DNA from: Allokutzneria sp. A3M-2-11 16
Lineage (GTDB): Bacteria; Actinomycetota; Actinomycetes; Mycobacteriales; Pseudonocardiaceae
Direction: 5' to 3'
DNA: 64,000 nucleotides
Assembly: GCF_024213555.1 (NCBI RefSeq)
Contig: NZ_JANAVO010000001.1
Span: 2,046,001 to 2,110,000, forward strand
Part shown: positions 1 to 64,000 of the stretch, piece by piece
Numbering within the stretch: position 1 is the first letter of the stretch
Layout of the letters: every line of letters begins with the position of its first letter
Made by a program: the position numbers and the translations under genes
The notes under the pieces: model-generated
Told to the model about the DNA's origin: nothing
Seen by the model: only the letters and a program-made list of their open reading frames with translations
Database searches by the model: none

Positions 1-645
1 GTGTCCGCGGCTGGCGTGCCGAGAGAGAGCTCGCTGACCCTGGAGCGGGGCCTCGCCCTGCTCCAGGCGGTCGCCGACGCGGACACCGAGGCGCCCAGCA
101 TCAGCGATCTGGCGGCGGCGATCGGCGCCAGCCGCGCCGCCGTCTACCGGCTGCTGGTGCCGTTGCAGGCCAGGGGACTGGTGCGCAGGGAAGGCTCCCG
201 CGTCCGCCTCGGGCTCGGCGTGCTGCGGCTGGCCGGGCGCGTCATGCCGCAGCTGCGCTTCGCCGCGCTGCCCGCTCTGCGCTCCCTGGCGGAGCGGGTC
301 GGCGCGACCGCGCACCTCACCATCGCGGACGGCAACGAGGCGCAGGCCGTGGCGGTCGTCGAACCCACGTGGACGGCCTACCACGTCGCCTACCGCGTGG
401 GCACGCGTCACTCGGTGCAGCGCGGAGCCGCGGGCAAGGCGCTGAACCTGCCGCCGGACGGCATGGGGTGGCTCGCGACCTCCGGCGAACTCCAGCCGGG
501 CGCCTTCGGGGTGGCCGCCCCGGTGCGCGGCGTCGTCGGGCTGCGCGCGAGCGTCGGCGTGGTCTCGATGGAAACCCTCGTCAGCGACGAGGTCGGGCCG
601 CTCGTGGTCGCCGCGGCGGCCGAGGTGGCCGCGGCCCTGAGGTGA
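1..645 (+). CDS. IclR-family transcriptional regulator
   Basis: A 214-residue DNA-binding regulator. Residues about 12-75 form the IclR winged helix-turn-helix (recognition region around ASRAAVYRLL). The remainder is a shortened effector-binding domain ending in the usual hydrophobic helix. IclR proteins are normally near 250 residues, so the ligand domain is compact. The GTG at base 1 gives a natural IclR N-terminus, but upstream sequence is not visible, so an earlier start cannot be excluded. The controlled target cannot be inferred; the gene on its left lies outside the window. Confidence 0.85.
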   Translation: MSAAGVPRESSLTLERGLALLQAVADADTEAPSISDLAAAIGASRAAVYRLLVPLQARGLVRREGSRVRLGLGVLRLAGRVMPQLRFAALPALRSLAERVGATAHLTIADGNEAQAVAVVEPTWTAYHVAYRVGTRHSVQRGAAGKALNLPPDGMGWLATSGELQPGAFGVAAPVRGVVGLRASVGVVSMETLVSDEVGPLVVAAAAEVAAALR

Positions 646-717
646 ACCGGGCACTTTGTGAAGCCCCGGTACGTTGAGCGACCGACAAGGCTGTTCCGTC
701 CCGAAGAAGGGGATCTC

Positions 718-1659
718 GTGGTCTTCAAGAAGCTGCTCGGCGCGTTGGGCATCGGTGGCCCGTCCGTTGACACGGTGCTGTTCGACCCGAACACCCGGCC
801 GGGCGGCGTCCTGAGCGGCGAGGTGCGCATCCAGGGCGGCGACCACGACGTGGAGATCGAGCACGTCGCGCTCGGCCTGGTCACGCGCGTGGAGTCCGAG
901 CACGGCGACCACGAGCGCAACATCAACGCCGAGTTCCACCGCATCGTCGTCGAGGGCCGTTTCCGCCTGGCGGCCAAGGAGAGCAGGAACATCCAGTTCC
1001 AGTTCCCGGTGCCGTGGGAGACCCCGGTGACCGACGTCTACGGGCAGCGCCTGCCGGGCATGACCATCGGCCTGCGCACCGAGCTCGCGGTGGCCAGCGC
1101 GGTCGACAAGGGCGACCTGGACCCGGTGTTCGTGCACCCGCTGCCCGCGCAGGAGCGCGTTCTCGACGCCTTCGGCGAGCTGGGCTTCCGGTTCCGCCGC
1201 GCCGACGTCGAGCACGGCCGCATCGCCGGGCTGCACCAGCAGCTGCCGTTCTTCCAGGAGATCGAGTTCCTGCCGCCGCACCAGTTCGCCGGGCGGCTCA
1301 ACGAGGTCGAGCTGACCTTCGTCGCCGACCCGCACGGCATGGCCGTGGTGCTGGAGGCCGACAAGCGCGGCGGCTTCCTCAGCTCCGGTCACGACGCCTT
1401 CGGCCGTTTCCAGCTCTCCCACCAGGACTCGATGAGCGCCGACTGGGCCGGGATGATCGACAACTGGCTGCACGAGGTGTCCTCCCGCCGCCAGTCCCAC
1501 CACGGCGGGCACCACCACGGCGGCGGCCACCACGGCGGGGGCGGCATGGGCGTCGGCGGCATCGTCGCCGCCGGTGCGGCCGGTCTGGTCGGCGGCATGG
1601 TGCTCGGCGAGGTCTTCGACGAGGTCGGCGACTCCTTCTTCGGCGGCGACGAGGGCTGA
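718..1659 (+). CDS. spo0M: Spo0M/SpoOM family arrestin-like protein
   Basis: A 313-residue member of the sporulation-control Spo0M family, an arrestin-fold cytoplasmic protein found in bacilli and actinomycetes. The start is set at GTG 718: the N-terminus MVFKKLLGALGIGGPSVDTV is typical of the family, and a purine-rich GAAGAAGGGGA ribosome site lies just upstream. Residues about 1-250 form the family domain. The tail has a His/Gly-rich run (about 262-278) followed by a glycine-rich hydrophobic segment and an acidic end, which could bind metal or attach to membrane. It is a single gene followed by a hairpin. Its role in this organism is unknown. Confidence 0.85.
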   Translation: MVFKKLLGALGIGGPSVDTVLFDPNTRPGGVLSGEVRIQGGDHDVEIEHVALGLVTRVESEHGDHERNINAEFHRIVVEGRFRLAAKESRNIQFQFPVPWETPVTDVYGQRLPGMTIGLRTELAVASAVDKGDLDPVFVHPLPAQERVLDAFGELGFRFRRADVEHGRIAGLHQQLPFFQEIEFLPPHQFAGRLNEVELTFVADPHGMAVVLEADKRGGFLSSGHDAFGRFQLSHQDSMSADWAGMIDNWLHEVSSRRQSHHGGHHHGGGHHGGGGMGVGGIVAAGAAGLVGGMVLGEVFDEVGDSFFGGDEG

Positions 1660-1667
1660 CCGCCCAC

Positions 1668-1699
1668 CCCGCCCGCAGGACCTAGGTCCCGTGGGCGGG
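1668..1699 (+). terminator. Hairpin after spo0M
   Basis: CCCGCCC (1668-1674) and GGGCGGG (1693-1699) flank the perfect palindrome GGACCTAGGTCC (1678-1689), making one long stem with a short imperfect interior. There is no T-tract, so it may act as an actinomycete-type terminator. Its core can also be read as a DevR-like binding site for the cyd operon (separate entry). Confidence 0.5.
1677..1690 (+). promoter_or_regulatory. Candidate DevR/DosR-like box upstream of cydA
   Basis: The 14-mer AGGAC-CTAG-GTCCC matches 9 of 10 half-site bases of the mycobacterial DosR consensus GGGAC-N4-GTCCC. It lies about 80 bases before cydA. A second, weaker dyad GACC-CTC-GGTC follows at 1701-1711. The idea is supported by the DevR-like regulator at 8602-9252. 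The consensus is established for mycobacteria; its use here is inference. Confidence 0.4.
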
Positions 1700-1770
1700 G
1701 GACCCTCGGTCGGGCGACTGAGGACGTGTTGACCTGCTGCTGACGGGGCCGGGCGGGGCACCGTTGGGGC

Positions 1771-3255
1771 GTGGACGTACTCGACATCGCCAGGTGGCAG
1801 TTCGGCGTCACCACCGTCTACCACTTCCTGATGGTCCCGCTGACCATCGGACTGGCCCTGCTGGTCGCGGTCATGCAGACCGCCTGGTACCGCACGGGCA
1901 AGCCCCAGTACCTGAAGATGACCAAGTTCTGGGGCAAGTTGATGCTGATCAACTTCGCCATGGGCGTGGTCACCGGCATCGTCCAGGAGTTCCAGTTCGG
2001 GATGAACTGGAGCGCCTACTCCCGCTTCGTCGGCGACGTCTTCGGCGCGCCGCTGGCGATGGAGGGCCTGCTCGCCTTCTTCGTCGAGTCCACCTTCCTC
2101 GGCCTGTGGATCTTCGGCTGGGAGCGGCTCTCGAAGCGCGTGCACCTCGCGTGCATCTGGGCGTTCTCGCTGGCCACCATGGCGTCGGCCTACTTCATCC
2201 TCGCGGCGAACTCGTGGATGCAGCACCCGGTCGGCATCGAGTACGTCAACGGCAAGCCCCAGCTGAACTCGATCTGGGCGTTGCTCACCAACTCCACCGT
2301 GCTCGCCGCGTTCCCGCACACCATCGCGGGGTGCTTCGCTGTCGCGGGCACCTTCCTCGTCGGCATCGCCGCGTGGCACCTCGCCCGCAAGCACCGCACT
2401 TCCCCTTCGGACGACCCCGACCGCAAGGTCTGGTTCGCGTCGCTGCGCCTGGGCAGCTGGGTCGGGCTCGTCGCGTTCGCGGCGGTCGCCTTGACGGGCG
2501 ATCTTCAGAGCAAGCTGATGTTCGAGCAGCAGCCGATGAAGATGGCCGCGGCGGAAGCGTTGTGCCACACGGAAAAGCCCGCCGGGTTCTCGGTGTTCGC
2601 CTACGGCGACGTGCAGCGCGCGGACTGCGAGAGCGTCAAGAGCATCACCGTGCCCGCGCTGCTGTCCTTCCTGGCCAACGGGGATTTCTCCAGCGAGGTC
2701 AAGGGGATCGAGCAGCTCGTCGGCGAGTACAAGACCCGCTACGGCGCGAACTACCCGGTAGATCCGCGGCTCGGTGAACTGTCCGGCAAGCCGATCGACT
2801 ACGTGCCGAACCTGCCCGTGACGTACTGGGGCTTCCGCCTGATGATCGGCTTCGGCGCGATCGCCGCCATGGCGGCCGCGCTGGCGCTCTGGCTGACCAG
2901 GCGCGGCCGGGTACCCCGGAGCAGGTGGTTCGCGCCGGTCGCGCTGCTGTCGATCGCGACCCCGTTCCTGGCCAACAGCTTCGGGTGGATCTTCACCGAG
3001 ATGGGCCGCCAGCCGTTCGTCGTGGTGCCCAACCCCACCGGCGTCGACGGGGTGTGGATGTACACGGCGCAGGCGGTCTCGGCCGGGGTCACCGTCGGCG
3101 AGGCGCTGTTCTCGCTGATCGCGCTGACCACGGTGTACGGGGTGCTCGCGGTGGTGGAGGTCTTCCTGCTGCGGCGCTTCGTCCGCGCCGGGGTGGAGGG
3201 CGTGATGCCGCCCGATCGCACCCCTGACTCCGACGCGCTGGCCTTCGCCTACTAG
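1771..3255 (+). CDS. cydA: Cytochrome bd ubiquinol/menaquinol oxidase subunit I
   Basis: Catalytic subunit of the high-affinity terminal oxidase, 494 residues with about nine membrane helices. It oxidises quinol and reduces oxygen at hemes b558, b595 and d. Visible marks are the early heme histidine in VYHFLMVPLTIG (His18), the conserved glutamate-containing helix around FFVESTFLGLWIFG, the axial-Met region, and the GRQP motif in EMGRQPFVV. The Q-loop is of the short type. GTG 1771 gives the canonical N-terminus. It is the first gene of cydA-cydB-cydDC-kinase and is probably induced by low oxygen. Confidence 0.97.
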   Translation: MDVLDIARWQFGVTTVYHFLMVPLTIGLALLVAVMQTAWYRTGKPQYLKMTKFWGKLMLINFAMGVVTGIVQEFQFGMNWSAYSRFVGDVFGAPLAMEGLLAFFVESTFLGLWIFGWERLSKRVHLACIWAFSLATMASAYFILAANSWMQHPVGIEYVNGKPQLNSIWALLTNSTVLAAFPHTIAGCFAVAGTFLVGIAAWHLARKHRTSPSDDPDRKVWFASLRLGSWVGLVAFAAVALTGDLQSKLMFEQQPMKMAAAEALCHTEKPAGFSVFAYGDVQRADCESVKSITVPALLSFLANGDFSSEVKGIEQLVGEYKTRYGANYPVDPRLGELSGKPIDYVPNLPVTYWGFRLMIGFGAIAAMAAALALWLTRRGRVPRSRWFAPVALLSIATPFLANSFGWIFTEMGRQPFVVVPNPTGVDGVWMYTAQAVSAGVTVGEALFSLIALTTVYGVLAVVEVFLLRRFVRAGVEGVMPPDRTPDSDALAFAY

Positions 3256-3266
3256 GAGTGTCCACA

Positions 3267-4274
3267 GTGGACTTGCCGGTCATCTGGTTCGTGATCATCG
3301 CCCTGCTCTGGCTGGGCTACCTGTTCCTGGAGGGCTTCGACTTCGGCGTGGGCATGCTGCTGCCCGTGCTCGGCCGCGACGAGACCGAGCGCCGCGTGCT
3401 GATCAACACGATCGGTCCGGTCTGGGACGGCAACGAGGTGTGGCTGCTCGTCGCGGCGGGAGCGACCTTCGCGGCGTTCCCCGGCTGGTACGCGTCGCTG
3501 TTCAGCGCGGCCTACCTGCCGCTGCTGTTCGTGCTGCTCGCGTTGATCGGGCGGGGCGTGGCGTTCGAGTACCGCGGCAAGGTCGATTCGCCGCGGTGGC
3601 GCCGCAACTGGGACCGTGTGATCGTCATCGGCTCGTGGGTGCCCGCGCTCGGAGTCGGGCTTGTGTTGTCCACCAACGTTTTCGGGCTTCCGTTGGATGC
3701 CCGTGGCGATCGCGTCGGCTCGGCCTTCGCGGCGTTCCAGTGGCCCGCGCTGCTCGGTGCGGTTGCCGTGGCGGGTTTCGCGCTCGTGCACGGCGCGGTG
3801 TTCCTGTCGCTCAAGACCGACGGAGAGATCCGCCATCGGGCGCGGTCGTTGGCGCTTCGCGTCGCGCCTGTTGCTTTGTTGCCGTTGGTGGCGCTGTTGG
3901 TTCTCGTGCAGTCGCGCGAGGGCTTCACGTGGACTCTTGTTCCCCTGATGTTGGCGCTCGTCGCGGTCGTGATTGCGCTGCTGCGCCTGCGCGTCGGGCG
4001 TGAGGGGCAGGCGTTCGCTGGGCTCGGCATCGCGCTCGCTTTGTCGGTCGTCACGCTCTTCGGCGCGCTGTTCCCCGATGTTCTTCCGTCGACTCTGGAT
4101 GTCGCGAACTCGCTCACCGTGCGCAACGCCGCATCCAGCCCCTACACGCTCGGGGTGATGAGTTGGGTCGCGCTCTTCGGTACCCCGGCCGTTCTCGTGT
4201 ACCAGGGCTGGACGTACTGGGTGTTCCGGAAACGCATCAGCACCGCGCACATCCCCCCGGTGCACGTCCCATGA
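3267..4274 (+). CDS. cydB: Cytochrome bd oxidase subunit II
   Basis: A 335-residue polytopic partner of CydA, with the N-terminal signature LEGFDFGVGML typical of CydB. GTG 3267 is preferred over GTG 3258 because AGGAG (3254-3258) then sits 8 bases upstream; from 3258 the same Shine-Dalgarno would overlap the start codon. The cydA/cydB junction contains the palindrome GTCCACAGTGGAC (3260-3272). The stop overlaps the cydDC start by four bases (ATGA), so the genes are translationally coupled. Confidence 0.96.
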   Translation: MDLPVIWFVIIALLWLGYLFLEGFDFGVGMLLPVLGRDETERRVLINTIGPVWDGNEVWLLVAAGATFAAFPGWYASLFSAAYLPLLFVLLALIGRGVAFEYRGKVDSPRWRRNWDRVIVIGSWVPALGVGLVLSTNVFGLPLDARGDRVGSAFAAFQWPALLGAVAVAGFALVHGAVFLSLKTDGEIRHRARSLALRVAPVALLPLVALLVLVQSREGFTWTLVPLMLALVAVVIALLRLRVGREGQAFAGLGIALALSVVTLFGALFPDVLPSTLDVANSLTVRNAASSPYTLGVMSWVALFGTPAVLVYQGWTYWVFRKRISTAHIPPVHVP

Positions 4275-7200
4275 GCGCATCTCCCCCCACCAGTGCGGAA
4301 TCGGGAACGCGCGGCCCCCTCGGTTCGTTGCCGAGAATGTCGGTGTCGGCGCGGCGGGCCCTGGCCGTGACCGGTGTGCTGTCGGTGCTCACCGCCATCG
4401 CCCTGGTGACCCAGGCGTGGGCCATCGCCACCGCACTGGCCACCGTGGTTGCCGGTGCCGCGTCCGATCTCCGCTTCCCGCTCATCGTGCTCGCGGGCGC
4501 GGTCGTGGCGCGCGCGGCGTTGGCGTGGGCCACCGAAGCGGTCGCCGCTCGGGCCGCGGCGGGTGCGAAGGAGGAACTGCGCGCACGCGTGCTGGACTCC
4601 GCACTGGCGCGCGGACCGGAGTGGATTACCGGGCGCGGCCCCGCTGAGCTGACCGCGCTCGCCACGCGCGGCCTGGACGCGTTGGACGCGTACTTCACCC
4701 GCTACCTGCCCGCGTTGCTGTCCGCGGTGGCCACGCCGCTCGTGGTGGGCGCATCGATCCTGTTCTCCGACTGGGTGTCCGCGGTGATCATCGCGGTGAC
4801 GATCCCGCTCATGCCGTTGTTCGCGATCCTGATCGGCAAGCACACCGAGGACCAGGTCGCGAGGGCCGCCGACGCCAACGAACGGCTGTCCGGCCACCTA
4901 CTGGAGCTTGTGCGGGCACTGCCCGTGCTGACCTCGCTGCGGCGGGCCGCGGCGCAGGTGGAGGCGGTGCGCCGAGTGGGGGAGGCGCACCGCCGGGCCA
5001 CCGGCGCGACGTTGCGGGTGGCGTTCGCGTCGGCGTTCGTTCTCGAACTGATCGCGACGATCTCCGTTGCCGTCGTGGCTGTTTTCGTGGGAGTGCGCCT
5101 GGTGTCGGGCGATCTCACGCTCGCGGTCGGGTTGTTCGCGCTGATCCTCGCGCCGGAGTGCTACCTGCCGTTGCGCGCGGCCGGGGCTGCCCACCACGCG
5201 AGTGAGGACGGCGTTGAGGCGGTGCGACGGGTCACGGAGATCGACTCCCAGGACCAGCCCGCCACCGGGACGGCCCAGGCGGTGTTCCGGCACGAAGTGG
5301 TCGTGGACGCGTTGCGGGTCGAGCGGCGGGGGCGGCATGCGCCGGACGGGCTGAGCTTCACGCTGCGCCCCGGCGAGATCACCCGGCTCGATCTGCCCAG
5401 TGGCGCGGGGAAGTCCACGGCGCTCGGGGTGCTTCTCGGCTTCGTACGGTCGGATTCGGGCTCGATCAGCGTCGACGGCATTGAACTGTCCACTGTGGAC
5501 ATTGCTCAGTGGCGGGAGCAGATCGCGTGGGTGCCGCAGCGGCCCGCGTTCGCGGCGGGCACGATTGCCCAGGAGCTCGCGCTGGCGGTGGTCGAACCGA
5601 CCGCCGAAGAACTCGCGGAGGCACTGGATTCGGCCGCCGCGTTGCACCTCCGGTTCCGCGACGTGGACGAGCTTTCCCTCGGGGAGCGGCAGCGCGTCGC
5701 GATCGCCCGCGCGTTGCTGCGGGTGAACCGGGGTGCGCGCATCCTGCTGCTCGACGAGCCCACGGCGCACCTCGATGCCCCGACAGCACAACGCGTCATG
5801 ACCGCGGTGCACGAAGCCGCGCGCAGAGGTGTCGCGGTGCTCCTCGCCGCTCACCACACCCATGAACCCGCCGCCGAACTGGACACCGGCGGTGGTGGCA
5901 CGGTGCGGGCGATCTCCCGAGCTGATCGCCCGCACCGGCCCGCACCCCTCCGCGAGCTGGTCACCGCGCGGTCGATCGGCGGGGCGCTGCTCGGAGCGGC
6001 GGCGCTGTGCAGCGGCATCGCGCTCACCGCGATCTCGGCCTGGCTGATCGCGAAGGCGTCGCAGCAGCCGCCGATCCTCACCCTCACCGTCACGGTCGTC
6101 GCGGTGCGCACGTTCGGCATCGGGCGGGCGGTGCTGCGCTACCTCGAACGCCTGGTGTCGCACGACGCCGCGTTCCGCCTCGCGAGCCGCCTCCGGGTGC
6201 GGCTGTGGGAAACGTTCGTGGCGCTCGGCCCCGCGCGGATCGATCGTGAAGCCGCGCAGCGCCTCGCCGAGGACACGGATACCATCCGCGACCTCGTGCC
6301 CCGCGTGCTCGTCCCGCCGCTGGTCTCGGTCGCGGTGCTCGCCACGGCGGTGAGCGTCGAAGCGGTGATCCTGCCGGAAGCGGGGTTGGTCGCGCTGATC
6401 GCGTTGGGCCTCGCCGCGGTGCTCGCGCCGGTGACCGCGTTGGCGGTGGAGCGGCGCGCGTCGATCGCCCTCGCCAACGGGCGGCGCGATGTGAGCGCGA
6501 AGGTGCTCGTGCTGCTCGAAGCCTCGGCGGACCTGATTTCCTTTGGCGCGCACCATGATCGCCGGGTGGACCTGGCGGAGGTGGACGCCGGGTTGGCCGC
6601 GCGCTCCCGCCGCCAGGCCCTCGGCGTCGGCGCCGCCAACGCGGTGATCGTTCTCGCGACGGGTCTCACCGCGCTCGCGGGCATCGCGCTCGGCGCTGCG
6701 GCCGGGATCGAGCCGCTTCTCGTGCCGGTCCTGGCCCTCATCCCGCTCGCCACGGCTGAGGCCCTCGCCCTGCTGCCGCCCGCCTTCCAGCAGTTCCGCG
6801 CGCTCCGCACCCACCACGTGCGCGCTGACACAACCCGCTTGCCTGTGAAGTGTGTTCACAAGACAACTGGCAGTGTCCGACTGCACGGCGTGAACGTCGG
6901 GTGGGGCCGCGACGAGGTGCTTCGAGGTGTCGACATGGAGGTGAAGCGAGGGAGTTACACCGTTGTCATGGGGGAGTCGGGGAGCGGGAAGTCGACCTTG
7001 CTCGCGCTCCTGTTGGGCTTCCTGGAACCGAGCGCCGGGCGCGCCGAAGTGCCGGAGCGGGTCGCTTGGTGCCCGCAGGACGCGCAGCTCGTGTCGACGA
7101 CACTGCGCCAGAACCTGTTGCCCGCCAAGCCCAAAGCCACCGACGACGAGCTGGGGGCCGCACTCCGGACAGCGGGCATGAGCGAATGGGTCGAGCGGCT

Positions 7201-7492
7201 GGACGTGCTGCTCGGCGCGGGCGGTGCCGCGGTCTCCGGCGGCGAGGCCCAGCGGATCGCGATCGCGCGGATGCTGCTCGCCGCGGACGAAGCCGATCTG
7301 GTGTTGCTCGACGAACCCACGTCGCACCTTGACGAACGCACCGCCAACGAGGTGCTTGAACGCCTGCGGCACGCGCTGGACGGGCGGACGGTCGTCCACG
7401 TGACGCATCGCCTTGACGACATCCGTCAAGGCGACACCGTCGTCGAGGTCGCCGCAGGTCGGGTGCTGCTGCACGAGCCCGCGCATGCGTAG
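4271..7492 (+). CDS. cydDC: Fused CydD-CydC ABC transporter for bd oxidase assembly
   Basis: A 1073-residue single-chain heterodimeric ABC exporter needed to mature cytochrome bd (reductant/heme handling across the membrane). The CydD half is membrane domain about 25-320 and ATPase about 335-545. The CydC half is membrane domain about 555-840 and ATPase about 865-1065. The CydC ATPase is canonical (Walker A GESGSGKST, VSGGE, LLDEPTSHLD, H-loop THR). The CydD ATPase deviates: Walker A reads LPSGAGKST and the signature is LSLGE, suggesting asymmetric ATP sites. Fused CydDC is known from Streptomyces. The start is ATG 4271, overlapping cydB; the end overlaps the kinase gene. Confidence 0.95.
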   Translation: MSASPPTSAESGTRGPLGSLPRMSVSARRALAVTGVLSVLTAIALVTQAWAIATALATVVAGAASDLRFPLIVLAGAVVARAALAWATEAVAARAAAGAKEELRARVLDSALARGPEWITGRGPAELTALATRGLDALDAYFTRYLPALLSAVATPLVVGASILFSDWVSAVIIAVTIPLMPLFAILIGKHTEDQVARAADANERLSGHLLELVRALPVLTSLRRAAAQVEAVRRVGEAHRRATGATLRVAFASAFVLELIATISVAVVAVFVGVRLVSGDLTLAVGLFALILAPECYLPLRAAGAAHHASEDGVEAVRRVTEIDSQDQPATGTAQAVFRHEVVVDALRVERRGRHAPDGLSFTLRPGEITRLDLPSGAGKSTALGVLLGFVRSDSGSISVDGIELSTVDIAQWREQIAWVPQRPAFAAGTIAQELALAVVEPTAEELAEALDSAAALHLRFRDVDELSLGERQRVAIARALLRVNRGARILLLDEPTAHLDAPTAQRVMTAVHEAARRGVAVLLAAHHTHEPAAELDTGGGGTVRAISRADRPHRPAPLRELVTARSIGGALLGAAALCSGIALTAISAWLIAKASQQPPILTLTVTVVAVRTFGIGRAVLRYLERLVSHDAAFRLASRLRVRLWETFVALGPARIDREAAQRLAEDTDTIRDLVPRVLVPPLVSVAVLATAVSVEAVILPEAGLVALIALGLAAVLAPVTALAVERRASIALANGRRDVSAKVLVLLEASADLISFGAHHDRRVDLAEVDAGLAARSRRQALGVGAANAVIVLATGLTALAGIALGAAAGIEPLLVPVLALIPLATAEALALLPPAFQQFRALRTHHVRADTTRLPVKCVHKTTGSVRLHGVNVGWGRDEVLRGVDMEVKRGSYTVVMGESGSGKSTLLALLLGFLEPSAGRAEVPERVAWCPQDAQLVSTTLRQNLLPAKPKATDDELGAALRTAGMSEWVERLDVLLGAGGAAVSGGEAQRIAIARMLLAADEADLVLLDEPTSHLDERTANEVLERLRHALDGRTVVHVTHRLDDIRQGDTVVEVAAGRVLLHEPAHA

Positions 7493-8633
7493 TCTGGCAA
7501 GTGTGGACCCCACGCTCGCGGCCCGCGCGCTCGCGGCCTCCACGGAGATCACCACGGCCGCCCTTGAAGGCGATGACGTGGACGGCGTGCTGCCGCTCGT
7601 CGTCCAGCGAGCCGCCGCGCTCGCCGAAGCCGACCTCGGGCTCGTCATGGTCCGCGCGGAGGACGGCAGGCTGACGGTCGAGGCGGCGCACCCCACCGTG
7701 GAGGACGATCCGGTCGGGCTCACGCTGTCGGCGCGCTCAGCAGCCGCTCGCGTCGCGCGGGGCGGAGTGCCCGTCGCGGTGGACGACTTCGTGGTGGACC
7801 CGCGGACGGCGCCGTTCGTCCCCGCCGCGCTCCGCGGCTACGGGCCCTTCGCAGTGGCGCCGTTCGGGACCCGGGAGAGACGCCTCGGCGCGCTCGCGGT
7901 CTACCGGCGTCGCGGGGCGGAGCCGTTCAGCCAGGTCACCGTGGACCTGCTCGCCAGCTTCGCCGCCCAGGCCGGACTGGCGCTCGTGCTCGCGGAAGGC
8001 GCCACCGCCCGTCGACGCATCGCGATCTACGAAGAGCGCGAACGCATCGCCCGGGATCTGCACGATGTGATCGTTCAGCGCCTCTACGCGGCCGGTATGC
8101 AGCTCGACCTGTTGGGGCGGCGACTGGCGACGCGGCTGGACCGGGCCGACTCCGCGCGCCTCGCCGAAGCCGTCGACCAGCTCGACCAGACCATCGAAGA
8201 GGTCCGGGGCACCGTGCGCGCGCTGCGTTCGCCCGATCCCGAGCCGCCCGCGGACCTGCTCGCGTCGGTGCGCGCGGAGGTGGACATCGCGGGGGAGCTG
8301 CTGGGGTTCCCGCCGAGCCTGGAAGCCAAGGGCGACCTGGACAACGTGCCCGCCGAAGCCGCCGACCACGCGCGGGCGGCGCTCCGCGAAGCACTGTCCA
8401 ATGTGGTCAGACACTCCGGGGCGCACACCGTGAGCGTGCGCGTGCGGCAGAAGAATTCGTTGCTGCGACTGGAAGTCGTCGACGACGGCTGCGGCATCCC
8501 GAAGGACGTGTCCAAGCGCGGACTGCGTCACCTCGAGGAGCGCGCGGAGGCCGCGGGCGGGCGGTGCCGGGTGACGTCCTCCGCCCGCAGCGGCACCAAG
8601 GTCACCTGGGAGATTCCCCTCGCGTCCGCTTAG
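7485..8633 (+). CDS. GAF-domain sensor histidine kinase, DevS/NarL-system type
   Basis: A 382-residue soluble kinase. One GAF domain (about 25-175) precedes a HisKA_3 dimerisation domain with phospho-acceptor His193 in ERERIARDLHDVIVQRL, then a HATPase_c domain (N-box EALSNVVRHSG, G-box DDGCGIP). The H-box resembles mycobacterial DevS/DosT, which carry two GAFs; here only one is present, and no heme ligand can be assigned. ATG 7485 overlaps the cydDC stop by 8 bases, so it is translated with the oxidase operon. GTG 7503 is an alternative start. Its likely partner is the convergent response regulator, whose end overlaps by 32 bases. Confidence 0.88.
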   Translation: MRSLASVDPTLAARALAASTEITTAALEGDDVDGVLPLVVQRAAALAEADLGLVMVRAEDGRLTVEAAHPTVEDDPVGLTLSARSAAARVARGGVPVAVDDFVVDPRTAPFVPAALRGYGPFAVAPFGTRERRLGALAVYRRRGAEPFSQVTVDLLASFAAQAGLALVLAEGATARRRIAIYEERERIARDLHDVIVQRLYAAGMQLDLLGRRLATRLDRADSARLAEAVDQLDQTIEEVRGTVRALRSPDPEPPADLLASVRAEVDIAGELLGFPPSLEAKGDLDNVPAEAADHARAALREALSNVVRHSGAHTVSVRVRQKNSLLRLEVVDDGCGIPKDVSKRGLRHLEERAEAAGGRCRVTSSARSGTKVTWEIPLASA

Positions 8634-9252
8634 CGATCCAGGCGGCGGCCTGTGTGCGTCGTTGCATGCGCAGCTTCGCCAGCACGGACGTGACGTAGTT
8701 CTTCACCGTCTTCTCGGCCAGGAAGAGCCGCTCCGCGATCTCGCGGTTGGACATGCCCTCGCCGATCAGCTCCAGCACCTTGCGTTCCTGGTCGGTCAGC
8801 GCCGCCAGTTCGTCGGCGGGTTCGGCGGCCTCGCGCCGCATCCGCTCCAGCACCCGTGCTGTGGTCTGCGGGTCGAGCAGTGAACGCCCCGCGGCGACCT
8901 CGCGGATCGCCGTCACCAGGTCCTGACCGCGCACCTGCTTGAGCAGGTACCCGGACGCCCCGGCGAGGATCGCGCCCACCAGTGCCTGCTCGTCGTCGAA
9001 TGCGGTCAGCACCAGGCAGAACGGCGGCTCCGGCAGATCACGCAGCCTGCGGCAGAGCGTCACGCCATCGCCGTCCGGCAGGCGCATGTCCACCACGGCG
9101 ACCCGCGGGCTCGTGGCCTGTGCGCGGACCACTGCCTCCTCGGCCGTGCCCGCCTCGGCGACGACCTCGATGTCGGACTCGGAGTCGAGCAGGTCGCGAA
9201 GGCCCCTGCGAACCACCTCGTGGTCGTCGACGAGCAGCACCCTGGTTGTCAC
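8602..9252 (-). CDS. LuxR/NarL-family response regulator, DevR/DosR-like
   Basis: A 216-residue two-domain regulator. The receiver domain (1-120) shows the acidic pair in VLLVDDHEVV, phospho-acceptor Asp in VVDMRLPDGDG, Thr in LTAFDD and Lys in LLKQ. The LuxR HTH (about 148-205) contains LTDQERKVLELIGEGMSN and FLAEKTVKNYV, very close to the equivalent mycobacterial DosR segments. It converges on the GAF kinase and is divergent from hsp20. The neighbours (bd oxidase, Hsp20) match the type of genes controlled by DosR, so a hypoxia/redox-stress role is likely but inferred. Confidence 0.9.
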   Translation of the reverse strand: MTTRVLLVDDHEVVRRGLRDLLDSESDIEVVAEAGTAEEAVVRAQATSPRVAVVDMRLPDGDGVTLCRRLRDLPEPPFCLVLTAFDDEQALVGAILAGASGYLLKQVRGQDLVTAIREVAAGRSLLDPQTTARVLERMRREAAEPADELAALTDQERKVLELIGEGMSNREIAERLFLAEKTVKNYVTSVLAKLRMQRRTQAAAWIAKRTRGESPR

Positions 9253-9292
9253 GCGTCACACGGTACTGGGAACAACGGCGGCGGGTCCCTCG

Positions 9293-9319
9293 TTAGCACT
9301 CATAGACGCCGAGTGCTAA
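9293..9319 (+). promoter_or_regulatory. Perfect CIRCE element (HrcA operator)
   Basis: TTAGCACTC, nine bases, then GAGTGCTAA: an exact CIRCE inverted repeat, 34 bases before the hsp20 start. CIRCE is the binding site of the heat-shock repressor HrcA. It predicts heat induction of hsp20. The site lies in the divergent gap with the response regulator. Confidence 0.95.
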
Positions 9320-9353
9320 ACCCGGTAGTCAGAATGCGTAGGGAGGGATTGGA

Positions 9354-9803
9354 ATGGCTCTCGCAGTGCGTGACCCGTTCACGTCGTTGATCAAGCAGTT
9401 GGACACCGACTTCGACCTGCTGACCCGCCGTGCCTTCGGGGTCAACAACCGTGCCGGGGCCTTCGTTCCCCCGGCCGACGTCCACCGTGACGGTGAGGAC
9501 GTCGTGATCACCCTGGAGCTGCCGGGCGTCGACACCGACGGCGTCGACGTCGAGGTCAGCGAGCGCAAGCTGACCGTCAGCGGCCGTCGCGAGGCGGGCA
9601 CCGAGGACGGCGCGGTCTTCCGCGAGCTGCGCGGCGGCGAGTTCCGCAGAGAGTTCCGCCTGCCGGAGGGCGTGACCGGCGACAACGTCGAAGCCGACTA
9701 CGACCGCGGCCTGCTCCGCGTTCGGGTGCGCGGCGTCGTCCGCAAGCCCGTCGAGCCCGCGAAGATCAAGGTCCGCGGTATCGAAGGTGGCGCTGTCAGC
9801 TGA
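9354..9803 (+). CDS. hsp20: Hsp20/alpha-crystallin small heat-shock protein
   Basis: A 149-residue ATP-independent holdase chaperone. The alpha-crystallin domain spans about 38-135, with DVVITLELPGVDTDGVDVEV and the C-terminal RGLLRVRVRG strand. The ATG follows GGGAGGG with a 6-7 base gap. The upstream CIRCE element indicates HrcA control. The gene has its own strong terminator. Lying next to a DevR-like regulator it recalls the DosR-controlled HspX of mycobacteria, but no clear DevR box is seen here. Confidence 0.95.
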   Translation: MALAVRDPFTSLIKQLDTDFDLLTRRAFGVNNRAGAFVPPADVHRDGEDVVITLELPGVDTDGVDVEVSERKLTVSGRREAGTEDGAVFRELRGGEFRREFRLPEGVTGDNVEADYDRGLLRVRVRGVVRKPVEPAKIKVRGIEGGAVS

Positions 9804-9812
9804 CGCTGCCCG

Positions 9813-9846
9813 CGACGGCGCCCTGGCTCCCACCAGGGCGCCGTCG
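9813..9846 (+). terminator. hsp20 terminator
   Basis: A perfect 14-base-pair stem (CGACGGCGCCCTGG with CCAGGGCGCCGTCG) with a six-base loop, followed by CCTTTCCT, starting nine bases after the hsp20 stop. Confidence 0.85.
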
Positions 9847-9860
9847 CCTTTCCTGGGCCA

Positions 9861-9928
9861 GGGGTTCGCCGTCGTTGAAGACCGCTGGGACGGGGGTTGG
9901 GGGTACTTGAAGACCGGCGAACCCGGTG
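9861..9928. repeat. Repeat family A, copy 1 (partial)
   Basis: The outer arms GGGTTCGCCG and CGGCGAACCC form an inverted repeat. The right half (GACCGCTGGG through GGTACTTGAAGACCGG, 9880-9915) matches the right half of the copy at 60172-60308 almost base for base. The left half is degraded and the central palindrome is missing. It lies in the convergent gap between hsp20 and the macrodomain gene. Confidence 0.8.
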
Positions 9929-9942
9929 GCTGGGACGCCTGC

Positions 9943-10566
9943 CTAGGCCATGACCTCATCCCACGCGGCGGCGACCTGCCGCGCGCAGTCCTGAGGTGAA
10001 ACACCGCCGACACCCGTGCCCAGGCCGGGCATGGCCAGCGCGCTGACCGCCTGCCGCAGCGGCGTGCCGCTCTCCAGGCGCCCGCTCGACCAGAGCCGGA
10101 ACACCGCGCGCGCCGCGAGGTAGGGGTGCACGGTGTCCTTGGGCAGCCGCTCGCCCGGCTCCCGCATCGTCGGCGCGCTCACCAGCCACGCGGGCATCGG
10201 GCGACCCGTGCGCACCACCAGCGCTTCGCCCACCGGCAGCTCACCGCCGTGGTAGGTCAGCACCGCGCGCCGCACGGTCTCCTCGATCTGCGGGAACACC
10301 TGCGCGTAGACGGCGTCGATCCCGCCGCGCATCCAGCCGTAGGAGTTCGCCGGGCTGACCACCGCGTCGACGTCCAGCTCCAGGATCGAGCCCCGGTGCA
10401 CGCTGATCTCCGGCCGGTCCCGCGCGATCTCCAACCACGCTTCCGCCAGGTCGTCCTCGACCGCGCAGAGCACGAGTTGCGGGGTGCGGCGGGGGGCGGG
10501 GATCAGTGCGGGTGTCTCGTCGATCCGTCGGTCAGCCGTGTCCATGCGTTCCGCATTGCCGCTCAC
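9943..10566 (-). CDS. Macrodomain protein
   Basis: A 207-residue protein with a macro (ADP-ribose-binding) domain at about 50-205. The phosphate-binding segment VSPANSYGWMRGGIDAVYAQ and the second loop PGLGTGVGGVSPQDCARQ are clear. Macrodomains bind ADP-ribose or O-acetyl-ADP-ribose and often remove ADP-ribose from proteins. The substrate here is not evident. GTG at 10566 gives the longest form; ATG at 10545 is an alternative start. It is a single gene, divergent from pheA. Confidence 0.85.
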   Translation of the reverse strand: MSGNAERMDTADRRIDETPALIPAPRRTPQLVLCAVEDDLAEAWLEIARDRPEISVHRGSILELDVDAVVSPANSYGWMRGGIDAVYAQVFPQIEETVRRAVLTYHGGELPVGEALVVRTGRPMPAWLVSAPTMREPGERLPKDTVHPYLAARAVFRLWSSGRLESGTPLRQAVSALAMPGLGTGVGGVSPQDCARQVAAAWDEVMA

Positions 10567-10700
10567 AGCTCAAGCATCGCCCGAGAGGGGGGAAACATTG
10601 CAAGGGTTGAACAGGGGACTCGATATGTCTTTCGCGTCTCACTCCGATCTGACCCATTCGGCCGCAGCTGATTCGCCCGCTCAGTGTGGGTATGGCCGCT

Positions 10701-10706
10701 TAAGGT
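10701..10706 (+). promoter_or_regulatory. -10 box of leaderless pheA promoter
   Basis: TAAGGT lies seven bases before GTG 10714. This spacing puts transcription initiation at or next to the start codon. No convincing -35 box is visible. Confidence 0.45.
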
Positions 10707-10713
10707 GGAGCGT

Positions 10714-11622
10714 GTGCCGCGCATCGCTTATCTGGGTCCCGAGGGGACGTTCACCGAGCAAGCCGTGCGTCAGCTGCTTGCCGACGCCCCCGCAGAACTG
10801 ATCCCCGCCGAGTCCGTCTCCGCCGCGCTGGACGCCGTCCGCTCCGGTGAGCGGGACGCCGCCTGCGTGCCCATCGAGAACTCCGTCGAGGGCTCCGTCA
10901 CCTCGACGATGGACGCGCTCGCGGACGGAGAGCCGCTGGTCGCGGTCGCCGAGACCATGCTGCCGGTGCGCTTCGACATCCTGGTCCGCCCCGGCACCAC
11001 CGTCGAGGACGTCCGGACCATCACCAGCCACCCGCACGCGCTCGCGCAGGTCCGCCGCTGGCTGTCGGTCAACCTGCCCGACGCCGTCCAGTCCGCGACG
11101 ACCTCGACCTCCGCCGCTGCGGTCGCCGTGCGCGACGGGCAGGCGGACGCCGCCGTGTGTGCGCCGCTGGCCGCCGAGCGGTACGGGTTGGGCGTGCTCG
11201 CCGGGCAGGTCGCCGATGTCGAGGACGCGGTCACCCGGTTCCTGCTGGTGCGCCGCCCCGGAGAGGTGCCGCCGCCCACCGCCGCCGACCGGACGACCGT
11301 GGTCGTGGAGACCGGTGACTCGGTGGGCTCGCTGGCCAGGGTGCTCAACGAGTTCGCGCTGCGCGGGGTGAACCTCACCCGGATCGAGTCGCGGCCGATC
11401 AAGGGCAGCTTCGGGGAGTACCGGTTCTTCCTCGACTTCGCCGGGCACGTCAACCAGGCGCACGTCGGCGAGGCGCTCGCGGCGCTGCGGCGGCACTGCA
11501 AGGACGTCCGGTTCCTCGGCTCGTTCCCGCGCGCCGACGAGGGCGGGTCCAGCGGTTCCGACGAGGCGTTCACCGCAGCCGCGGAGTGGCTGGCCGGTAT
11601 CCGCTCCGGAGGGCGGGCGTGA
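10714..11622 (+). CDS. pheA: Prephenate dehydratase
   Basis: A 302-residue monofunctional enzyme converting prephenate to phenylpyruvate in phenylalanine synthesis. The catalytic domain (1-185) starts RIAYLGPEGTFTEQA and contains the TRF motif in VTRFLLV. The ACT regulatory domain (about 200-280) carries ESRPIKGSFGEY, the phenylalanine-sensing motif. GTG 10714 matches the family N-terminus and may be leaderless. Its stop overlaps the next start (GTGA). Confidence 0.96.
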   Translation: MPRIAYLGPEGTFTEQAVRQLLADAPAELIPAESVSAALDAVRSGERDAACVPIENSVEGSVTSTMDALADGEPLVAVAETMLPVRFDILVRPGTTVEDVRTITSHPHALAQVRRWLSVNLPDAVQSATTSTSAAAVAVRDGQADAAVCAPLAAERYGLGVLAGQVADVEDAVTRFLLVRRPGEVPPPTAADRTTVVVETGDSVGSLARVLNEFALRGVNLTRIESRPIKGSFGEYRFFLDFAGHVNQAHVGEALAALRRHCKDVRFLGSFPRADEGGSSGSDEAFTAAAEWLAGIRSGGRA

Positions 11623-12236
11623 GCGCCTTACGCCTGATCCTGGTCCGGCACGGGCAAACGCAGTCCAATGTGGACGCGATCTTGGACACGAAGCTGCCCG
11701 GCCCGCCGCTCACCGGGGAGGGCAGGCAGCAGGCGCTGCGAGCCGGGATCGAGCTGGCCACCGAGCCCGTGCTCGCGGTCTACGCCAGTCCAGCCACCCG
11801 CGCGCGCGAGACGGCCGCGCCGATCGCCTACGCGCACGGACTGGACGTGGTCGTGCTGCCCGGAACGCACGAGGTGCAGATCGGTGAGCTGGAGGGCCGC
11901 TCCGACATGCCCGCCGTCGAGCGGTACCGCGAGGTCTACGGCGCGTGGGTGGAGGGCGACCTCGACCGCGCCATGCCGGGCGGCGGCGAGACCGCCAGGC
12001 AGATCCGCGAGCGGTACCTCGCCGCGATCGACCGCATCACCGGCGCGCACCGCGAGGGCACCGTGGTGCTGGTCAGCCACGCGGGCGTGATCCGCCTGAT
12101 GGCCGGGCAGCTCGTCGAGGACCTGGACGACGTCGCCGCGGGCCGGTTGTACCTGCCCAACACCGGGCGAGTCGTACTGGAGTGCGACGACACCGGCTGG
12201 CGTTGCCTCGCCTGGCCGGAGGAGGAGCTGGTGTAG
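11619..12236 (+). CDS. Histidine phosphatase family protein
   Basis: A 205-residue phosphoglycerate-mutase-like phosphatase. LILVRHGQTQSN is the catalytic RHG motif, followed by the conserved Arg in SPATRARETA, a Glu in EVQIGELEG, and a second His in VLVSHAGVIRL. The substrate is not predictable. GTG 11619 overlaps the pheA stop by four bases. The coupling with pheA suggests co-expression rather than a known shared pathway. Confidence 0.9.
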   Translation: MSALRLILVRHGQTQSNVDAILDTKLPGPPLTGEGRQQALRAGIELATEPVLAVYASPATRARETAAPIAYAHGLDVVVLPGTHEVQIGELEGRSDMPAVERYREVYGAWVEGDLDRAMPGGGETARQIRERYLAAIDRITGAHREGTVVLVSHAGVIRLMAGQLVEDLDDVAAGRLYLPNTGRVVLECDDTGWRCLAWPEEELV

Positions 12237-12239
12237 GGC

Positions 12240-12590
12240 CTAGCCCCAGCCCATCTCGTGGAGTTTGTGGTCGTCGATCCCGAAGTGGTGAGCGACCTCG
12301 TGCACCACGGTCACGGCGATCTCGTCGACCAGCTCGTCCTCGTCGGAGCAGAAGTCCATCAGCGCTTCCCGGTAGATCGTGATCCGGTCCGGCAGGACCC
12401 CGCCGTAGGTCGAGGTGCGCTCGGTGAGCGCGACGCCCTCGTACAGCCCGAGCAGCGTCGGCTCGTCCGGGTTCCGCTCCTCGACCAGCACGACCACGTT
12501 GTCCATGGCGGCGGCCAGCTCCGAGGGGATCAGGTCCAGCGCCTCCGCGACGAGCTCGTCGAAGCGGAGCCGCGACATCTCGACGGGCAC
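12240..12590 (-). CDS. Small zincin-like metallopeptidase (DUF1025 type)
   Basis: A 116-residue protein of the actinobacterial metallopeptidase family. The zinc motif HEVAHHFGIDDHKLHEMGW carries HExxH plus downstream His/Asp ligands. It is cytoplasmic (no signal peptide). ATG 12578 is an alternative start. It lies seven bases downstream of the septum-formation-like gene and is likely co-transcribed with it. Family members have no well-defined substrate. Confidence 0.85.
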   Translation of the reverse strand: MPVEMSRLRFDELVAEALDLIPSELAAAMDNVVVLVEERNPDEPTLLGLYEGVALTERTSTYGGVLPDRITIYREALMDFCSDEDELVDEIAVTVVHEVAHHFGIDDHKLHEMGWG

Positions 12591-12597
12591 CGGCGGA

Positions 12598-13716
12598 TCA
12601 GCCGCCGCCCTGCGACGTGGGCGGGGTGGAGCCGCCGCCGGTGTCGTGGCCGCCGCCGTTCTGGTCGATGGACACGTCCTCCAGCTGGTCGGAGACGTCG
12701 GTGCCCGGCGAGCCGGGCGGGGCGGGCGCGCCCGGCGGGGCCACCGGCACCTGCGCCAGCGCGGGCTCCTTGCTGATGTTGATCGCGCCCGGCTTGTCCT
12801 TGCTCACGCTGCCGCTGATCGGCGCGAGACCGGACTTGTCCTGCAGCTGCGTCCCGACCTTGCAGTCCACCCGGCGCGAACCCGCCATCCAGCTGTCCTG
12901 CTTGCGGGTGTCCCAGTAGACGGTCAGGCCCTTCTGCTCGACCACGTTGGGGCCGCCCGCGTACTCGGCGGCCAGCTTCGGGCACTGCGTGCCGAGCAGG
13001 GTGTTCTGCTTGCTCTCGTCCGGGTACTCGGACGGGAAGTGCGCGCCGAGGTCGACGACGCCGACCACCTCGTAGGCGTGCGCCTTGTCGCAGGCGACCG
13101 GGTCGGCGACGGCGCGGCCGCTGATGCCGACGCACAGGCCGACCGAGTGCACGTCGGACTGGTCGATGGCCTTCGCGCTTCCCACGATCGGGTACAAAAC
13201 GCCGGACGGGCCCGCCGCCTGGACCCCGCACCAGAGCTTGCGGTCGCCGTTCTCCCAGCTCTTCTGGGTCGGCTTGAGCGCGCTCACGCTGAGCCTGCCC
13301 GCCGGGTCCAGCCTGCCCTCCAGCACCTCGACGGATTTCTCCGCGCAGGTGCTCTGGCCGATCTGGGCCCAGCGCAGCTCGTCGGGGAAGGCCGCCTCGT
13401 CGCCGAAGTTGGGGTCGGTGGACAGGTCCGCCGTGAACGTCAGCTCGAACAGGTGCGGCTTCTCGCACGGGACCTTGGCCACATCACCGGCATCGGGCTT
13501 CGTCCAGTTCAGGCAGGTGCCGGGCGGTGCGTCGGCGAGCACGTGCCCCGGGCCGGAGCTGGCCGCGTCCGAACCGAGCTGCCAACCGAAGGCCGTGCTC
13601 GCCACCAGGATGAGCAGGGCACCGGCGAACGCACCCGCCATGACTCTGCGGGTGCTCTGGGTGTGATCCATGCGCTGGGTCCGATCGCGGGTGTGGACGG
13701 CAGGGGCTAACGGCAT
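12598..13716 (-). CDS. Septum-formation family membrane-anchored protein
   Basis: A 372-residue protein. One N-terminal membrane segment (about 27-46, AGALLILVASTAFGW) precedes an extracellular part with two related cysteine-containing halves (DAPPGTCLNW, VPCEKPHLFE; later VACDKAHAYEVVG), the septum-formation-like domain of actinobacteria. The C-terminus is rich in Pro and Gly. ATG 13716 has a GGGG site upstream; ATG 13671 is an alternative start. It heads a two-gene unit with the zincin and is divergent from the DUF1190-like cassette. A role in division or envelope is inferred from family naming. Confidence 0.75.
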   Translation of the reverse strand: MPLAPAVHTRDRTQRMDHTQSTRRVMAGAFAGALLILVASTAFGWQLGSDAASSGPGHVLADAPPGTCLNWTKPDAGDVAKVPCEKPHLFELTFTADLSTDPNFGDEAAFPDELRWAQIGQSTCAEKSVEVLEGRLDPAGRLSVSALKPTQKSWENGDRKLWCGVQAAGPSGVLYPIVGSAKAIDQSDVHSVGLCVGISGRAVADPVACDKAHAYEVVGVVDLGAHFPSEYPDESKQNTLLGTQCPKLAAEYAGGPNVVEQKGLTVYWDTRKQDSWMAGSRRVDCKVGTQLQDKSGLAPISGSVSKDKPGAINISKEPALAQVPVAPPGAPAPPGSPGTDVSDQLEDVSIDQNGGGHDTGGGSTPPTSQGGG

Positions 13717-13836
13717 CTACCCCATGATGCCCGCTCCGGACAACCCAAGCGTCTATCCGGGTGACCTGGGTTGCTATTTGGCCACTGTCCTACGTCACAC
13801 CGGGGACCTAGGTACGGTGCCGCTCGGGAGTGGTTG

Positions 13837-14532
13837 ATGACGAACAACGAAACGCCGGGCGGCGAGCAGCAGCCCGAGCCGAAGGCGACCCCGCAGGCCC
13901 AGCCGGGACCGGCGGCCGAGTCCGAGTCCGAGTCGAAGCCTGAGTCGAAGCCTGAGTCCACGGCGCAGGACAAACCGGTCGAGGCACCGGCGAAGCCGAA
14001 GCGCGGCCAGATCAACTTCCAGGACCCGGGCACCACCAGGGCCCGGCCGCCGACCGTGGCCGAGCAGCGCGCACGCGAGACCGCGCGCCGCGAGGCGCGG
14101 GCCCGCCGGGAAGCCGAGGAGGCGGAGGCCGCACGCAAGGCCAAACTGCGCAAACGGCTGCTGATCGGCGGTGGCGTCTCCGTCGGCGTGGTCGCGGTGG
14201 TCGCCATCTGGTACGCCGCGTCGCAGCCCGACGACGTCGAGGCGCGCTGCGTCGACAACAACAACGTCGTGGTCGACGACAAGTACTGCGACGACGACTA
14301 CGCGCGCTCCAACGGCGGCTACAGCAGCGGCGGCGGCAGCACGTTCATCTACCTCGGTGGCGGCGGCCGTCAGTACAGCTACAACTACGGCGGTAGCGGG
14401 GCCGTCGGGCAGCGGGTGACCGGCGGTTCCTCGATCCGGCCGAGCGGCGCCAACATCTCGACCCCGTCCGGCAAGTCGGTCCAGCGCGGCGGCTTCGGCG
14501 TCCGCAGCGGCAGCAGCAGCGGAGGCAGCTGA
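13837..14532 (+). CDS. DUF1190-like (YgiB-type) membrane protein, Gly/Ser-rich tail
   Basis: A 231-residue protein. A Pro/Glu/Lys-rich low-complexity N-terminus (1-60) leads to an Arg/Ala-rich charged helix (65-105) and one membrane helix (about 110-128, LLIGGGVSVGVVAVVAIWY). The outside portion has two cysteines (EARCVDNN, DDKYCDDDY) and Gly/Ser/Tyr-rich repeats ending RGGFGVRSGSSSGGS. The terminal RGGFG-Ser/Gly tail matches E. coli YgiB/YjfM (DUF1190), and the next two genes are the matching YgiC/YjfC-like ligase and YjfL-like DUF350. ATG 13837 has GGGAG at good spacing. It may be the substrate of the ligase (inference). Confidence 0.7.
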   Translation: MTNNETPGGEQQPEPKATPQAQPGPAAESESESKPESKPESTAQDKPVEAPAKPKRGQINFQDPGTTRARPPTVAEQRARETARREARARREAEEAEAARKAKLRKRLLIGGGVSVGVVAVVAIWYAASQPDDVEARCVDNNNVVVDDKYCDDDYARSNGGYSSGGGSTFIYLGGGGRQYSYNYGGSGAVGQRVTGGSSIRPSGANISTPSGKSVQRGGFGVRSGSSSGGS

Positions 14533-15699
14533 GTGCAGAGGCAGACCTCCGAACCGCGCGCCGACTGGGAGCGCAAGGTCGCCGACCAGGGCCTGGTGTT
14601 CGGCAGTCCGGCCGCGGGGCCGGGTGGCGTGCAACGCCCGTACTGGGACGAGTCCACGCACTACGTGTTCAGCCTCGACGAAGTGCTCTCGGTCGAGGCC
14701 GACGTCGAGCTGCTGCACTCCATGTGCCTGGACGCGGTGGACAACGTGGTGACCACGGAGCGCTACCGCGACTTCGGCCTGCCGGAGTGGGTGTGGCCCG
14801 CGATCGCCGAGTCCTGGAAGCGCGGCGACCCGCACCTCTACGGCCGCTTCGACCTGCGCTACGACGGCTCCGGCCCGGCGAAGCTGTTGGAGTACAACGC
14901 CGACACGCCGACCTCGTTGCTGGAGGCGGCCGTCGTGCAGTGGCACTGGCTGACCGACACCCACGAGGGCGACGACCAGTGGAACTCCATCCACGAGAAG
15001 CTGGTGGAGCGGTGGAGCCAGCTCGCCGACCGGCTGCCCGCCGGGCAGGCGCACTTCACCTGGTCGGCGGCGGACTCCAGCGGTGAGGACCACGTCACCG
15101 CCGCCTACCTGCAGGAGACCGCGGCCGAGGCCGGGCTGGACACGGTCGGCCTGGCCATCGAGGAGATCGGCTGGGACCCCGAGCTCAAGCGTTTCGTGGA
15201 CCTGCGCGAGGACGTGATGTCCACCGTGGTGAAGCTCTACCCGTGGGAGTGGGTCGTCGACGACCCGTTCGGCAAGCACGCGGTGGAGAGCCAGCCCGGC
15301 ACGCTGTGGGTCGAACCCCTGTGGAAGATGCTGTTGTCGAACAAGGCGCTGCTCGCGGTGCTCTGGGAGATGTACCCCGGGCACCCCAACCTGCTGCCGT
15401 GCTTCCTCGACGAACCCGGCTTCCTCACCGAGTACGTGCGCAAGCCGCGGCTCGGCAGGGAGGGGTCGAACATCCAGATCGTCGCTCCCGGGATGGAGCA
15501 CGAGACCGGCGGCGTGTACGGCAAGGAGGGCTACGTCTACCAGCTCTTCGACCCGTTGCCGGAGTTCGACGGCATGCGCCCGGTGCTGGGCGCGTGGGTG
15601 GTCGGTGACCACTCGGCGGGCCTGGGCATCCGGGAGACCGTCGGCCTGGTCACCGACGACGGGGCGGCGTTCGTGCCGCACCGCATCCCCGAGTCCTGA
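14533..15699 (+). CDS. Glutathionylspermidine-synthase-like ATP-grasp ligase (YgiC/YjfC family)
   Basis: A 388-residue ligase containing only the C-terminal synthetase part of glutathionylspermidine synthase, with no amidase domain. Family landmarks are YNADTPTSLLEA, WVEPLWKMLLSNKALL, GHPNLLP and VRKPRLGREGSNI, the last typical of the ATP-binding region. It should form an amide bond using ATP. Stand-alone members are thought to modify peptides rather than make glutathionylspermidine. GTG 14533 follows the previous stop directly, so the genes are coupled. Confidence 0.88.
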   Translation: MQRQTSEPRADWERKVADQGLVFGSPAAGPGGVQRPYWDESTHYVFSLDEVLSVEADVELLHSMCLDAVDNVVTTERYRDFGLPEWVWPAIAESWKRGDPHLYGRFDLRYDGSGPAKLLEYNADTPTSLLEAAVVQWHWLTDTHEGDDQWNSIHEKLVERWSQLADRLPAGQAHFTWSAADSSGEDHVTAAYLQETAAEAGLDTVGLAIEEIGWDPELKRFVDLREDVMSTVVKLYPWEWVVDDPFGKHAVESQPGTLWVEPLWKMLLSNKALLAVLWEMYPGHPNLLPCFLDEPGFLTEYVRKPRLGREGSNIQIVAPGMEHETGGVYGKEGYVYQLFDPLPEFDGMRPVLGAWVVGDHSAGLGIRETVGLVTDDGAAFVPHRIPES

Positions 15700-15770
15700 A
15701 ACCGCCAGTTCACTATCCATAAAGGACAGTCGGGGAGCGTTTTCCCCGGCTGGGTCGTAGGAGGAAGTTC

Positions 15771-16238
15771 GTGACCACCCAACTCGCCGTCTCCAGCCTG
15801 GCGCTGGAGGAGGGCTTCGGCGGTGCGCTCCTGCGGGGCGTCGGCGCCATCGCGCTGTACGCGGTCGTCGGCCTGCTGCTCATGCTCGTCGGGTTCTACG
15901 CCATCGACCTGACCACCCCCGGCAAGCTCAGCCAGCTCGTCCGCGACGGCGCGCCGAACGCGGTCGTGATCACCTCGGCCGGCCTGATCAGCATGGCGTT
16001 CATCGTCGTCGTGGTGATCAACAACGCCGGCGGCAAGCTGTCCGAGGGCCTGCTCTCCGCGCTGATCTTCGGCTTCGTCGGCGTGATCGTGCAGGTGCTC
16101 GCGGTGCGGCTGCTGGAGTGGGTGACCCGGATCGACATCGGCAACCTGATCCGCTCCGAGGTCTACACCCCGGCCAGCCTCGTGGTGGCCTCGGCGCACC
16201 TGGCGCTCGGCCTCGTGGTCGCCGTCGCGATCAGCTAG
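15771..16238 (+). CDS. DUF350 membrane protein
   Basis: A 155-residue protein with four predicted membrane helices (about 23-47, 63-84, 93-116, 130-152), typical of DUF350/YjfL. GTG 15771 follows GAGGAAG with good spacing. It lies 71 bases after the ligase in the same orientation and ends at a strong terminator, closing a three-gene unit. DUF350 proteins have no assigned function; with the ligase they suggest an envelope-located modification or sensing system. Confidence 0.85.
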
Positions 16239-16263
16239 CCGGATCTCCTAGTCGATCAAGGAG

Positions 16264-16296
16264 AACCGGGAATCGGCGGTCCGTCGATTCCCGGTT
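16264..16296 (+). terminator. Terminator after DUF350
   Basis: AACCGGGAATCG and CGATTCCCGGTT form a 12-base-pair stem with a nine-base loop followed by TTCC. It separates the three-gene cassette from serS. Confidence 0.85.
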
Positions 16297-16307
16297 TTCC
16301 GCACCAC

Positions 16308-16313
16308 TAAGCT
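16308..16313 (+). promoter_or_regulatory. -10 box of leaderless serS promoter
   Basis: TAAGCT lies eight bases before GTG 16322, just after the upstream terminator. There is no Shine-Dalgarno at a usable distance, so serS is probably leaderless. Confidence 0.45.
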
Positions 16314-16321
16314 CACCAGGT

Positions 16322-17584
16322 GTGATCGACCTCAAGACGCTCCGCGAGAACCCGGAAGCCGTACGCGATTCGCAGCGCGCCAGGGGCGAGGACCCGTCCC
16401 TCGTCGACGCGCTGCTCTCCGCCGACGAGCGGCGCCGCGCCACGGTCTCCCGCGCGGACTCCTTGCGCGCCGAGCAGAAGCAGTTCGGCAAGCAGGTCGG
16501 CCGGGCCCAGGGCGAGGAGCGCGCCGCGCTGCTGGCCAAGGGCAAGGAACTGGCCGCGGAGGTCAAGGCCGCCGAGGCCGAGCAGCACGAGGCCGACGCC
16601 GCGTTCACCGCGGCGCACCGCCGGGTCTCCAACGTGGTCGAGGACGGCGCCCCGCACGGCGGCGAGGACGACTACGTCGTGCTCAAGCACATCGGCCAGC
16701 CGCAGAACTTCGAGTTCGAGCCGAAGGACCACCTGGAGCTCGCCGAGCGCCTCGGCGCCATCGACATGGAGCGCGGGGCGAAGGTCTCCGGCTCGCGGTT
16801 CTACTTCCTCACCGGTGTCGGCGCCCAGCTGCAGCTGGCCATGCTCAACCTGGCCGCCCAGCAGGCGATCGCCGCCGGGTTCACGCTGATGGTGCCGCCG
16901 GTGCTGGTGCGCCCGGAGATCATGGAGGGCACCGGCTTCCTCGGCGCCCACGCCAGCGAGGTCTACCGGCTGCGCGATGACGACCAGTACCTCGTCGGCA
17001 CCTCCGAGGTGCCGCTGGCCGGCTACCACGCCGACGAGATCCTCGACCTGAGCGCGGGGCCGAAGCGCTACGCGGGCTGGTCGACCTGCTTCCGCCGCGA
17101 GGCGGGCTCCTACGGCAAGGACACCAGGGGCATCATCCGGGTCCACCAGTTCGACAAGGTGGAGATGTTCGTCTACACCCGCCCGGAGGACGCGCACGCC
17201 GAGCACCTGCGGCTGCTCGCCTGGGAGGAGGAGATGCTGGCCAAGGTCGAGCTGCCCTACCGGGTGATCGACGTGGCCGGTGGCGACCTCGGCAGCAGCG
17301 CGGCCCGCAAGTACGACTGCGAGGCGTGGCTGCCCAGCCAGCAGGCCTACCGCGAGGTGACCTCGACCTCCAACTGCACCACGTTCCAGGCGCGCAGGCT
17401 GTCGGTTCGCTACCGCGACTCCGACGGCAAGTCCCAGGTCGCGGCGACGCTCAACGGGACCCTGGCCACCACGCGGTGGATCGTGGCGATCCTGGAGACC
17501 CACCAGCAGGAGGACGGTTCGGTCCGGGTGCCCGAGGCGCTGCGCCCGTTCCTGGGCAAGGACGTGCTCGAACCCGTTCGCTGA
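16322..17584 (+). CDS. serS: Seryl-tRNA synthetase
   Basis: A 420-residue class II synthetase charging tRNA-Ser. The N-terminal coiled-coil arm (about 30-105, rich in Glu/Ala/Lys) precedes the catalytic core. Motif 2 is in [21 protein letters not shown], the serine-binding loop in VGTSEVPL, and motif 3 ends [18 protein letters not shown] 16322 gives the standard N-terminus [10 protein letters not shown]. It is a single gene between two hairpins. Confidence 0.97.
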
Positions 17585-17589
17585 CCCCC

Positions 17590-17622
17590 GGCGAGGGGTG
17601 TCCGAAGTGGACACCCCTCGCC
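17590..17622 (+). terminator. serS terminator
   Basis: GGCGAGGGGTGTCC and GGACACCCCTCGCC make a perfect 14-base-pair stem with a five-base loop (GAAGT), starting six bases after the stop. There is no T-tract. Confidence 0.75.
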
Positions 17623-17714
17623 AACGGGAATCCGTCTGAAGAACTCGCGGGCGATGTTGCGAGTGGACGGTTCGCCGTTGCAAGATCATTAGTTCGATAC
17701 GTTCTCCGCATTAC

Positions 17715-17732
17715 TGAGACGCTGCTGTCTCA
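17715..17732 (+). promoter_or_regulatory. Candidate TetR operator
   Basis: TGAGAC-N6-GTCTCA is a perfect dyad 20 bases before the TetR-family start, overlapping the expected promoter. A TAGCGT -10-like box (17740-17745) lies seven bases before GTG 17753. The position fits autoregulation of the TetR-MFS unit. Confidence 0.5.
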
Positions 17733-17752
17733 ACCGTGTTAGCGTCCCCGCC

Positions 17753-18304
17753 GTGGTGACCGATCGGGACCAGGTACTGCGCGCGGCCGCGTCGCTGCTG
17801 GTGCGCAACCACGGTGCCTCCATGACCGAGGTGGCCGAGGCCGCCGGGATCAGCAGGGCCACGCTGCACCGCGTCGTGCCCAACCGCGACGCCCTGCTGG
17901 ACCAGCTGCTCTGGCTCGGCCTCGGCGAGACCGTCGCCGCGCTGACCACGGCCGAACCCGAGACCGGCGAGCCGCTCGCCGCCCTCCACCGGGTGATCCT
18001 GGCGCTGACCCCGGTCGCCGAGCTGTTCCGCTTCGTCACCACCCAGCCGCTGGACGAGACCACCCCTGAGTTCCAGGTCGGCTACCACGCCCTCGACGAG
18101 CGGTTGACCGCGCTGTTCCGGCGCGGCCAGGCCTCCGGCGCGTTCCGGAGCGACCTGCCCGCGACCTGGATGGTCGACGCGCTCGCCAGCCTGCTCTTCG
18201 CCGCCGCGCTGGCGGCCCGGGCGGGCAGGCTGCCCGGGAACGACAACCCCCGCGCTGTCATCGACCTGCTGGTGGGTGGCGTCACGCGAGGAGAAACCGA
18301 GTGA
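17753..18304 (+). CDS. TetR-family transcriptional regulator
   Basis: A 183-residue repressor. The N-terminal HTH (about 8-50) contains MTEVAEAAGISRATLHRVV; the C-terminal ligand domain is not family-specific. The stop overlaps the start of the MFS exporter by four bases, so it very probably controls that exporter. A dyad at 17715-17732 is the likely operator. GTG 17756 is an equivalent start. Confidence 0.9.
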   Translation: MVTDRDQVLRAAASLLVRNHGASMTEVAEAAGISRATLHRVVPNRDALLDQLLWLGLGETVAALTTAEPETGEPLAALHRVILALTPVAELFRFVTTQPLDETTPEFQVGYHALDERLTALFRRGQASGAFRSDLPATWMVDALASLLFAAALAARAGRLPGNDNPRAVIDLLVGGVTRGETE

Positions 18305-19833
18305 CCGCTTTGTCCTCCGTCCACGAGACCAGCCCGGTGAGCGTGCGCCACCGGTGGATCGCCCTCGCCACGCTGGTCCTGGCGATCCTGTTGGTGTCGC
18401 TGGACACCACGGTGCTCAGTCTGGCCATCCCGCACCTGACCGAGAGCCTGAAGCCGACGAGCACCCAGATCCTGTGGATCGGGGACATCTACTCGTTCGT
18501 GCTGGCCGGGCTGCTGGTCACGATGGGCACGCTGGGCGACCGGATCGGCCGCAAGAAGCTGCTGATGATCGGCTCCGCCGGGTTCGGCATCTTCTCCGCC
18601 ATCGCCGCCTTCGCCCCCAGCGCCAACCTGCTGATCGTGGCGCGGGTGGTGCAGGGCCTCGCCGGTGCCACGCTGATGCCCTCGACGCTGTCGATCATCC
18701 GCAACATCTTCACCAATCCCAGGGAGCGCGGGTTCGCCGTGGCCGTCTGGGGCGCGATGGCCTCGGCCGGTGCCGCGCTCGGCCCGCTGATCGGCGGCGT
18801 GCTGCTGGAGCACTTCTGGTGGGGCTCGGTCTTCCTGATCAACGTGCCGGTGATGATCGTGCTCATCGGCGTGGGCATGTGGGTGCTTCCGGAGTCCAAG
18901 GACCCGGTGCCGGGCGCCTGGGACCTGCCGAGCGTGTTCGCCTCGCTGATCGGTGTCGTCGCGGTGGTCTACGGCGTGAAGGAGCTGACCGTCTACGGCT
19001 GGGCGCAGCCGCTGGCGCTGCCCGTCGCCGGGCTCGGCGTGTTCGCGCTGGTCTGGTTCTGCCGCAGGCAGATGGTGATCCCGCACCCGCTGGTGGACGT
19101 GCGGTTGTTCGCCAACCCCAAGTTCAGCAGCGCCATCCTGTCCACCCTGCTCGCCGTGCTCGGCCTCGCGGGCGCCTCGTTCATCCTGTCCCAGTTCCTC
19201 CAGCTGGTGCAGGGCTACAGCCCGCTGAACTCCGGCCTGCTGAACCTGCCCGGCACGGTCGGCGCGGTCACCGGCGGCCTGATGTCGAGCACCATCGCGC
19301 ACCGCTGGTCGGCCAGGAAGGCCACCTCGATCGGGCTCGCGGTGATCGGCGGCGGGCTGTGCATCGCGCTCGGCTTCGAGCCCGACACCAGCGCGTGGAC
19401 GGTCGGTCTCGTCATGTTCACCGCGGGCGGCGGCGCCGGGCTGGCGTTCACCGTCAACGCGAACATGGTGCTGACCGCGGCCCCCAAGGAGAAGTCCGGC
19501 GCGGCGTCGGCGCTGTCGGAGACGGCGTACCAGCTCGGCGCGGCGCTCGGCATCGCACTGCTCGGCTCGGCCACCTCGATCGTCTACCGCAACAGCATGG
19601 CCGTGCTGGCACCCGTGCTGCCGCCGGAGGTGTACAGCGGGGCGCGGGAGTCCATCGGTGGCGCGCTCGCCGCTGCCCCGAAGCTGCCGCCGGAGCAGGC
19701 CGCCCAGCTCGTCGACGTGGCCAGGCAGGCTTTCGTCGACGGCGCCGTGGTCGCGGCGGGTGTCGCCTCGGTGCTCCTGGTGAGCGCGGCGGCGCTGTCC
19801 TGGTTCGTGCTCAAGGAGAAGTCAGCGGCCTAA
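18301..19833 (+). CDS. MFS drug transporter, DHA2 (14-TM) family
   Basis: A 510-residue proton-coupled exporter. N-terminal helix 1 carries the LVSLDTTVLSLAIPHL signature of QacA/SmvA-type pumps, followed by GDRIGRKKLLMIG between helices 2 and 3, and motif C near GAALGPLIGG. The length fits 14 helices. It is coupled to the upstream TetR gene. The substrate is unknown; lipophilic cations or an antibiotic are typical. Its 3' end runs into repeat A copy 2. Confidence 0.92.
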   Translation: MTALSSVHETSPVSVRHRWIALATLVLAILLVSLDTTVLSLAIPHLTESLKPTSTQILWIGDIYSFVLAGLLVTMGTLGDRIGRKKLLMIGSAGFGIFSAIAAFAPSANLLIVARVVQGLAGATLMPSTLSIIRNIFTNPRERGFAVAVWGAMASAGAALGPLIGGVLLEHFWWGSVFLINVPVMIVLIGVGMWVLPESKDPVPGAWDLPSVFASLIGVVAVVYGVKELTVYGWAQPLALPVAGLGVFALVWFCRRQMVIPHPLVDVRLFANPKFSSAILSTLLAVLGLAGASFILSQFLQLVQGYSPLNSGLLNLPGTVGAVTGGLMSSTIAHRWSARKATSIGLAVIGGGLCIALGFEPDTSAWTVGLVMFTAGGGAGLAFTVNANMVLTAAPKEKSGAASALSETAYQLGAALGIALLGSATSIVYRNSMAVLAPVLPPEVYSGARESIGGALAAAPKLPPEQAAQLVDVARQAFVDGAVVAAGVASVLLVSAAALSWFVLKEKSAA

Positions 19834-19834
19834 C

Positions 19835-19957
19835 CCAGGTTCGCCGGTCTTCAAGTACCCCGAACCCCGCTCCCAGCCGTCCGTAACTGCCTCATTCCCC
19901 GCGGGTATGAGGCAGTTAGTGGTCGTCGGAGGCGGGGTTCGTAGGACTTGAAGACTG
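19835..19957. repeat. Repeat family A, copy 2
   Basis: Outer arms GGTTCGCCGGTCTTCAAGTA and, near the right end, GGACTTGAAGACTG surround inner arms CCCCGCTCCCAGC / GGCGGGG. The centre is a 12-base-pair stem, TAACTGCCTCAT (19884-19895) with ATGAGGCAGTTA (19907-19918) and an 11-base loop. The right arm overlaps the last 14 codons and stop of the minus-strand hydrolase. It probably serves as a bidirectional terminator between converging genes. Confidence 0.85.
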
Positions 19958-20782
19958 TCGCACTTCGCTGAGTGTGCGGAGGTGCTCGCGGACGGCCTCG
20001 ACGAACGGCTCCGGGTGGGAGAGTTGCGGGGCGTGTCCGGCTTCCGGGATCACCTGGATTCGTGCTTCCGGTAGGTGTTCGGTGATCGCCCGAACCACGG
20101 CGCGGTAGATCGGCAGCGTGTCCCCGCCGGTGGTCACGGTGATCGGCACGCCGAGCCCCGCCAACGCGGAGGGGTCCACCGCCAGCCGGTCCGGGTCGCG
20201 GTACTGGTCGAGCCAGGTCTCCGCGTTGGCCATCATCGTGGCGCGCTGCTCCGCGTCGAACAGGCCCAACCAGCTGCCCTCGCCGAACCCGACGTGCTCG
20301 ACGAACGTCCGCGTGCCCGCCTCGACGTCGCCGAAGCCCAGCAGCTCTGCGGCCTCCCGCATCCGCCGCGCGGCTGCCAACCGCAGTTCATCGTCCTTTG
20401 TGGACAGAGTGGCGAACAGGGGTGGCTCGTGCACCAGTGCGCCGCGCACCGCCTCGGGCCGTTTCGCCGTCGCCAGCAACACGATCGACGAACCGTAGGA
20501 GTGCCCGACGAGGTGCGCCCGGCCGCCCGCGACCTGGTCCACGACGGCGAGCAGGTCCGAGACGTCCTCCAGGATGCTGCCCTGGCCACGGGGCGCGGTG
20601 CTCGCCGTGTGCCCGCGCCGGTCGTACCGGATCACGGTGTTGTGCTCGCCGAGCGGCCCGACCACGCGGTCCCAGCTGCGGTGATCGTCCCAGGAGCCGT
20701 GCACGAACACGATCGGATCGCCGCCGCCGTCGCTGGTCCACGCCAGCCGGGTCCGCCCGAGGTCCAGCACTCCGGTCCGCAT
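19916..20782 (-). CDS. Alpha/beta-fold hydrolase
   Basis: A 288-residue hydrolase. The oxyanion-hole region is FVHGSWDDHRSW, the nucleophile Ser lies in VGHSYGSS, and the catalytic His in EAGHAPQLSHPE. The acidic residue is probably the Asp in TTGGDTLPIY. The C-terminal 14 residues (after about residue 274, QSSSPTNPASDDH) are encoded by repeat A copy 2 and lie outside the fold, so they were probably acquired with the repeat. The substrate is unknown. Confidence 0.88.
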   Translation of the reverse strand: MRTGVLDLGRTRLAWTSDGGGDPIVFVHGSWDDHRSWDRVVGPLGEHNTVIRYDRRGHTASTAPRGQGSILEDVSDLLAVVDQVAGGRAHLVGHSYGSSIVLLATAKRPEAVRGALVHEPPLFATLSTKDDELRLAAARRMREAAELLGFGDVEAGTRTFVEHVGFGEGSWLGLFDAEQRATMMANAETWLDQYRDPDRLAVDPSALAGLGVPITVTTGGDTLPIYRAVVRAITEHLPEARIQVIPEAGHAPQLSHPEPFVEAVREHLRTLSEVRQSSSPTNPASDDH

Positions 20783-20803
20783 GACCCGCGACGCTACGCC
20801 CGC

Positions 20804-21664
20804 CTACCGGTATCGGGGAATGACGCTCGTCACCACGTCTTCGAGCACGTCGACGTCACCCGCGTACCACTCGCTCTCCCGTGGCCAGTGCGTGATGACG
20901 TCGGTGAACCCGAGTTCCGCGGCGCGCCCGGTCGCCTCGGCGAAATAGTCCACACTGGACAGTGAGAAGACCGGTCCCGCGTCAAGGGAAAGGCATCTGT
21001 CCACTTCGGACTCATTGGTCAGTTCCCGGTGCCGGTCGGCGAGTTCGGCCACGCCCTTCCACCAGGCGTCGAGGTCGTCGACCTTCGGTCCGGTGGTGAC
21101 CCAGCCCTGGCCGAAGCGCGCCGCGATCCGCATCGACCTCGGGCCGTTGGCCGCCACCAGGAAGGGCAGCCTCGGCCGCTGCACGCAGCCGGGCAGCGTG
21201 CGCGCGTCCACCGCGGTGAAGTACTCGCCGGAGAAGTCCACGTGGTCGGTGGTCAGCAGTGCGTCCACCAGCTCCACGAACTCGCCGAAGCGGTCGACCA
21301 GCGCGCGCGGGGTGAGCGGCGTGTCCCCGAGGATCTCCTGGTCCAGCACGGCGGCACCCGCGCCGACCCCGAGCGTGAACCGGCCGCCGGAGAGGTCGTC
21401 GAGCGCCATCAACTGCCGGGCGAAGCTCACGGGGTGCCGGATGCTCGGGTTGGCGACCAGCGTGCCCAGCCGGATGCGCGAGGTGCTGAGCGCGGCGGCG
21501 GTCAGCGTGGTCACCGCGTCGAACCAGGGGCCGTCCGCCAGTGAACGCCACGCGAGGTGGTCGTAGGTCCAGGCGTGGTCGAAGCCGTAGGACTCCGCCC
21601 TCCGCCACCGGTCGCCGCCCTGGGACCAGGGCTGATCAGGGAGGATCACGATTCCGAAGCGCAC
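20804..21664 (-). CDS. LLM-class (F420-type) flavin-dependent oxidoreductase
   Basis: A 286-residue TIM-barrel enzyme of the luciferase-like monooxygenase superfamily. Marks are the N-terminal RFGIVILPDQPW, YGFDHAWTYDHLAW, RIRLGTLVANPSIRHPVSFARQ and RFTLGVGAG, all typical of the F420-dependent subgroup common in actinomycetes. The substrate cannot be named. It lies 21 bases downstream of the hydrolase start on the same strand side (hydrolase follows it), so the two may be co-transcribed. Confidence 0.87.
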   Translation of the reverse strand: MRFGIVILPDQPWSQGGDRWRRAESYGFDHAWTYDHLAWRSLADGPWFDAVTTLTAAALSTSRIRLGTLVANPSIRHPVSFARQLMALDDLSGGRFTLGVGAGAAVLDQEILGDTPLTPRALVDRFGEFVELVDALLTTDHVDFSGEYFTAVDARTLPGCVQRPRLPFLVAANGPRSMRIAARFGQGWVTTGPKVDDLDAWWKGVAELADRHRELTNESEVDRCLSLDAGPVFSLSSVDYFAEATGRAAELGFTDVITHWPRESEWYAGDVDVLEDVVTSVIPRYR

Positions 21665-21702
21665 GAGGAGACGCTATCGGAGGATTGGGCAGTATTGGCG
21701 GT

Positions 21703-22503
21703 GTGACGACTCCACGCTTGATCGCATCCGACGCAGACGGCACCCTGCTCACCCCGCTGGAGCGGGTCAGCGACCGCACCGCCGCCGTCGTCCGGCGAGC
21801 CATCGACGCGGGCGCGGTGTTCGTCGTCGCGACCGGGCGACCGCCCAGGTGGACCCGGCCGATCCTGGACCAGCTCGGCCTGCGCGGTCCCGCGGTCTGC
21901 AACAACGGCTCGATGGTCTACGACTTCGCCGAGGAACGCGTGCTCAGCCAGGCGGCCCTCGATCCGATCCTGCTTCGCGACGCGGCCAAGGCCGTCACCC
22001 GCGCCATCCCGGGCAGCACGCTCGCGGTGGAACGGGCCGAAGGCGCCGACACCGACTGCTTCCTCGTCGAAGAGGGCTACGTCCACGCGTGGGCGAACAC
22101 CGAGGCGGTTCTGGTGCCGCGCGACGAGCTGCTCGGCAAGCCCGCGGTGAAGCTGCTGGTCCGCAACGCCTTGCTGACCAGCGACGAGATGGCCACCGCC
22201 GCGAAGGCCGTGCTCGACGGCGCCGTCGACGTGACCTTCTCCATCGGCTCCGGGCTGATCGAGCTCGTGGTCAGCGGTGTCAGCAAGGCCACCGGACTCG
22301 AACTCCTCGCGGACCGGTTCGGCCTGACCGCGGCCGATGTCGTCGCGTTCGGCGACATGCCCAACGACATCGCCATGCTGGGCTGGGCCGGGATCGGCGT
22401 CGCCATGGGCAACGCCCACCCGTCCGCGCTGGAGGCCGCCGACGAGGTGACCGCGCCGAACTCCGAGGACGGCGTTGCCCAGGTGCTGGAGCGCTGGTTC
22501 TAG
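21703..22503 (+). CDS. Cof-type HAD hydrolase
   Basis: A 266-residue haloacid-dehalogenase-superfamily phosphatase of the Cof/IIB class. Motif I is IASDADGTLLTP (Asp-x-Asp), motif II VVATGRPPRW, motif III a Lys in the GKPAVKLLV region, and motif IV FGDMPNDIAMLGWAG. It probably dephosphorylates a sugar phosphate or flavin phosphate. GTG 21703 gives the typical N-terminus. Its last four bases overlap the stop of the converging membrane-protein gene. Confidence 0.92.
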   Translation: MTTPRLIASDADGTLLTPLERVSDRTAAVVRRAIDAGAVFVVATGRPPRWTRPILDQLGLRGPAVCNNGSMVYDFAEERVLSQAALDPILLRDAAKAVTRAIPGSTLAVERAEGADTDCFLVEEGYVHAWANTEAVLVPRDELLGKPAVKLLVRNALLTSDEMATAAKAVLDGAVDVTFSIGSGLIELVVSGVSKATGLELLADRFGLTAADVVAFGDMPNDIAMLGWAGIGVAMGNAHPSALEAADEVTAPNSEDGVAQVLERWF

Positions 22504-23021
22504 CGCAGCAGCCGCACTACGGCCTGCGGGTCGTCGGCGTGGAAGCGGGCGCCACGGACGGTGCGGCCGTCGACTTCCTGTGGCGGGTCGAACTCGACAA
22601 AAACCGTTGTGGTGTCGCCAGCGGCGATGTTCAGCGTCTCGCCGACCACCGCGACGGAGCGTTCGTGGTTGCCCTTGCGCTCGGCCCGCGCTTTCCGGAC
22701 CACCGTGAGCGGGAAGGCATGCTCGGCCTGCGATCCGTTGCGCAGCAACAGGTTCTCGGGGCCGATCACATGCGGCCGGGTGATCAGCGTTGCCATGTAC
22801 CCGACCAGCCAGACGACCCCGTACACGCTGAGCACCAACAGGATCCAGCGCACCGTCGCCCACGGGACCAGGAACTCCACGGCGACGATCTCGATCAGCG
22901 AGGCGACCAGGAGTGCGATGAGGACGGTCGTGGACTCACCGGAGTAGCGCACTGCGGTGCCGCCCTCCGGCACGTCCTTTCTGCCTCGCAGCAACAGGAA
23001 CAGCGATCGGAACTCGATCAC
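22500..23021 (-). CDS. Small membrane protein of unknown function, downstream of MerR
   Basis: A 173-residue protein not recognised by family. After a short cytoplasmic N-terminus there are two membrane helices (about 32-54 and 58-82); the remaining 90 residues form a soluble beta-rich domain. GTG 23021 overlaps the MerR stop (GTGA), so it is the third gene of the MFS-MerR operon and shares its regulation. It may assist the exporter or protect the membrane; this is only context. Confidence 0.65.
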   Translation of the reverse strand: MIEFRSLFLLLRGRKDVPEGGTAVRYSGESTTVLIALLVASLIEIVAVEFLVPWATVRWILLVLSVYGVVWLVGYMATLITRPHVIGPENLLLRNGSQAEHAFPLTVVRKARAERKGNHERSVAVVGETLNIAAGDTTTVFVEFDPPQEVDGRTVRGARFHADDPQAVVRLLR

Positions 23022-23773
23022 TCGTCCTCCTTCCGGGATACGCGCTCGGCCATGACGTACATGAACCGTCGTTGCGCGGGCGCGAACGAGTCGACGAAAT
23101 CGAGGAACAACCCGTCCTTCAGTTCGGGCGCCGGCTGCTGAGCCTGCGCCACCTCCGTGATCCTCGGGTTGCCCGCCAACAACTTCTCCACGAGCCGTTC
23201 GACCTCGGGGCTGTCCTCCGGCAAGTCCGCCAGCTCCTGGAAGCCGCGCGAGAACTCGACCATCGACTCCAGGTGCGCGGGGTCGCCCCACAGGGTTCGG
23301 TACGCCTCCGTCAGCTGATCGACGCTTTCCTGCGAGGTCACCGCGATCAGCAGCACCGCCTCCTTCTCCCGGCGCAGCATCCGTTCGTCCGCTCCGGCGG
23401 CTTCCAGCCCGCGCAGCATCTCGCCGAGCGCACCGGGGATCTCCGGGTCCTCCGTGGAGGCTCGCAGCTCGGCGATCCGCTTGCGCTGCGCGGAGATCCG
23501 CCGCTCCTGCCCGGCCAGCTCTTCGTCCAAAGTGGACAGAGCTTCCTCCAGTGAGCGCGGTTCTTCGCCGATCAACCCTCGGATCTGATCTAGCGACAGG
23601 CCGAGCTCACGCAGGCGGCGAATCCTGGAGACGGTGATCAGCGCCCGGGTGCCGTAGCGGCGGTAACCGGAGGCGTCGCGCGGCGGCTCCGCGATCAGGC
23701 CCTCCGCGGTGTAGTGCCGGACCGCGCGCACCGTGGTGCCAGCGAGCCTGGCCAGCTCACCGATGGTCAGCAC
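23018..23773 (-). CDS. MerR-family transcriptional activator
   Basis: A 251-residue regulator. The winged HTH (1-70) has the MerR pattern TIGELARLAGTTVRAVRHY and SGYRRYG. A coiled-coil dimerisation helix follows (about 80-125). The C-terminal portion (130-250) is an acidic ligand-sensing region as in TipA/multidrug-sensing members. It overlaps the end of the MFS gene by 17 bases. A 21-base dyad in the MFS promoter (24992-25012) is its probable operator. Confidence 0.9.
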   Translation of the reverse strand: MLTIGELARLAGTTVRAVRHYTAEGLIAEPPRDASGYRRYGTRALITVSRIRRLRELGLSLDQIRGLIGEEPRSLEEALSTLDEELAGQERRISAQRKRIAELRASTEDPEIPGALGEMLRGLEAAGADERMLRREKEAVLLIAVTSQESVDQLTEAYRTLWGDPAHLESMVEFSRGFQELADLPEDSPEVERLVEKLLAGNPRITEVAQAQQPAPELKDGLFLDFVDSFAPAQRRFMYVMAERVSRKEDE

Positions 23774-24974
23774 CGACCCGCACCTCCTCCATCTGCCTGG
23801 TCCCGGGGAGCAGCAGCATGCCGACCGCCAGCACGGCCCACACCACTGTGATCAGTGTGCCGGTGGTGTGCACGCCGAACCCGCTGATCAGCCAGCCTCC
23901 CGCGAAGACGCCGACCGGAGTCGCGCTCAGCAGCACCGCGTTCTGCACGCCGAACACCCGCCCGCGCGCCTCCTCCGGCACCCGTTCGCTGGTGAGCACC
24001 AGCATCAGCGGCTGGATCGGCCCGCTGACCACGCCGAGCGCTCCGGAGGCCGCGACGAGCCACCAGTAGCCGGGCAGTGCGGCCAGCCAGCCGATGGCGC
24101 CGATCGACGCGATCAGCGAGACGGTCAGCCAGCCGCGGCGGGACAGCCGGGTGCCGACCGCGGAGTAGACGAGGTTCCCACCGATCATGCCGAGCGCCGA
24201 AGCCATGATCACCGGGCCGAGCTGGCTCGCCGAGCCGCCGGTCGCGACGAAGTGCGCGGGCAGCAGGAGCATCTGCAGCGGCGCCATGACCAGCACGCTC
24301 GCCGCCGACAGCACGGTCAGCGCGATGAGCACGGGCTCGCTCCGCAGCACGGTGACCGCGACCTTGACAGCTGCCGTCAAGGGCTCCTTCTCGGCGACGC
24401 CGGTGCTGCCCAGGCTCGCGGGCAGCAACCAGGTCAGCAGCGCCGCCAGCGCGGACGTCGCGGCCGTGACCCAGAGCGCGGTCGCGCTGTCCAACCAGCC
24501 CAGCACGAGCGTGCCGAGCGCGGGACCGGCGATCAGCGTGGCGCCGATCATGGCCTGGCGGAGCCCGCTGAGCCGTTCCAGCGACATCCCGGTGGCCTTG
24601 GCGACATCCGGCAGCAGCGTCTCGCGCGCGGTCATCCCCGGGATGTCGAAGACCGCCCCGGCGATGCCGAGCGCGATGAACCAGCCGATGTCGAGCCCGA
24701 AGAGCGCGTCGACCACGGGGAGCGCGGCCATGCACGCCGCCGAGGCCAGATCGGCACCGATCGAGATCCTCCGCCGCCCGACGCGGTCGATCACCACGCC
24801 GCCCGCGATCGCCGCGACCAGCATCGGGATCCCGGTCGCGGCGGTGACGACACCCGCGGCCGCGGCATCCCCGGTCCGGGTGAGCAGCAGCCAGGGCAGG
24901 GCCATTCCGGCGACGGAGTTGCCCAGCAGGGACAACGTCTCCGCGCCGAGGAACAGGACCACCAATCGCTTCAT
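23757..24974 (-). CDS. MFS exporter (12-TM, enterobactin/macrolide-exporter type)
   Basis: A 405-residue transporter with about 12 helices. N-terminal VLFLGAETLSLLGNSVAGMALPWLLL and the loop VIDRVGRRRIS resemble the MefA/EntS-like branch. It is the first gene of an operon with MerR and a small membrane protein. Divergent from the PIG-L gene, with a 147-base shared promoter region containing a MerR-type dyad. An exporter induced by its own substrate through MerR is likely. Confidence 0.88.
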   Translation of the reverse strand: MKRLVVLFLGAETLSLLGNSVAGMALPWLLLTRTGDAAAAGVVTAATGIPMLVAAIAGGVVIDRVGRRRISIGADLASAACMAALPVVDALFGLDIGWFIALGIAGAVFDIPGMTARETLLPDVAKATGMSLERLSGLRQAMIGATLIAGPALGTLVLGWLDSATALWVTAATSALAALLTWLLPASLGSTGVAEKEPLTAAVKVAVTVLRSEPVLIALTVLSAASVLVMAPLQMLLLPAHFVATGGSASQLGPVIMASALGMIGGNLVYSAVGTRLSRRGWLTVSLIASIGAIGWLAALPGYWWLVAASGALGVVSGPIQPLMLVLTSERVPEEARGRVFGVQNAVLLSATPVGVFAGGWLISGFGVHTTGTLITVVWAVLAVGMLLLPGTRQMEEVRVGADHR

Positions 24975-24991
24975 GCGACCAGCGTCGGGGG

Positions 24992-25012
24992 TTGACGCTG
25001 CGTCAGGGTCAA
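24992..25012 (-). promoter_or_regulatory. MerR-type operator upstream of the MFS operon
   Basis: TTGAC-N-CTG-N3-CAG-N-GTCAA is a nearly perfect 21-base dyad centred 28 bases before the MFS start. Long spaced dyads inside promoters with stretched -35/-10 spacing are typical MerR sites, and the MerR gene is in the operon. Confidence 0.65.
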
Positions 25013-25121
25013 GTCGCTTGCCGATTGGTCACAGTTTCGCGACGTCGTGTCCGCCGATGGAGCGAACTCGCAACACTCGAAGCAGTGACGGGGGTCACGA
25101 TCTGTCTGGGGGGAGCGACGA

Positions 25122-26981
25122 ATGTCGTGCATCAAAAGAAGGACGCTGCTCGCGGCCGGAGCAGTCGGCGCGGTGGTCGGAACAGTCGGCCTGCCGAGCT
25201 TTGCGCTCGCGGCGAACACCACGGAACGGCACCTGGCGGTGGTCGGGCATCCCGATGACGACCTGCTGTTCATGAATCCCGACATCCAGCAGGGCATCGC
25301 CCGCCGCTGCGCCACCCGCACGGTCTTCCTGACCGCGGGTGAGTACAACGGCACGGACACCCTCACCCGCGAGCAGTACGCCGCTGACCTGCAACGGGGA
25401 ATGCACGCGGCGTACGCCGTGCTCGCGGGCGTCGCCGACGACTGGACGCGGACGGCGGTGACGATCGCGGGCAAGCAGGTCGAACTGCACACGCTGCGCG
25501 CCGCCCCGCACGTCGAGCTGATGTTCGTCAACATCCCCGACGGCTTCGACGACCGCTACGACCACCCGATGACCAACCTCTGGTCCCGCCCCGGTTTCAC
25601 GACCGACACCCTCGTGCCGACCGGCGGGCCGATCGCGGCGGTCCAGCGCTACGACCACACTTCGCTGACCGCGATGCTCACCGAGCTGATGCGTCGGTTC
25701 GCGCCGACCGTGATCCGGCTCCAGGACACCGTTCCGGACCCGCGGTACCTGGGCGACCTCGGCGAACACGAGGACCACGTCGCCACCGCCAACTTCGCCA
25801 TGAAGGCGGCGCGCGCGTACCGGGGCAGGGCCTACATCTCCGCGTACCGCTGCTACGGCATCGACCACTTCCCGGAGTGCGTTCCCGAACCGCACCTGGC
25901 CAAGAAAACCTTGGCGTTCCAACGGTTCCAGTCATTCGACCCGCTGACCGGCGGCACCTTCGACCCGCACCTGCGCCGCGTCTACCGCCGCTGGCCGGTG
26001 GACGGCGGCTGGACGATCCCCGGCTACGCCTTCGCCGTCACCGCCGAAGGACTCCTTGTGTGGCAACGGAATTCCTCCGGCTGGTCGGCACCCGTCCTCG
26101 CGGGCTCCGGCTCGTACGCACCCCGCGTCACGGCCGCGCTCAACGCCAACGGCCGCCCACAGGTCGCGGTGCTCGACCTCGACAACGGACAGCTGCGCAC
26201 GGCGTTGCGCAGCGGCTCGGTCTGGGTGTGGTCCACGATCAGCCGTCCGCCGGGAACCGGGGAGTTCTCCTCGACGCCCACCATGGTCAGGGGAGTGGAC
26301 GGCAGGCTGCACCTGTTCGCCCGCAACACTTCCGGCGGTCTCAGCGGGACGGCGCAGACCAGCCCCGGCGGCCGGTTCGGCACGTGGAGCGACCTCGGCG
26401 GCGGCCCCGACGTGCAGGACTCCATGTCCGCGTTCCTCGGCCCGGACGGCCAGATCGACGTGTTCGCCGACGGCCGCGGCAACACCCTGCGCTGGCGGGC
26501 CGCGGCGGTGGGTTTCGCGCTCGACTCCGCGTTCCCGCGCATCGAGTGCGTCGGCGCGTCCGCCGTGGCGAGCAACGCCGACGGGCGCATCCAGATCTTC
26601 AACCGCGAACACGTCGACGGGGCGCTCGGCACCGCCCACGAGCTGCCCGGCGGCGGTTGGTCCCCGCAGATCGCCCACCTCGGCGGAAGCGGCTGGACCA
26701 CTCCGATCGCGGTCACCACCCCGATGCCCGACAGCCGCATGGTCGTGTTCGCGCGCAACGACTCCGGCGGCGTGATCATGGCTCGACAGTCCGAAAAGGA
26801 CGGCGGGTTCACCACGTGGACCGACCTCGGCGGAAGCGTGGAGTCCGGCCTCTCCGCCCACCTCGACGCAACGGGCCGAATCCGCCTCCTCGCGCAGAGC
26901 GGCGACGGCGGAGTGTGGGAACGCGTCCAGGCCGACCCCGGCGCAGACGCCCCCTTCACCCCATGGCAACGCTTACCGTGA
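25122..26981 (+). CDS. Secreted PIG-L (LmbE-like) deacetylase with C-terminal beta-propeller-like repeats
   Basis: A 619-residue exported protein. The N-terminus has a twin-arginine-like signal (KRRTLLAAG, Arg6-Arg7, cleavage near ALA-AN at about 30). The PIG-L domain spans about 36-260 with zinc motif GHPDDD (His43, Asp45, Asp46) and HEDH later. Residues about 290-619 hold roughly six repeats with Trp and LGG (for example TWSDLGG), as in PLL/tectonin-like propellers. PIG-L enzymes remove N-acetyl groups from sugars; the propeller probably binds glycan. It is a same-length paralogue of the gene at 54512-56371. The start has GGGGGGAGCG upstream. Confidence 0.85.
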   Translation: MSCIKRRTLLAAGAVGAVVGTVGLPSFALAANTTERHLAVVGHPDDDLLFMNPDIQQGIARRCATRTVFLTAGEYNGTDTLTREQYAADLQRGMHAAYAVLAGVADDWTRTAVTIAGKQVELHTLRAAPHVELMFVNIPDGFDDRYDHPMTNLWSRPGFTTDTLVPTGGPIAAVQRYDHTSLTAMLTELMRRFAPTVIRLQDTVPDPRYLGDLGEHEDHVATANFAMKAARAYRGRAYISAYRCYGIDHFPECVPEPHLAKKTLAFQRFQSFDPLTGGTFDPHLRRVYRRWPVDGGWTIPGYAFAVTAEGLLVWQRNSSGWSAPVLAGSGSYAPRVTAALNANGRPQVAVLDLDNGQLRTALRSGSVWVWSTISRPPGTGEFSSTPTMVRGVDGRLHLFARNTSGGLSGTAQTSPGGRFGTWSDLGGGPDVQDSMSAFLGPDGQIDVFADGRGNTLRWRAAAVGFALDSAFPRIECVGASAVASNADGRIQIFNREHVDGALGTAHELPGGGWSPQIAHLGGSGWTTPIAVTTPMPDSRMVVFARNDSGGVIMARQSEKDGGFTTWTDLGGSVESGLSAHLDATGRIRLLAQSGDGGVWERVQADPGADAPFTPWQRLP

Positions 26982-27009
26982 TCGGGTCCCCCCCCCGATA
27001 ACAATTGTT
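26981..27009 (+). terminator. Terminator after the PIG-L gene
   Basis: ATCGGG (26981-26986) and CCCGAT (26994-26999) form a short stem, immediately followed by the AT-rich palindrome AACAATTGTT (27000-27009) and further T residues. Confidence 0.5.
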
Positions 27010-27057
27010 TCATGCCACTGAGCGGAAAGGGCCACGCGAAACCGTTGCGCGGCCTAG

Positions 27058-27085
27058 TTGTCCACAGTGGTCGAGGTTGTCCACA
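27058..27085 (+). promoter_or_regulatory. Two DnaA-box-like sites
   Basis: TTGTCCACA occurs twice in direct orientation, at 27058-27066 and 27077-27085. This nonamer is the preferred DnaA box of Streptomyces-type genomes. The sites sit in the 319-base gap (26982-27300) before the ceramidase-like gene. The gap otherwise holds a GATAAT -10-like box (27124-27129), G-rich tracts and the palindrome at 27240-27251. They could titrate DnaA or link expression to replication; this is inference. Confidence 0.45.
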
Positions 27086-27239
27086 GGCGACGCGTTGTCG
27101 CACTTCGCGGTGGCTTTACGAGGGATAATGGGACCGGGGTCGCCCCCCTGGGAGGGTGGGGGGTGTTCTGGGGCGGAGAAAAAATGTGGCGCTGCCCGAA
27201 CGGGACGGGGGAGCGGGGCTCGCTCGGGTGGCGCTAGCT

Positions 27240-27251
27240 GTGACCGGTCAC
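27240..27251 (+). promoter_or_regulatory. Palindrome upstream of the ceramidase-like gene
   Basis: GTGACCGGTCAC is a perfect 12-base palindrome 49 bases before the start at 27301. It is a candidate operator of an unknown regulator. Confidence 0.3.
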
Positions 27252-27300
27252 CGTCACTAGCGTTGGAGATCGTTACTTCGCAACGAGGGGGAGTACAGCA

Positions 27301-28694
27301 TGGCCGAGTTCTCCGTCGCCTTCACCCGAACCGACATCACCCCGGGGCCGAACACGGCCCGCAACAGGTGGATGGCCGGCTACGGCTGGGATCCCCGCGG
27401 CAACCCGAACTTCACCACCGCGCGGCCGCTCCGCGCGGAATGCGTCATGATCCGCCAGACCGCCGGTGACCCGCTCATCGCGGTGCGCGTCGACCTGCTC
27501 AACCTGCCCATGTACATGTCCCGCAGGATCCGCGCCCGGGTGATCAACGAACTCCGGCTCACCGGCAACGCGTCGTTCATGCTGCAGTCCAGCCACACCC
27601 ACTCGGGCCCGGCGCTGCCGGAAGAACCCGACCCGTACATCATCTACGGGCTCTCCGGCAGCCAGCTCGACGAGGTCAACGAGTACGCCGACTGGCTCAT
27701 CCGGCGCATCGTCGCGCTCGTCCGGGAAACCGTCGCCAAGAACCCGACCGCGGTCACGCTGTCCTACGGCGAGGGCATCGCGAAAGCCGCGGTCAACCGC
27801 GTCGGCCTCGGCTGGCAGACCGACGAGGTCCCGGTGCTGCTCGCCAGGCGCGAAGGCACCCACGCGCCGGTCCTCGCCCTGTTCGGCTACGCCTGCCACC
27901 CGGTCGCCCGCGGCAGCGAACCGGTCTTCGACAGCGACTTCCCCGGCGTCGCGGGCAAGGTCCTCGAAACCGAACTCGGCTGCCCCGCGTTCTTCTTCAA
28001 CGGCGCCGCCGGAGACCGCAACCCCGACCGCATGGGCAGCGACGCCGACGTCGTCAACGTGGGCACCCGGGTCGGCGAAGGCGCGGCCAAGATCGTCCGC
28101 GACGGCGCGCTCAACCCGGTCCGCGGACCCATCAGGGCGATCCTGCGCGCCGCGCGGCTGCCCCTCGCAGAAGACCTGACCAACCCCGAGACCCTGCTCC
28201 GCCTCGACGCCGCCTACGAACAGGAACGCGTCCGCGCCGCGCAGGAAGGAGACGCCGCCGGAGTCCGGTTCTGCGAGGCGATGCGCCGCGAACTCGCCGA
28301 CGGGTCCACCCCGGTCGTTTACAACGTGCCGGTGCAGTGCTGGAAGTTCGGCAGCGACTTCGGCATCCTCGGGCTCGGCGGCGAAGCCCTCTCCGGCTAC
28401 AACGTCGGCCTTCGTGCCTCGACCAAGCGCAAACTGTGGGTGATGGCCTACGCCAACGAGATCCCCGGCTACGTGCCCGCCGACGACGTGCTCTGGCACT
28501 GGCCGGGACCCGCCTGCCACTACGAGTCCGGCTGGGACGAGAACCCGAAGTTCAGCGGCCGCGGCACCAGCATGATGGCCTTCGGCTGGCCCGTTCCCCT
28601 CGCCTCGTCCCAACCCGTCGGCACCAGCCCGGCCACCCCGCAGAGCGCGGAAGGCGTGCTCATGGCCACCTGTCGCAGGGTGCTCGCCGACTGA
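27301..28694 (+). CDS. Neutral/alkaline ceramidase-like hydrolase
   Basis: A 464-residue protein of the neutral non-lysosomal ceramidase superfamily. Family marks are FTRTDITPGP at the start, the zinc-site segment QSSHTHSGPA, CHPVARGSEP and FFNGAAGDRNPD, which hold the metal-binding His and catalytic region. True ceramidases are secreted and longer (about 650 residues with a C-terminal Ig-like domain). This one has no signal peptide and lacks that domain, so it probably acts inside the cell on another amide or lactone. The ATG has GAGGGGGAG upstream. Confidence 0.78.
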
Positions 28695-28762
28695 CCCGAT
28701 CCGGTGAAGCTGGCACCACGGACCTGGTCCGCCCCCACCCGGCGCCACAACCATGATCGGTT

Positions 28763-29617
28763 GTGACCGACACGCCGACCGTACGCAAGCGCCGGGTGGG
28801 GCGGATCCTCCGTGAGCTGCGGGAACGCGCCGGGCTGAGCCACACCGACGTGGCGGGCCGGATCGAGTCCTCCAGCGCGGTGATCTCCCGCATCGAAAGC
28901 GGGCAGAACAAGATCATGCCGCGGCACGTGCACGACCTGCTCGACATCTACGGCGCCCCCGACCACCTCCGCGACCAGGTGCTCGACCTGATCAAGGAAG
29001 CGGAGCGGCCCCGCTACTGGCAGCCCTTCGAGCGGCACCTGCCCAAGGTGCAGCGCACCTACCTCAGCCTGGAGTCCGAGGCGTCGCTGCTCTGCGGCAT
29101 CGACACCCACGCGTTCCACCCGCTGCTGCAGACCACCGACTACGCCCGCGCCGTGCTCGCCGCCGACTGGCGCGTCGGCACCGACGACGCGCGCCGCGAC
29201 CAGCTGCTCGCGCTCGGCGTGGCCCGCCAGGACCTCATCGGCCGCGCCGAAGACCCCCTCGGCGTCAGCCTCTTCCTGGACGAGTCCGTGCTGCGCAGGC
29301 CCATCGGCGGCGTCGACGTGCTGCGCGAACAGCTCCACCACGTGCAGGCGCTCGTCGAGTCACCGCACATCGACGTCCGCGTCGTGCCCAACAAGGTCGG
29401 CCTGCACCCGGGCGTCGACGGGCCGTTCACCCTGCTGCACTTCGACGAACCGGACATGGAGGTCGGCTACGTCCCGCACCGGGACGGCTGCCTCTACCTG
29501 CAACGCTCCCGAGAACTCGACGAACTCGGCAGGCGCCTCGCAAGCCTTGCGGCGCTGGCGTTCCCCGCCTCGGCGACGGCCGGGTTCATCGGCTACCTCC
29601 TCGGTGAGATCGGCTGA
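28763..29617 (+). CDS. Scr1-type XRE regulator with DUF5753 domain
   Basis: A 284-residue regulator. The XRE helix-turn-helix is at about 12-68 (LRELRERAGLSHTDVAGRI, SSAVISRIESGQNK). The DUF5753 domain spans about 95-278 and ends in YLQRSRELDELGRRL. Such proteins are abundant in filamentous actinomycetes, often paired with small DUF397 proteins, but no DUF397 gene is adjacent here. Its last 32 bases overlap the converging EspG gene. Confidence 0.92.
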   Translation: MTDTPTVRKRRVGRILRELRERAGLSHTDVAGRIESSSAVISRIESGQNKIMPRHVHDLLDIYGAPDHLRDQVLDLIKEAERPRYWQPFERHLPKVQRTYLSLESEASLLCGIDTHAFHPLLQTTDYARAVLAADWRVGTDDARRDQLLALGVARQDLIGRAEDPLGVSLFLDESVLRRPIGGVDVLREQLHHVQALVESPHIDVRVVPNKVGLHPGVDGPFTLLHFDEPDMEVGYVPHRDGCLYLQRSRELDELGRRLASLAALAFPASATAGFIGYLLGEIG

Positions 29618-30320
29618 CCACCTCCGCGAGCACCTGGTCGACGCGCGCACCGATCCGCTGCGCGTCGGCGGGAGCGACCGTCGTCCACCCCCGCTGCTCC
29701 TCGATCAAGTACCGCCCGGCGGGAGTGTCGAAGCACGCCACGACCCGGTCACCCCGCTCCGACGCGACGGTCACGCCGAACTGCGCACCATTGCACCGGC
29801 CCCGGATCATGTTCCCCAGCCGCCGCGCATCACCGCTCGGCACACCGGCGGCCGACAGCGCGTCCACCAAAGCCCACTCCGACGCGCCAGCCGTCCGAGC
29901 CGCCGCGCCCAGCACCTCGCTGGGCACGTTCACGGTCTGGCCCATCCCGGCCGCGAGCGGCGGCAGCACGGCGACCGCGGCCCGAGCGAGATCTCCAGGA
30001 TCGATCCACCGCACGGTGATCCGATCGTCGGCGAGCACACCGAGCACCGCACGACCACTCGCGCGCGCCGTGAGCGCCCGAGCGTTCCACAAGCGACCGT
30101 CTACAGTGGACTCCGCATGCGCCAGCACCCACAGTGCCGATGCGAGTTCGCTGCTTTCGAGCAAACCGTTGGCGCGCAGCTCTTCCAGGCCGCGTGCGAT
30201 CTCCGCGCGCCGCTCGTGCTCCTCGATCCCACGCGGTAGCACCATTAGTTCCATCGGCATCTGCGGCAGCGCGAGCCGTTCCCACAACACCTGGTAGGCA
30301 GACGCTGAGAGCGTGAACAC
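29586..30320 (-). CDS. EspG-family ESX secretion-associated protein
   Basis: A 244-residue cytosolic chaperone of the EspG family, which binds PE/PPE-like substrates of type VII secretion and delivers them to the ESX machine. Family sequence features include LSASAYQVLWERLALP at the N-terminus and the alternating beta-rich core with RGWTTVAPAD near the end. GTG 30320 lies three bases past the stop of the PPE-like gene, the arrangement expected for chaperone and substrate. Confidence 0.82.
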   Translation of the reverse strand: MFTLSASAYQVLWERLALPQMPMELMVLPRGIEEHERRAEIARGLEELRANGLLESSELASALWVLAHAESTVDGRLWNARALTARASGRAVLGVLADDRITVRWIDPGDLARAAVAVLPPLAAGMGQTVNVPSEVLGAAARTAGASEWALVDALSAAGVPSGDARRLGNMIRGRCNGAQFGVTVASERGDRVVACFDTPAGRYLIEEQRGWTTVAPADAQRIGARVDQVLAEVVSRSHRGGSR

Positions 30321-30322
30321 CG

Positions 30323-31435
30323 CTACTCGCCGATGACCGGGGGAGCGACCTTCGGCAGCTCGCCGACGAGGTCATCGGTCACCGAGTACTTGCGGGTGTG
30401 CTCGGTGTCCTCTTCCCGTTGCGGCGAACCAAGAGCGGGCTGCATGAAGGACTGCCCGGGCTTCCCCGCCGCGTTCCGCCCGGCGCTCGTGGCGGCAGAC
30501 TGCGGCGTTGCTGTGGCGCCAACCCTGCCGGTCCCGCCGCCCGGCTGCCCGCCTCCCGCGGAACCACCACCTGCGGAACCACCGCCTCCCGCAGCGCCGC
30601 CGGGGAAGCCACCGCCGCCCCAACCCCCGGCGAACCCGCCTCCGGAACCCGTGTAGCCGCCACCGTCCCGGGCGATCGGCTGCACGACCGGATCGGTCGG
30701 TGTCGGCTGAAATCCTTGCTGCTCCACGTTTCCGCGTCGAGCGGGGTCATTCAGCGCGGGCTGATCCCCTCCACCGCCCTGCTGTTGCCCACTCGACGAG
30801 TTGCCGCCGTCGATCTGACCACCCCGAGGACCGCGAATCGGCGGCCCACCACCGATCGGCGGGCGAGGCCTGGGCACAGGAGCTCCCGGGACGTCGAGCC
30901 CGACCTGCGGCGGCGGAGCGAACGCCGGGAACCCGGTCGCCGTCTGCTTCGAGTTCTGCGCGTAGGTGCGCATCACGTCGACGGCCCGGAGGTGCGCTTC
31001 GTGCGCCGCCTTCTCCTGGCGCTGTCGATCCGTGGTGATGCCGAAGAAGTTCGCGATCCCTTGGATGGCACCGTTGTCCGGCATCGCCAGCACGGCTCGC
31101 GGCTCCGGCATGGTGTCCCTCGCCCGCGTGTAGTAGTCGGACTGCGCGACCGTCGAGGTCGTGCCGCTGAACGCGCTCGACCCGGACAGCTCGGTCCACG
31201 GCCCGAACCGCCCGATGTTGGCCTTCGCGCCGTCGGCGGCGAGCCCCTCCCACGCCGCGCCCAGCGCTTTCAGCCCTTCGGCCAGGTCGAACCTCGCGTC
31301 CTCGTACTCCTTGCGGAGCTTCCGGTAGAAGGCTTCCGAGGACCGCGCCCCCGAGACGCCCCGCCCCGAGCGGATCTCCCTGTGGAGCTGCTCATGCGAG
31401 ATCGCCAGCCAGTTGACTCCCGACACGTCGCCCAT
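30323..31435 (-). CDS. PPE-like/WXG-type ESX substrate with Gly/Pro-rich tail
   Basis: A 370-residue protein. The helical N-terminal domain (about 1-165) includes NWLAISHEQLHREI and the WxG-type turn AAWEGLAADGA, as in PPE and other type VII substrates. Residues about 175-320 are Pro- and Gly-rich low complexity (many GGG and PPP runs), with a charged C-terminus. It is probably secreted together with a helical partner. It lies directly before espG and after the DUF3558 lipoprotein gene. Confidence 0.75.
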   Translation of the reverse strand: MGDVSGVNWLAISHEQLHREIRSGRGVSGARSSEAFYRKLRKEYEDARFDLAEGLKALGAAWEGLAADGAKANIGRFGPWTELSGSSAFSGTTSTVAQSDYYTRARDTMPEPRAVLAMPDNGAIQGIANFFGITTDRQRQEKAAHEAHLRAVDVMRTYAQNSKQTATGFPAFAPPPQVGLDVPGAPVPRPRPPIGGGPPIRGPRGGQIDGGNSSSGQQQGGGGDQPALNDPARRGNVEQQGFQPTPTDPVVQPIARDGGGYTGSGGGFAGGWGGGGFPGGAAGGGGSAGGGSAGGGQPGGGTGRVGATATPQSAATSAGRNAAGKPGQSFMQPALGSPQREEDTEHTRKYSVTDDLVGELPKVAPPVIGE

Positions 31436-31453
31436 CTCGTCCCCCCGGACTCG

Positions 31454-32041
31454 TCACTTCTTGTTCATGAGCGTGCTGATCGCCGCCTCGGCCGCTTCCT
31501 TCGCGCGTCGGCAGACGTACTCCCGATCCCGCACCGGCGGCCCACTCCGCACGGTCTCCTTATAGGTCACGTTGAGTACCTGACCTGGTGCGACGTCGAC
31601 AACAACGTCACATGTCGGCGGGTAGTCGGGGATCGTGATCCGGACGACGTTCTCCTTGGCTGGGAAACCGCTGACGGTGAGGTCTCGAACATCGGCGTTG
31701 ACCTTGCCCGCTGAGAACCGATCGACACCCGAGTGCGGGATCGCGATGAAACCGATGGCCTCGAACCCCTTCTCGTTGGCCAAGAAGCAGGATTTGGACT
31801 GGAAGACCGCACTGTCATCAGGGGTTGGTGGCAGGTCGATGCCGAAGGCGCGTTGCTGTTCAGGGGTGAATAGTGCGCAGGGATCGACCTTGGTCATGTC
31901 GAGGAGGCGTGGTCGCTGGACCGGGGGAGTGGTCGACACCGTGGTGGTGGGTACATCGGCTCCGACGACGTTGACGCAACCGGCGAGTGACAGCGCGAGC
32001 ATCGTGGCACCGAGCCAAACAAGACGGCGACGTTCAGCCAT
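31454..32041 (-). CDS. DUF3558 lipoprotein
   Basis: A 195-residue predicted lipoprotein. The signal MAERRRLVWLGATMLALSL is followed by lipobox LAGC. DUF3558 marks are DPCALFTPEQQRAFG, a second Cys (KSCFLAN), and CRRAKEAAEAAI near the end. ATG 32041 is preferred over GTG 32050. It overlaps the preceding small helical gene by eight bases. DUF3558 proteins are frequent in mycobacteria and Pseudonocardiales beside ESX genes; their function is unknown. Confidence 0.85.
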   Translation of the reverse strand: MAERRRLVWLGATMLALSLAGCVNVVGADVPTTTVSTTPPVQRPRLLDMTKVDPCALFTPEQQRAFGIDLPPTPDDSAVFQSKSCFLANEKGFEAIGFIAIPHSGVDRFSAGKVNADVRDLTVSGFPAKENVVRITIPDYPPTCDVVVDVAPGQVLNVTYKETVRSGPPVRDREYVCRRAKEAAEAAISTLMNKK

Positions 32042-32441
32042 GGTGGCCACCGTGGAGTCCTCGCCGGTTGGTGTCTTCGATGGTGGTCATCATGCGCCGC
32101 GTGTCCTCAAGCCGGTCGATCATGCCCTGTAGTTGATCACGGAACGCCTTGATGGCGTTGATGGCGCATTCCGGCTCGGTCAGCCCCTTTGCGGTGAGTT
32201 CAGCCGCGATGTAGGCGCTGACCCGGTCCTCGGCCATGGGTTCGACCTTCAGTGCGTGCTCTGCTTCCCAGGCGAGCTTCTCCATGCGTTGCTTGACCTT
32301 GGCGAAGAGGGCGATGGCCTGCGGGATCTTGTCGCGGTCGATGCGCAGCGTCCCGGGCGCGGTCGCTTCCTCACGTGTGGGAATCGCTGTCCACTCCGTG
32401 CGCCACCGCGGATCGCCGGATATCCCCCCGATGTCCGTCAT
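32034..32441 (-). CDS. Small helical ESX-linked protein
   Basis: A 135-residue mainly helical protein (about residues 40-120 alpha-helical) with a His-rich end (GLHGGHHG). It has no signal peptide and no clear WxG motif. It is the first gene of the four-gene unit helical protein, DUF3558, PPE-like, EspG, so it may be the partner co-secreted with the PPE-like protein. ATG 32441 gives MTDIGGISGDP. Assignment rests on context. Confidence 0.65.
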   Translation of the reverse strand: MTDIGGISGDPRWRTEWTAIPTREEATAPGTLRIDRDKIPQAIALFAKVKQRMEKLAWEAEHALKVEPMAEDRVSAYIAAELTAKGLTEPECAINAIKAFRDQLQGMIDRLEDTRRMMTTIEDTNRRGLHGGHHG

Positions 32442-32456
32442 GGATCGACCGTAACA

Positions 32457-32500
32457 AGGTTGCGGGGCCCGCAAAGGTGACTTCGCGGGCCCCGCAACCT
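32457..32500 (-). terminator. Terminator between UPF0104 gene and ESX-like operon
   Basis: AGGTTGCGGGGCCCGC and GCGGGCCCCGCAACCT form a perfect 16-base-pair stem with a 12-base loop. It ends transcription of the upstream minus-strand unit (AMP ligase to UPF0104) before the ESX-like operon. Confidence 0.85.
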
Positions 32501-32516
32501 GACGTATGACGGTGGT

Positions 32517-33509
32517 TCAGGCATCCACCGGTTTGCTCTTGGCGAGCTGCCACCGGGCCAGACCGGCCGCGGCACCCGCCATGGCGATGTCGGCGACGGT
32601 GAACATCAGCCGGGACACGAGGGTGAAGGCGATGGCCTGCTCGACGGGCATCGTGGTGCTCAGCGCCGAGACCAGGACGAGCTCGCGGACACCGGCGCCG
32701 GACGGCAGGATGAACGCGATCAGGCCGACGGTCATGCCGATCGCCACCGCACCGGCGCACAGCAGCAGCACGCGCACGCTGACCGGGCCGGAGCTGATCG
32801 ACAGCAGCCACAGGTGCACCCCGAAGAGCACGTAGGACAGCAGCGCGTAGCCCAGCGAGCGGCCGACGGTGCTCCACGGCAGGACGTGGTCGAGCGGGGC
32901 CTTCTTCAGCACCCGCAGCACCAGGGACGCGCCCCACGTCAGCACCTTCGGGTGCAGCGCGATCAGGCCGATCGGCAGCAGCAGGTAGAGCCACACCAGG
33001 CCGGGCGTCGAGCTCATCATCACCGGCAGCGCCAGCACGCCGAGCAGCAGCGAGGCCACGACGCCGACGCCGAGGTTGATCAGCGTCGCGGTGAACACCC
33101 TGGCCCGTGGCAGGCCGGCCTGGCGGCCGAGCTCCATCTGCAGCAGGTAGGCCCACACCGAGCCCGGGACGTACTTGCCGAGCGAGCCGACCAGCATGAT
33201 CTGCGCGCCGCGGAAGGCGCCGATCGGTTTGCCGAGGCCGTCGACGATGGTCTGCCAGCCGAGGGTGCCGCAGGCGATGCCGAGCACGACGGCGAGCTGG
33301 CTGAGCACCGTGGAGTGCCACGGCACGGTGACCAGGGTCTTGGACACGCCGCCCCAGTGCGAGTACAGCGCCCAGCCCGCGGCGGCGAGCACCAGGACCA
33401 GCAGGGCCCTGCGCAGCCAGGTCATCAGCGCGGCTTTGCCCGAGCGCGGGGCCGGCTGCGGGGCGGGCGCTGCCGATGCGGCCGGCGCGGCCTCGTCCTG
33501 CACGGTCAT
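32517..33509 (-). CDS. UPF0104 / lysyl-PG-synthase-type membrane protein
   Basis: A 330-residue membrane protein with about eight helices from residue 28, of the UPF0104/LPG_synthase_TM family (flippase-like or glycosyltransferase-linked, as in AglD and MprF membrane parts). Seen are SLGKYVPGSVWAYLLQ and FILPSGAGVRELVLV, both typical. ATG 33509 has GGAGG at proper distance. It follows the AMP-forming ligase and the 59-residue ORF, so the unit may move or make a lipid-linked compound. Confidence 0.85.
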   Translation of the reverse strand: MTVQDEAAPAASAAPAPQPAPRSGKAALMTWLRRALLVLVLAAAGWALYSHWGGVSKTLVTVPWHSTVLSQLAVVLGIACGTLGWQTIVDGLGKPIGAFRGAQIMLVGSLGKYVPGSVWAYLLQMELGRQAGLPRARVFTATLINLGVGVVASLLLGVLALPVMMSSTPGLVWLYLLLPIGLIALHPKVLTWGASLVLRVLKKAPLDHVLPWSTVGRSLGYALLSYVLFGVHLWLLSISSGPVSVRVLLLCAGAVAIGMTVGLIAFILPSGAGVRELVLVSALSTTMPVEQAIAFTLVSRLMFTVADIAMAGAAAGLARWQLAKSKPVDA

Positions 33510-33561
33510 GGGACCTCCGTTGCTCCCGTTGGCTCTCTTCGTTCGGAACAGCATGCGGCGG

Positions 33562-33741
33562 CTACCCGTCAACCCTGGTGGGATGCCCGGCGCCGGGACC
33601 GGCGACTGCTGGGGCGAGGGCAGCACGCCTCGGGGCGGACCCGGGCACAGTGCTCACCATCTGAAAGACGCCGTTGCGCGCGGACGGTTGCCCGGTGCGC
33701 GCGGAAGCGGTGGGATTCACCTCGTTGGGGTAACCGGTCAT
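33562..33741 (-). CDS. Small 59-residue ORF coupled to the AMP-forming ligase
   Basis: The ATG overlaps the ligase stop (ATGA) and is preceded by a strong GGAGGAG site (TTGGAGGAGCGATG). The product begins MTGYPNEVNPTASARTG, rich in Ala, Pro, Gly and Arg, with no membrane helix and no recognisable fold. It ends 52 bases before the UPF0104 start. It may be a real small protein or a translational bridge between the two genes. Confidence 0.45.
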   Translation of the reverse strand: MTGYPNEVNPTASARTGQPSARNGVFQMVSTVPGSAPRRAALAPAVAGPGAGHPTRVDG

Positions 33742-35132
33742 CGCTCCTCCAACGTGCGGTAGTCGATCTTGCCGCTCGGCAGCAGCGGCAGTCGGTCCAC
33801 CCGGCGCACCAGGAAGCCCGACACGTGCAGGTGCAGGCGTTCGGCCAGCTCCTTGGCGGCCGCGGTGCAGGACTCGGCGTCCGCGCCCTCCAGCCAGATC
33901 ACCACCCGGTCCTCGTCGCCGGGCACCGCCGCGGCGAGGCCGTGGCCGCGCAGCAGGTGCTCCAGGTCGTCGAGGTTGACCCGGTTGCCGAAGACCTTGC
34001 CGATGCGGCTGAGCCGCCCGGTGATGAAGAGGAAGCCCTCGTCGTCGAGGTAGCCGAGGTCGCCGGTGGCCAGCTCGCCGCGCAGCTCGTCCGGTCCGGC
34101 CAGCTCGGCGGCGTTCTCCGCGTAGCCCATCATCACGTTCGGGCCGCGGTAGACCACCTCGCCCTGGGCCTGGGCGGGCTCGCCGGGCAACGGCCGGATG
34201 GAGAACTCCGCGCCCGGTAGTGCCTGGCCGACCGAGCCGATCTTCGCCGCCAGTCGTTCCGCCGGCAGCACGGCCATCCGCGTCGTCGCCTCGGTCTGGC
34301 CGTACATCACGTACATCCGCCCGCCCGCCGCTTCGATCCGCCCGGCGAAGTCGGTGAGCCGGTCGGTCCGCAGCCGCCCGCCCGCCTGGGTAAGCGTGCG
34401 CAGCGCGGGGTGGTCGGCCGGGTCGAAGTCGACCTGGTGCAGCAGTTCGTAGTGGTAGGGCACGCCGGCGAGGGACGTCGCGCGGTGCTCGTCGACGGCG
34501 CGCCAGAACGACGGCGCGGTCACCCCGTTCGGCTCGATCAGCACGGTGGCGCCGACGACGAGGTGGCTGTTGAGCACGGACAGGCCGTACGCGTAGTGCA
34601 GCGGCAAGCTCGTCGGCGCGACCTCGCGCGCGTCCAGCCGCAGCGCCTGCGCGATGGCCCTGGCGTTGGACAGCACGGCGGACCGGGAGAGCCGGACGAG
34701 CTTGGGGTTGCCGGTCGAACCGCTCGTGGACAGCAGCACGGCGAGGTCGGGGTGTGGCTCGACGCCGTCCGCGCCGGTGCGCACCCACGCCGGGCCGGTC
34801 AGGTCGGCCGGGGTGTAGCCGTCCGGGACCGCCACCACCGGGTCGACGCCGAGCACCGCGGCGGGCTGAAAACGTTCGACGAGATCGTTCAGCGGTTCCG
34901 GGTCGAGGTCGGGGGCGAGCACCGCGACGGCGCGCCCCGCCTGGAAGGCGCCCAGGTAGCGGAGGGTGCTCGGCAGGTCGACGGCGGTCAGCGCCAGGAT
35001 CACCCCGGCGGGCAGGGCCGCCAGCTCCCCGGCGACCACCGCGATCCGGGCCTGCAGCTCCGGCCCGCCCAGCTCCGTGCCGGTCGGCGCGTCGATCAGC
35101 CGCGCGCCGTCGGCGACCAGCGGGCTGCTCAC
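33738..35132 (-). CDS. AMP-forming acyl/aryl ligase (ANL superfamily)
   Basis: A 464-residue stand-alone adenylating enzyme, shorter than usual acyl-CoA synthetases (500-550) and close to small acyl-ACP ligase or BioW/phenazine-type enzymes. Visible are the P-loop-like A3 motif LLSTSGSTGNPKLV, YVMYGQTEATTRM (A5), TGDLGYLDDEGF (A7), GRLSRIGKVFGNRVN (A8) and the terminal catalytic Lys in LPSGKIDYRTL (A10). The substrate and carrier are unknown; no carrier protein is adjacent. GTG 35132 overlaps the stop of a 19-codon ORF. Confidence 0.85.
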   Translation of the reverse strand: MSSPLVADGARLIDAPTGTELGGPELQARIAVVAGELAALPAGVILALTAVDLPSTLRYLGAFQAGRAVAVLAPDLDPEPLNDLVERFQPAAVLGVDPVVAVPDGYTPADLTGPAWVRTGADGVEPHPDLAVLLSTSGSTGNPKLVRLSRSAVLSNARAIAQALRLDAREVAPTSLPLHYAYGLSVLNSHLVVGATVLIEPNGVTAPSFWRAVDEHRATSLAGVPYHYELLHQVDFDPADHPALRTLTQAGGRLRTDRLTDFAGRIEAAGGRMYVMYGQTEATTRMAVLPAERLAAKIGSVGQALPGAEFSIRPLPGEPAQAQGEVVYRGPNVMMGYAENAAELAGPDELRGELATGDLGYLDDEGFLFITGRLSRIGKVFGNRVNLDDLEHLLRGHGLAAAVPGDEDRVVIWLEGADAESCTAAAKELAERLHLHVSGFLVRRVDRLPLLPSGKIDYRTLEER

Positions 35133-35188
35133 CGGGCGACCGCCACCGGGCGTCCGCCTTCGTCGAGCTTGGGGCTGAGATCAGTCAC
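35129..35188 (-). CDS. Possible 19-residue leader ORF before the ligase
   Basis: GTG at 35188 opens MTDLSPKLDEGGRPVAVAR, whose stop overlaps the ligase start (GTGA). No strong ribosome site is seen. It could be a translational-coupling leader or chance. Confidence 0.25.
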   Translation of the reverse strand: MTDLSPKLDEGGRPVAVAR

Positions 35189-35325
35189 AGTTTCCGCTCG
35201 TCCCGTGCGTGTGCGTGCCAGTCCGGCCCATGGAGGCTACCGGCCGCCCTCCGGCGAAACGCAGCCGGTCCTGCTCCGTTCGGCGGGAAAAGCGGCGATT
35301 AGGACACCTGGGTGAAAGTTGTGTG

Positions 35326-36450
35326 CTATTCGCCTTGCACGCTGCGATGGCCTTCGGACCAGGGCCATGAGCCGCCGAAACCCAGCTCCCGCAGCGCGCT
35401 CGGCGAGCAGTTCAGCACCAGCGGCCGCAGCGCCTCCGACGAGGGCGAGGACGCGAGGGGCTGGGGCAGTCGTTCCACCCCGACAGCGATGGCGCTGCCG
35501 TCCGGCATGCCCAGCACCCCGTTCAGCGTCAGCCTGCCGCGCGGGCCGAGCGGGCGGGGCGTGCGCAGCCGGTGCCACGCCCGGGTGCCCAGGTGCGCGG
35601 CGTAGGCGTCATCGCCCTCGGCGTAGCCGACCGCCATGCGCCCATCGACCGCGTTGAGCTGGCCCTCGTCGCCCGGCGACGGGGTGATCCGCCAGCCGGA
35701 GCCGGTCCACGCCATGGTCAGCGGCGAGCGCACCCCGGCCTCGTCGGTGCGGTAGCCGACCGCGACCACGTCGCCGCTGTCCGGGAGAACCGTCACGTCC
35801 TGCAGGCTGTGCTCCATGCCGAGCTCGGACGGCGTGGCGAAGCGCTGCCAGTAGTCGCCGTCGAAGCGCAGGACCACGGCCGTTTCCAGGCCGTTCGCGA
35901 ACGCCCAGCCCACCGCCCACACGTTGGTGGCGGAGGTGCCCGCGATCCCGGACAGGCCCCAGTGCTCGCCGATGTCCGGCAGCGGCAGCTCCGCCCAGCG
36001 ACTGCCGTCCCAGCGCTGGACCAGGCCGCGCCGGTGGCTGTCCGAGCGGCGGCAGAGGTCACCGACCGCCCACACGTCGTCCGGGCCGAACTCCGCCATG
36101 CCCAGGTAGGAGCCGTGCGAGTCGGCGGGGAAGGGGGTGTCCACCTGCCGCCACCCGCTGCCGAAGTGGTGCAGCATCCGGCCGTTGTCGCCCGCCGCCC
36201 AGATCTCGTCGCCCGGCGCGGTCAGCGCGGTGACCCGGCCGATGTCCGGAACGGGGGCCTCCCGCCAGACCGCGCCGTCCCGCCAGAGCGCCTTGGTCAG
36301 GTGGCCGGTCCTGGTGACCAGGAAGCCCAGCGCCCACACCCGGGTCGCGGTGCTCACCACACCGGTGAGCACCGCGTTCAGCTGCGGGGTCCGCTCCTGC
36401 TGCCACAGGCGCGTCGCCGTGCCCTTCCCGGGCGCTCGTGAAGGCTCCAT
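35326..36450 (-). CDS. Beta-propeller-like protein with repeated VWAVG motif
   Basis: A 374-residue protein (from ATG 36450) with at least six to seven repeats of about 45-55 residues, each ending in a strand such as VWALGF, IWAAGD, VWAVGD, VWAVGW, VVAVGY, MAVGY or AIAVGV, with Trp-rich strands (W-RDGAVWRE, WDGSRWAEL, GDYWQRF) between. This indicates a closed beta-propeller. No signal peptide or membrane helix is visible. No function is known; it sits alone between the ligase unit and the divergent DegT gene. Confidence 0.65.
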   Translation of the reverse strand: MEPSRAPGKGTATRLWQQERTPQLNAVLTGVVSTATRVWALGFLVTRTGHLTKALWRDGAVWREAPVPDIGRVTALTAPGDEIWAAGDNGRMLHHFGSGWRQVDTPFPADSHGSYLGMAEFGPDDVWAVGDLCRRSDSHRRGLVQRWDGSRWAELPLPDIGEHWGLSGIAGTSATNVWAVGWAFANGLETAVVLRFDGDYWQRFATPSELGMEHSLQDVTVLPDSGDVVAVGYRTDEAGVRSPLTMAWTGSGWRITPSPGDEGQLNAVDGRMAVGYAEGDDAYAAHLGTRAWHRLRTPRPLGPRGRLTLNGVLGMPDGSAIAVGVERLPQPLASSPSSEALRPLVLNCSPSALRELGFGGSWPWSEGHRSVQGE

Positions 36451-36635
36451 CACCTGTGTATTCGCTCGAGGGGCCCGCAACGTTCGCCTCCCGGCAGCGT
36501 GTCGTGTGCCATATCCCTGCAACGGGGGAGGACGCCCGCCATGACGCCGGGGCGGCCCACCACCGGGGTGACCGGCGATACATCGGTAACGTGGCCGATT
36601 GCCATGTTGGTCCTGCCGAGCCGAAAGACGAGTGA

Positions 36636-37733
36636 ATGATCCCCATCACCGTCGTCGACGTCGCCGACGCGGAACCGCTGGTCATGGAGGTCCTGCGTTC
36701 GGGCGTCATCGCCCAGGGCCCGATGGTCAAGCGGTTCGAGGATGCTTTTGCCGAGGTCGCTGGCGTGCGCCACGCGATCGCCGTGAACAGCGGCACCACA
36801 GCGTTGGTCGCCTCGATCCAGGTCCTGGACCTGAAGCCGGGCGACGAGGTCGTCACCTCACCCTTCACCTTCGTCGCCACGCTGAACGCGATCCTGGAGG
36901 CGGGCGCGACCGCGCGCTTCGCCGACATCTCCGAGGACGACTTCTGCGTGGACCCCGACGCGGTCGCCGCCGCGATCGGGCCGAGGACCAAGGTCCTGAT
37001 GCCGGTGCACCTGTACGGGCAGATGGCCGACATGAGCCGGCTCGCACCGCTGGCCGAGCGCAACGGCCTTGCCATGGTCGAGGACGCCGCGCAGGCGGTC
37101 GGCGCCAGCTTCGCCGGGAACAAGGCGGGCAGCTACGGCCTCGGCTGCTTCTCGCTCTACGCGACGAAGAACATCACCACCGCCGAGGGCGGCGTGATCA
37201 CCACGAACGACGACGAGCTGGCCGACCGGCTGCGCGTGCTGCGCAACCAGGGCATGCGGGCCCGCTACCAGTACGAGGTCGCCGGGCACAACTACCGGCT
37301 GACCGACCTGCACGCGGCCGTGGGCATCCCGCAGCTGGAGAAGCTGGCGAGCGTGACGGAGCTGCGCCAGCGCAACGCCGAGGCGCTGTCCAAGGGCCTG
37401 GCCGACGTGCCCGGCCTGCGGCTGCCGCAGGTGCTCGCCGACCGCACCCACGTCTGGCACCAGTACACCGTGCTGGTCGGCCCGGACGCCGCGGTCGACC
37501 GGGACGAGCTGTCGGCGAAGCTGACCGAGAAGGGTGTCGGCAACGGCATCTACTACCCGAAGGTCGTCTTCGACTACGACTGCTACCGGGACCACCCCGG
37601 CGTGATCGCCTCCGACGTGCCGGTCACCGCGCGCGTCGCCCAGCAGGCGCTGTCGCTGCCGGTGCACCCCAAGCTGACCGAGTCCGACATCGACAAGATC
37701 GTCGGCACCGTGAGGGAGGTGCTCGGCGCATGA
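36636..37733 (+). CDS. DegT/DnrJ/EryC1/StrS-family sugar aminotransferase
   Basis: A 365-residue PLP-dependent aminotransferase acting on nucleotide-linked keto-sugars. Family marks are AVNSGTTALVAS, EDAAQAVGASFAG, the PLP-lysine segment SLYATKNITTAEGG (Lys in ATKN), and the distal TRVAQ region. ATG 36636 gives the standard start. The stop overlaps the next gene (ATGA). It pairs with the Gfo/Idh/MocA enzyme, as in WbpB/WbpE-type amino-sugar routes. Confidence 0.92.
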   Translation: MIPITVVDVADAEPLVMEVLRSGVIAQGPMVKRFEDAFAEVAGVRHAIAVNSGTTALVASIQVLDLKPGDEVVTSPFTFVATLNAILEAGATARFADISEDDFCVDPDAVAAAIGPRTKVLMPVHLYGQMADMSRLAPLAERNGLAMVEDAAQAVGASFAGNKAGSYGLGCFSLYATKNITTAEGGVITTNDDELADRLRVLRNQGMRARYQYEVAGHNYRLTDLHAAVGIPQLEKLASVTELRQRNAEALSKGLADVPGLRLPQVLADRTHVWHQYTVLVGPDAAVDRDELSAKLTEKGVGNGIYYPKVVFDYDCYRDHPGVIASDVPVTARVAQQALSLPVHPKLTESDIDKIVGTVREVLGA

Positions 37734-38701
37734 GCAACCCCAGGATCGCCCTCATCGGCGGCGGCCAGATGGGCTCGCTGCACGCCCGCGTGCTCGCCCA
37801 GTCCGCCCGCGCCGACTTCGTCCAGCTGATCGAGCCGCGCCAGGAGTCCGGCAAGCTGCTGGCCGACAAGCACGGCGCGGCGTGGGCCCCGGACTTCGAC
37901 GGTCTGTCCAATGTGGACGCCGTGGTGATCGCGGCGGCGACCGAGGCGCACTACGCGCTGGCCAAGCGGGTGCTGGAGCTGGGAAAGCCGCTGCTGGTGG
38001 AGAAGCCGCTCGCGGCCTCCTACGAGCAGTCGGCCGAACTGGTCGCGGAGTCCGAGCAGCGCGGCCTGCCGCTGCTGTGCGGTTTCCTGGAGCGGTTCAA
38101 CCCGGCCGTGCTCACCGCGAAGCAGTTCATCGGTGACGTGGTCCAGGTCAACGCGACCAGGCACTCGCCGTTCGTCTCCCGGATCAAGACCGGTGTCGCC
38201 ACCGACCTGCTGATCCACGACGTGGACCTGGCGATCGGGTTCACCGGTCAGGAGCCGGACTCGGTCAAGGGCTCCTTCGGCTACTTCCACAGCCAGTCGA
38301 AGTCCAACCGGTCCGAGGACAGCGCCGACGCCACCATGTCCTTCACCAACGGCGCGCTGGCCACCATCTCGGCCAGCCGGATCAGCCAGCGCAAGATCCG
38401 CGAGATCTCGGTGATGGAGCTGCACCGGCTGATCGAGATCGACCTGCTGCGCAAGGGCATCACCATCTACCGGCACGTCGCCGACTCGCCCGCCTCGGAC
38501 GGCGTCGGCTACCGCCAGCAGACGGTCATCGAGATCCCGTCCATCCAGCACAGCGCGGAGCCGCTGGCCGCGCAGCTGGACCACTTCCTCAACCTGCTCG
38601 ACACGGGCGCCGGGGTCGACGCGGAGCGCAAGGCGATCCTGCCCGCGCACCGCGCCGTGCACGAGGCGACCGTCTCGGCGACGGCGGTCGCGGCCGTCTA
38701 G
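37730..38701 (+). CDS. Gfo/Idh/MocA-family oxidoreductase
   Basis: A 323-residue NAD(P)-dependent dehydrogenase. The Rossmann fold begins RIALIGGGQMGSLHARVL; the dehydrogenase lysine is in the LVEKPLA motif, and the sugar-binding domain includes HDVDLAIG. The enzyme probably oxidises a nucleotide sugar (C3 keto) for the aminotransferase encoded upstream. Coupled by a four-base overlap. The pair likely makes an amino sugar for a surface glycan. It ends at a strong terminator. Confidence 0.92.
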   Translation: MSNPRIALIGGGQMGSLHARVLAQSARADFVQLIEPRQESGKLLADKHGAAWAPDFDGLSNVDAVVIAAATEAHYALAKRVLELGKPLLVEKPLAASYEQSAELVAESEQRGLPLLCGFLERFNPAVLTAKQFIGDVVQVNATRHSPFVSRIKTGVATDLLIHDVDLAIGFTGQEPDSVKGSFGYFHSQSKSNRSEDSADATMSFTNGALATISASRISQRKIREISVMELHRLIEIDLLRKGITIYRHVADSPASDGVGYRQQTVIEIPSIQHSAEPLAAQLDHFLNLLDTGAGVDAERKAILPAHRAVHEATVSATAVAAV

Positions 38702-38715
38702 CTCCGAACCACGCG

Positions 38716-38752
38716 AAACGCGGCGGTGAGACTCGTTCTCACCGCCGCGTTT
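38716..38752 (+). terminator. Terminator after the aminotransferase-dehydrogenase pair
   Basis: AAACGCGGCGGTGAGA and TCTCACCGCCGCGTTT form a 16-base-pair stem with a five-base loop, followed by TGTTTTG. This is a textbook intrinsic terminator. Confidence 0.92.
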
Positions 38753-38899
38753 TGTTTTGCGAGCAGTTCTCGAATTCGAGGTTGATCAAGATCACGTCAA
38801 TCGAACGCATTTATTGACGTTTGCTTGAGGATTGCCAGCGTTTCCGGGCTGAGTAGTGTCGTCGCTGTCCCCGTTGGAACTCGTTCTTGTGAGGAAAGC

Positions 38900-39307
38900 G
38901 TGCGTATTTCAATTCTGCTCCCCGTGGTCGCCGCCGCGGCGCTGTCGGTCGGCTTCACCGGTACCGCGAGCGCCGCACCTGCCGGTATGCCCGAGGCCTG
39001 CAAGCAGTTCGCCGAGCTGGTGCAGGCCCCGCAGGCCGCGTTCCAGATGACGTGGACCGAGGGCGGCAGGAAGATGAGCGGCTGGAAGTGCGCGGTCGCG
39101 GGCGAGAAGAACCCCAAGGTGTGCGAGGTGGACGAATTCGGCAACACCGCGAAGGTGCTGGCCGTCTGGGTGGCCGGGAAGTCCGAGCTGAAGTTCTACA
39201 AGGGCCTCGGTGACCACAAGTTCGTTGAAGCCTACGGCCCCACGGGAAATGTGACTCAGCTCCCCAAGCCGATCACCGTCGACGGTTACTGCGCGACCCG
39301 GGGCTGA
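38900..39307 (+). CDS. Small secreted protein of unknown function
   Basis: A 135-residue protein. The signal peptide is at about 1-25 (VRISILLPVVAAAALSVGF, cleavage after ASA). The mature part is about 110 residues with four Cys (EACKQF, WKCAV, KVCEV, GYCATRG) that could form two disulphides. GTG 38900 has GAGGAA upstream. No family is recognised. Its end overlaps the converging GT-C-like gene by 22 bases. Confidence 0.7.
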   Translation: MRISILLPVVAAAALSVGFTGTASAAPAGMPEACKQFAELVQAPQAAFQMTWTEGGRKMSGWKCAVAGEKNPKVCEVDEFGNTAKVLAVWVAGKSELKFYKGLGDHKFVEAYGPTGNVTQLPKPITVDGYCATRG

Positions 39308-40926
39308 GCCGCCCACACCCCGGAGAACGGACCGCACGCGATGCGCCGCCCGTTGAGCCCACTGCTGATCCGCGCCTCCAGATCGGTGTAGCCGGTCGCC
39401 TGGAACAACACGAGGTAGTCACCTCCGGTGTTCAGCCTCGGCACCGTGTCGAGCATCCGCTTCGACGCGTCCCCGACGAGTTCCAGCGGTAGCGGCCAGT
39501 CCAGTGGGAACGGGTTGCGCAAACCCAGTGCCGGATAGACGAAGGCGTTGTCCGGCAACACCGCGACGCGGGTGGCGGGGTGGGCGCGCACGCACTCCTC
39601 GATCTGCTCGACGTAGCGGTACATCGACGGGTTCGTCCGCAGCCCGTTCAGGGTCGGGGCGATCCGGCCGAGGCTCGCGGAGAGCTCCCACTGCGGACGG
39701 TCGCGGTACGGCGAGGCGTCGTGGGCGTCGACGACCAGCTTGGACGTGCCCAGCAGCAGGACGAGCGCCATCGCGACGCCGCCCGCCGGGCCGAGCGAGC
39801 ACCTGGGCAACTGGGGCGAGAGCAGCCACAGCACGCTCAGCGCGAGCGTTCCGCCGAGCAGGGTCGGTGAGTCGTACCCCCAGGACAGCGCGGACATCAA
39901 CGCCAGTGCCACCACGGCGAGCGCGCCCTGGGGCGCATGCGCGTCGAGCACCCAGCGGGCCACCACGGCGAAGATCAGCACCCACAGCAGCACCATGCCC
40001 CAGTCGCCGGACCGCAGCATGTCGCTCTGCACGACCACGAGCAGCACGACCGCCGCGGCGACCACGGCCGGGATCATCGCGGTGTCCTTGCGCCGCAACA
40101 AGACCACGGCGATGATGCAGCCGGCCGCCCAGAGCATCGCGGTCATCGCCTCCGGTGCTTCCCAGACGGTGAAGGCGCGCTGCGGCCATGCTCCGTGCGC
40201 GCCGCCGAGCTGCTCGACCATCGGCCGGAGCCCGCCGGAGAGGGCGACGAAACCGCCGTAGCCCAACGGGAACGCGCTCGTCCACAGAATGTCCAAAATG
40301 GACAGACGATGCCGCAGGAACAGGTAGGTCAGGGTGCAGGCGGCCGCGAAGACGAAGCTCTGCTTGGTGAACGCGGCCATTCCGAGCAGGAACAGCCCGC
40401 CGTACCTGGGCAGCGCCCCGCCCGACCGCAGGCCCGCGCGCAACGCCCACCAGCCGCAGGCGACCAGGAGGATTCCGTCGATCGTGTGCCAGGCCATCAG
40501 CGGGAACGTGTGCAGGTTGACCAGCGCCGCCGCGGCGACCAGCCCGGTGAACAGCGGTCCCCAGGTCCGCACGGCGCGGCCGGTGACCAGGGTCGCCAGC
40601 GCGATGGTCGCCACCGTCAGCTCGATCATCGCGATCAACGCCGAGACCAGGAACAACGGGCCGGGCACCAGGAAGTCCACAGTGTGCAGCAACGCCGAGC
40701 CCAGCGGCCGCGCCGAGACGACGTCGCGGTGCGGGACCTCGCCGTGCAGCAGGCGCCAGCTCAGGGCGAGCGTGAAGCCCTGGTCGGTGGGGTGGAACCC
40801 GAACCGGCCGATCCGCGCGACCGCCCAGCCGCTGAGCAGCAGCACCCAGGCGGTGTGCGCCGCGGGCCGCAACCAGGTGGTGGGGAGCACAGCGGACCGC
40901 GCCCGCAGTGCCGTCGAGGCAAGCAT
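39286..40926 (-). CDS. GT-C-like polytopic membrane glycosyltransferase
   Basis: A 546-residue membrane protein with 11-12 helices and a C-terminal extracytoplasmic domain (about 440-546). The first outside loop has acidic residues in RFGFHPTDQGF and the HRDVVSARPLG segment, fitting the GT-C architecture (polyprenyl-phosphate-sugar users such as PMT/ArnT-like enzymes). The acceptor and sugar are unknown. It is divergent from the serine hydrolase. It could use a sugar made by the nearby aminotransferase pair, which is only context. Confidence 0.7.
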   Translation of the reverse strand: MLASTALRARSAVLPTTWLRPAAHTAWVLLLSGWAVARIGRFGFHPTDQGFTLALSWRLLHGEVPHRDVVSARPLGSALLHTVDFLVPGPLFLVSALIAMIELTVATIALATLVTGRAVRTWGPLFTGLVAAAALVNLHTFPLMAWHTIDGILLVACGWWALRAGLRSGGALPRYGGLFLLGMAAFTKQSFVFAAACTLTYLFLRHRLSILDILWTSAFPLGYGGFVALSGGLRPMVEQLGGAHGAWPQRAFTVWEAPEAMTAMLWAAGCIIAVVLLRRKDTAMIPAVVAAAVVLLVVVQSDMLRSGDWGMVLLWVLIFAVVARWVLDAHAPQGALAVVALALMSALSWGYDSPTLLGGTLALSVLWLLSPQLPRCSLGPAGGVAMALVLLLGTSKLVVDAHDASPYRDRPQWELSASLGRIAPTLNGLRTNPSMYRYVEQIEECVRAHPATRVAVLPDNAFVYPALGLRNPFPLDWPLPLELVGDASKRMLDTVPRLNTGGDYLVLFQATGYTDLEARISSGLNGRRIACGPFSGVWAAQPRVAQ

Positions 40927-41031
40927 GACCCCTTACACCGTCGAGGGGTTCATTCGGTTGCCACGAGTTCTCGTTTCGTCCAGGGCCGAACTGAAATGTC
41001 TTCGCGTTCTTCGGTCCTCGGATTGATGCTT

Positions 41032-41037
41032 TATATT
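41032..41037 (+). promoter_or_regulatory. -10 box of leaderless serine hydrolase promoter
   Basis: TATATT lies exactly six bases before GTG 41044. This supports GTG 41044, and not ATG 41026, as the start. Confidence 0.5.
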
Positions 41038-41043
41038 CCGCTC

Positions 41044-41946
41044 GTGCGCCGCTCCATTGTGGTTCTTTCCACCGCCGCCCTTGTCGCCGGTTTCTCGCCC
41101 GCGGCTCTCGCCGAGCCGCTCGCGCCCGCGGACATGACCGCCGCGGTCGCCGTCTATGACCGCCAGCGCGATCGGTTCACGGTCGAGCGGGATGCGGACA
41201 AACCGTTCCGCTCCGCTTCTGTGGTCAAATTGCTGATCGCGCTCGACCACCTGTACCAGCACGATCCCGAGCTGGTGCTGGAGAAGGCGAAGACCGACGC
41301 GGCGCGCAATGACATCCTCTACCTGCGCGCGATGCTGCGCGGGAGCTGGGATTACGCGGCCAGCGTCTTCTGGGTGCGCGGCGGATATGCCGACATCCTC
41401 AAGCGCATGGTGGAACGCATCGGCCTGAAGGGGACCAAGCCGCCGGAGAAGCCCGGAATGTGGGGCTACACCTCGGTCACCCCGCACGACATCGTGCGCG
41501 TCTACAACCACATTCTCGACGACGCCCCGGCGAAGTACCGCGACTTCATCATGACCAACATCCACATGTGGGAGAAGTGCGGAGAGGACGCGTGGGACCA
41601 GTCCTTCGGAATTCCGCGCGCCTTCGGCAAACCGTGGAGCGCGAAGCAGGGGTGGTCCGCGTGGGGCGCGACCCCGCCCGCCGGGCAGGACTGCGCGCTC
41701 GGTGCCGCGCGGATGGCGGCGGGCCCGCCGGTGCCCGCGGCCAAGGAGGACGTGGTCGACCTCAGCAGCCCGCTGCTGCACACCACCGGAACGGTCGGCA
41801 AGGACGACCGGAGCGTCGTGGTGGTGTTCTCCACCTTCCCCAAGGGCACGACCTGGAAGGACGGGTCCGACCGCATCACCAGGTACACCCGGAACCTGTT
41901 GCCGTACGTGCCCGGCGCCCGCCCCGGCAAGCCCTCCGGTATTTGA
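41044..41946 (+). CDS. Secreted serine hydrolase, beta-lactamase-like fold
   Basis: A 300-residue exported protein. The signal peptide is at about 1-23 (RRSIVVLSTAALVAGFSPAALA). The SxxK motif appears in RSASVVKLLIAL, so the fold is that of class A beta-lactamases/DD-peptidases. A clear KTG triad is replaced by TTGTVGKDD, hence the substrate is uncertain. GTG 41044 lies six bases after a TATATT -10 box. Likely a wall-active enzyme. It is divergent from the GT-C-like gene. Confidence 0.78.
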   Translation: MRRSIVVLSTAALVAGFSPAALAEPLAPADMTAAVAVYDRQRDRFTVERDADKPFRSASVVKLLIALDHLYQHDPELVLEKAKTDAARNDILYLRAMLRGSWDYAASVFWVRGGYADILKRMVERIGLKGTKPPEKPGMWGYTSVTPHDIVRVYNHILDDAPAKYRDFIMTNIHMWEKCGEDAWDQSFGIPRAFGKPWSAKQGWSAWGATPPAGQDCALGAARMAAGPPVPAAKEDVVDLSSPLLHTTGTVGKDDRSVVVVFSTFPKGTTWKDGSDRITRYTRNLLPYVPGARPGKPSGI

Positions 41947-42039
41947 GAACTTGACCCCGGTCTATACGCCGAATGGGTGCAGTTCTACGCTGTGTGACCG
42001 CACGTAGTAATCGGATTCCGGTGCGGAAGGCATCCCTCG

Positions 42040-42714
42040 ATGACCGAGACAGCGATCGCCACCACCAAACTCGGCAGGCAGTACGGCGCCAAGTGGGCAC
42101 TTCGAGACTGCACCCTGCGGATTCCCGCGGGCCGGGTGGTCGGCGTCGTGGGCCCCGCGGGCTCTGGCAAGTCGACCCTGATGAACGTGATGGTCGGCCT
42201 GCTGCACCCGACCGAGGGTGAACTCGAACTGCTCGGCGAGCGCGTGGGGCCGACCAGCGTGCTGGAGCGGGTCGCGCACATCGCCAAGGAGGACGCGCTC
42301 TGCCGCGGCTTCAAGGTGGCCGACCTGCTCACCGCGGCGCGGCTGTTCAACGCGCGCTGGACGCAGCGGATCGCCGAGGACCGGCTGCGCGAGCGCGGGA
42401 TCGCCCTCGACAGCAAGGTCGGCGAGCTCTCCTGCAGCCAGCGGGCCCAGGTCGCGCTGACCGTCGCGCTGGCCACCACGCCGGAGCTGCTGATCCTGGA
42501 CGCGCCGGTGACGGGCCTGGACCCGTTGGCGCGCAAGGAAACCGTGTCCGCGCTGCGGGCCGCGCAGGCCGAGACCGGGTGCACCGTCGTCGTCTCCGCC
42601 CAGACGGTCACCGAGCTGGACGGGCTGTGCGACTACCTCGTCGTGCTGGACGAGGGCCGGGTGCTGATGGCCGGTGACGTCGACGACCTGGTGCTGACCG
42701 GCCCCGCCGCTTAG
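42040..42714 (+). CDS. Orphan ABC ATPase with altered catalytic motifs
   Basis: A 224-residue ABC ATPase of YtrB type (LDPLAR after the D-loop). Walker A is intact (GPAGSGKST, about 38-46). The signature is LSCSQ instead of LSGGQ. Walker B reads LLILDAP, with Ala in place of the catalytic Glu (codon GCG at about residue 155). The H-loop His is replaced by Gln (VVVSAQTV). No membrane permease lies next to it. It can probably bind ATP but hydrolyse poorly, so a regulatory role or decay is possible. Confidence 0.82.
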   Translation: MTETAIATTKLGRQYGAKWALRDCTLRIPAGRVVGVVGPAGSGKSTLMNVMVGLLHPTEGELELLGERVGPTSVLERVAHIAKEDALCRGFKVADLLTAARLFNARWTQRIAEDRLRERGIALDSKVGELSCSQRAQVALTVALATTPELLILDAPVTGLDPLARKETVSALRAAQAETGCTVVVSAQTVTELDGLCDYLVVLDEGRVLMAGDVDDLVLTGPAA

Positions 42715-42752
42715 ACGCTGTCCCGTAAGCCACCCAAGCGCCGCACACCAAG

Positions 42753-42758
42753 TAAACT
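42753..42758 (+). promoter_or_regulatory. -10 box of mini-ORF element 1
   Basis: TAAACT, six bases before GTG 42765. The same box-to-start spacing occurs in all three copies of the element. Confidence 0.5.
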
Positions 42759-42764
42759 CTGCTC

Positions 42765-42812
42765 GTGCACCTCATCCGCCTGCTCACCCCATCCGGGGCG
42801 GCCGCGGTCTAG
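42765..42812 (+). CDS. Leaderless mini-ORF, element B copy 1 (15 codons)
   Basis: GTG opens MHLIRLLTPSGAAAV and stops at TAG 42810. It has the same length and codon register as the copy at 47616-47663 (8 of 15 residues identical), preceded by TAAACT-N6 and followed five bases later by the conserved hairpin. The 351-base gap 42715-43065 contains only this element and GC-rich sequence. No family is known; it may be a peptide, a decoy ORF or a regulatory leader. Confidence 0.45.
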   Translation: MHLIRLLTPSGAAAV

Positions 42813-42817
42813 AGAAC

Positions 42818-42880
42818 CCCGTTTCGTACTCTTAACGGGAAAAAGAGCGCTCCCAAATCCCGTTAAGAGTACGAAACGGG
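42818..42880. repeat. Element B copy 1 hairpin
   Basis: 22-base arms beginning CCCGTTTCGTAC (42818-42839) and ending GTACGAAACGGG (42859-42880) are perfectly complementary, with a 19-base loop containing AGCGCT. The loop reads AAAAAGAGCGCTCCCAAAT. Homology with copy 2 extends on both sides (about 42725-42930). It lies between converging genes and is probably a bidirectional terminator. Confidence 0.85.
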
Positions 42881-43065
42881 TTTTGGGCTGCCCTGCTGAT
42901 GTTCTGGGCGGGCGAGCGCGGGGTGGGGTCGCGATCGCTACCGACCACTGACAGGACACCGCCTGGCCGCGTTTCGGGCGCATAGCGGGCGATCGGGCGC
43001 TGCTTGCACCCGCTATGCGTCCAAAAGGGTCCTGGGGCGGGGTTCCGGCGTGGGGCCGGGCGCGG

Positions 43066-45288
43066 TCAGGCCCGCCGTCGACGGACCGCGGTGAACACGC
43101 TGAAGCCGATGCCGAAGAGCAGGCCGATGCCCAGCAGCGGGATGCCGAGGCCCCATCCTGGCGGGAAGTAGCTCAGCCGCAGCGTGCCGTTGGCCGCCTG
43201 CGGGAGCTCGACCTGGATCAGCCCGGCCGGTCCCTGCCTCACCTCGACCGGCTTGCCGTCCACCTCGGCCTTCCAACCGGGCCAGGCCAGCATCGCGAAG
43301 GTCATCCGGCCGCCGCCGGAGTACTTCACCGACTCCCCGGTGAACCCGGTCGAGCGGTCCTCGCTGATCCGCACGCCCGGCGCGGCGTAGGACACCCGCC
43401 CGTCCGGCCAGTCGATCTTCGCGTTGCGGTGCAGCACGTTCACGATGTGCGTGGTCTGCCGGACCGACCAGCCCGCGGGGGGCTTCGCCGGGTCGAAGTC
43501 CGGAACGTAGTCGTTGAGGATGACCACGGTCTCCAGGCGCATCAGGTCGGCCAGCGTCTTGCCGCCGTTTCCCGGCTGCTTCTGCCACAACCGTTGGTAG
43601 GCAACGGGTTCCGTGGCGCCGTGGTACTCCATGTCCAGTTCCTCGGCGAAGGCGGTGAAGCCGATGCCGGTGTAGCTGTTCTGCGCCTTCACCCCGGCCA
43701 CGTGGTACATGTTGCCGAACAGCAGGTCCCGCCACGCGCCGTCCGGGCTGTAGCCGTGCCGTCCGATCGCCGGGTAGATGTCCGCGATCTGCAGGGTGTT
43801 CCCGGTGTAGCGGTCGGCGAAGCGCTTCTCCAGCTCGGCCACGTTGGTGGGGAAGAACCACGGCGTGATGTTGCCGTTGTGCGGCATCACCAGCACCTGC
43901 ATCAACAGCACCAGCGCGGTTCCGGTCACCAGCACCGGGGGCAGCAGCTTCGCGCGGTGCTTGAACACCACCCACACGGCCGCCGCGGTGCCCGCCGAGA
44001 CCAGGAGGAAGGCGGCGGCGTGCCACTCCACGTTCTGCGGCGTGGTCGCCCACGCCTGGTAGGTGCCGACGAAGATGATCGCGGCCGATCCGAGCGCCCT
44101 GCGCCGCCACTGGCTGGTGCGCAGGCCCACCGACAACGCGATCGCCACCAGCACGAGCACCGGCAGGAACACGTACTGGGTCAGCCGCGCGGGCCAGCGG
44201 AACAGCCACAGGTCCGACGGCGCGATCGCCATCAACAGGTAGATCGTGCCGAACAGGAACAGGCCGAAGCGCGTGCGCAGCCCGGCTCGCATCGCGCGGA
44301 AGGACAGCCACGGCGCGAGCGGCAGGATGAACCACGCCAGGTAGGTCATCGGGAACGTGGTGAACGTCGGGTCGAACATCTCGATGCGCGGCAGGTAGGT
44401 CGGCGAGGACATCGTGGCGAGATCGCCGATCCCCGGGACCATGAAGCCGTTGTTGAAGACCCCGGCGGGCTTGCGCCAGGTCACCGCGGCACCGGTGAGC
44501 AGCGGCAGGAACGCCACCAGGCCGGTCAGCCCGACCGAGCCACCGAGCATCACGATCTGCCAGAACCGCTTGATGTCCTTGATCAGCAAGCGTTCCACGC
44601 CGATCACCAGCAGCACCACGATCACGCCGAGCGCGCCGTAGGGGTTGCCGGTGGTCATCGCGAGCGCGCCGAAGAGGAACGGCACGATCGGGTTCAGCAG
44701 GCCGCGGGAGAACCGGCGCAGCGACCACCAGAAGTGCGTCAGGTAGGCGAACCCGATCAACCCGGCGATCCACGCCGAGGCGTCCACGTAGAGCGTGTAG
44801 CCCGAGACCGGCAGCGAGATCGCGACGATCGCCGCGGCGAACTCCTTCGCGCCGTACTCGCGGGCCAGGAAGTACACGCCGAGCGCGAGCACGATCAGGA
44901 ACTCGACCTTGACGATGGTCGCCGCGAGCGCCAGGTCGGGCAGCAGCGCCACCAGCACGTAGTTCAGCAGCGAAACCGGGTTCCACAGGCTGATCTGGGC
45001 CTCGCCCGCGAGGTTGCCGCCCATCCACATGTCCGGGCGCAGCACCGGCCAGTCCCCGGACAGCAGCTGCTTGCCGATCTCGTGCCAGTACGGCAGGAAG
45101 GCCGCGGCCGAATCGTCCCAGAAGTAGAAGATCGGGTTCTTGATCAGCGGGAACAGCGCGAGCAGGCCGACGACCGCGGCCACCACCAGCGGGGTGCGCA
45201 GGCCGCTCAGCCGCTCCGGCGGGTGCTGGCGGTGCTCCTGAGCGGGGGGAGGCGTGTCCGCGTCGCTGCGGGTCTCCGTCGCCGTCAC
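43066..45288 (-). CDS. YfhO-family membrane protein (GT-C-like), copy 1
   Basis: A 740-residue polytopic membrane protein: 12 or more helices to about residue 560, then an extracytoplasmic C-terminal domain and a last helix (near 700-725). The first outside loop carries FYFWDDSAAAFLPYWHEIG and GGNLAGEAQISLWNPVSLL, the acidic DD/E pattern of GT-C enzymes using polyprenyl-phosphate sugars. It is a paralogue of the gene at 57933-60167, with matching motifs throughout (for example LLFGNMYHVAGV). Divergent from a GT2 gene that could supply its donor. Confidence 0.82.
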   Translation of the reverse strand: MTATETRSDADTPPPAQEHRQHPPERLSGLRTPLVVAAVVGLLALFPLIKNPIFYFWDDSAAAFLPYWHEIGKQLLSGDWPVLRPDMWMGGNLAGEAQISLWNPVSLLNYVLVALLPDLALAATIVKVEFLIVLALGVYFLAREYGAKEFAAAIVAISLPVSGYTLYVDASAWIAGLIGFAYLTHFWWSLRRFSRGLLNPIVPFLFGALAMTTGNPYGALGVIVVLLVIGVERLLIKDIKRFWQIVMLGGSVGLTGLVAFLPLLTGAAVTWRKPAGVFNNGFMVPGIGDLATMSSPTYLPRIEMFDPTFTTFPMTYLAWFILPLAPWLSFRAMRAGLRTRFGLFLFGTIYLLMAIAPSDLWLFRWPARLTQYVFLPVLVLVAIALSVGLRTSQWRRRALGSAAIIFVGTYQAWATTPQNVEWHAAAFLLVSAGTAAAVWVVFKHRAKLLPPVLVTGTALVLLMQVLVMPHNGNITPWFFPTNVAELEKRFADRYTGNTLQIADIYPAIGRHGYSPDGAWRDLLFGNMYHVAGVKAQNSYTGIGFTAFAEELDMEYHGATEPVAYQRLWQKQPGNGGKTLADLMRLETVVILNDYVPDFDPAKPPAGWSVRQTTHIVNVLHRNAKIDWPDGRVSYAAPGVRISEDRSTGFTGESVKYSGGGRMTFAMLAWPGWKAEVDGKPVEVRQGPAGLIQVELPQAANGTLRLSYFPPGWGLGIPLLGIGLLFGIGFSVFTAVRRRRA

Positions 45289-45330
45289 GGGGGTCCTTCC
45301 TGGGGCTGCGCGTCGCGCAACCGGCTGCGT

Positions 45331-45493
45331 GGGCGTGTTTCACAGGTCCGTGTTCGCGATAGCCGGGCCGAGCCCGCCCCTGGCGGCGTCTCGGCGAAGG
45401 CCACGTACAACACCGGTACGCGTCCTCCCCCGAGTCTTGCCAGGAACGACCCCGATCCCGACTCTCATCGAACGAGACCTATGAAACACGCCC
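45331..45493. promoter_or_regulatory. Paired inverted 18-base motif in the YfhO/GT2 divergent promoter
   Basis: GGGCGTGTTTCACAGGTC (45331-45348) recurs in inverted orientation as GACCTATGAAACACGCCC (45476-45493), 17 of 18 positions matching. One copy lies 43 bases before the YfhO start and the other 128 bases before the GT2 start. This suggests a shared regulator for both genes. The rest of the 332-base gap (45289-45620) shows only a TAAGGT -10-like box near 45552. Confidence 0.5.
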
Positions 45494-45620
45494 GTGGATC
45501 GGGGCCGGGGCCCGTAGTGGGTCAGCTGCGGAAGGGCCCGTCGAGGCTCCGTGTAAGGTCTGGGCCGCCGTAGCCGGACTTTCACGTCCACCGGCGGCCA
45601 TATCGTGCCAGGGAGCTCCA

Positions 45621-46376
45621 GTGCCGACTTCAGGGACCACCATCTCGCTCAGCTACGTGGTGCCGGCGCACAACTGCGCCGCCATCATCGAAGCCACAGT
45701 ACGGGAGCTGGGTGAAAGACTCAGCGGTGGAAACGCCGAGATCCTGGTGGTGCAGAACGGTTCCACCGACGAGACGCCCGAGGTCCTCGCGCGCATCGCC
45801 GCGAACTGGTCGGTGCCCGGCGTCGAGTTCCGTTCGCTCACCAGTGACAAGGGTCTCGGCAACGCGCTCAAGCTCGGCCTGCTCTCCTCCCGCGGCGAGG
45901 TCGTCGTCACCACCGCGGACGACCTGCCGTTCGGCTTCGACGAGTACGAGGCCGCGCTCAAGGTCGACCTGAACCGCTTCCCCGTGGTGGTCGGCTCCAA
46001 GGCGCACCCGCAGTCCGAGGTCGGCCGCGGCGTCGTCCGCTGGGTGGCCACCACCGGGTTCCTGGTGCTGCGCACCCTGGTGCTGGGCATGCGCACCCGC
46101 GACCCGCAGGGCACCTTCGTGCTCAACGGCGACTGGGTGCGCGAGATCGCGCCGCGCCTGGAGGAGAAGGGTTTCCTGCTCACCACCGAGCTGATCTACA
46201 TCGCCGAGCGGCAGGGCGTGCGGACGGTCGAGGTGCCGGTGCGGCTGCGCGCCTCGCACGGCGAGCACGGGACCCGGATCAAGCTCGCCGACGTCTGGTA
46301 CATGGGTGTCGGCCTGCTCAGCGTGCGCCGCAAGCACCGCAGGACCGCGCGCCTGTCCGCGACAACCAGAGTCTGA
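45621..46376 (+). CDS. GT2-family glycosyltransferase, single domain (DPM1-like)
   Basis: A 251-residue cytoplasmic-face glycosyltransferase without membrane helices. The GT-A nucleotide-binding fold starts LSYVVPAHNCAA; the donor motif is VVVTTADDLPFGFDEYE, with a further VQNGSTDET. It probably makes a polyprenyl-phosphate sugar. GTG 45621 has GGGAG upstream. It is divergent from YfhO copy 1, and six bases before LhgO. Confidence 0.88.
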   Translation: MPTSGTTISLSYVVPAHNCAAIIEATVRELGERLSGGNAEILVVQNGSTDETPEVLARIAANWSVPGVEFRSLTSDKGLGNALKLGLLSSRGEVVVTTADDLPFGFDEYEAALKVDLNRFPVVVGSKAHPQSEVGRGVVRWVATTGFLVLRTLVLGMRTRDPQGTFVLNGDWVREIAPRLEEKGFLLTTELIYIAERQGVRTVEVPVRLRASHGEHGTRIKLADVWYMGVGLLSVRRKHRRTARLSATTRV

Positions 46377-46381
46377 CGCCA

Positions 46382-47563
46382 GTGCACGTCGCGATCGTCG
46401 GGGGCGGCATCGTCGGGCTCGCGGTGGCGCACGAGCTGGCGACGGTCGGCGGGCACCAGGTCACGGTGCTGGAGAAGGAATCCGACTGGGCCACCCACCA
46501 GACCGGGCACAACAGCGGCGTGATCCACGCCGGGCTGTACTACAAGCCGGGCAGCCACAAGGCGAAGATGTGCGTCGCGGGCAACGCCTCGATGGTCGAG
46601 TTCGCCCGCCGCAACGGCGTTGAGGTCAAGGTCTGCGGCAAGCTCGTGGTGGCGACCTCGCCCGCCGAGCTGCCGCACCTGCGGGTGCTGGAGGAGCGCG
46701 CGGTCGCCAACGGCGTTCCCGCCGACTTCCTGGACGCCTCCGACGCGATGGAGATCGAGCCGGAAGCCTTCTGCGTGGCCGCGTTGCACGTCCGGAGCAC
46801 GGGCGTGATCGACTACCGCGAGGTGTGCAACGCGCTGGTGGCGCGGGTCCGCGCCCGCGACGCCGATCTCCGCACCGGTACGACGGTTCGCGGTATTTCG
46901 TCCACTGTGGACGGTGTGGTGCTCAGCACGACGGACGGCGAGCTCAAGGCCGATTTCCTGGTCAACTGCGCGGGACTGCACAGCGACCGGGTGGCCAGGA
47001 TGGCCGGTTTGCGCCCCACCGCTCGGATCGTGCCCTTCCGCGGTGAGTACTACGAGCTCCGCGCCGAGCGCCGCGATCTGGTGCGCGGGCTGATCTACCC
47101 GGTCCCGGACCCGCGCTTCCCGTTCCTCGGCGTGCACCTGACGCGCATGCTCGACGGCACGGTGCACGCGGGCCCCAACGCGGTGCTCGCGATGCGCCGC
47201 GAGGGGTACCGCCGCCGCGACGTGACCCCCCGCGACCTGGCGGGCACGCTCGCCTTCCCGGGTTTCTGGCGGATGGCCCGCAAGCACGTGCGCACCGGCA
47301 TCGACGAGATGGCGCGCTCGGTCTCCCGCAAGCGGTTCGCGGCCAGCCTCGCGCGCCTGGTCCCGGCGATCACCGCGGACGACCTCGTCCCCGCGGAGTC
47401 CGGCGTCCGGGCCCAGGCCCTCAACCCGGACGGCAGCCTCGTCGACGACTTCCTGATCGAGACGGCACAGCACCAGGTGCACGTGCTCAACGCGCCTTCC
47501 CCGGCGGCGACGAGCGCGCTGGAGATCGCCCGGCACATCGCCACCCACGTTCCCGCCGACTAG
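46382..47563 (+). CDS. lhgO: L-2-hydroxyglutarate oxidase/dehydrogenase
   Basis: A 393-residue FAD enzyme oxidising L-2-hydroxyglutarate to 2-oxoglutarate. The FAD motif GGGIVGLAVAHEL opens the protein; the LhgO marks TGHNSGVIHAGLYYKPGSHKAKMC, YREVCNALV and VNCAGLHSDRVA are clear. It probably recycles a side product of central metabolism. It follows the GT2 gene by five bases but is functionally unrelated. It is followed by element B copy 2. Confidence 0.93.
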   Translation: MHVAIVGGGIVGLAVAHELATVGGHQVTVLEKESDWATHQTGHNSGVIHAGLYYKPGSHKAKMCVAGNASMVEFARRNGVEVKVCGKLVVATSPAELPHLRVLEERAVANGVPADFLDASDAMEIEPEAFCVAALHVRSTGVIDYREVCNALVARVRARDADLRTGTTVRGISSTVDGVVLSTTDGELKADFLVNCAGLHSDRVARMAGLRPTARIVPFRGEYYELRAERRDLVRGLIYPVPDPRFPFLGVHLTRMLDGTVHAGPNAVLAMRREGYRRRDVTPRDLAGTLAFPGFWRMARKHVRTGIDEMARSVSRKRFAASLARLVPAITADDLVPAESGVRAQALNPDGSLVDDFLIETAQHQVHVLNAPSPAATSALEIARHIATHVPAD

Positions 47564-47603
47564 GCCGTGTCCTGCGAGGCCCGCCCGCACTCCGCGCACC
47601 ACG

Positions 47604-47609
47604 TAAACT
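47604..47609 (+). promoter_or_regulatory. -10 box of mini-ORF element 2
   Basis: TAAACT, six bases before ATG 47616. Confidence 0.5.
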
Positions 47610-47615
47610 GAGCCC

Positions 47616-47663
47616 ATGCACTCCACGCGCCCGGCCACCCCATCCCCCGCGCGCGTGGTCTAG
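47616..47663 (+). CDS. Leaderless mini-ORF, element B copy 2 (15 codons)
   Basis: ATG opens MHSTRPATPSPARVV and stops at TAG 47661. Register, length and the TAAACT-N6 spacing equal copy 1, and the hairpin starts six bases after the stop. It sits in the convergent gap between LhgO and the MFS gene. Confidence 0.45.
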   Translation: MHSTRPATPSPARVV

Positions 47664-47668
47664 AGAAC

Positions 47669-47731
47669 CCCGTTTCGTACTCATAACGGGAAAAAGAGCG
47701 CTCCCAAATCCCGGCAAGAGTACGAAACGGG
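47669..47731. repeat. Element B copy 2 hairpin
   Basis: The arms begin CCCGTTTCGTACTCATAACG (47669) and CCCGGCAAGAGTACGAAACG (47710); the loop (47691-47709) is identical to copy 1. The arms have a few mismatches near the loop. Homology with copy 1 continues to about 47790 (GGGCTGC...TGATGTT...GGGGCGG). Confidence 0.85.
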
Positions 47732-47815
47732 ATTTTGGGCTGCGGTGGTGATGTTTGGGGCGGCGAGCACGGGGGGCGTCACGGTTGCTGGTGACGACGT
47801 GCAGGACGCGGCCGA

Positions 47816-49195
47816 CTAGGTCCTGGCGAGCACGGTGCCGCTCGCCGCTGCCAGCACCAGCAGCCCGGCGAGCAGGCCGAGGGTGACCGAGATGGCGTGC
47901 GCTCCGGGCGCCAAACCCAGGTAGACGCTGCCGAACGTCGCGACACCGACGACCTGGCTGAGCTGCAACGTCGTGGTCAGCAGCCCGCTGGCGTCGGCGG
48001 CCTCGGCGGGCGGCACGTGGCGCAGGGAGTTGCCGAGCAGCGGGCTGAAACCGATGCCGATCGCCGCGCCCCAGACCGCCAGCGCGCCGATCACCGCGAT
48101 GCCGCCGTGCCCTCCGGAAGCGAAGCCCGCCGCCACGACCAGGCAGGCGATCGCGCTGATCACCAGGCCGACCGGGGTCAGCCAGCGGTGCGCCCGCTTC
48201 GGCAGGCGCTGCCAGTAGAAACTGCCGAGGCCGAATGTGAGGCCGAAGGCGGTGAAGGTCAGCGCGGCGCGCAGCGGGGTGTCGCCGAGCCCGACCTGGA
48301 GGTGCAACGCCGCGCTGAACAGGAACGCGCCATAGGCCACGATCGCCAGCGCCAGGGTCATCAGTCCGGAGCGCACTCCGGGCACCCGCAGCACGCCGAG
48401 GTTCAGCAGCGGGTCGCGCACGCGGCGCTCGACGCCGACGAAGATCACCAGCAGCAGCGCGCCCAGCGCCATCACCGGGAACGTCCACCCTGGCCAGCCC
48501 TGTTCGTGCCCAAGCACCAGCGGCGTCACGACGAGCAGCACCCCGGGCAGCGAGAGGGCGAGCCCGGCCAGGTCCAGCCTGCGCGTGCCGCTGGGCCGGT
48601 CGACCGGTGCGACGCGGGCGACCAGCGCGAACACCGCGAGGCCGATCGGCACGTTGATCAGGAACACCGGCCGCCAGCCCAGGCCGAACAGGTCTGCCTC
48701 GATCAGCACGCCGCCGACCAGCATCCCGGCCACGCCGCCCGTGGCGAGGACCGCGGAGTACGCCGACAGCGCCTTCGCCCGCGCCGCCCCGGTGAACCGC
48801 AGCTGGATGACGCTCATGATCTGCGGCATCATCAGCGCCGCCCCGGCGCCCTGGGCGAACCGCGCGATGACCAACGTCATGGCGGTCGGGGCTAGCCCGC
48901 ACAGCAGCGAGGTGGCGGTGAAGATCAGCACACCGGTCCGGAAAAGCCTGCGCGTGCCATAAAGGTCGCCGAGCCGCGCTCCGGTGATCAACAGCGTCGC
49001 GTAGCTCACCGTGTAGCCCGCGACGACGAGTTGGAGCTCGCTGCCGGACGCGGTCAGGTCGGCGCGGATGCTGGGCAGGGCGACGTTGACGATCGTGACG
49101 TCGAGCAGCGCCATGAACTGGCCGAGCAACAGTGTGCCGAGCAGCAGCCAGCTGCGGCGGTCGGTGCGTGCCGGTGGCTCGCTGACAGTGGTCAT
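47816..49195 (-). CDS. MFS drug transporter, DHA2 family
   Basis: A 459-residue exporter with about 14 helices. Helix 1 is GQFMALLDVTIVNVALPSI (motif D1 of the DHA2 family); the loop GARLGDLYGTRRLF and motif C AVLATGGVAGMLVGGV follow. It is controlled most likely by the divergent XRE regulator via the palindrome 49247-49263. ATG 49195 is chosen over GTG 49204 because GGTGG sits upstream. The substrate is unknown. Confidence 0.9.
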   Translation of the reverse strand: MTTVSEPPARTDRRSWLLLGTLLLGQFMALLDVTIVNVALPSIRADLTASGSELQLVVAGYTVSYATLLITGARLGDLYGTRRLFRTGVLIFTATSLLCGLAPTAMTLVIARFAQGAGAALMMPQIMSVIQLRFTGAARAKALSAYSAVLATGGVAGMLVGGVLIEADLFGLGWRPVFLINVPIGLAVFALVARVAPVDRPSGTRRLDLAGLALSLPGVLLVVTPLVLGHEQGWPGWTFPVMALGALLLVIFVGVERRVRDPLLNLGVLRVPGVRSGLMTLALAIVAYGAFLFSAALHLQVGLGDTPLRAALTFTAFGLTFGLGSFYWQRLPKRAHRWLTPVGLVISAIACLVVAAGFASGGHGGIAVIGALAVWGAAIGIGFSPLLGNSLRHVPPAEAADASGLLTTTLQLSQVVGVATFGSVYLGLAPGAHAISVTLGLLAGLLVLAAASGTVLART

Positions 49196-49246
49196 GGCAA
49201 CCACCGTGCGGCCCGGAGCGACGCGTTACCGAGAGCTCATCGATGC

Positions 49247-49263
49247 TGGTAGTGCCACTACCA
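49247..49263 (+). promoter_or_regulatory. Palindromic operator between MFS and XRE regulator
   Basis: TGGTAGTG-C-CACTACCA is a perfect 17-base palindrome in the 105-base divergent gap. The location fits the XRE/MmyB regulator binding both promoters. Confidence 0.65.
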
Positions 49264-49300
49264 CCGTCGCGATGTCGGTCCCTGGTGCCACACTCCGCCC

Positions 49301-50131
49301 GTGACCACCACCATGGGGAGACGGCGCACGGCGCTCGCCGAGTTCCTCAAGGCGCGCCGGGCGCGGATCGACCCCGCCGACGTCGGCCTGGAACCGGGCG
49401 GGCGGCGCCGGACCGCGGGGCTGCGCCGCGAGGAGGTCGCGCTGCTCGCCGGGGTCGGCCTCACCTGGTACACGTGGCTGGAGCAGGGACGGCCGATCAA
49501 CGCCAGCTACCAGGTGCTCGACGCCATCGCCCGCACGCTGCTGCTGGACGCGCCCGCGCGCTGGCACCTCTACCACCTCGCCGAGGCGACACCGGCCCGG
49601 TTCGCCACACCGGCCGCCGAGGTCCCGGAGTCGGTGCACGTCGTGCTGCGCTCGCTGGACCCGCTGCCCGCAGTCCTGCTCAACGCGCGGTTCGACATCC
49701 TCGCGTCCAACGCCGCGCACGAGGAGATGTTCTTCGGCTGGCACAGCCTGCCGTGCGTGCACAAGAACCTGCTGTGGTGCTGCGTCACCGAGCCGCTCGC
49801 GCGCGAACAGCTGGAGAACTACGACCAGGTGCTGCCGTACTTCGTCGGGCGGTTGCGCGCGGAGTACGCGCGGCACGTCGACGACCCGGAATGGGAGGAG
49901 GACATCCGCAGGCTCAGCGAGCTGAGCGAGGAGTTCCGCGAGCTGTGGGCGCGGCACGACGTCGCCGCTCCCACGCCGACCTGCCTGCGGTTCCGGCACC
50001 GCGCGGCCGGCACGCTGAGCTTCGTCAACCACGAGCTGGTCGTCGAGGGCGCGGGTGATCTCCGGATCAGGGTCTACACCCCCGCCGACGACCTCACCTG
50101 GCAGCGCCTCCCCGCCACGCGCACCGGCTAG
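49301..50131 (+). CDS. XRE regulator with MmyB-like ligand domain
   Basis: A 276-residue regulator. The helix-turn-helix is at about 10-70 (GLRREEVALLAGVGLTWYTWLEQGR); the MmyB-like ligand-binding domain is at about 105-270 (LNARFDILASNAAHEEMF, FRHRAAGTLSFVNHELVV). This class usually controls an adjacent transporter or dehydrogenase; here it is divergent from an MFS pump. GTG 49301 lies six bases after CACACT, so it may be leaderless. Its end overlaps the converging small zinc-ribbon gene by four bases. Confidence 0.9.
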   Translation: MTTTMGRRRTALAEFLKARRARIDPADVGLEPGGRRRTAGLRREEVALLAGVGLTWYTWLEQGRPINASYQVLDAIARTLLLDAPARWHLYHLAEATPARFATPAAEVPESVHVVLRSLDPLPAVLLNARFDILASNAAHEEMFFGWHSLPCVHKNLLWCCVTEPLAREQLENYDQVLPYFVGRLRAEYARHVDDPEWEEDIRRLSELSEEFRELWARHDVAAPTPTCLRFRHRAAGTLSFVNHELVVEGAGDLRIRVYTPADDLTWQRLPATRTG

Positions 50132-50340
50132 ACCGGCGCGACCAGGCCCGGGAAGCGGCCCCGGCCCTCGCAGGAGCGGCAGGGGCGGACCTCGTCCAGG
50201 GTGCTCGGGCGCCCCTCGGTGATGCCGCAGCGGCCGACGCTGCGCTCTCGCATGCCCAGGCAGCCGGGACAGAGCGTGTGGGCCGTGGTCGCTCGATTGG
50301 GGGTACTCACGAGAGTCGAAGGTACCGACTCGTCGCTCAC
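50128..50340 (-). CDS. Small zinc-ribbon-like protein coupled to the FAD/GcvT enzyme
   Basis: A 70-residue protein with Cys pairs CPGC, GRCG and CRSCEGRGRF, resembling a zinc ribbon (the last is DnaJ-like). GTG 50340 overlaps the stop of the FAD/GcvT gene (GTGA). It may assist that enzyme, as the small zinc subunit does in heterotetrameric sarcosine oxidase, but sequence similarity to that subunit is not evident. Confidence 0.6.
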   Translation of the reverse strand: MSDESVPSTLVSTPNRATTAHTLCPGCLGMRERSVGRCGITEGRPSTLDEVRPCRSCEGRGRFPGLVAPV

Positions 50341-52784
50341 TGTCGAACGCGTTCCCCCCGGGGATCGAAGAGCGGCTGCTTGGAGACGACGGCCGGTACC
50401 CAGGTGCCGAACAGTTCGACCTCGGCGCGGGTGCCCGGCTTGGCCAGCTCGACCGGCAGGTACGCGTAGGCGATCGACGCGCCGACCGTGTAGCCGTAGC
50501 CACCGGAGGTGACCCTGGTCAGCACCTTTCCGTCGACCCGGACCGGTTCGCTGCCGAGCACCACGTGCCGCGGGTCGTCGAGCACCAGGCACGCCAGCTT
50601 CCTGGTCAGCCCGCGCTCCCTGGCGGCGATCAGGGCGTCCCGGCCGAGGAACGGCTTGTCGAGCTTCACGCAGAAACCGAGCCCTGCTTCGTACGGGTGA
50701 ACCTCGGGGGAGAGGTCGGAGCCCCAGAGCCGGTAGCCCTTCTCCAGGCGGAGGCTGTCGATCGCCCGGTAACCGCCCGCGACCAGGCCGTGCTCCTCCC
50801 CGGCCGCCCACAGGGCCCGCCACAACGCGGCGCCGTACTCGGCCGAGCAGTACAGCTCCCAGCCGAGTTCGCCGACGAAGGTCACCCGCAGCGCGCGCAC
50901 CGGAACGTCGCCGACCGTGGTCTCCTGCGCGGTCAGGTACGGGAACGCCTCGTTGCCCAGGTCCGCCGGGGTCAGCGGGGCGAGGATGTCGCGGGCGCGC
51001 GGCCCCCACAGCGCGAAGCACGCGAACTGCCCGGTGACGTCGGCGATCCGGACGTCGGGGCCCGCGTGCTTGCGCAGCCAGCCCATGTCGTGCGAGCCGA
51101 ACGCGGTGCCGGTGACGATCATGAACTCGTCCTCGGCGAGGCGGGTGACCGTGAAGTCGCACTCGATCCCACCGCGGGCGTTCAGCGCCTGGGTGTAGGT
51201 CACCGCGCCGATCTCGCGCGCAACATCGTTGGCGCACAACCAGTTCAGCAGTTCCGCGGCGCCGCGCCCGCTGACCGAGATCTTGGCGAAGGACGACTCG
51301 TCGAACAGCCCGGCGCGCTCGCGAGTGGCGATGTGCTCGGCGCCGATCGCCGGGGACCAGTTGCGCCCCGCCCAGTCGTGCGGCCGCAACGAGGCGTCTC
51401 CACCGTCCACATTGGACTCATACTGGTTCACCCGCTCCCAGCCGGACTTCTCGCCGAAGGTCGCGCCGTGCTCGACGTGCCAGGAGTACGCGGGGGACAC
51501 CCGCAGCGGTCGCCCGGCGGAGCGCTCGCGGTGCGGGTACGGGATGTCGTAGTAGGTCTCGTAGTTCTCCACGACGCGCTTGCGGGTGTAGGCGGGGGAG
51601 CCGTAGTGCCTGCCGAAGCGGCGGATGTCCATGTGCGAGACGTCCAGGCCGGGATCACCGCTGACGATCCACTCCGCCATCACCTTGCCGACGCCGCCCG
51701 CGCCCGCGATGCCGTGCGCGCAGAAGCCCGCGGCCACGAAGAACCCGCCGACCTCGGTCTCGCCAAGGCAGAACTCGTTGTCCGGGGTGAACGCCTCCGG
51801 GCCGTTGATCATGCGGCGGACGCCGATCGTGCCCATGACCGGGACGCGCGCCTCGGCGTTCGCGCCGATCTCGGTGAACCGGTCCCAGTCCTCGGAGAGC
51901 AGTTTCCCGTTGAAGTCGGCCGGAATCGCCTCGAACGCGGCGCCGCTCTGCGCCCACGGCCGGGAGTCGCGCTCGTAGCCGCCCATCAGCAGCCCGTCGA
52001 CCTCCTCGCGCCAGTACACGAGGTTGTCCGGATCGCGCAGCGTCGGCAGGTGCGTGCCGTCGCGCGGCCGCACCGGATCGGTGACCAGGTACTGGTGCGA
52101 CATCGGCACGATCGGCACCCGGACCCCGGCCATCCGCCCGATCTCCGCGGCGAACATGCCACCGCAGTTCACCACGATCTCCGCCTCGATCTCGCCGGAG
52201 TCGGTGCGCACCCGGTGCACTCGCCCGTCCCGCAGGTCGATGCCGAGCACCCTGGTCTTGGTGAAGATCCGCACGCCGCCCGCCCGCGCGCCCGCCGCCA
52301 GCGAGTACGTCAGCTGCGACGGGTCCACGTAGCCGTCGGTCGGCAGGTACGAGCCGCCGAGCACGCCGTCGGTGCTCATCAGCGGGAACAGCTCCTTGGC
52401 CTCGGCCGCGGAGATCTCCCGCAGCGGCAGGTCGAAGGTGCGCGCCCAGCCGATCTGGCGGCGGGTCTCCTGCAACCGCTCCGGCGTGCAGGCCAGCCGG
52501 ATGCCGCCGCAGGGCACCCAGCCGACCGGGTGCTCGGTCGCCTCCAGCTTCGCGTACAGCTCAGCCGAATAGGTGTTCATCCTGGTCAGCGTGGGGTCCG
52601 CGCGCAGCTGGCCGACCAGCCCGGCGGAGTGGAAGGTGGAGCCGCTGGTCAGCTCGGCGCGGTCGAGCAGCACGACATCGCGTTCGCCCAGCTCGGCGAG
52701 GTGGTAGGCGATGCTCGTGCCGCCGACGCCACCGCCGATCACGACGACGCGGGCGCGGGCGGGGAGCGTTCGGTCCGTGGCCAC
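50337..52784 (-). CDS. FAD-dependent oxidoreductase with GcvT domains (dimethylglycine/sarcosine dehydrogenase type)
   Basis: An 815-residue two-part enzyme. The FAD-dependent DAO domain (about 1-375) starts RVVVIGGGVGGTSIAYHL and includes LTSGSTFHSAGLVG with a conserved His for flavin contact. A linker (380-440) and aminomethyltransferase folate-binding GcvT domain (about 445-800) follow. It should demethylate an N-methylglycine (dimethylglycine or sarcosine) and pass the carbon to tetrahydrofolate. GTG 52784 matches the family start. It is divergent from a choline-kinase-like gene, hinting at choline/betaine breakdown. Confidence 0.88.
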   Translation of the reverse strand: MATDRTLPARARVVVIGGGVGGTSIAYHLAELGERDVVLLDRAELTSGSTFHSAGLVGQLRADPTLTRMNTYSAELYAKLEATEHPVGWVPCGGIRLACTPERLQETRRQIGWARTFDLPLREISAAEAKELFPLMSTDGVLGGSYLPTDGYVDPSQLTYSLAAGARAGGVRIFTKTRVLGIDLRDGRVHRVRTDSGEIEAEIVVNCGGMFAAEIGRMAGVRVPIVPMSHQYLVTDPVRPRDGTHLPTLRDPDNLVYWREEVDGLLMGGYERDSRPWAQSGAAFEAIPADFNGKLLSEDWDRFTEIGANAEARVPVMGTIGVRRMINGPEAFTPDNEFCLGETEVGGFFVAAGFCAHGIAGAGGVGKVMAEWIVSGDPGLDVSHMDIRRFGRHYGSPAYTRKRVVENYETYYDIPYPHRERSAGRPLRVSPAYSWHVEHGATFGEKSGWERVNQYESNVDGGDASLRPHDWAGRNWSPAIGAEHIATRERAGLFDESSFAKISVSGRGAAELLNWLCANDVAREIGAVTYTQALNARGGIECDFTVTRLAEDEFMIVTGTAFGSHDMGWLRKHAGPDVRIADVTGQFACFALWGPRARDILAPLTPADLGNEAFPYLTAQETTVGDVPVRALRVTFVGELGWELYCSAEYGAALWRALWAAGEEHGLVAGGYRAIDSLRLEKGYRLWGSDLSPEVHPYEAGLGFCVKLDKPFLGRDALIAARERGLTRKLACLVLDDPRHVVLGSEPVRVDGKVLTRVTSGGYGYTVGASIAYAYLPVELAKPGTRAEVELFGTWVPAVVSKQPLFDPRGERVRQ

Positions 52785-52823
52785 GCCCCATTCGTACCGG
52801 GCCGCCGCCCCCGGCGGAACGCC

Positions 52824-52853
52824 TTGACGCCAGAAGATCACCCGCACGACACT
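52824..52853 (+). promoter_or_regulatory. Promoter of the choline-kinase-like gene
   Basis: TTGACG (52824-52829), 18 bases, then GACACT (52848-52853), which lies six bases before ATG 52860. It is consistent with a leaderless transcript. Confidence 0.45.
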
Positions 52854-52859
52854 CCCGCG

Positions 52860-53780
52860 ATGGACATCTCCGACGTGCTCGCGCTGGTTCCGGGGTGGGC
52901 CGGGAAGCCGGTGCACCGGCTTCCCCTGGTCGGCGGGCTGAGCCACCAGGTCGGCCTGGTGCGGGTGGATGGCGCGGACTTCATCGTGCGGGTGCTCGAC
53001 CCGGCGGTGTCCGAGGCCGGGCTCGGCGTGCCGCTGGAGCAGGAGATCGCCAACACCGTGCGCGCCGCGGAGTCCGGCGTGGGCGCGGCCGTGCTGCACG
53101 TGCTCGAAGAGCCGCCGACGCTGGTCCTGGAGTACCTGCCGGGCACCACGTTGTGCGCGGCCGACGTGCGCGATCCCGCGCGCATCACCAAGATCGCCGC
53201 CGCCGTCCGCGCGCTGCACACCGGGACCCGGCCGTTCGTCAACGACATGGACATCTTCGACAAGCTCGCCCAGTTGCTCGGGTTGTGCGACGAACACGGG
53301 CTGACCGTGCCGGAGGACTACCGCGAGCACCTGCCGCTGGTCGAGGACGTCCGGGCGGCGCTGTCCGCGTCACCGCTGCCGAAAGCGCCGTGCCACAACG
53401 ACCTGCTCGCGGAGAACTTCATCGAGACCGGCGACCGCGTACGCATCGTCGACTACCAGCTGAGCGGGATGAACGACCCCGGGTTCGAGCTGGGCAACAT
53501 CGCGGCCGAGTCGCAGCTGACGCCGGAGCTGACCGAACTGCTGGCCCGTTCGTACTTCGGCGCGGACTTCGGAGCGGGGGCGTTGGCGCGGGTGCGGCTG
53601 TTCTCGATCATGTCCAACTTCACCTGGACGCTGTGGTTCTGCATCCACCACGGGCTGCTCGCCAGGCCGGGCAGCGATTTCGACTACTGGGGCGAGGCCG
53701 CCGCGAAGTGGGGCCGGGCAAAGGCCGCATTGACCGGTAACGAGCTGGGCCGGTTGCTTGACCTGGCCCGCCGAGGGTGA
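52860..53780 (+). CDS. Choline-kinase/aminoglycoside-phosphotransferase-like protein
   Basis: A 306-residue protein kinase-fold phosphotransferase. The N-lobe has GGLSHQVGLVRVDGADFIVRV; the catalytic loop is PCHNDLLAENFIE (Asp as base); the metal motif is VDYQLSGMNDPGFELGN (DxxxxGxxxxxLGN), typical of choline/ethanolamine kinases. It probably phosphorylates choline or a related amino alcohol. It is divergent from the sarcosine/dimethylglycine dehydrogenase-like gene. The stop overlaps the DUF3558 start. Confidence 0.87.
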   Translation: MDISDVLALVPGWAGKPVHRLPLVGGLSHQVGLVRVDGADFIVRVLDPAVSEAGLGVPLEQEIANTVRAAESGVGAAVLHVLEEPPTLVLEYLPGTTLCAADVRDPARITKIAAAVRALHTGTRPFVNDMDIFDKLAQLLGLCDEHGLTVPEDYREHLPLVEDVRAALSASPLPKAPCHNDLLAENFIETGDRVRIVDYQLSGMNDPGFELGNIAAESQLTPELTELLARSYFGADFGAGALARVRLFSIMSNFTWTLWFCIHHGLLARPGSDFDYWGEAAAKWGRAKAALTGNELGRLLDLARRG

Positions 53781-54364
53781 TGGACACTCGTCGGGTGAGG
53801 CGTACATCCCTGATCGCTGCCCTGCTCGTCATCGCGTCCGTCGCCGCGGGCTGTGCCCAGCCGGTGCGCGGTGAGGCGCTGGCCGGGCCGACGCCGAGCA
53901 CCACCCCCACCCGCGCGCCGGGCTCCGCGCCGTTCGACCCCTGCAAGATCGTGACCTGGGCGGACTTCCCGCTGGAGGTGCGTCCGCAGGTGGACATCGC
54001 GCCGCGGCACCGGCCGCCGAACCCCCAGGCGCCCGACGAGGTGTTCGCCGACGGGTGCTCCTTCGACAACAACGAGCTCATCCCGTTCAAACCGTTCATG
54101 GCGCTGGTCATCTGGGGCTCGATCACCAAGATCAGGGTGGATCCGAAGAACCCAGCGGACAAGCCAATGATGTACGGCAACCGGCGCGGAGTGCAGACCG
54201 CGGACGTCGACGAGAAGGGCCAGAAGGGCTGCGTCACCCGCTTCACCCTGGACTACGGCCAGGTCGCCGGGATCTCGCTGACCAACGGCCGGTTCCCCGA
54301 AGTCGACCCGTGCAAGGTCGTCGACGGCCTCGCCGAGAAGATCGTCCAGCGCCTCGATTCCTGA
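53780..54364 (+). CDS. DUF3558 lipoprotein, second copy
   Basis: A 194-residue predicted lipoprotein with signal RRTSLIAALLVIASV and lipobox AAGC. Family marks are FDPCKIVTWADFPLEV, DGCSFDNNEL and CKVVDGLAEKIV. Paralogous to 31454-32041 but not beside ESX-like genes. The ATG at 53780 overlaps the kinase stop (TGATG); a GTG three bases earlier is an alternative. No function is assigned. Confidence 0.82.
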   Translation: MDTRRVRRTSLIAALLVIASVAAGCAQPVRGEALAGPTPSTTPTRAPGSAPFDPCKIVTWADFPLEVRPQVDIAPRHRPPNPQAPDEVFADGCSFDNNELIPFKPFMALVIWGSITKIRVDPKNPADKPMMYGNRRGVQTADVDEKGQKGCVTRFTLDYGQVAGISLTNGRFPEVDPCKVVDGLAEKIVQRLDS

Positions 54365-54371
54365 CACCGCC

Positions 54372-54377
54372 TACACT
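54372..54377 (+). promoter_or_regulatory. -10 box of mini-ORF element 3
   Basis: TACACT, six bases before ATG 54384. The same spacing as in copies 1 and 2. Confidence 0.45.
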
Positions 54378-54383
54378 CATTCC

Positions 54384-54416
54384 ATGCCCACCACCCCGTG
54401 TGCCCCCTCATCCTGA
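54384..54416 (+). pseudogene. Mini-ORF, element B copy 3, stop-interrupted
   Basis: ATG opens MPTTPCAPSS and stops at TGA in codon 11. The register beyond it still aligns with the other copies (Ala-x-Val-Val at codons 12-15), and the TAG stop is lost. This marks it as a decayed member of the same element, unless the short form is the active one. Confidence 0.4.
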
Positions 54417-54437
54417 GCCGGTGTGGTCCAAACCAAT

Positions 54438-54500
54438 CCCGTTTCGTACTCATAACGGGATTTGGGAGCGCTCTCTTTCCTTTTAAGAGTACGAAACGGG
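54438..54500. repeat. Element B copy 3 hairpin, loop inverted
   Basis: The arms begin CCCGTTTCGTACTCATAACG (54438) and end AAGAGTACGAAACGGG (54500). The 19-base loop (54460-54478, ATTTGGGAGCGCTCTCTTT) is the reverse complement of the loop in copies 1 and 2, while the left flank with its mini-ORF keeps the same orientation. Confidence 0.85.
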
Positions 54501-54511
54501 AAAAGACGGCG

Positions 54512-56371
54512 TTAGGTGGCGAGGGGGGTCCAGGGGGAGAAGGGGTGTGCGGGGGAGGGTTGGTGCGTCGTCATGAGGCGGCCGTCCTCGCCGAGCGCGA
54601 ACAGGGTGATCTTGTTGTCGCGCAGGGAGACCGCTGGGCTGTCGGCGATTCGGCCGGGTAGTGGGGTCCAAGGGCCGCCGGTGGAGACCGAGACGCCCGC
54701 CGCGCGATCGCGGACGAAGATCGACAACTGGCCGCCGGTCCACGCCAGGCCGGGGGCGCCGAGGCCACCGGGGGCGGGTAGCAGGACCGGGGCGCTTCCC
54801 GGCCGGATGACCGCCACGGCCGCGGAGTCCGCCACGCGGTAGGCCAGCGCGGTCTGGTCGCCATCGGTCGTGGTCGCCGCCAGCGGCCCGCTCGGAGCCG
54901 GAGCGCGGAAGGCACGATCCGGCCGCGGAGCCTCGCCGCCACGTCGGGACCAGCGCAAAACCGTCTGCCGGGTCGGGGCGAACAGGTCCCAGCCCGTGCC
55001 GTTCGCCGCGACCGCGATGCCGTCCTGCACGTCGGAGCCGCCGAGATCGGCCCAGCGCGTCGGCCAGGTCCGGCCGTCCGGCGCGGTCAGCATGCTCACC
55101 CCGCCGCCGCCGTTGCGCACGAACACCGACAGCTCGCCGTTCACCACGGCCGCGACCGGCGCGCCGCCTTCGAACTCGCGCGCACCGCCCCGGTTGGGGT
55201 TGCCGAGGTTCCTCCAACCGGACTCCGACAGCACGAGAACGTCGTTGGTGTCCTGTCGCCGTGCGAAAACCTGTTGTCCCGCAACGGAAATCGTCGGCGC
55301 GAGCGGCCCTCCGGGATCAGCGGTCGTCACCGGTCCGGTCCAGGCGGAGTCGGTCTCGCTCCACCGCACGAGCCGACCCGCGAGCACGGCGAACGCGCTC
55401 CGCCGCCCCGTCGCGTCGGTGCCCACCCAGTTCACCCCACGCGGCCAGCGGTAGTACGTGCGCCGGGCCCACGCGTCGTAGGGGCCGCCCATGCTGACCT
55501 GGTCGTCGTGCGGGACGTACGCGGAGAAGGTGTCCAGCTTCTCCCGCTGCTCCTCGGGCGTGATGTTGATCGGCGCCTCGTCCACGTTGTAGTCGCGGTA
55601 GTGCATCGACACGAAGCGCGGACCGGTTCCTGAACGCTGGTGGAGGTCGGCGGCTTCGCGTGCGAACAGCGCGGCCATCACGTGGTCGGGGTGGTCGTGG
55701 AAGGGGACCCAGTTCCCCGTGTAGCGGCGGTCGGGCGCGGTGTCCTGCAACCGGAGCACCGTGGGCCGGAAGTGCGCGTAGAGCCCGACCAACGTGTCAA
55801 TCACCGACTGCCGGTCGTAGAGGCAGTTGACCCCGTCGATGCCGCCCGTGGGTTTGAGAGCGCGCACGTGCACGAAGTTCGCGCGGTCCTGCCACAGGCG
55901 CACGAGCGCGCGCGGTCCACCGAGCGCCTTCGTGTCCGCGTTCTCCGGCAGGTTCACGAACACCAACTGAACGCTCGGAAGTGGTTTAAGCGTGTAAAGC
56001 TCCACGCGGTGGTCGTGGTCCACCACGAGCGGTTCCGCGCGCCATTCATCGCGAACGCCCGCCATGTGCGCGTAGGCCGCGCGAGTCCCCGCCTGTCGCT
56101 TCGCGGCGTAACCGGCCGTATCCGCAACGTTGGCCTCGCCTGCGGTCAAGTACACAGTCGTGACCGGCTGGCCAACTTTTATGGCAGTGCTGACGTCAGG
56201 GTTCATGAAGAGGATGTCGTCGTCCTGGTGCGCGACAACCTGCAGGTGACGAACTTCAGGGGTGGAGCTCGGGGCAGTAGCGGGCGGTGGCGCGGTGACC
56301 AGCTCCGTACAGGAGAACAAGGCCGCCGCGAGCACGACCGCGAGAACCACCGAGACCCCACTGCGACGCAT
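54512..56371 (-). CDS. PIG-L (LmbE-like) deacetylase lipoprotein with propeller-like repeats
   Basis: A 619-residue paralogue of the gene at 25122-26981. The signal ends in a lipobox-like LFSC (Cys21), so it is probably membrane-anchored outside the cell. The PIG-L domain (about 42-260) has VVAHQDDDILFMNPD, where HPDD has become HQDD (His48, Gln49, Asp50), plus FHDHPDHVMAA for zinc. Residues about 300-619 hold Trp/Gly repeats (RWADLGGSDVQDG) as in the other copy. Divergent from the GT2-GtrA-YfhO operon across 135 bases, so it may deacetylate a sugar added by that system. Confidence 0.85.
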   Translation of the reverse strand: MRRSGVSVVLAVVLAAALFSCTELVTAPPPATAPSSTPEVRHLQVVAHQDDDILFMNPDVSTAIKVGQPVTTVYLTAGEANVADTAGYAAKRQAGTRAAYAHMAGVRDEWRAEPLVVDHDHRVELYTLKPLPSVQLVFVNLPENADTKALGGPRALVRLWQDRANFVHVRALKPTGGIDGVNCLYDRQSVIDTLVGLYAHFRPTVLRLQDTAPDRRYTGNWVPFHDHPDHVMAALFAREAADLHQRSGTGPRFVSMHYRDYNVDEAPINITPEEQREKLDTFSAYVPHDDQVSMGGPYDAWARRTYYRWPRGVNWVGTDATGRRSAFAVLAGRLVRWSETDSAWTGPVTTADPGGPLAPTISVAGQQVFARRQDTNDVLVLSESGWRNLGNPNRGGAREFEGGAPVAAVVNGELSVFVRNGGGGVSMLTAPDGRTWPTRWADLGGSDVQDGIAVAANGTGWDLFAPTRQTVLRWSRRGGEAPRPDRAFRAPAPSGPLAATTTDGDQTALAYRVADSAAVAVIRPGSAPVLLPAPGGLGAPGLAWTGGQLSIFVRDRAAGVSVSTGGPWTPLPGRIADSPAVSLRDNKITLFALGEDGRLMTTHQPSPAHPFSPWTPLAT

Positions 56372-56430
56372 GGTGGCGACGGTAACCAAGGCCCGCGCAG
56401 GGCGAAGCCGCGCCCTATAGCAAGGCAACC

Positions 56431-56447
56431 TGAAGCTCAGCTGAAGC
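56431..56447 (+). promoter_or_regulatory. 11-base-spaced direct repeat in the PIG-L/GT2 divergent promoter
   Basis: TGAAGC occurs at 56431-56436 and 56442-56447, exactly one helical turn apart. This is the arrangement of OmpR/PhoP-family binding sites. A weak GATAGC -10-like sequence follows at 56462. Confidence 0.3.
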
Positions 56448-56506
56448 GTCGTAACCAGCGTGATAGCTTGGCAGAGCGGCTGGTTGGGCCGTTTGGGGGA
56501 GTGGCC

Positions 56507-57517
56507 GTGCGTCTGTCCGTAGTCGTGCCGTGCTTCAACGAGGAGCGCGGACTTCAGCAACTCCACGAGGCGCTCAGCACGGTCCTGGCCGAGGCGGCCG
56601 AGGAGTTCGAGGTGCTGCTGGTCGACGACGGCAGCTCGGACGGCACCCTGTGCGAACTGCGACGCATCTGCTCCGAGGACACCCGGTTCCGGTTCATCGC
56701 GCTCAGCCGCAACTTCGGCAAGGAAGCCGCGATGCTCGCCGGGCTCTCCCAGGCCACTGGCGACGCCGTCGCGCTGATGGACGCCGACCTCCAGCACCCG
56801 CCGGAGCTGCTGGCGAAGATGGTCGAGCTGCTCGGCCACGGCTACGACCAGGTGGTGGCGCGGCGCACGCGCAAGGGCGACAAGCCCGTCCGCACGCTGG
56901 CCTCCCGGCTCTACTACCGCGTGATCAACAAGATGGTGGACGTCGAGCTCAAGGACGGCGTCGGCGACTTCCGCGTGCTGTCCCGGCGCGCGGTCAAGGC
57001 GCTGCTCTCGCTCGGCGAGTACAACCGCTTCTCCAAGGGCCTGTTCTCGTGGATCGGCTTCGACACCGCGGTCGTGCCCTACGAGAACGTCCAGCGCCAG
57101 CACGGCGAGACCAAGTGGACCTTCGGCAAGCTGCTCAACTACGGCATCGACGGTGTGGTGTCGTTCAACAGCAAGCCGTTGCGGATGGCCATCTACCTCG
57201 GCCTGCTCACCACCGGCCTGGCGTTCATCTACGCGGTCTACGTCATCCTCGACTCGATCATCGGCGGCGTCGACACCCCGGGTTACACCACCGTCATGGT
57301 CGGCGTGATCCTCTTCGGCGGCCTGCAACTGGTGTTCCTCGGCGTGATGGGCGAGTACCTGGGCCGCATCTACTACGAGAGCAAGCGGCGCCCGCACTTC
57401 CTGGTCAAGGAGTCCAGCGGGGACACGCCCGTCACCGTCGCGCTCGGCACCGAAGCACTGGAACACGCCGAGTTCCTCCAGCACGTGCACAGCCACCCGG
57501 AATCGACGGCGAAGTGA
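56507..57517 (+). CDS. GT2 glycosyltransferase with C-terminal membrane helices (polyprenyl-phosphate glycosyltransferase)
   Basis: A 336-residue enzyme of the GtrB/ArnC/PpgS type. The GT-A domain (1-230) has LSVVVPCFNEERGL, LLVDDGSSDGT, MDADLQHPPELL and QRQHGETKWTFGKL; two helices follow (about 240-262 and 278-300). It transfers a sugar from a nucleotide to polyprenyl phosphate on the inner face. GTG 56507 is preferred over 56501, giving GGGGGA a 7-base spacing. Coupled to GtrA by a four-base overlap. Confidence 0.9.
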   Translation: MRLSVVVPCFNEERGLQQLHEALSTVLAEAAEEFEVLLVDDGSSDGTLCELRRICSEDTRFRFIALSRNFGKEAAMLAGLSQATGDAVALMDADLQHPPELLAKMVELLGHGYDQVVARRTRKGDKPVRTLASRLYYRVINKMVDVELKDGVGDFRVLSRRAVKALLSLGEYNRFSKGLFSWIGFDTAVVPYENVQRQHGETKWTFGKLLNYGIDGVVSFNSKPLRMAIYLGLLTTGLAFIYAVYVILDSIIGGVDTPGYTTVMVGVILFGGLQLVFLGVMGEYLGRIYYESKRRPHFLVKESSGDTPVTVALGTEALEHAEFLQHVHSHPESTAK

Positions 57518-57936
57518 ACTTCGGCAAATACGACCGGATCGTCCGGTTCGCGGTCGTCGGCGCGATCAACACCGGCGTCTACTACGGCCTCTACCTGCTG
57601 CTCGGCCAGGTGGCGCACTACCAGGTCGCGCACATCACGGCGTTCCTGATCGCGATGGTGGGCTCGTACTTCCTCAGCTGCTACTTCACCTTCAAGGTGC
57701 GGCCGACGCTGCGGAAGTTCCTGCTCTTCCCGCTGTCCAACGCCACGAGCTTCATCGTGCAGACCGCGGGCCTCTACCTGCTCGTCGACGTGATCGGCAT
57801 GCACGAGGACCACGCGCCGCTGATCACCATGGCCGTGTCCATCCCGATCACCTACCTGGTCGCGAAGTTCGTCCTCACCGATCGCCCAGCCGCCGCGAGC
57901 GCGCTCGCCGCCGCCCCACAGGAGAACCCGCGGTGA
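57514..57936 (+). CDS. GtrA-family membrane protein
   Basis: A 140-residue protein with four membrane helices, GtrA/Rv3632/Rv3789-like (RFAVVGAINTGVYYGLYLLL, YFLSCYFTFKVRPT). GtrA proteins help flip or supply polyprenyl-phosphate sugars and support the adjacent GT2. Both ends overlap neighbours by four bases (GTGA), so the three genes act as one unit. Confidence 0.9.
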   Translation: MNFGKYDRIVRFAVVGAINTGVYYGLYLLLGQVAHYQVAHITAFLIAMVGSYFLSCYFTFKVRPTLRKFLLFPLSNATSFIVQTAGLYLLVDVIGMHEDHAPLITMAVSIPITYLVAKFVLTDRPAAASALAAAPQENPR

Positions 57937-60167
57937 CGACCGTGCCCCCTCCGTCCACTGTGCCCAATGTGTCCACTGTGGACGGTAAGAACGAGAAACC
58001 CTTGCTGCGCTTCGGAGTTCCGGTCGGTGTCGCGGTGCTCGTCGCCGTGCTCGCGCAGATCCCGGTGCTGGTCAACCGCGTCTTCTACTACTGGGACGAC
58101 AGCGCCGCGCAGTTCCTGCCCATGTGGTACCGGCTCGGCCAGCGGCTGATGTCCGGGGACTTCCCGCTGCTGCTGGACACCGAGGCGTGGATCGGCGGCA
58201 ACCTCACCGCCGAGGCCATGTTCGGCGTGTGGAACCCGGTCAACCTGCTCAACTACCTGCTCGTCGCGAGCTTCGACGACCTGGCGAGCGCGGGCGCGGT
58301 GGTGAAGGCCGAGTTCCTGGTCATCCTCGCGCTCGGCGTGTACTTCCTCGCCCGCGAGTACGGCGCCTCCCGCTGGGCGGCCTCGGCCGTCGCGGTCGCG
58401 CTGCCGTTCTCCGGTTTCACCCTGTACTTCGAGGCCAGCATCTGGATCGCCGGGCTGATGGCCTTCGCGTGGGTGCCGCACTTCTGGTGGGCCGCCCGCA
58501 AGCTCGCCCGCGGTCGCGTCGGCACGATCTGGCCGTTCCTGTTCGGCGCGCTGTGCGTGACCGTCGGCAACCCCTACGGCCTGCTCGGCGTCGGCCTCGT
58601 GCTGCTCGTGCTGATGATCGAGTTCCGCGCGCGCAAGGTGATCGTGCGGTTGTTCGCGCTGGGCGCCACGGTCGGCGGTGCCGCGCTGCTGGTGTTCCTG
58701 CCGCTGCTGGGCAACTCCAAGGTCAGCTGGCGCAACAGCAAGGAGCTGTTCAACAACACGCAGCTCGTGCCATCGCTCCAGGACTACCTCGGTTCGAGCC
58801 TGCCGAGCTACGTGCCGGACATCCACTCCTTCTCCACCATCTCGGTGCGGATGACGTTCCCCGCGATGTACCTGGCGTGGTTCGTGGTGCCGCTGCTGGC
58901 GTGGCTGGACTGGTCGGTGCTGCGGCAGCGCTGGCGGCAGCTGCTCGGCGTGCTCGTGATCGGCGGCGTGTACCTGGTCGCCACGCTCGGGCCGTCGAAC
59001 TTCTGGATGTTCCGCTGGCCGCTGCGGCTGGTGGAGTACTTCTACCTCGCGGTGATGGTGCTCTTCGCGGTGCTGCTGTCCGCGGGCCTGCGCCGCGACC
59101 ACGTGCGGCGGCGTGCCTGGATCACGGCAGGCGCGCTCGCGTTCACCGCCTACCTGTCGTTCTCCTCGTGGCCGAAGATCGCCGCGTGGCACGTGGTCTC
59201 GGTGCTGCTGCTCGGCGTGCTGATCGCGCTCTCGGTGATCGCGTTCCGGCGCGGCGGCAGCAGGCCCCTGGTCGCGGTGCTGCACGTCGGCACGGCCGCG
59301 GCGCTGCTGCTCCAGATGGTGTGGTTCCCGATCAACCGGGACGTCGCGCCGTACGGGTTCCCGAGCTCGGTCGCGGAGCTGAAGACCTTCGCGTCGCGCT
59401 ACCCGGGCACGATGGTCCAGGTCGCCGACCGCGATCCGGTGATATACCGGGGGAAGGGCCAGTTCCTGGAGCCCGACACCGCGGTGTGGCGCGACCTCCT
59501 GTTCGGCAACGTCTACCGGGTCGCGGGCGTGGACACCACGACCTCGTACTCCGGGATGGGCTTCAAGCCGTTCCACAAAGCCTTGTGCCTCAACGACTAC
59601 GGCGGCGCCAAGGTGCGCGAGTGCCCCGGCGACACCTTCGCCAACCTGTGGGCGCAGACCCCGGCGGGCGTCCCCCTCGCGGATCTGATCAAGGCCCGCA
59701 CGATCGTGGTGCAGCGCGCGTTGATCGACTCCCCGCACGTGCCACCGGGATGGACGGTCGCGGAGCGGACCAACTTCGTGACGGTGCTCCGCCGCGAGCG
59801 CGACATGCCGGACTGGGGCGCTGCCCGGCTCAGCCGCACGACACCGGGCATGAAGGTCCTTGAGGACACGATGCCCGCCCAGCACAAGGAGTCGGTGACC
59901 TTCGAGCGCGGGACCGCGCAGGGGCCGCTGTCGCTGACGTTCGCGCGGCTGAACTGGCCGGGCTACAAGGCGACGGTGGATGGCAAGCCGGTCGAGGTGC
60001 GCAACGGCCCGGGCGGCCTGGTCACCGTCGACCTACCCGCCGACGTCTCCGCCGGACGCCTGAGCCTCACCTGGACCCCTCCGGGCCTCTGGATCGGCGT
60101 CGGCGGCGCCGCGGTGGGCCTCCTGGCCGCCCTGGCCCTCACGATCGTCCAACGCCGCCGCCGCTGA
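57933..60167 (+). CDS. YfhO-family membrane protein (GT-C-like), copy 2
   Basis: A 744-residue paralogue of 43066-45288. About 12-13 helices extend to residue 465, followed by an outside domain and a final helix (about 715-737). The loop motifs VFYYWDDSAAQFLPMWYRLG and GGNLTAEAMFGVWNPVNLL match copy 1. It probably transfers the sugar made by GT2 and moved by GtrA to an outside polymer. GTG 57933 overlaps the GtrA stop. The start carries two palindrome-like codon runs (GTCCACTGTGGAC at 57971-57983). Located upstream of glf/glfT2. Confidence 0.84.
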   Translation: MTTVPPPSTVPNVSTVDGKNEKPLLRFGVPVGVAVLVAVLAQIPVLVNRVFYYWDDSAAQFLPMWYRLGQRLMSGDFPLLLDTEAWIGGNLTAEAMFGVWNPVNLLNYLLVASFDDLASAGAVVKAEFLVILALGVYFLAREYGASRWAASAVAVALPFSGFTLYFEASIWIAGLMAFAWVPHFWWAARKLARGRVGTIWPFLFGALCVTVGNPYGLLGVGLVLLVLMIEFRARKVIVRLFALGATVGGAALLVFLPLLGNSKVSWRNSKELFNNTQLVPSLQDYLGSSLPSYVPDIHSFSTISVRMTFPAMYLAWFVVPLLAWLDWSVLRQRWRQLLGVLVIGGVYLVATLGPSNFWMFRWPLRLVEYFYLAVMVLFAVLLSAGLRRDHVRRRAWITAGALAFTAYLSFSSWPKIAAWHVVSVLLLGVLIALSVIAFRRGGSRPLVAVLHVGTAAALLLQMVWFPINRDVAPYGFPSSVAELKTFASRYPGTMVQVADRDPVIYRGKGQFLEPDTAVWRDLLFGNVYRVAGVDTTTSYSGMGFKPFHKALCLNDYGGAKVRECPGDTFANLWAQTPAGVPLADLIKARTIVVQRALIDSPHVPPGWTVAERTNFVTVLRRERDMPDWGAARLSRTTPGMKVLEDTMPAQHKESVTFERGTAQGPLSLTFARLNWPGYKATVDGKPVEVRNGPGGLVTVDLPADVSAGRLSLTWTPPGLWIGVGGAAVGLLAALALTIVQRRRR

Positions 60168-60171
60168 CCCA

Positions 60172-60308
60172 GCCGGGGTTGACCCGTCTTCAAGTACAAC
60201 GCACCCCACCTAGAACCGTCGTTAACCGCCACTAACCCCGGGGTTAGTGGCGGTTAACGACCGCTGGGGCGGGGGTGGGGGGTACTTGAAGACCGGGGAA
60301 CCCGGCGC
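60172..60308. repeat. Repeat family A, copy 3
   Basis: Outer arms CCGGGGTTGACCCGTCTTCA and TGAAGACCGGGGAACCCGG flank arms containing CTTCAAGTAC/GTACTTGAAG. The centre is a perfect 44-base palindrome (60218-60261; arms of 22 bases, GTCGTTAACCGCCACTAACC..., no loop). It follows the YfhO stop by four bases and probably terminates the GT2-GtrA-YfhO transcript. Confidence 0.9.
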
Positions 60309-61831
<1,523 letters not shown>

Positions 61832-61837
61832 AGAGAA

Positions 61838-63811
61838 GTGGCCGAGCAGCAGAGCACCGCGACCGCGCAGGGGCGTGACGACGCGCCGGACGCCAAGCTG
61901 AGCGATGTCAGCTCGGTCCGCGTTGGTGGCCGGAACAGCGACATCCCGGCCAACCGCGTCCTCCAGCGGGTGATCTTCCCGCGCGACGAGGACCCGTTGG
62001 ACGTCCGCCCGCTCTACGTGGACGAGCCGGCGAACGCCTCGAACCGGGTGCACTTCACCTCGCGCCGCTCGGTGACGGTCCCGGCCTCGACGAAGACCTC
62101 CTTCGCCGCGTACTTCAACGCGTTCCCCGCCAGCTACTGGAAGCGGTGGACGTGGGTCAGCGACGTCGTGCTGCGGCTGACGGTCCGCGGCTCGGGCCGG
62201 GTGGACGTCTACCGCTCCAAGCCCAGCGGCGACATCGTGCACCTGCAGGGCAAGGCCGTCCGCGGCGCGAAGAACTGGACGGTGCTGGAGTTCCACACCT
62301 CGCTCCAGCCCTTCGAGGACGGCGGCTGGATCTGGTTCGACGTCTTCACCGAGGACGCGCAGCTGGAGATCAAGGACGCGGTCTGGGCGACGGACAAGGA
62401 GCTGCCGGAGCAGAAGGTCGCCGTCGGCATCTGCACCATCCGCCCGGCGGACGCGGTCATCGCCCTGCACGCGCTCGGTGAGGACCCGGCCGTGCTGGAC
62501 GTGGTCGGCAAGGTGTTCGTGGTCGACCAGGGCGCCAAGAAGGTCCGCGACGAGCCGGGCTACCCCGAGGCCGTCCGCAGGCTCGGCGACAAGCTCGAGG
62601 TCATCGAGCAGGCCAACCTCGGCGGCTCCGGCGGGTTCACCCGCGCGCTCTACGAGGGCGTGGAGAACACCGACTGCGAGCAGATCCTGCTGCTGGACGA
62701 CGACATCCGGCTGGAGCCGGACAGCGTGCTGCGCGCCAACGCCTTCGCGCGGGCCGCGTCCAGCCCGGTGGTCGTCGGCGGGCACATGCTCAACCTCCAG
62801 GCCAGGGCGCGGCTGCACAGCTTCGCCGAGGTGGTCGACCTCAAGTCGGCCATGTGGCGCAAGGCGCCGGGCGCGGTCACCGACCACGACTTCGGCGAGG
62901 AGCCGCTGCGGGAGACCGAGGAACTGCACCTGCGGATCCACGGCACCTACAACGGCTGGTGGATGTGCCTGTTCCCGCGCCAGGTGATCGACGAGATCGG
63001 CCTGCCGCTCCCGCTGTTCATCAAGTGGGACGACACCGAGTACGCGCTGCGCGCCGGGGCCCACGGGTTCCCGACCGTGTCGCTGCCCGGTGCCGCGGTC
63101 TGGCACATGCCGTGGACGGACAAGGACGACGCCACCGACTGGACGGCGTACTTCCACGTGCGGAACCGGCTGATCATGGCCGCGCTGCACAGCCCGTACG
63201 ACGTGCGCGGCCCGCTGCTCAAGCAGGGGCTGAAGCTCTCGCTGCGGCACCTGTTCTCGATGGAGTACTCCACGGTCGCCCTGCACCAGAAGGCGATCGA
63301 GGACTTCCTGGACGGTCCCGGGAAGCTGTTCGAGACCCTCGGCACCAAGCGCCGGGAGATCCTCGACATCCGCAACCAGTACACCGACGCGCACATCCTG
63401 CCCTCGGCCAGGGAGTTCCCGCCGCCGACGTTCGACCCGGTGAAGGCTGAGCGCCTGCTCAAGCCGCCGGTGAACCCGGTGGTCATCGCGGCCCGCGCCG
63501 CGCTCTCCCTGGCGCACCACCTGAAGGAGCCCGACCGCGAGGCCATCGACCGCCCGCAGATCAACGTTTCGGCGCAGGCCGGACGCTGGTTCCTGCTCGG
63601 CGCGCTGGACAGCGCGACGGTCTCCAACGCCGACGGCAGCGGGGTCGCGTTCCGCCGCCGCGACCCGAAGCTGTTCAAGCAGCTGATGGCGCGCGCGCTG
63701 AACAACCACAAGCGGCTGGCCAAGGAATGGCCGCGGGTGCAGCGGGAGTACCGCCAGGCGCTGCCGCAGCTGTCCAGCCGGGACGCGTGGAAGCAGCTGT
63801 TCGGCTCCTGA
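61838..63811 (+). CDS. glfT2: Galactofuranosyltransferase GlfT2
   Basis: A 657-residue processive GT2 enzyme polymerising the galactan chain from UDP-galactofuranose. The N-terminal beta-sandwich (about 30-190) precedes the GT-A domain with FEDGGWIWFDVF upstream, NLGGSGGFTRAL, the metal site LLLDDDIRLEP (about 284-294), and the catalytic region KWDDTEYALRAGAHG with a following WHMPW (metal His). The C-terminal helical region is about 480-657. It is coupled in an operon with glf and followed by a terminator. Confidence 0.96.
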   Translation: MAEQQSTATAQGRDDAPDAKLSDVSSVRVGGRNSDIPANRVLQRVIFPRDEDPLDVRPLYVDEPANASNRVHFTSRRSVTVPASTKTSFAAYFNAFPASYWKRWTWVSDVVLRLTVRGSGRVDVYRSKPSGDIVHLQGKAVRGAKNWTVLEFHTSLQPFEDGGWIWFDVFTEDAQLEIKDAVWATDKELPEQKVAVGICTIRPADAVIALHALGEDPAVLDVVGKVFVVDQGAKKVRDEPGYPEAVRRLGDKLEVIEQANLGGSGGFTRALYEGVENTDCEQILLLDDDIRLEPDSVLRANAFARAASSPVVVGGHMLNLQARARLHSFAEVVDLKSAMWRKAPGAVTDHDFGEEPLRETEELHLRIHGTYNGWWMCLFPRQVIDEIGLPLPLFIKWDDTEYALRAGAHGFPTVSLPGAAVWHMPWTDKDDATDWTAYFHVRNRLIMAALHSPYDVRGPLLKQGLKLSLRHLFSMEYSTVALHQKAIEDFLDGPGKLFETLGTKRREILDIRNQYTDAHILPSAREFPPPTFDPVKAERLLKPPVNPVVIAARAALSLAHHLKEPDREAIDRPQINVSAQAGRWFLLGALDSATVSNADGSGVAFRRRDPKLFKQLMARALNNHKRLAKEWPRVQREYRQALPQLSSRDAWKQLFGS

Positions 63812-63822
63812 CGCAACACCGG

Positions 63823-63859
63823 CCCGGGACCGCGCGTCATAACAGCGCGCGGCCCCGGG
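63823..63859 (+). terminator. Hairpin after glfT2
   Basis: CCCGGGACCGCGCG and CGCGCGGCCCCGGG pair over 14 positions with one mismatch and a nine-base loop. It lies between glfT2 and the next gene on the same strand. Confidence 0.65.
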
Positions 63860-63894
63860 TCGATGCGTCTCACACACGTGAAAGCTGGAGAAAC

Positions 63895-64000
63895 ATGTCT
63901 ACGCAGGAAACCGCCGCGCTCTCCGAGGTGCAGCGCCGGATCGCCAAGCCCCCGGTGGTGAAGGCGGCGCGGGCGATGTCGTTCTTCGGCGAGCACGCCG
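63895..64000 (+). CDS. Start of a further gene, possibly PAP2-type phosphatase (cut by window end)
   Basis: ATG 63895 follows AGCTGGAGAA and opens MSTQETAALSEVQRR, continuing with AMSFFGEHA near the window edge. The SFFGEHA segment resembles the start of PAP2 decaprenylphosphoryl-phosphoribose phosphatases, and in mycobacteria such a gene (Rv3807c) follows glfT2. Only 35 codons are visible. Confidence 0.5.
   Translation, partial: MSTQETAALSEVQRRIAKPPVVKAARAMSFFGEHA

Follow-up and report, generated by a model that had tools for sequence, protein, structure and literature searches.

A dispersed palindromic repeat of Allokutzneria, probably mobile, with a one-sided promoter-like box and start codon beside the hairpin in many copies

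Results

Three copies between converging genes

The window analyzed here is a stretch of 64,000 nucleotides from Allokutzneria sp. A3M-2-11 16 (contig NZ_JANAVO010000001.1, positions 2,046,001 to 2,110,000). An earlier note, made from the sequence alone, had described in it three copies of an element consisting of TA[AC]ACT, six bases, an ATG or GTG, a short frame, and a hairpin starting CCCGTTTCGTAC. Direct reading confirmed this arrangement, as well as the placement of all three copies between converging genes. The features are as follows (coordinates within the window).

42711–42714, no strand: left edge TTAG of copy 1, containing the TAG stop of the upstream gene
42715–42729, + strand: left terminal repeat of copy 1, diverged
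42753–42758, + strand: −10 box TAAACT of copy 1, followed after 6 nt by GTG at 42765
42765–42812, + strand: putative leaderless mini-ORF of copy 1, GTG start, 15 codons (MHLIRLLTPSGAAAV) and TAG at 42810–42812
42818–42880, no strand: hairpin of copy 1, perfect 22-bp arms
42948–42962, − strand: right terminal repeat of copy 1, diverged
47560–47563, no strand: left-flank CTAG of copy 2, containing the TAG stop of the upstream gene; the congener G001 has CTAG at the same stop, without the insert
47564–47578, + strand: left terminal inverted repeat of copy 2, GCCGTGTCCTGCGAG
47604–47609, + strand: −10 box TAAACT of copy 2, followed after 6 nt by ATG at 47616
47616–47663, + strand: putative leaderless mini-ORF of copy 2, ATG start, 15 codons (MHSTRPATPSPARVV) and TAG at 47661–47663
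47669–47731, no strand: hairpin of copy 2, arms CCCGTTTCGTACTC/GAGTACGAAACGGG, loop containing GAGCGCTC
47798–47812, − strand: right terminal inverted repeat of copy 2
47816–47819, no strand: right-flank CTAG of copy 2, containing the TAG stop of the converging gene
54372–54377, + strand: −10 box TACACT of copy 3, 7 bp past the TGA of the upstream gene, with 6 nt to ATG
54384–54416, + strand: mini-ORF of copy 3, 10 codons (MPTTPCAPSS) and TGA at codon 11 (54414–54416)
54438–54500, no strand: hairpin of copy 3, loop reversed relative to the other copies (GGGAGCGCTCTC)

The 22-base arms attributed to all three hairpins paired perfectly in copy 1 only, whereas unbroken outer pairing in copies 2 and 3 extended over ~14 bp. 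Terminal repeats were absent from copy 3 when its sequence was read. Arm matches with at most two mismatches numbered 6 in the window, compared with 1.22 expected, and none of 100 shuffles reached 6.

Copy number and arms

The search of the genome and its relatives that the note had proposed revealed a large family, with 256 exact-arm hairpins in Allokutzneria sp. A3M-2-11 16 (G000; 247 long-spaced and 9 short-spaced), 52 in G001 (44 long-spaced and 8 short-spaced) and 1 in a second congener, G002 (0 long-spaced and 1 short-spaced). With at most one mismatch, arms were found 274 + 265 times genome-wide, compared with 1 + 0 for the reversed pattern. The partner of an exact arm at the standard spacing had no mismatch in 301 of 302 places, a count in which most elements appear twice, once per strand, and exact arms were rarely single (4 unpaired in the loci examined, 3 of them distinct). 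At the core of the repeat lies an interrupted palindrome that spans 63 bp in each window copy; its 13–14-bp arms are near-invariant and its interior is variable. Arms so close to perfect suggest host selection rather than mobile DNA in decay.

A one-sided −10 box and start codon

A TANNNT box lay 66–71 bp outside the hairpin in 116 of 163 long copies examined, always on one side and never on both, and an ATG or GTG (RTG) followed 6–7 nt past the box in 109 of the 116 (97 of 104 in a first, smaller set). In the two 6-bp windows 62–73 bp from long hairpins, 16 and 91 of the 292 flanks contained TANNNT; the corresponding count was 0 to 4 of about 291 in the other windows. A −35 box was looked for, and none was found. 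The same geometry was present in G000, in G001, and in the one arm-decayed copy observed in G002. The earlier note had made its reading depend on there not being many copies without the −10/start spacing or the reading frame, and this expectation failed in part: among 53 long copies sampled without regard to their flanks, 21 had no −10 box, yet 29 of the 32 with a box carried RTG at 6–7 nt (chance ~4%).

Because RTG stands 6–7 nt after the −10 box, the predicted transcript begins on its own start codon, and a copy is probably the source of a leaderless mini-mRNA. A more diverged subfamily starts at, or directly past, the stop of the upstream gene, whose TAA or TAG in some copies also opens the −10 box; such an overlap between the stop codon and bases 1–3 of the box was seen in 13 of 89 cases.

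Mini-ORF and predicted RNA fold

The leaderless mini-gene envisaged in the earlier note is supported by this geometry but not by a conserved peptide. Among the 109 RTG copies, 83 had a stop codon near the hairpin and 26 did not; of these 83, 77 measured 45 nt from start to stop, 3 measured 42 nt, and 3 measured 46 nt. This uniformity, together with the recurrent RTG and a coding score that was highest for frame 0 among 22 of 29 diverged copies, speaks for real peptide genes, with one functional peptide of ~15 residues per copy, whereas the 26 copies lacking the stop and the other classes, in which frame 0 was best in just 18 of 36, 9 of 17, and 5 of 15, speak against them. Codon-position variability was 0.73/1.04/0.70 bits in 54 distinct G000 frames, position 2 being the most variable, and 0.47/0.40/0.36 bits in 9 G001 frames, position 1 being the most variable. 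Neither set showed the excess at position 3 that a retained peptide should leave; a conserved peptide was rejected on this variability, and peptide genes, which the note had listed among the possible identities, are a most improbable explanation. Length-changing indels were found in 6 copies, 3 in frame and 3 out of frame, and frame retention is therefore no proof of translation.

The predicted hairpins of three 71-nt window stretches were very stable (z −6.9 to −9.1), and the whole element was predicted to fold into long imperfect hairpins, with C-rich left flanks and G-rich right flanks. These folds would suit a multicopy regulatory RNA of which the fold itself is the product, another identity entertained in the note. 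However, the flanks of a copy paired no better with each other than swapped flanks did in 4 of 4 classes, and the inner stem gave 697 pairs compared with 708.5 ± 9.6 after swapping. A conserved outer RNA stem and a conserved inner hairpin stem were both dropped on these results; the arms, being invariant, are uninformative on an RNA fold, for or against. The window had no match in Rfam at the gathering threshold, a known RNA family was rejected on this result, and a regulatory RNA with a conserved fold is very unlikely. A scan for intrinsic terminators (GC-rich stem and T run), covering loops of 3–8, found none in 42500–55000, and to that extent the earlier view that the element is not a plain terminator holds.

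Gene ends, empty sites, and mobility

Convergent gene ends are the preferred location: of the sampled long copies flanked by two gene calls, 30 of 42 lay between convergent genes, compared with 63 of 439 among gaps of at least 60 bp, and the strand nearing the hairpin was C-rich from either side. At six sites, the element was present in both G000 and G001 with differing loops (a count that excludes L063/L029 and L073/L111, which share a neighbourhood but differ in position), and part of the family is therefore old and retained. Along with the near-invariant arms, these observations favour a palindrome selected by the host, as a bidirectional transcription end or insulator or as a protein-binding site, with a secondary promoter and mini-ORF and with copies gained by gene conversion or drift. 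Such a palindrome fits poorly with 256, 52, and 1 copies in three congeners, with the empty sites and inverted ends described below, and with the lack of a T tract, and we consider it an unlikely account of the family.

Neither sister species, G001 or G002, has any of the three window copies at the equivalent gene pair. Copy 2 measures 252 bp, has inverted ends, and is inserted between two CTAG sites; the corresponding site in G001 is an insert-free 23-bp gap containing CTAG, whereas G002 has unrelated DNA there. A target-site duplication (CTAG on both sides in G000) and an empty site thus occur together at copy 2, as in a miniature inverted-repeat transposable element (MITE). Terminal inverted repeats were seen in one G000 subfamily, to which window copies 1 and 2 belong, and not in the diverged subfamily or in G001. 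In the MITE-like subfamily, 25 of 56 copies passed on both sides a loose end test, which allows up to 3 mismatches and is uninformative, 24 of 72 control sides also passing; YTAR stood beside both ends in 11 of these 25. Copy number, uneven counts among congeners, empty sites in both sisters, and the ends of copy 2 together support the small mobile element that the note had put forward.

No transposase or autonomous partner was found in a genome search with one transposase family, PF13340, or among the genes in 6 intervals between close copies, which appeared ordinary by eye. The PF13340 search gave two matches, neither with these ends nearby, and an IS parent of this type was rejected. Pairs of element ends 350–3500 bp apart were absent from the examined loci of 3 kb or more, and a search for a RAYT transposase by a HUH-type motif gave 0 matches in the loci examined, which represent part of the genome. 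The 252-bp copy 2 matched no plasmid or phage and the arm pair no viral contig, and an origin from any of these sources was rejected. Comparison by eye led us to set aside integron attC sites, DNA-uptake sequences, and parS as well.

Discussion

We propose, with a probability of roughly 0.7 judged from sequence, that the family is a non-autonomous mobile repeat of Allokutzneria, similar to REPINs, Correia elements, and MITEs, with a one-sided promoter–RTG–hairpin module. Many long copies add to the palindromic core, on one side, a sigma-A-type −10 box with ATG or GTG 6–7 nt on; the promoter would fire and the RTG be used, giving a transcript with the start codon at its own 5' end, ~15 translated codons, and then the hairpin, which may end, process, or insulate transcripts between converging genes. 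Spread would occur by transposition. One G000 subfamily, probably young as its copies are alike, would be a ~250-bp MITE with ends near GCCNTGTCCTGCAAG and with targets resembling CTAG; given the high GC content of the genome, such sites are often stop codons.

A bolder and rather unlikely further reading is that the conserved cargo is the leaderless start itself: more than 100 dispersed mini-mRNAs would have a start codon at +1 and a peptide that is not conserved, mostly ending ~11 nt before the invariant palindrome, and the act of translation would matter rather than the peptide. For example, a ribosome halted at the foot of the hairpin might set transcript ends between converging genes, or might help the element spread.

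The size of the repeat population varies widely within one actinobacterial genus, and more than 100 copies of one promoter–RTG–hairpin cassette at gene ends constitute a natural experiment. These copies would allow tests of whether converging transcripts can be given uniform ends by a mobile repeat, and of whether leaderless translation can persist without a conserved peptide. Such frames should not be annotated as small protein genes.

Several known systems share features with the proposed mobile repeat. Many short unannotated ORFs are likewise found among mycobacterial leaderless small ORFs; those lie at transcript 5' ends, and the available part of that report (PMC4633059) describes no dispersed repeat. 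IS-derived bacterial MITEs, as covered in part of a review (PMC10969869), similarly have terminal inverted repeats, are without transposase, and are mainly intergenic; MITEs containing ORFs are mentioned in that part, whereas leaderless start geometry is not. Correia repeat enclosed elements of Neisseria are also small mobile palindromic elements, often at TA targets, according to the portion of PMC2649163 available; by contrast, the predicted promoter of the Allokutzneria repeat points inwards, towards the hairpin of the element, and a start codon occupies the position where transcription is expected to begin, arms and host differ, and the ends quoted there differ from those of the Allokutzneria repeat in a comparison by eye. 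REPINs, inverted pairs of REP sequences mobilised by RAYT transposases, are the subject of PMC8049555, in the available part of which they number in the hundreds and consist of conserved inverted arms, nearly always paired, on either side of a short spacer of highly variable sequence, all as in Allokutzneria; the REPIN arrangement, a diverse spacer flanked by an inverted pair of REP sequences, is found in the Allokutzneria repeat. REP sequences have a GTAG (or CGTC) tag at one end in the excerpted account of PMC3733652, and this tag was not seen by eye at the Allokutzneria arms or edges. Unlike REPINs, the Allokutzneria repeat also carries a polar −10/RTG module, and one of its subfamilies has MITE-like ends at CTAG. 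The repeat thus appears to resemble known bacterial mini-repeats, and what seems new is the combination of their features.

Architecture of the repeat

The earlier note had described a three-copy element in which a -10 box, a six-base gap, a start codon, a frame (a putative leaderless mini-ORF) and a hairpin follow one another. Rereading of the coordinates bore out this layout, and also the location of all three copies between converging genes.

Copy 1: TAAACT at 42753, six bases, GTG, 15-codon frame, hairpin starting CCCGTTTCGTAC (42818-42880)
Copy 2: TAAACT at 47604, six bases, ATG, 15-codon frame, hairpin starting CCCGTTTCGTAC (47669-47731)
Copy 3: TACACT at 54372, six bases, ATG, 10-codon frame, hairpin starting CCCGTTTCGTAC (54438-54500)

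The 22-bp arms also claimed were perfect in copy 1 but not in copies 2 and 3. The predicted hairpins were very stable, and scanning of window positions 42500-55000 detected neither a T-tailed terminator nor a -35/-10 pair. A further inverted repeat (42976-43023; GCGCATAGCGGG ... CCCGCTATGCG) lies about 100 bp from copy 1 and shares CATAGCGGG with the inner arm of the short-spaced hairpin class.

Size and distribution of the family

A search of G000, the 8.81-Mb genome containing the window, matched the 13-base arm 274 times in forward and 265 times in reverse orientation at up to one mismatch; the reversed arm pattern, as control, matched 1 and 0 times. Exact inverted pairs were counted in the three genomes searched for the genus. 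G000 has 247 long-spaced pairs (arms 31-61 bp apart) and 9 short-spaced ones (14-30 bp), the sister species G001 has 44 and 8, and the sister species G002 has 0 and 1. The search beyond the genus covered the short spacing and the single-arm pattern only; among 97 relatives, it found no short-spaced pair and the single-arm pattern in two (G014 and G093), one match apiece. A named-genome scan returned at least 20 stretches, all those listed coming from Allokutzneria sp. NRRL B-24872, with the window's own records possibly excluded. No match to the repeat occurred in the viral contigs, plasmids and phages searched. On G000 contig C11, no CTAGAGA-type copies were listed at ~0.98-2.09 Mb; small contigs, C1-C10 and C13 among them, hold many.

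Among the sampled G000 long copies, 42 had a gene call on either side, and 30 of these sat between convergent pairs (10 tandem, 2 divergent). A larger set gave 69 of 115 (40 tandem, 6 divergent; 5 more copies unclassed). For comparison, 63 of 439 gaps measuring 60 bp or more in large loci were convergent, some of these gaps holding copies themselves; the orientations rest on gene calls from a simple in-house caller. Other hairpins near gene ends (L044, upstream of 1502; L069, downstream of 5200) include one whose loop is GGGGAGCGCTCTCC and whose arms differ, and one TTTGCGATACAAAGT/ACTTTGTATCGCAAA.

Empty and shared sites in sister species

The gene pairs around all three window copies were located in both sister species. 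The matched genes at the copy 2 site leave 23 bp between them in G001, where the stop carries CTAG, compared with 273 bp in G000, of which 252 bp lie between CTAG 47560-47563 and CTAG 47816-47819; G002 has ~600 bp of unrelated DNA. The copy 3 site measures 64 bp in G001, 48 bp in G002 and ~205 bp in G000 between matched ends. At the copy 1 site, 111 bp in G001 correspond to 387 bp in G000, and 68 bp in G002 to 358 bp, with no hairpin in either sister species. Across these six stretches (three sites, two species), the best arm match had 4 to 6 mismatches and TANACT was absent. Sister-species sites lacking the arms at all three copies support the suggestion of a small mobile element. The simplest reading is insertion in the G000 line; two losses in the sister lines may instead have occurred.

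A MITE-like subfamily with inverted ends near GCCNTGTCCTGCAAG includes copies 1 and 2; its end pattern was found within two mismatches at 95 places versus 47 for the reversed control. In 25 of 56 subfamily copies, both sides passed a loose end test that 24 of 72 control sides also passed, and YTAR stood beside both ends in 11 of the 25. The more diverged subfamily has little homology upstream of the -10 box. In 13 of 89 module copies (those with box and start codon on one side) with gene calls, the box takes its first three bases from the stop codon of the upstream gene. The searches made found no parent element or transposase. A second palindromic family (L255/L290 from 1501, L257/L316, L268) has the same GTGTCCTGCAAG ends, partly at CTAG sites, and a different interior (GTCTTCAAGTACCCCCAACCCCC).

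The hairpin was present in both G000 and G001 at six sites. Both flanks matched at L071/L041, L064/L094, L146/L121, L081/L129 and L075/L084, and one flank, owing to a contig end, at L078/L039, which is occupied in G002 too (L031). Since exact arms were the search key, data selection accounts for part of the arm conservation at the six sites. Each species carries its own subfamily type at L146/L121, so independent insertion there is possible. At L081 (=L040)/L129 and L075 (=L044)/L084, the long loop with GAGCGCTC in G000 has as its counterpart in G001 a short hairpin whose loop is unrelated, which looks like an exchange of the interior.

The -10 box and start codon

In 116 of the 163 long copies for which both flanks were available (136 G000, 27 G001), TANNNT preceded the hairpin by 66-71 bp on one side only, and no copy had it on both; this set favours module-bearing copies, part of it having been found by flank patterns or similarity to copies 1 and 2. 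ATG or GTG (RTG) followed 6 or 7 nt after the box in 109 of the 116, by a script that favoured the RTG-bearing hexamer where several fitted (97/104 by an earlier script without this preference). Across the wider family, the layout described for the three copies held in part: in a sample without flank-based selection (contigs C1-C10, tiles and the window; C33 tiles were picked between known copies), the box was present in 32 of 53 long copies, and RTG followed in 29 of these 32 versus ~4% by chance. The diverged subfamily was profiled with RTG as a filter, passed by 19 of 21; the C that follows RTG is also conspicuous there amid nearly random surroundings. The single related copy found in G002 keeps TAAACT, six bases, GTG and 15 codons to TAG; its arms are decayed. 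In mycobacteria, a 5'-end ATG or GTG is reported to be necessary and sufficient for leaderless translation (PMC4633059), a rule that may also apply in Allokutzneria.

Peptide and RNA readings

A peptide gene, another identity proposed in the earlier note, was not supported. In 83 RTG copies the frame is closed by a stop just before the hairpin, at a length of 45 nt in 77 of them, 42 nt in three and 46 nt in three others; 26 further copies (26/109) had no stop near the hairpin. Coding score favoured frame 0 for 22 of the 29 diverged copies and for only 18/36, 9/17 and 5/15 of the other classes, the copies in all these counts being related and not independent. Variability across codon positions was 0.73, 1.04 and 0.70 bits in 54 distinct G000 frames and 0.47, 0.40 and 0.36 bits in 9 G001 frames; it was highest at position 2 and position 1, respectively. 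The amino acids therefore lack the kind of conservation that a functional peptide would show.

A regulatory RNA with a conserved fold likewise found no support. In all four classes compared, left flanks paired with their own right flanks no better than with right flanks taken from different copies, and an Rfam scan of the window gave nothing at the gathering threshold. The inner eight bases vary without covariation: inner-stem pairs numbered 697 in 115 G000 copies versus 708.5 +/- 9.6 after swapping, and 124 in 22 G001 copies versus 126.7 +/- 5.0. At standard spacing, the partner of an exact arm was mismatch-free in 301 of 302 places, most elements being counted twice; 61 more exact arms had no partner there. 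With arms near-invariant around inner bases that vary without covariation, what is preserved in the arms is thus their sequence, beyond a mere helix. Most long loops contain GAGCGCTC; the loops of the 17 short copies listed are different. The loop TTGGGAGCGCTCCCAA (e.g. L015 1501-1561) may resemble a LacI-type (CebR) operator.

Comparison with known repeats

No description of a polar cassette combining a -10 box, a start codon where the transcript is expected to begin, a short frame and a near-invariant palindrome was seen in the literature searched, and the combination looks new. The family appears to work like REPINs and Correia elements, as a small non-autonomous palindromic repeat settling at gene ends. 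We do not class it as a REPIN, because it lacks the GTAG/CGTC tag that is a feature of REPs and the searches made turned up no transposase for it. For the promoter box, the nearest precedent is the Snyder promoter of Correia elements, whose -10 lies within the first six bases (PMC2649163).
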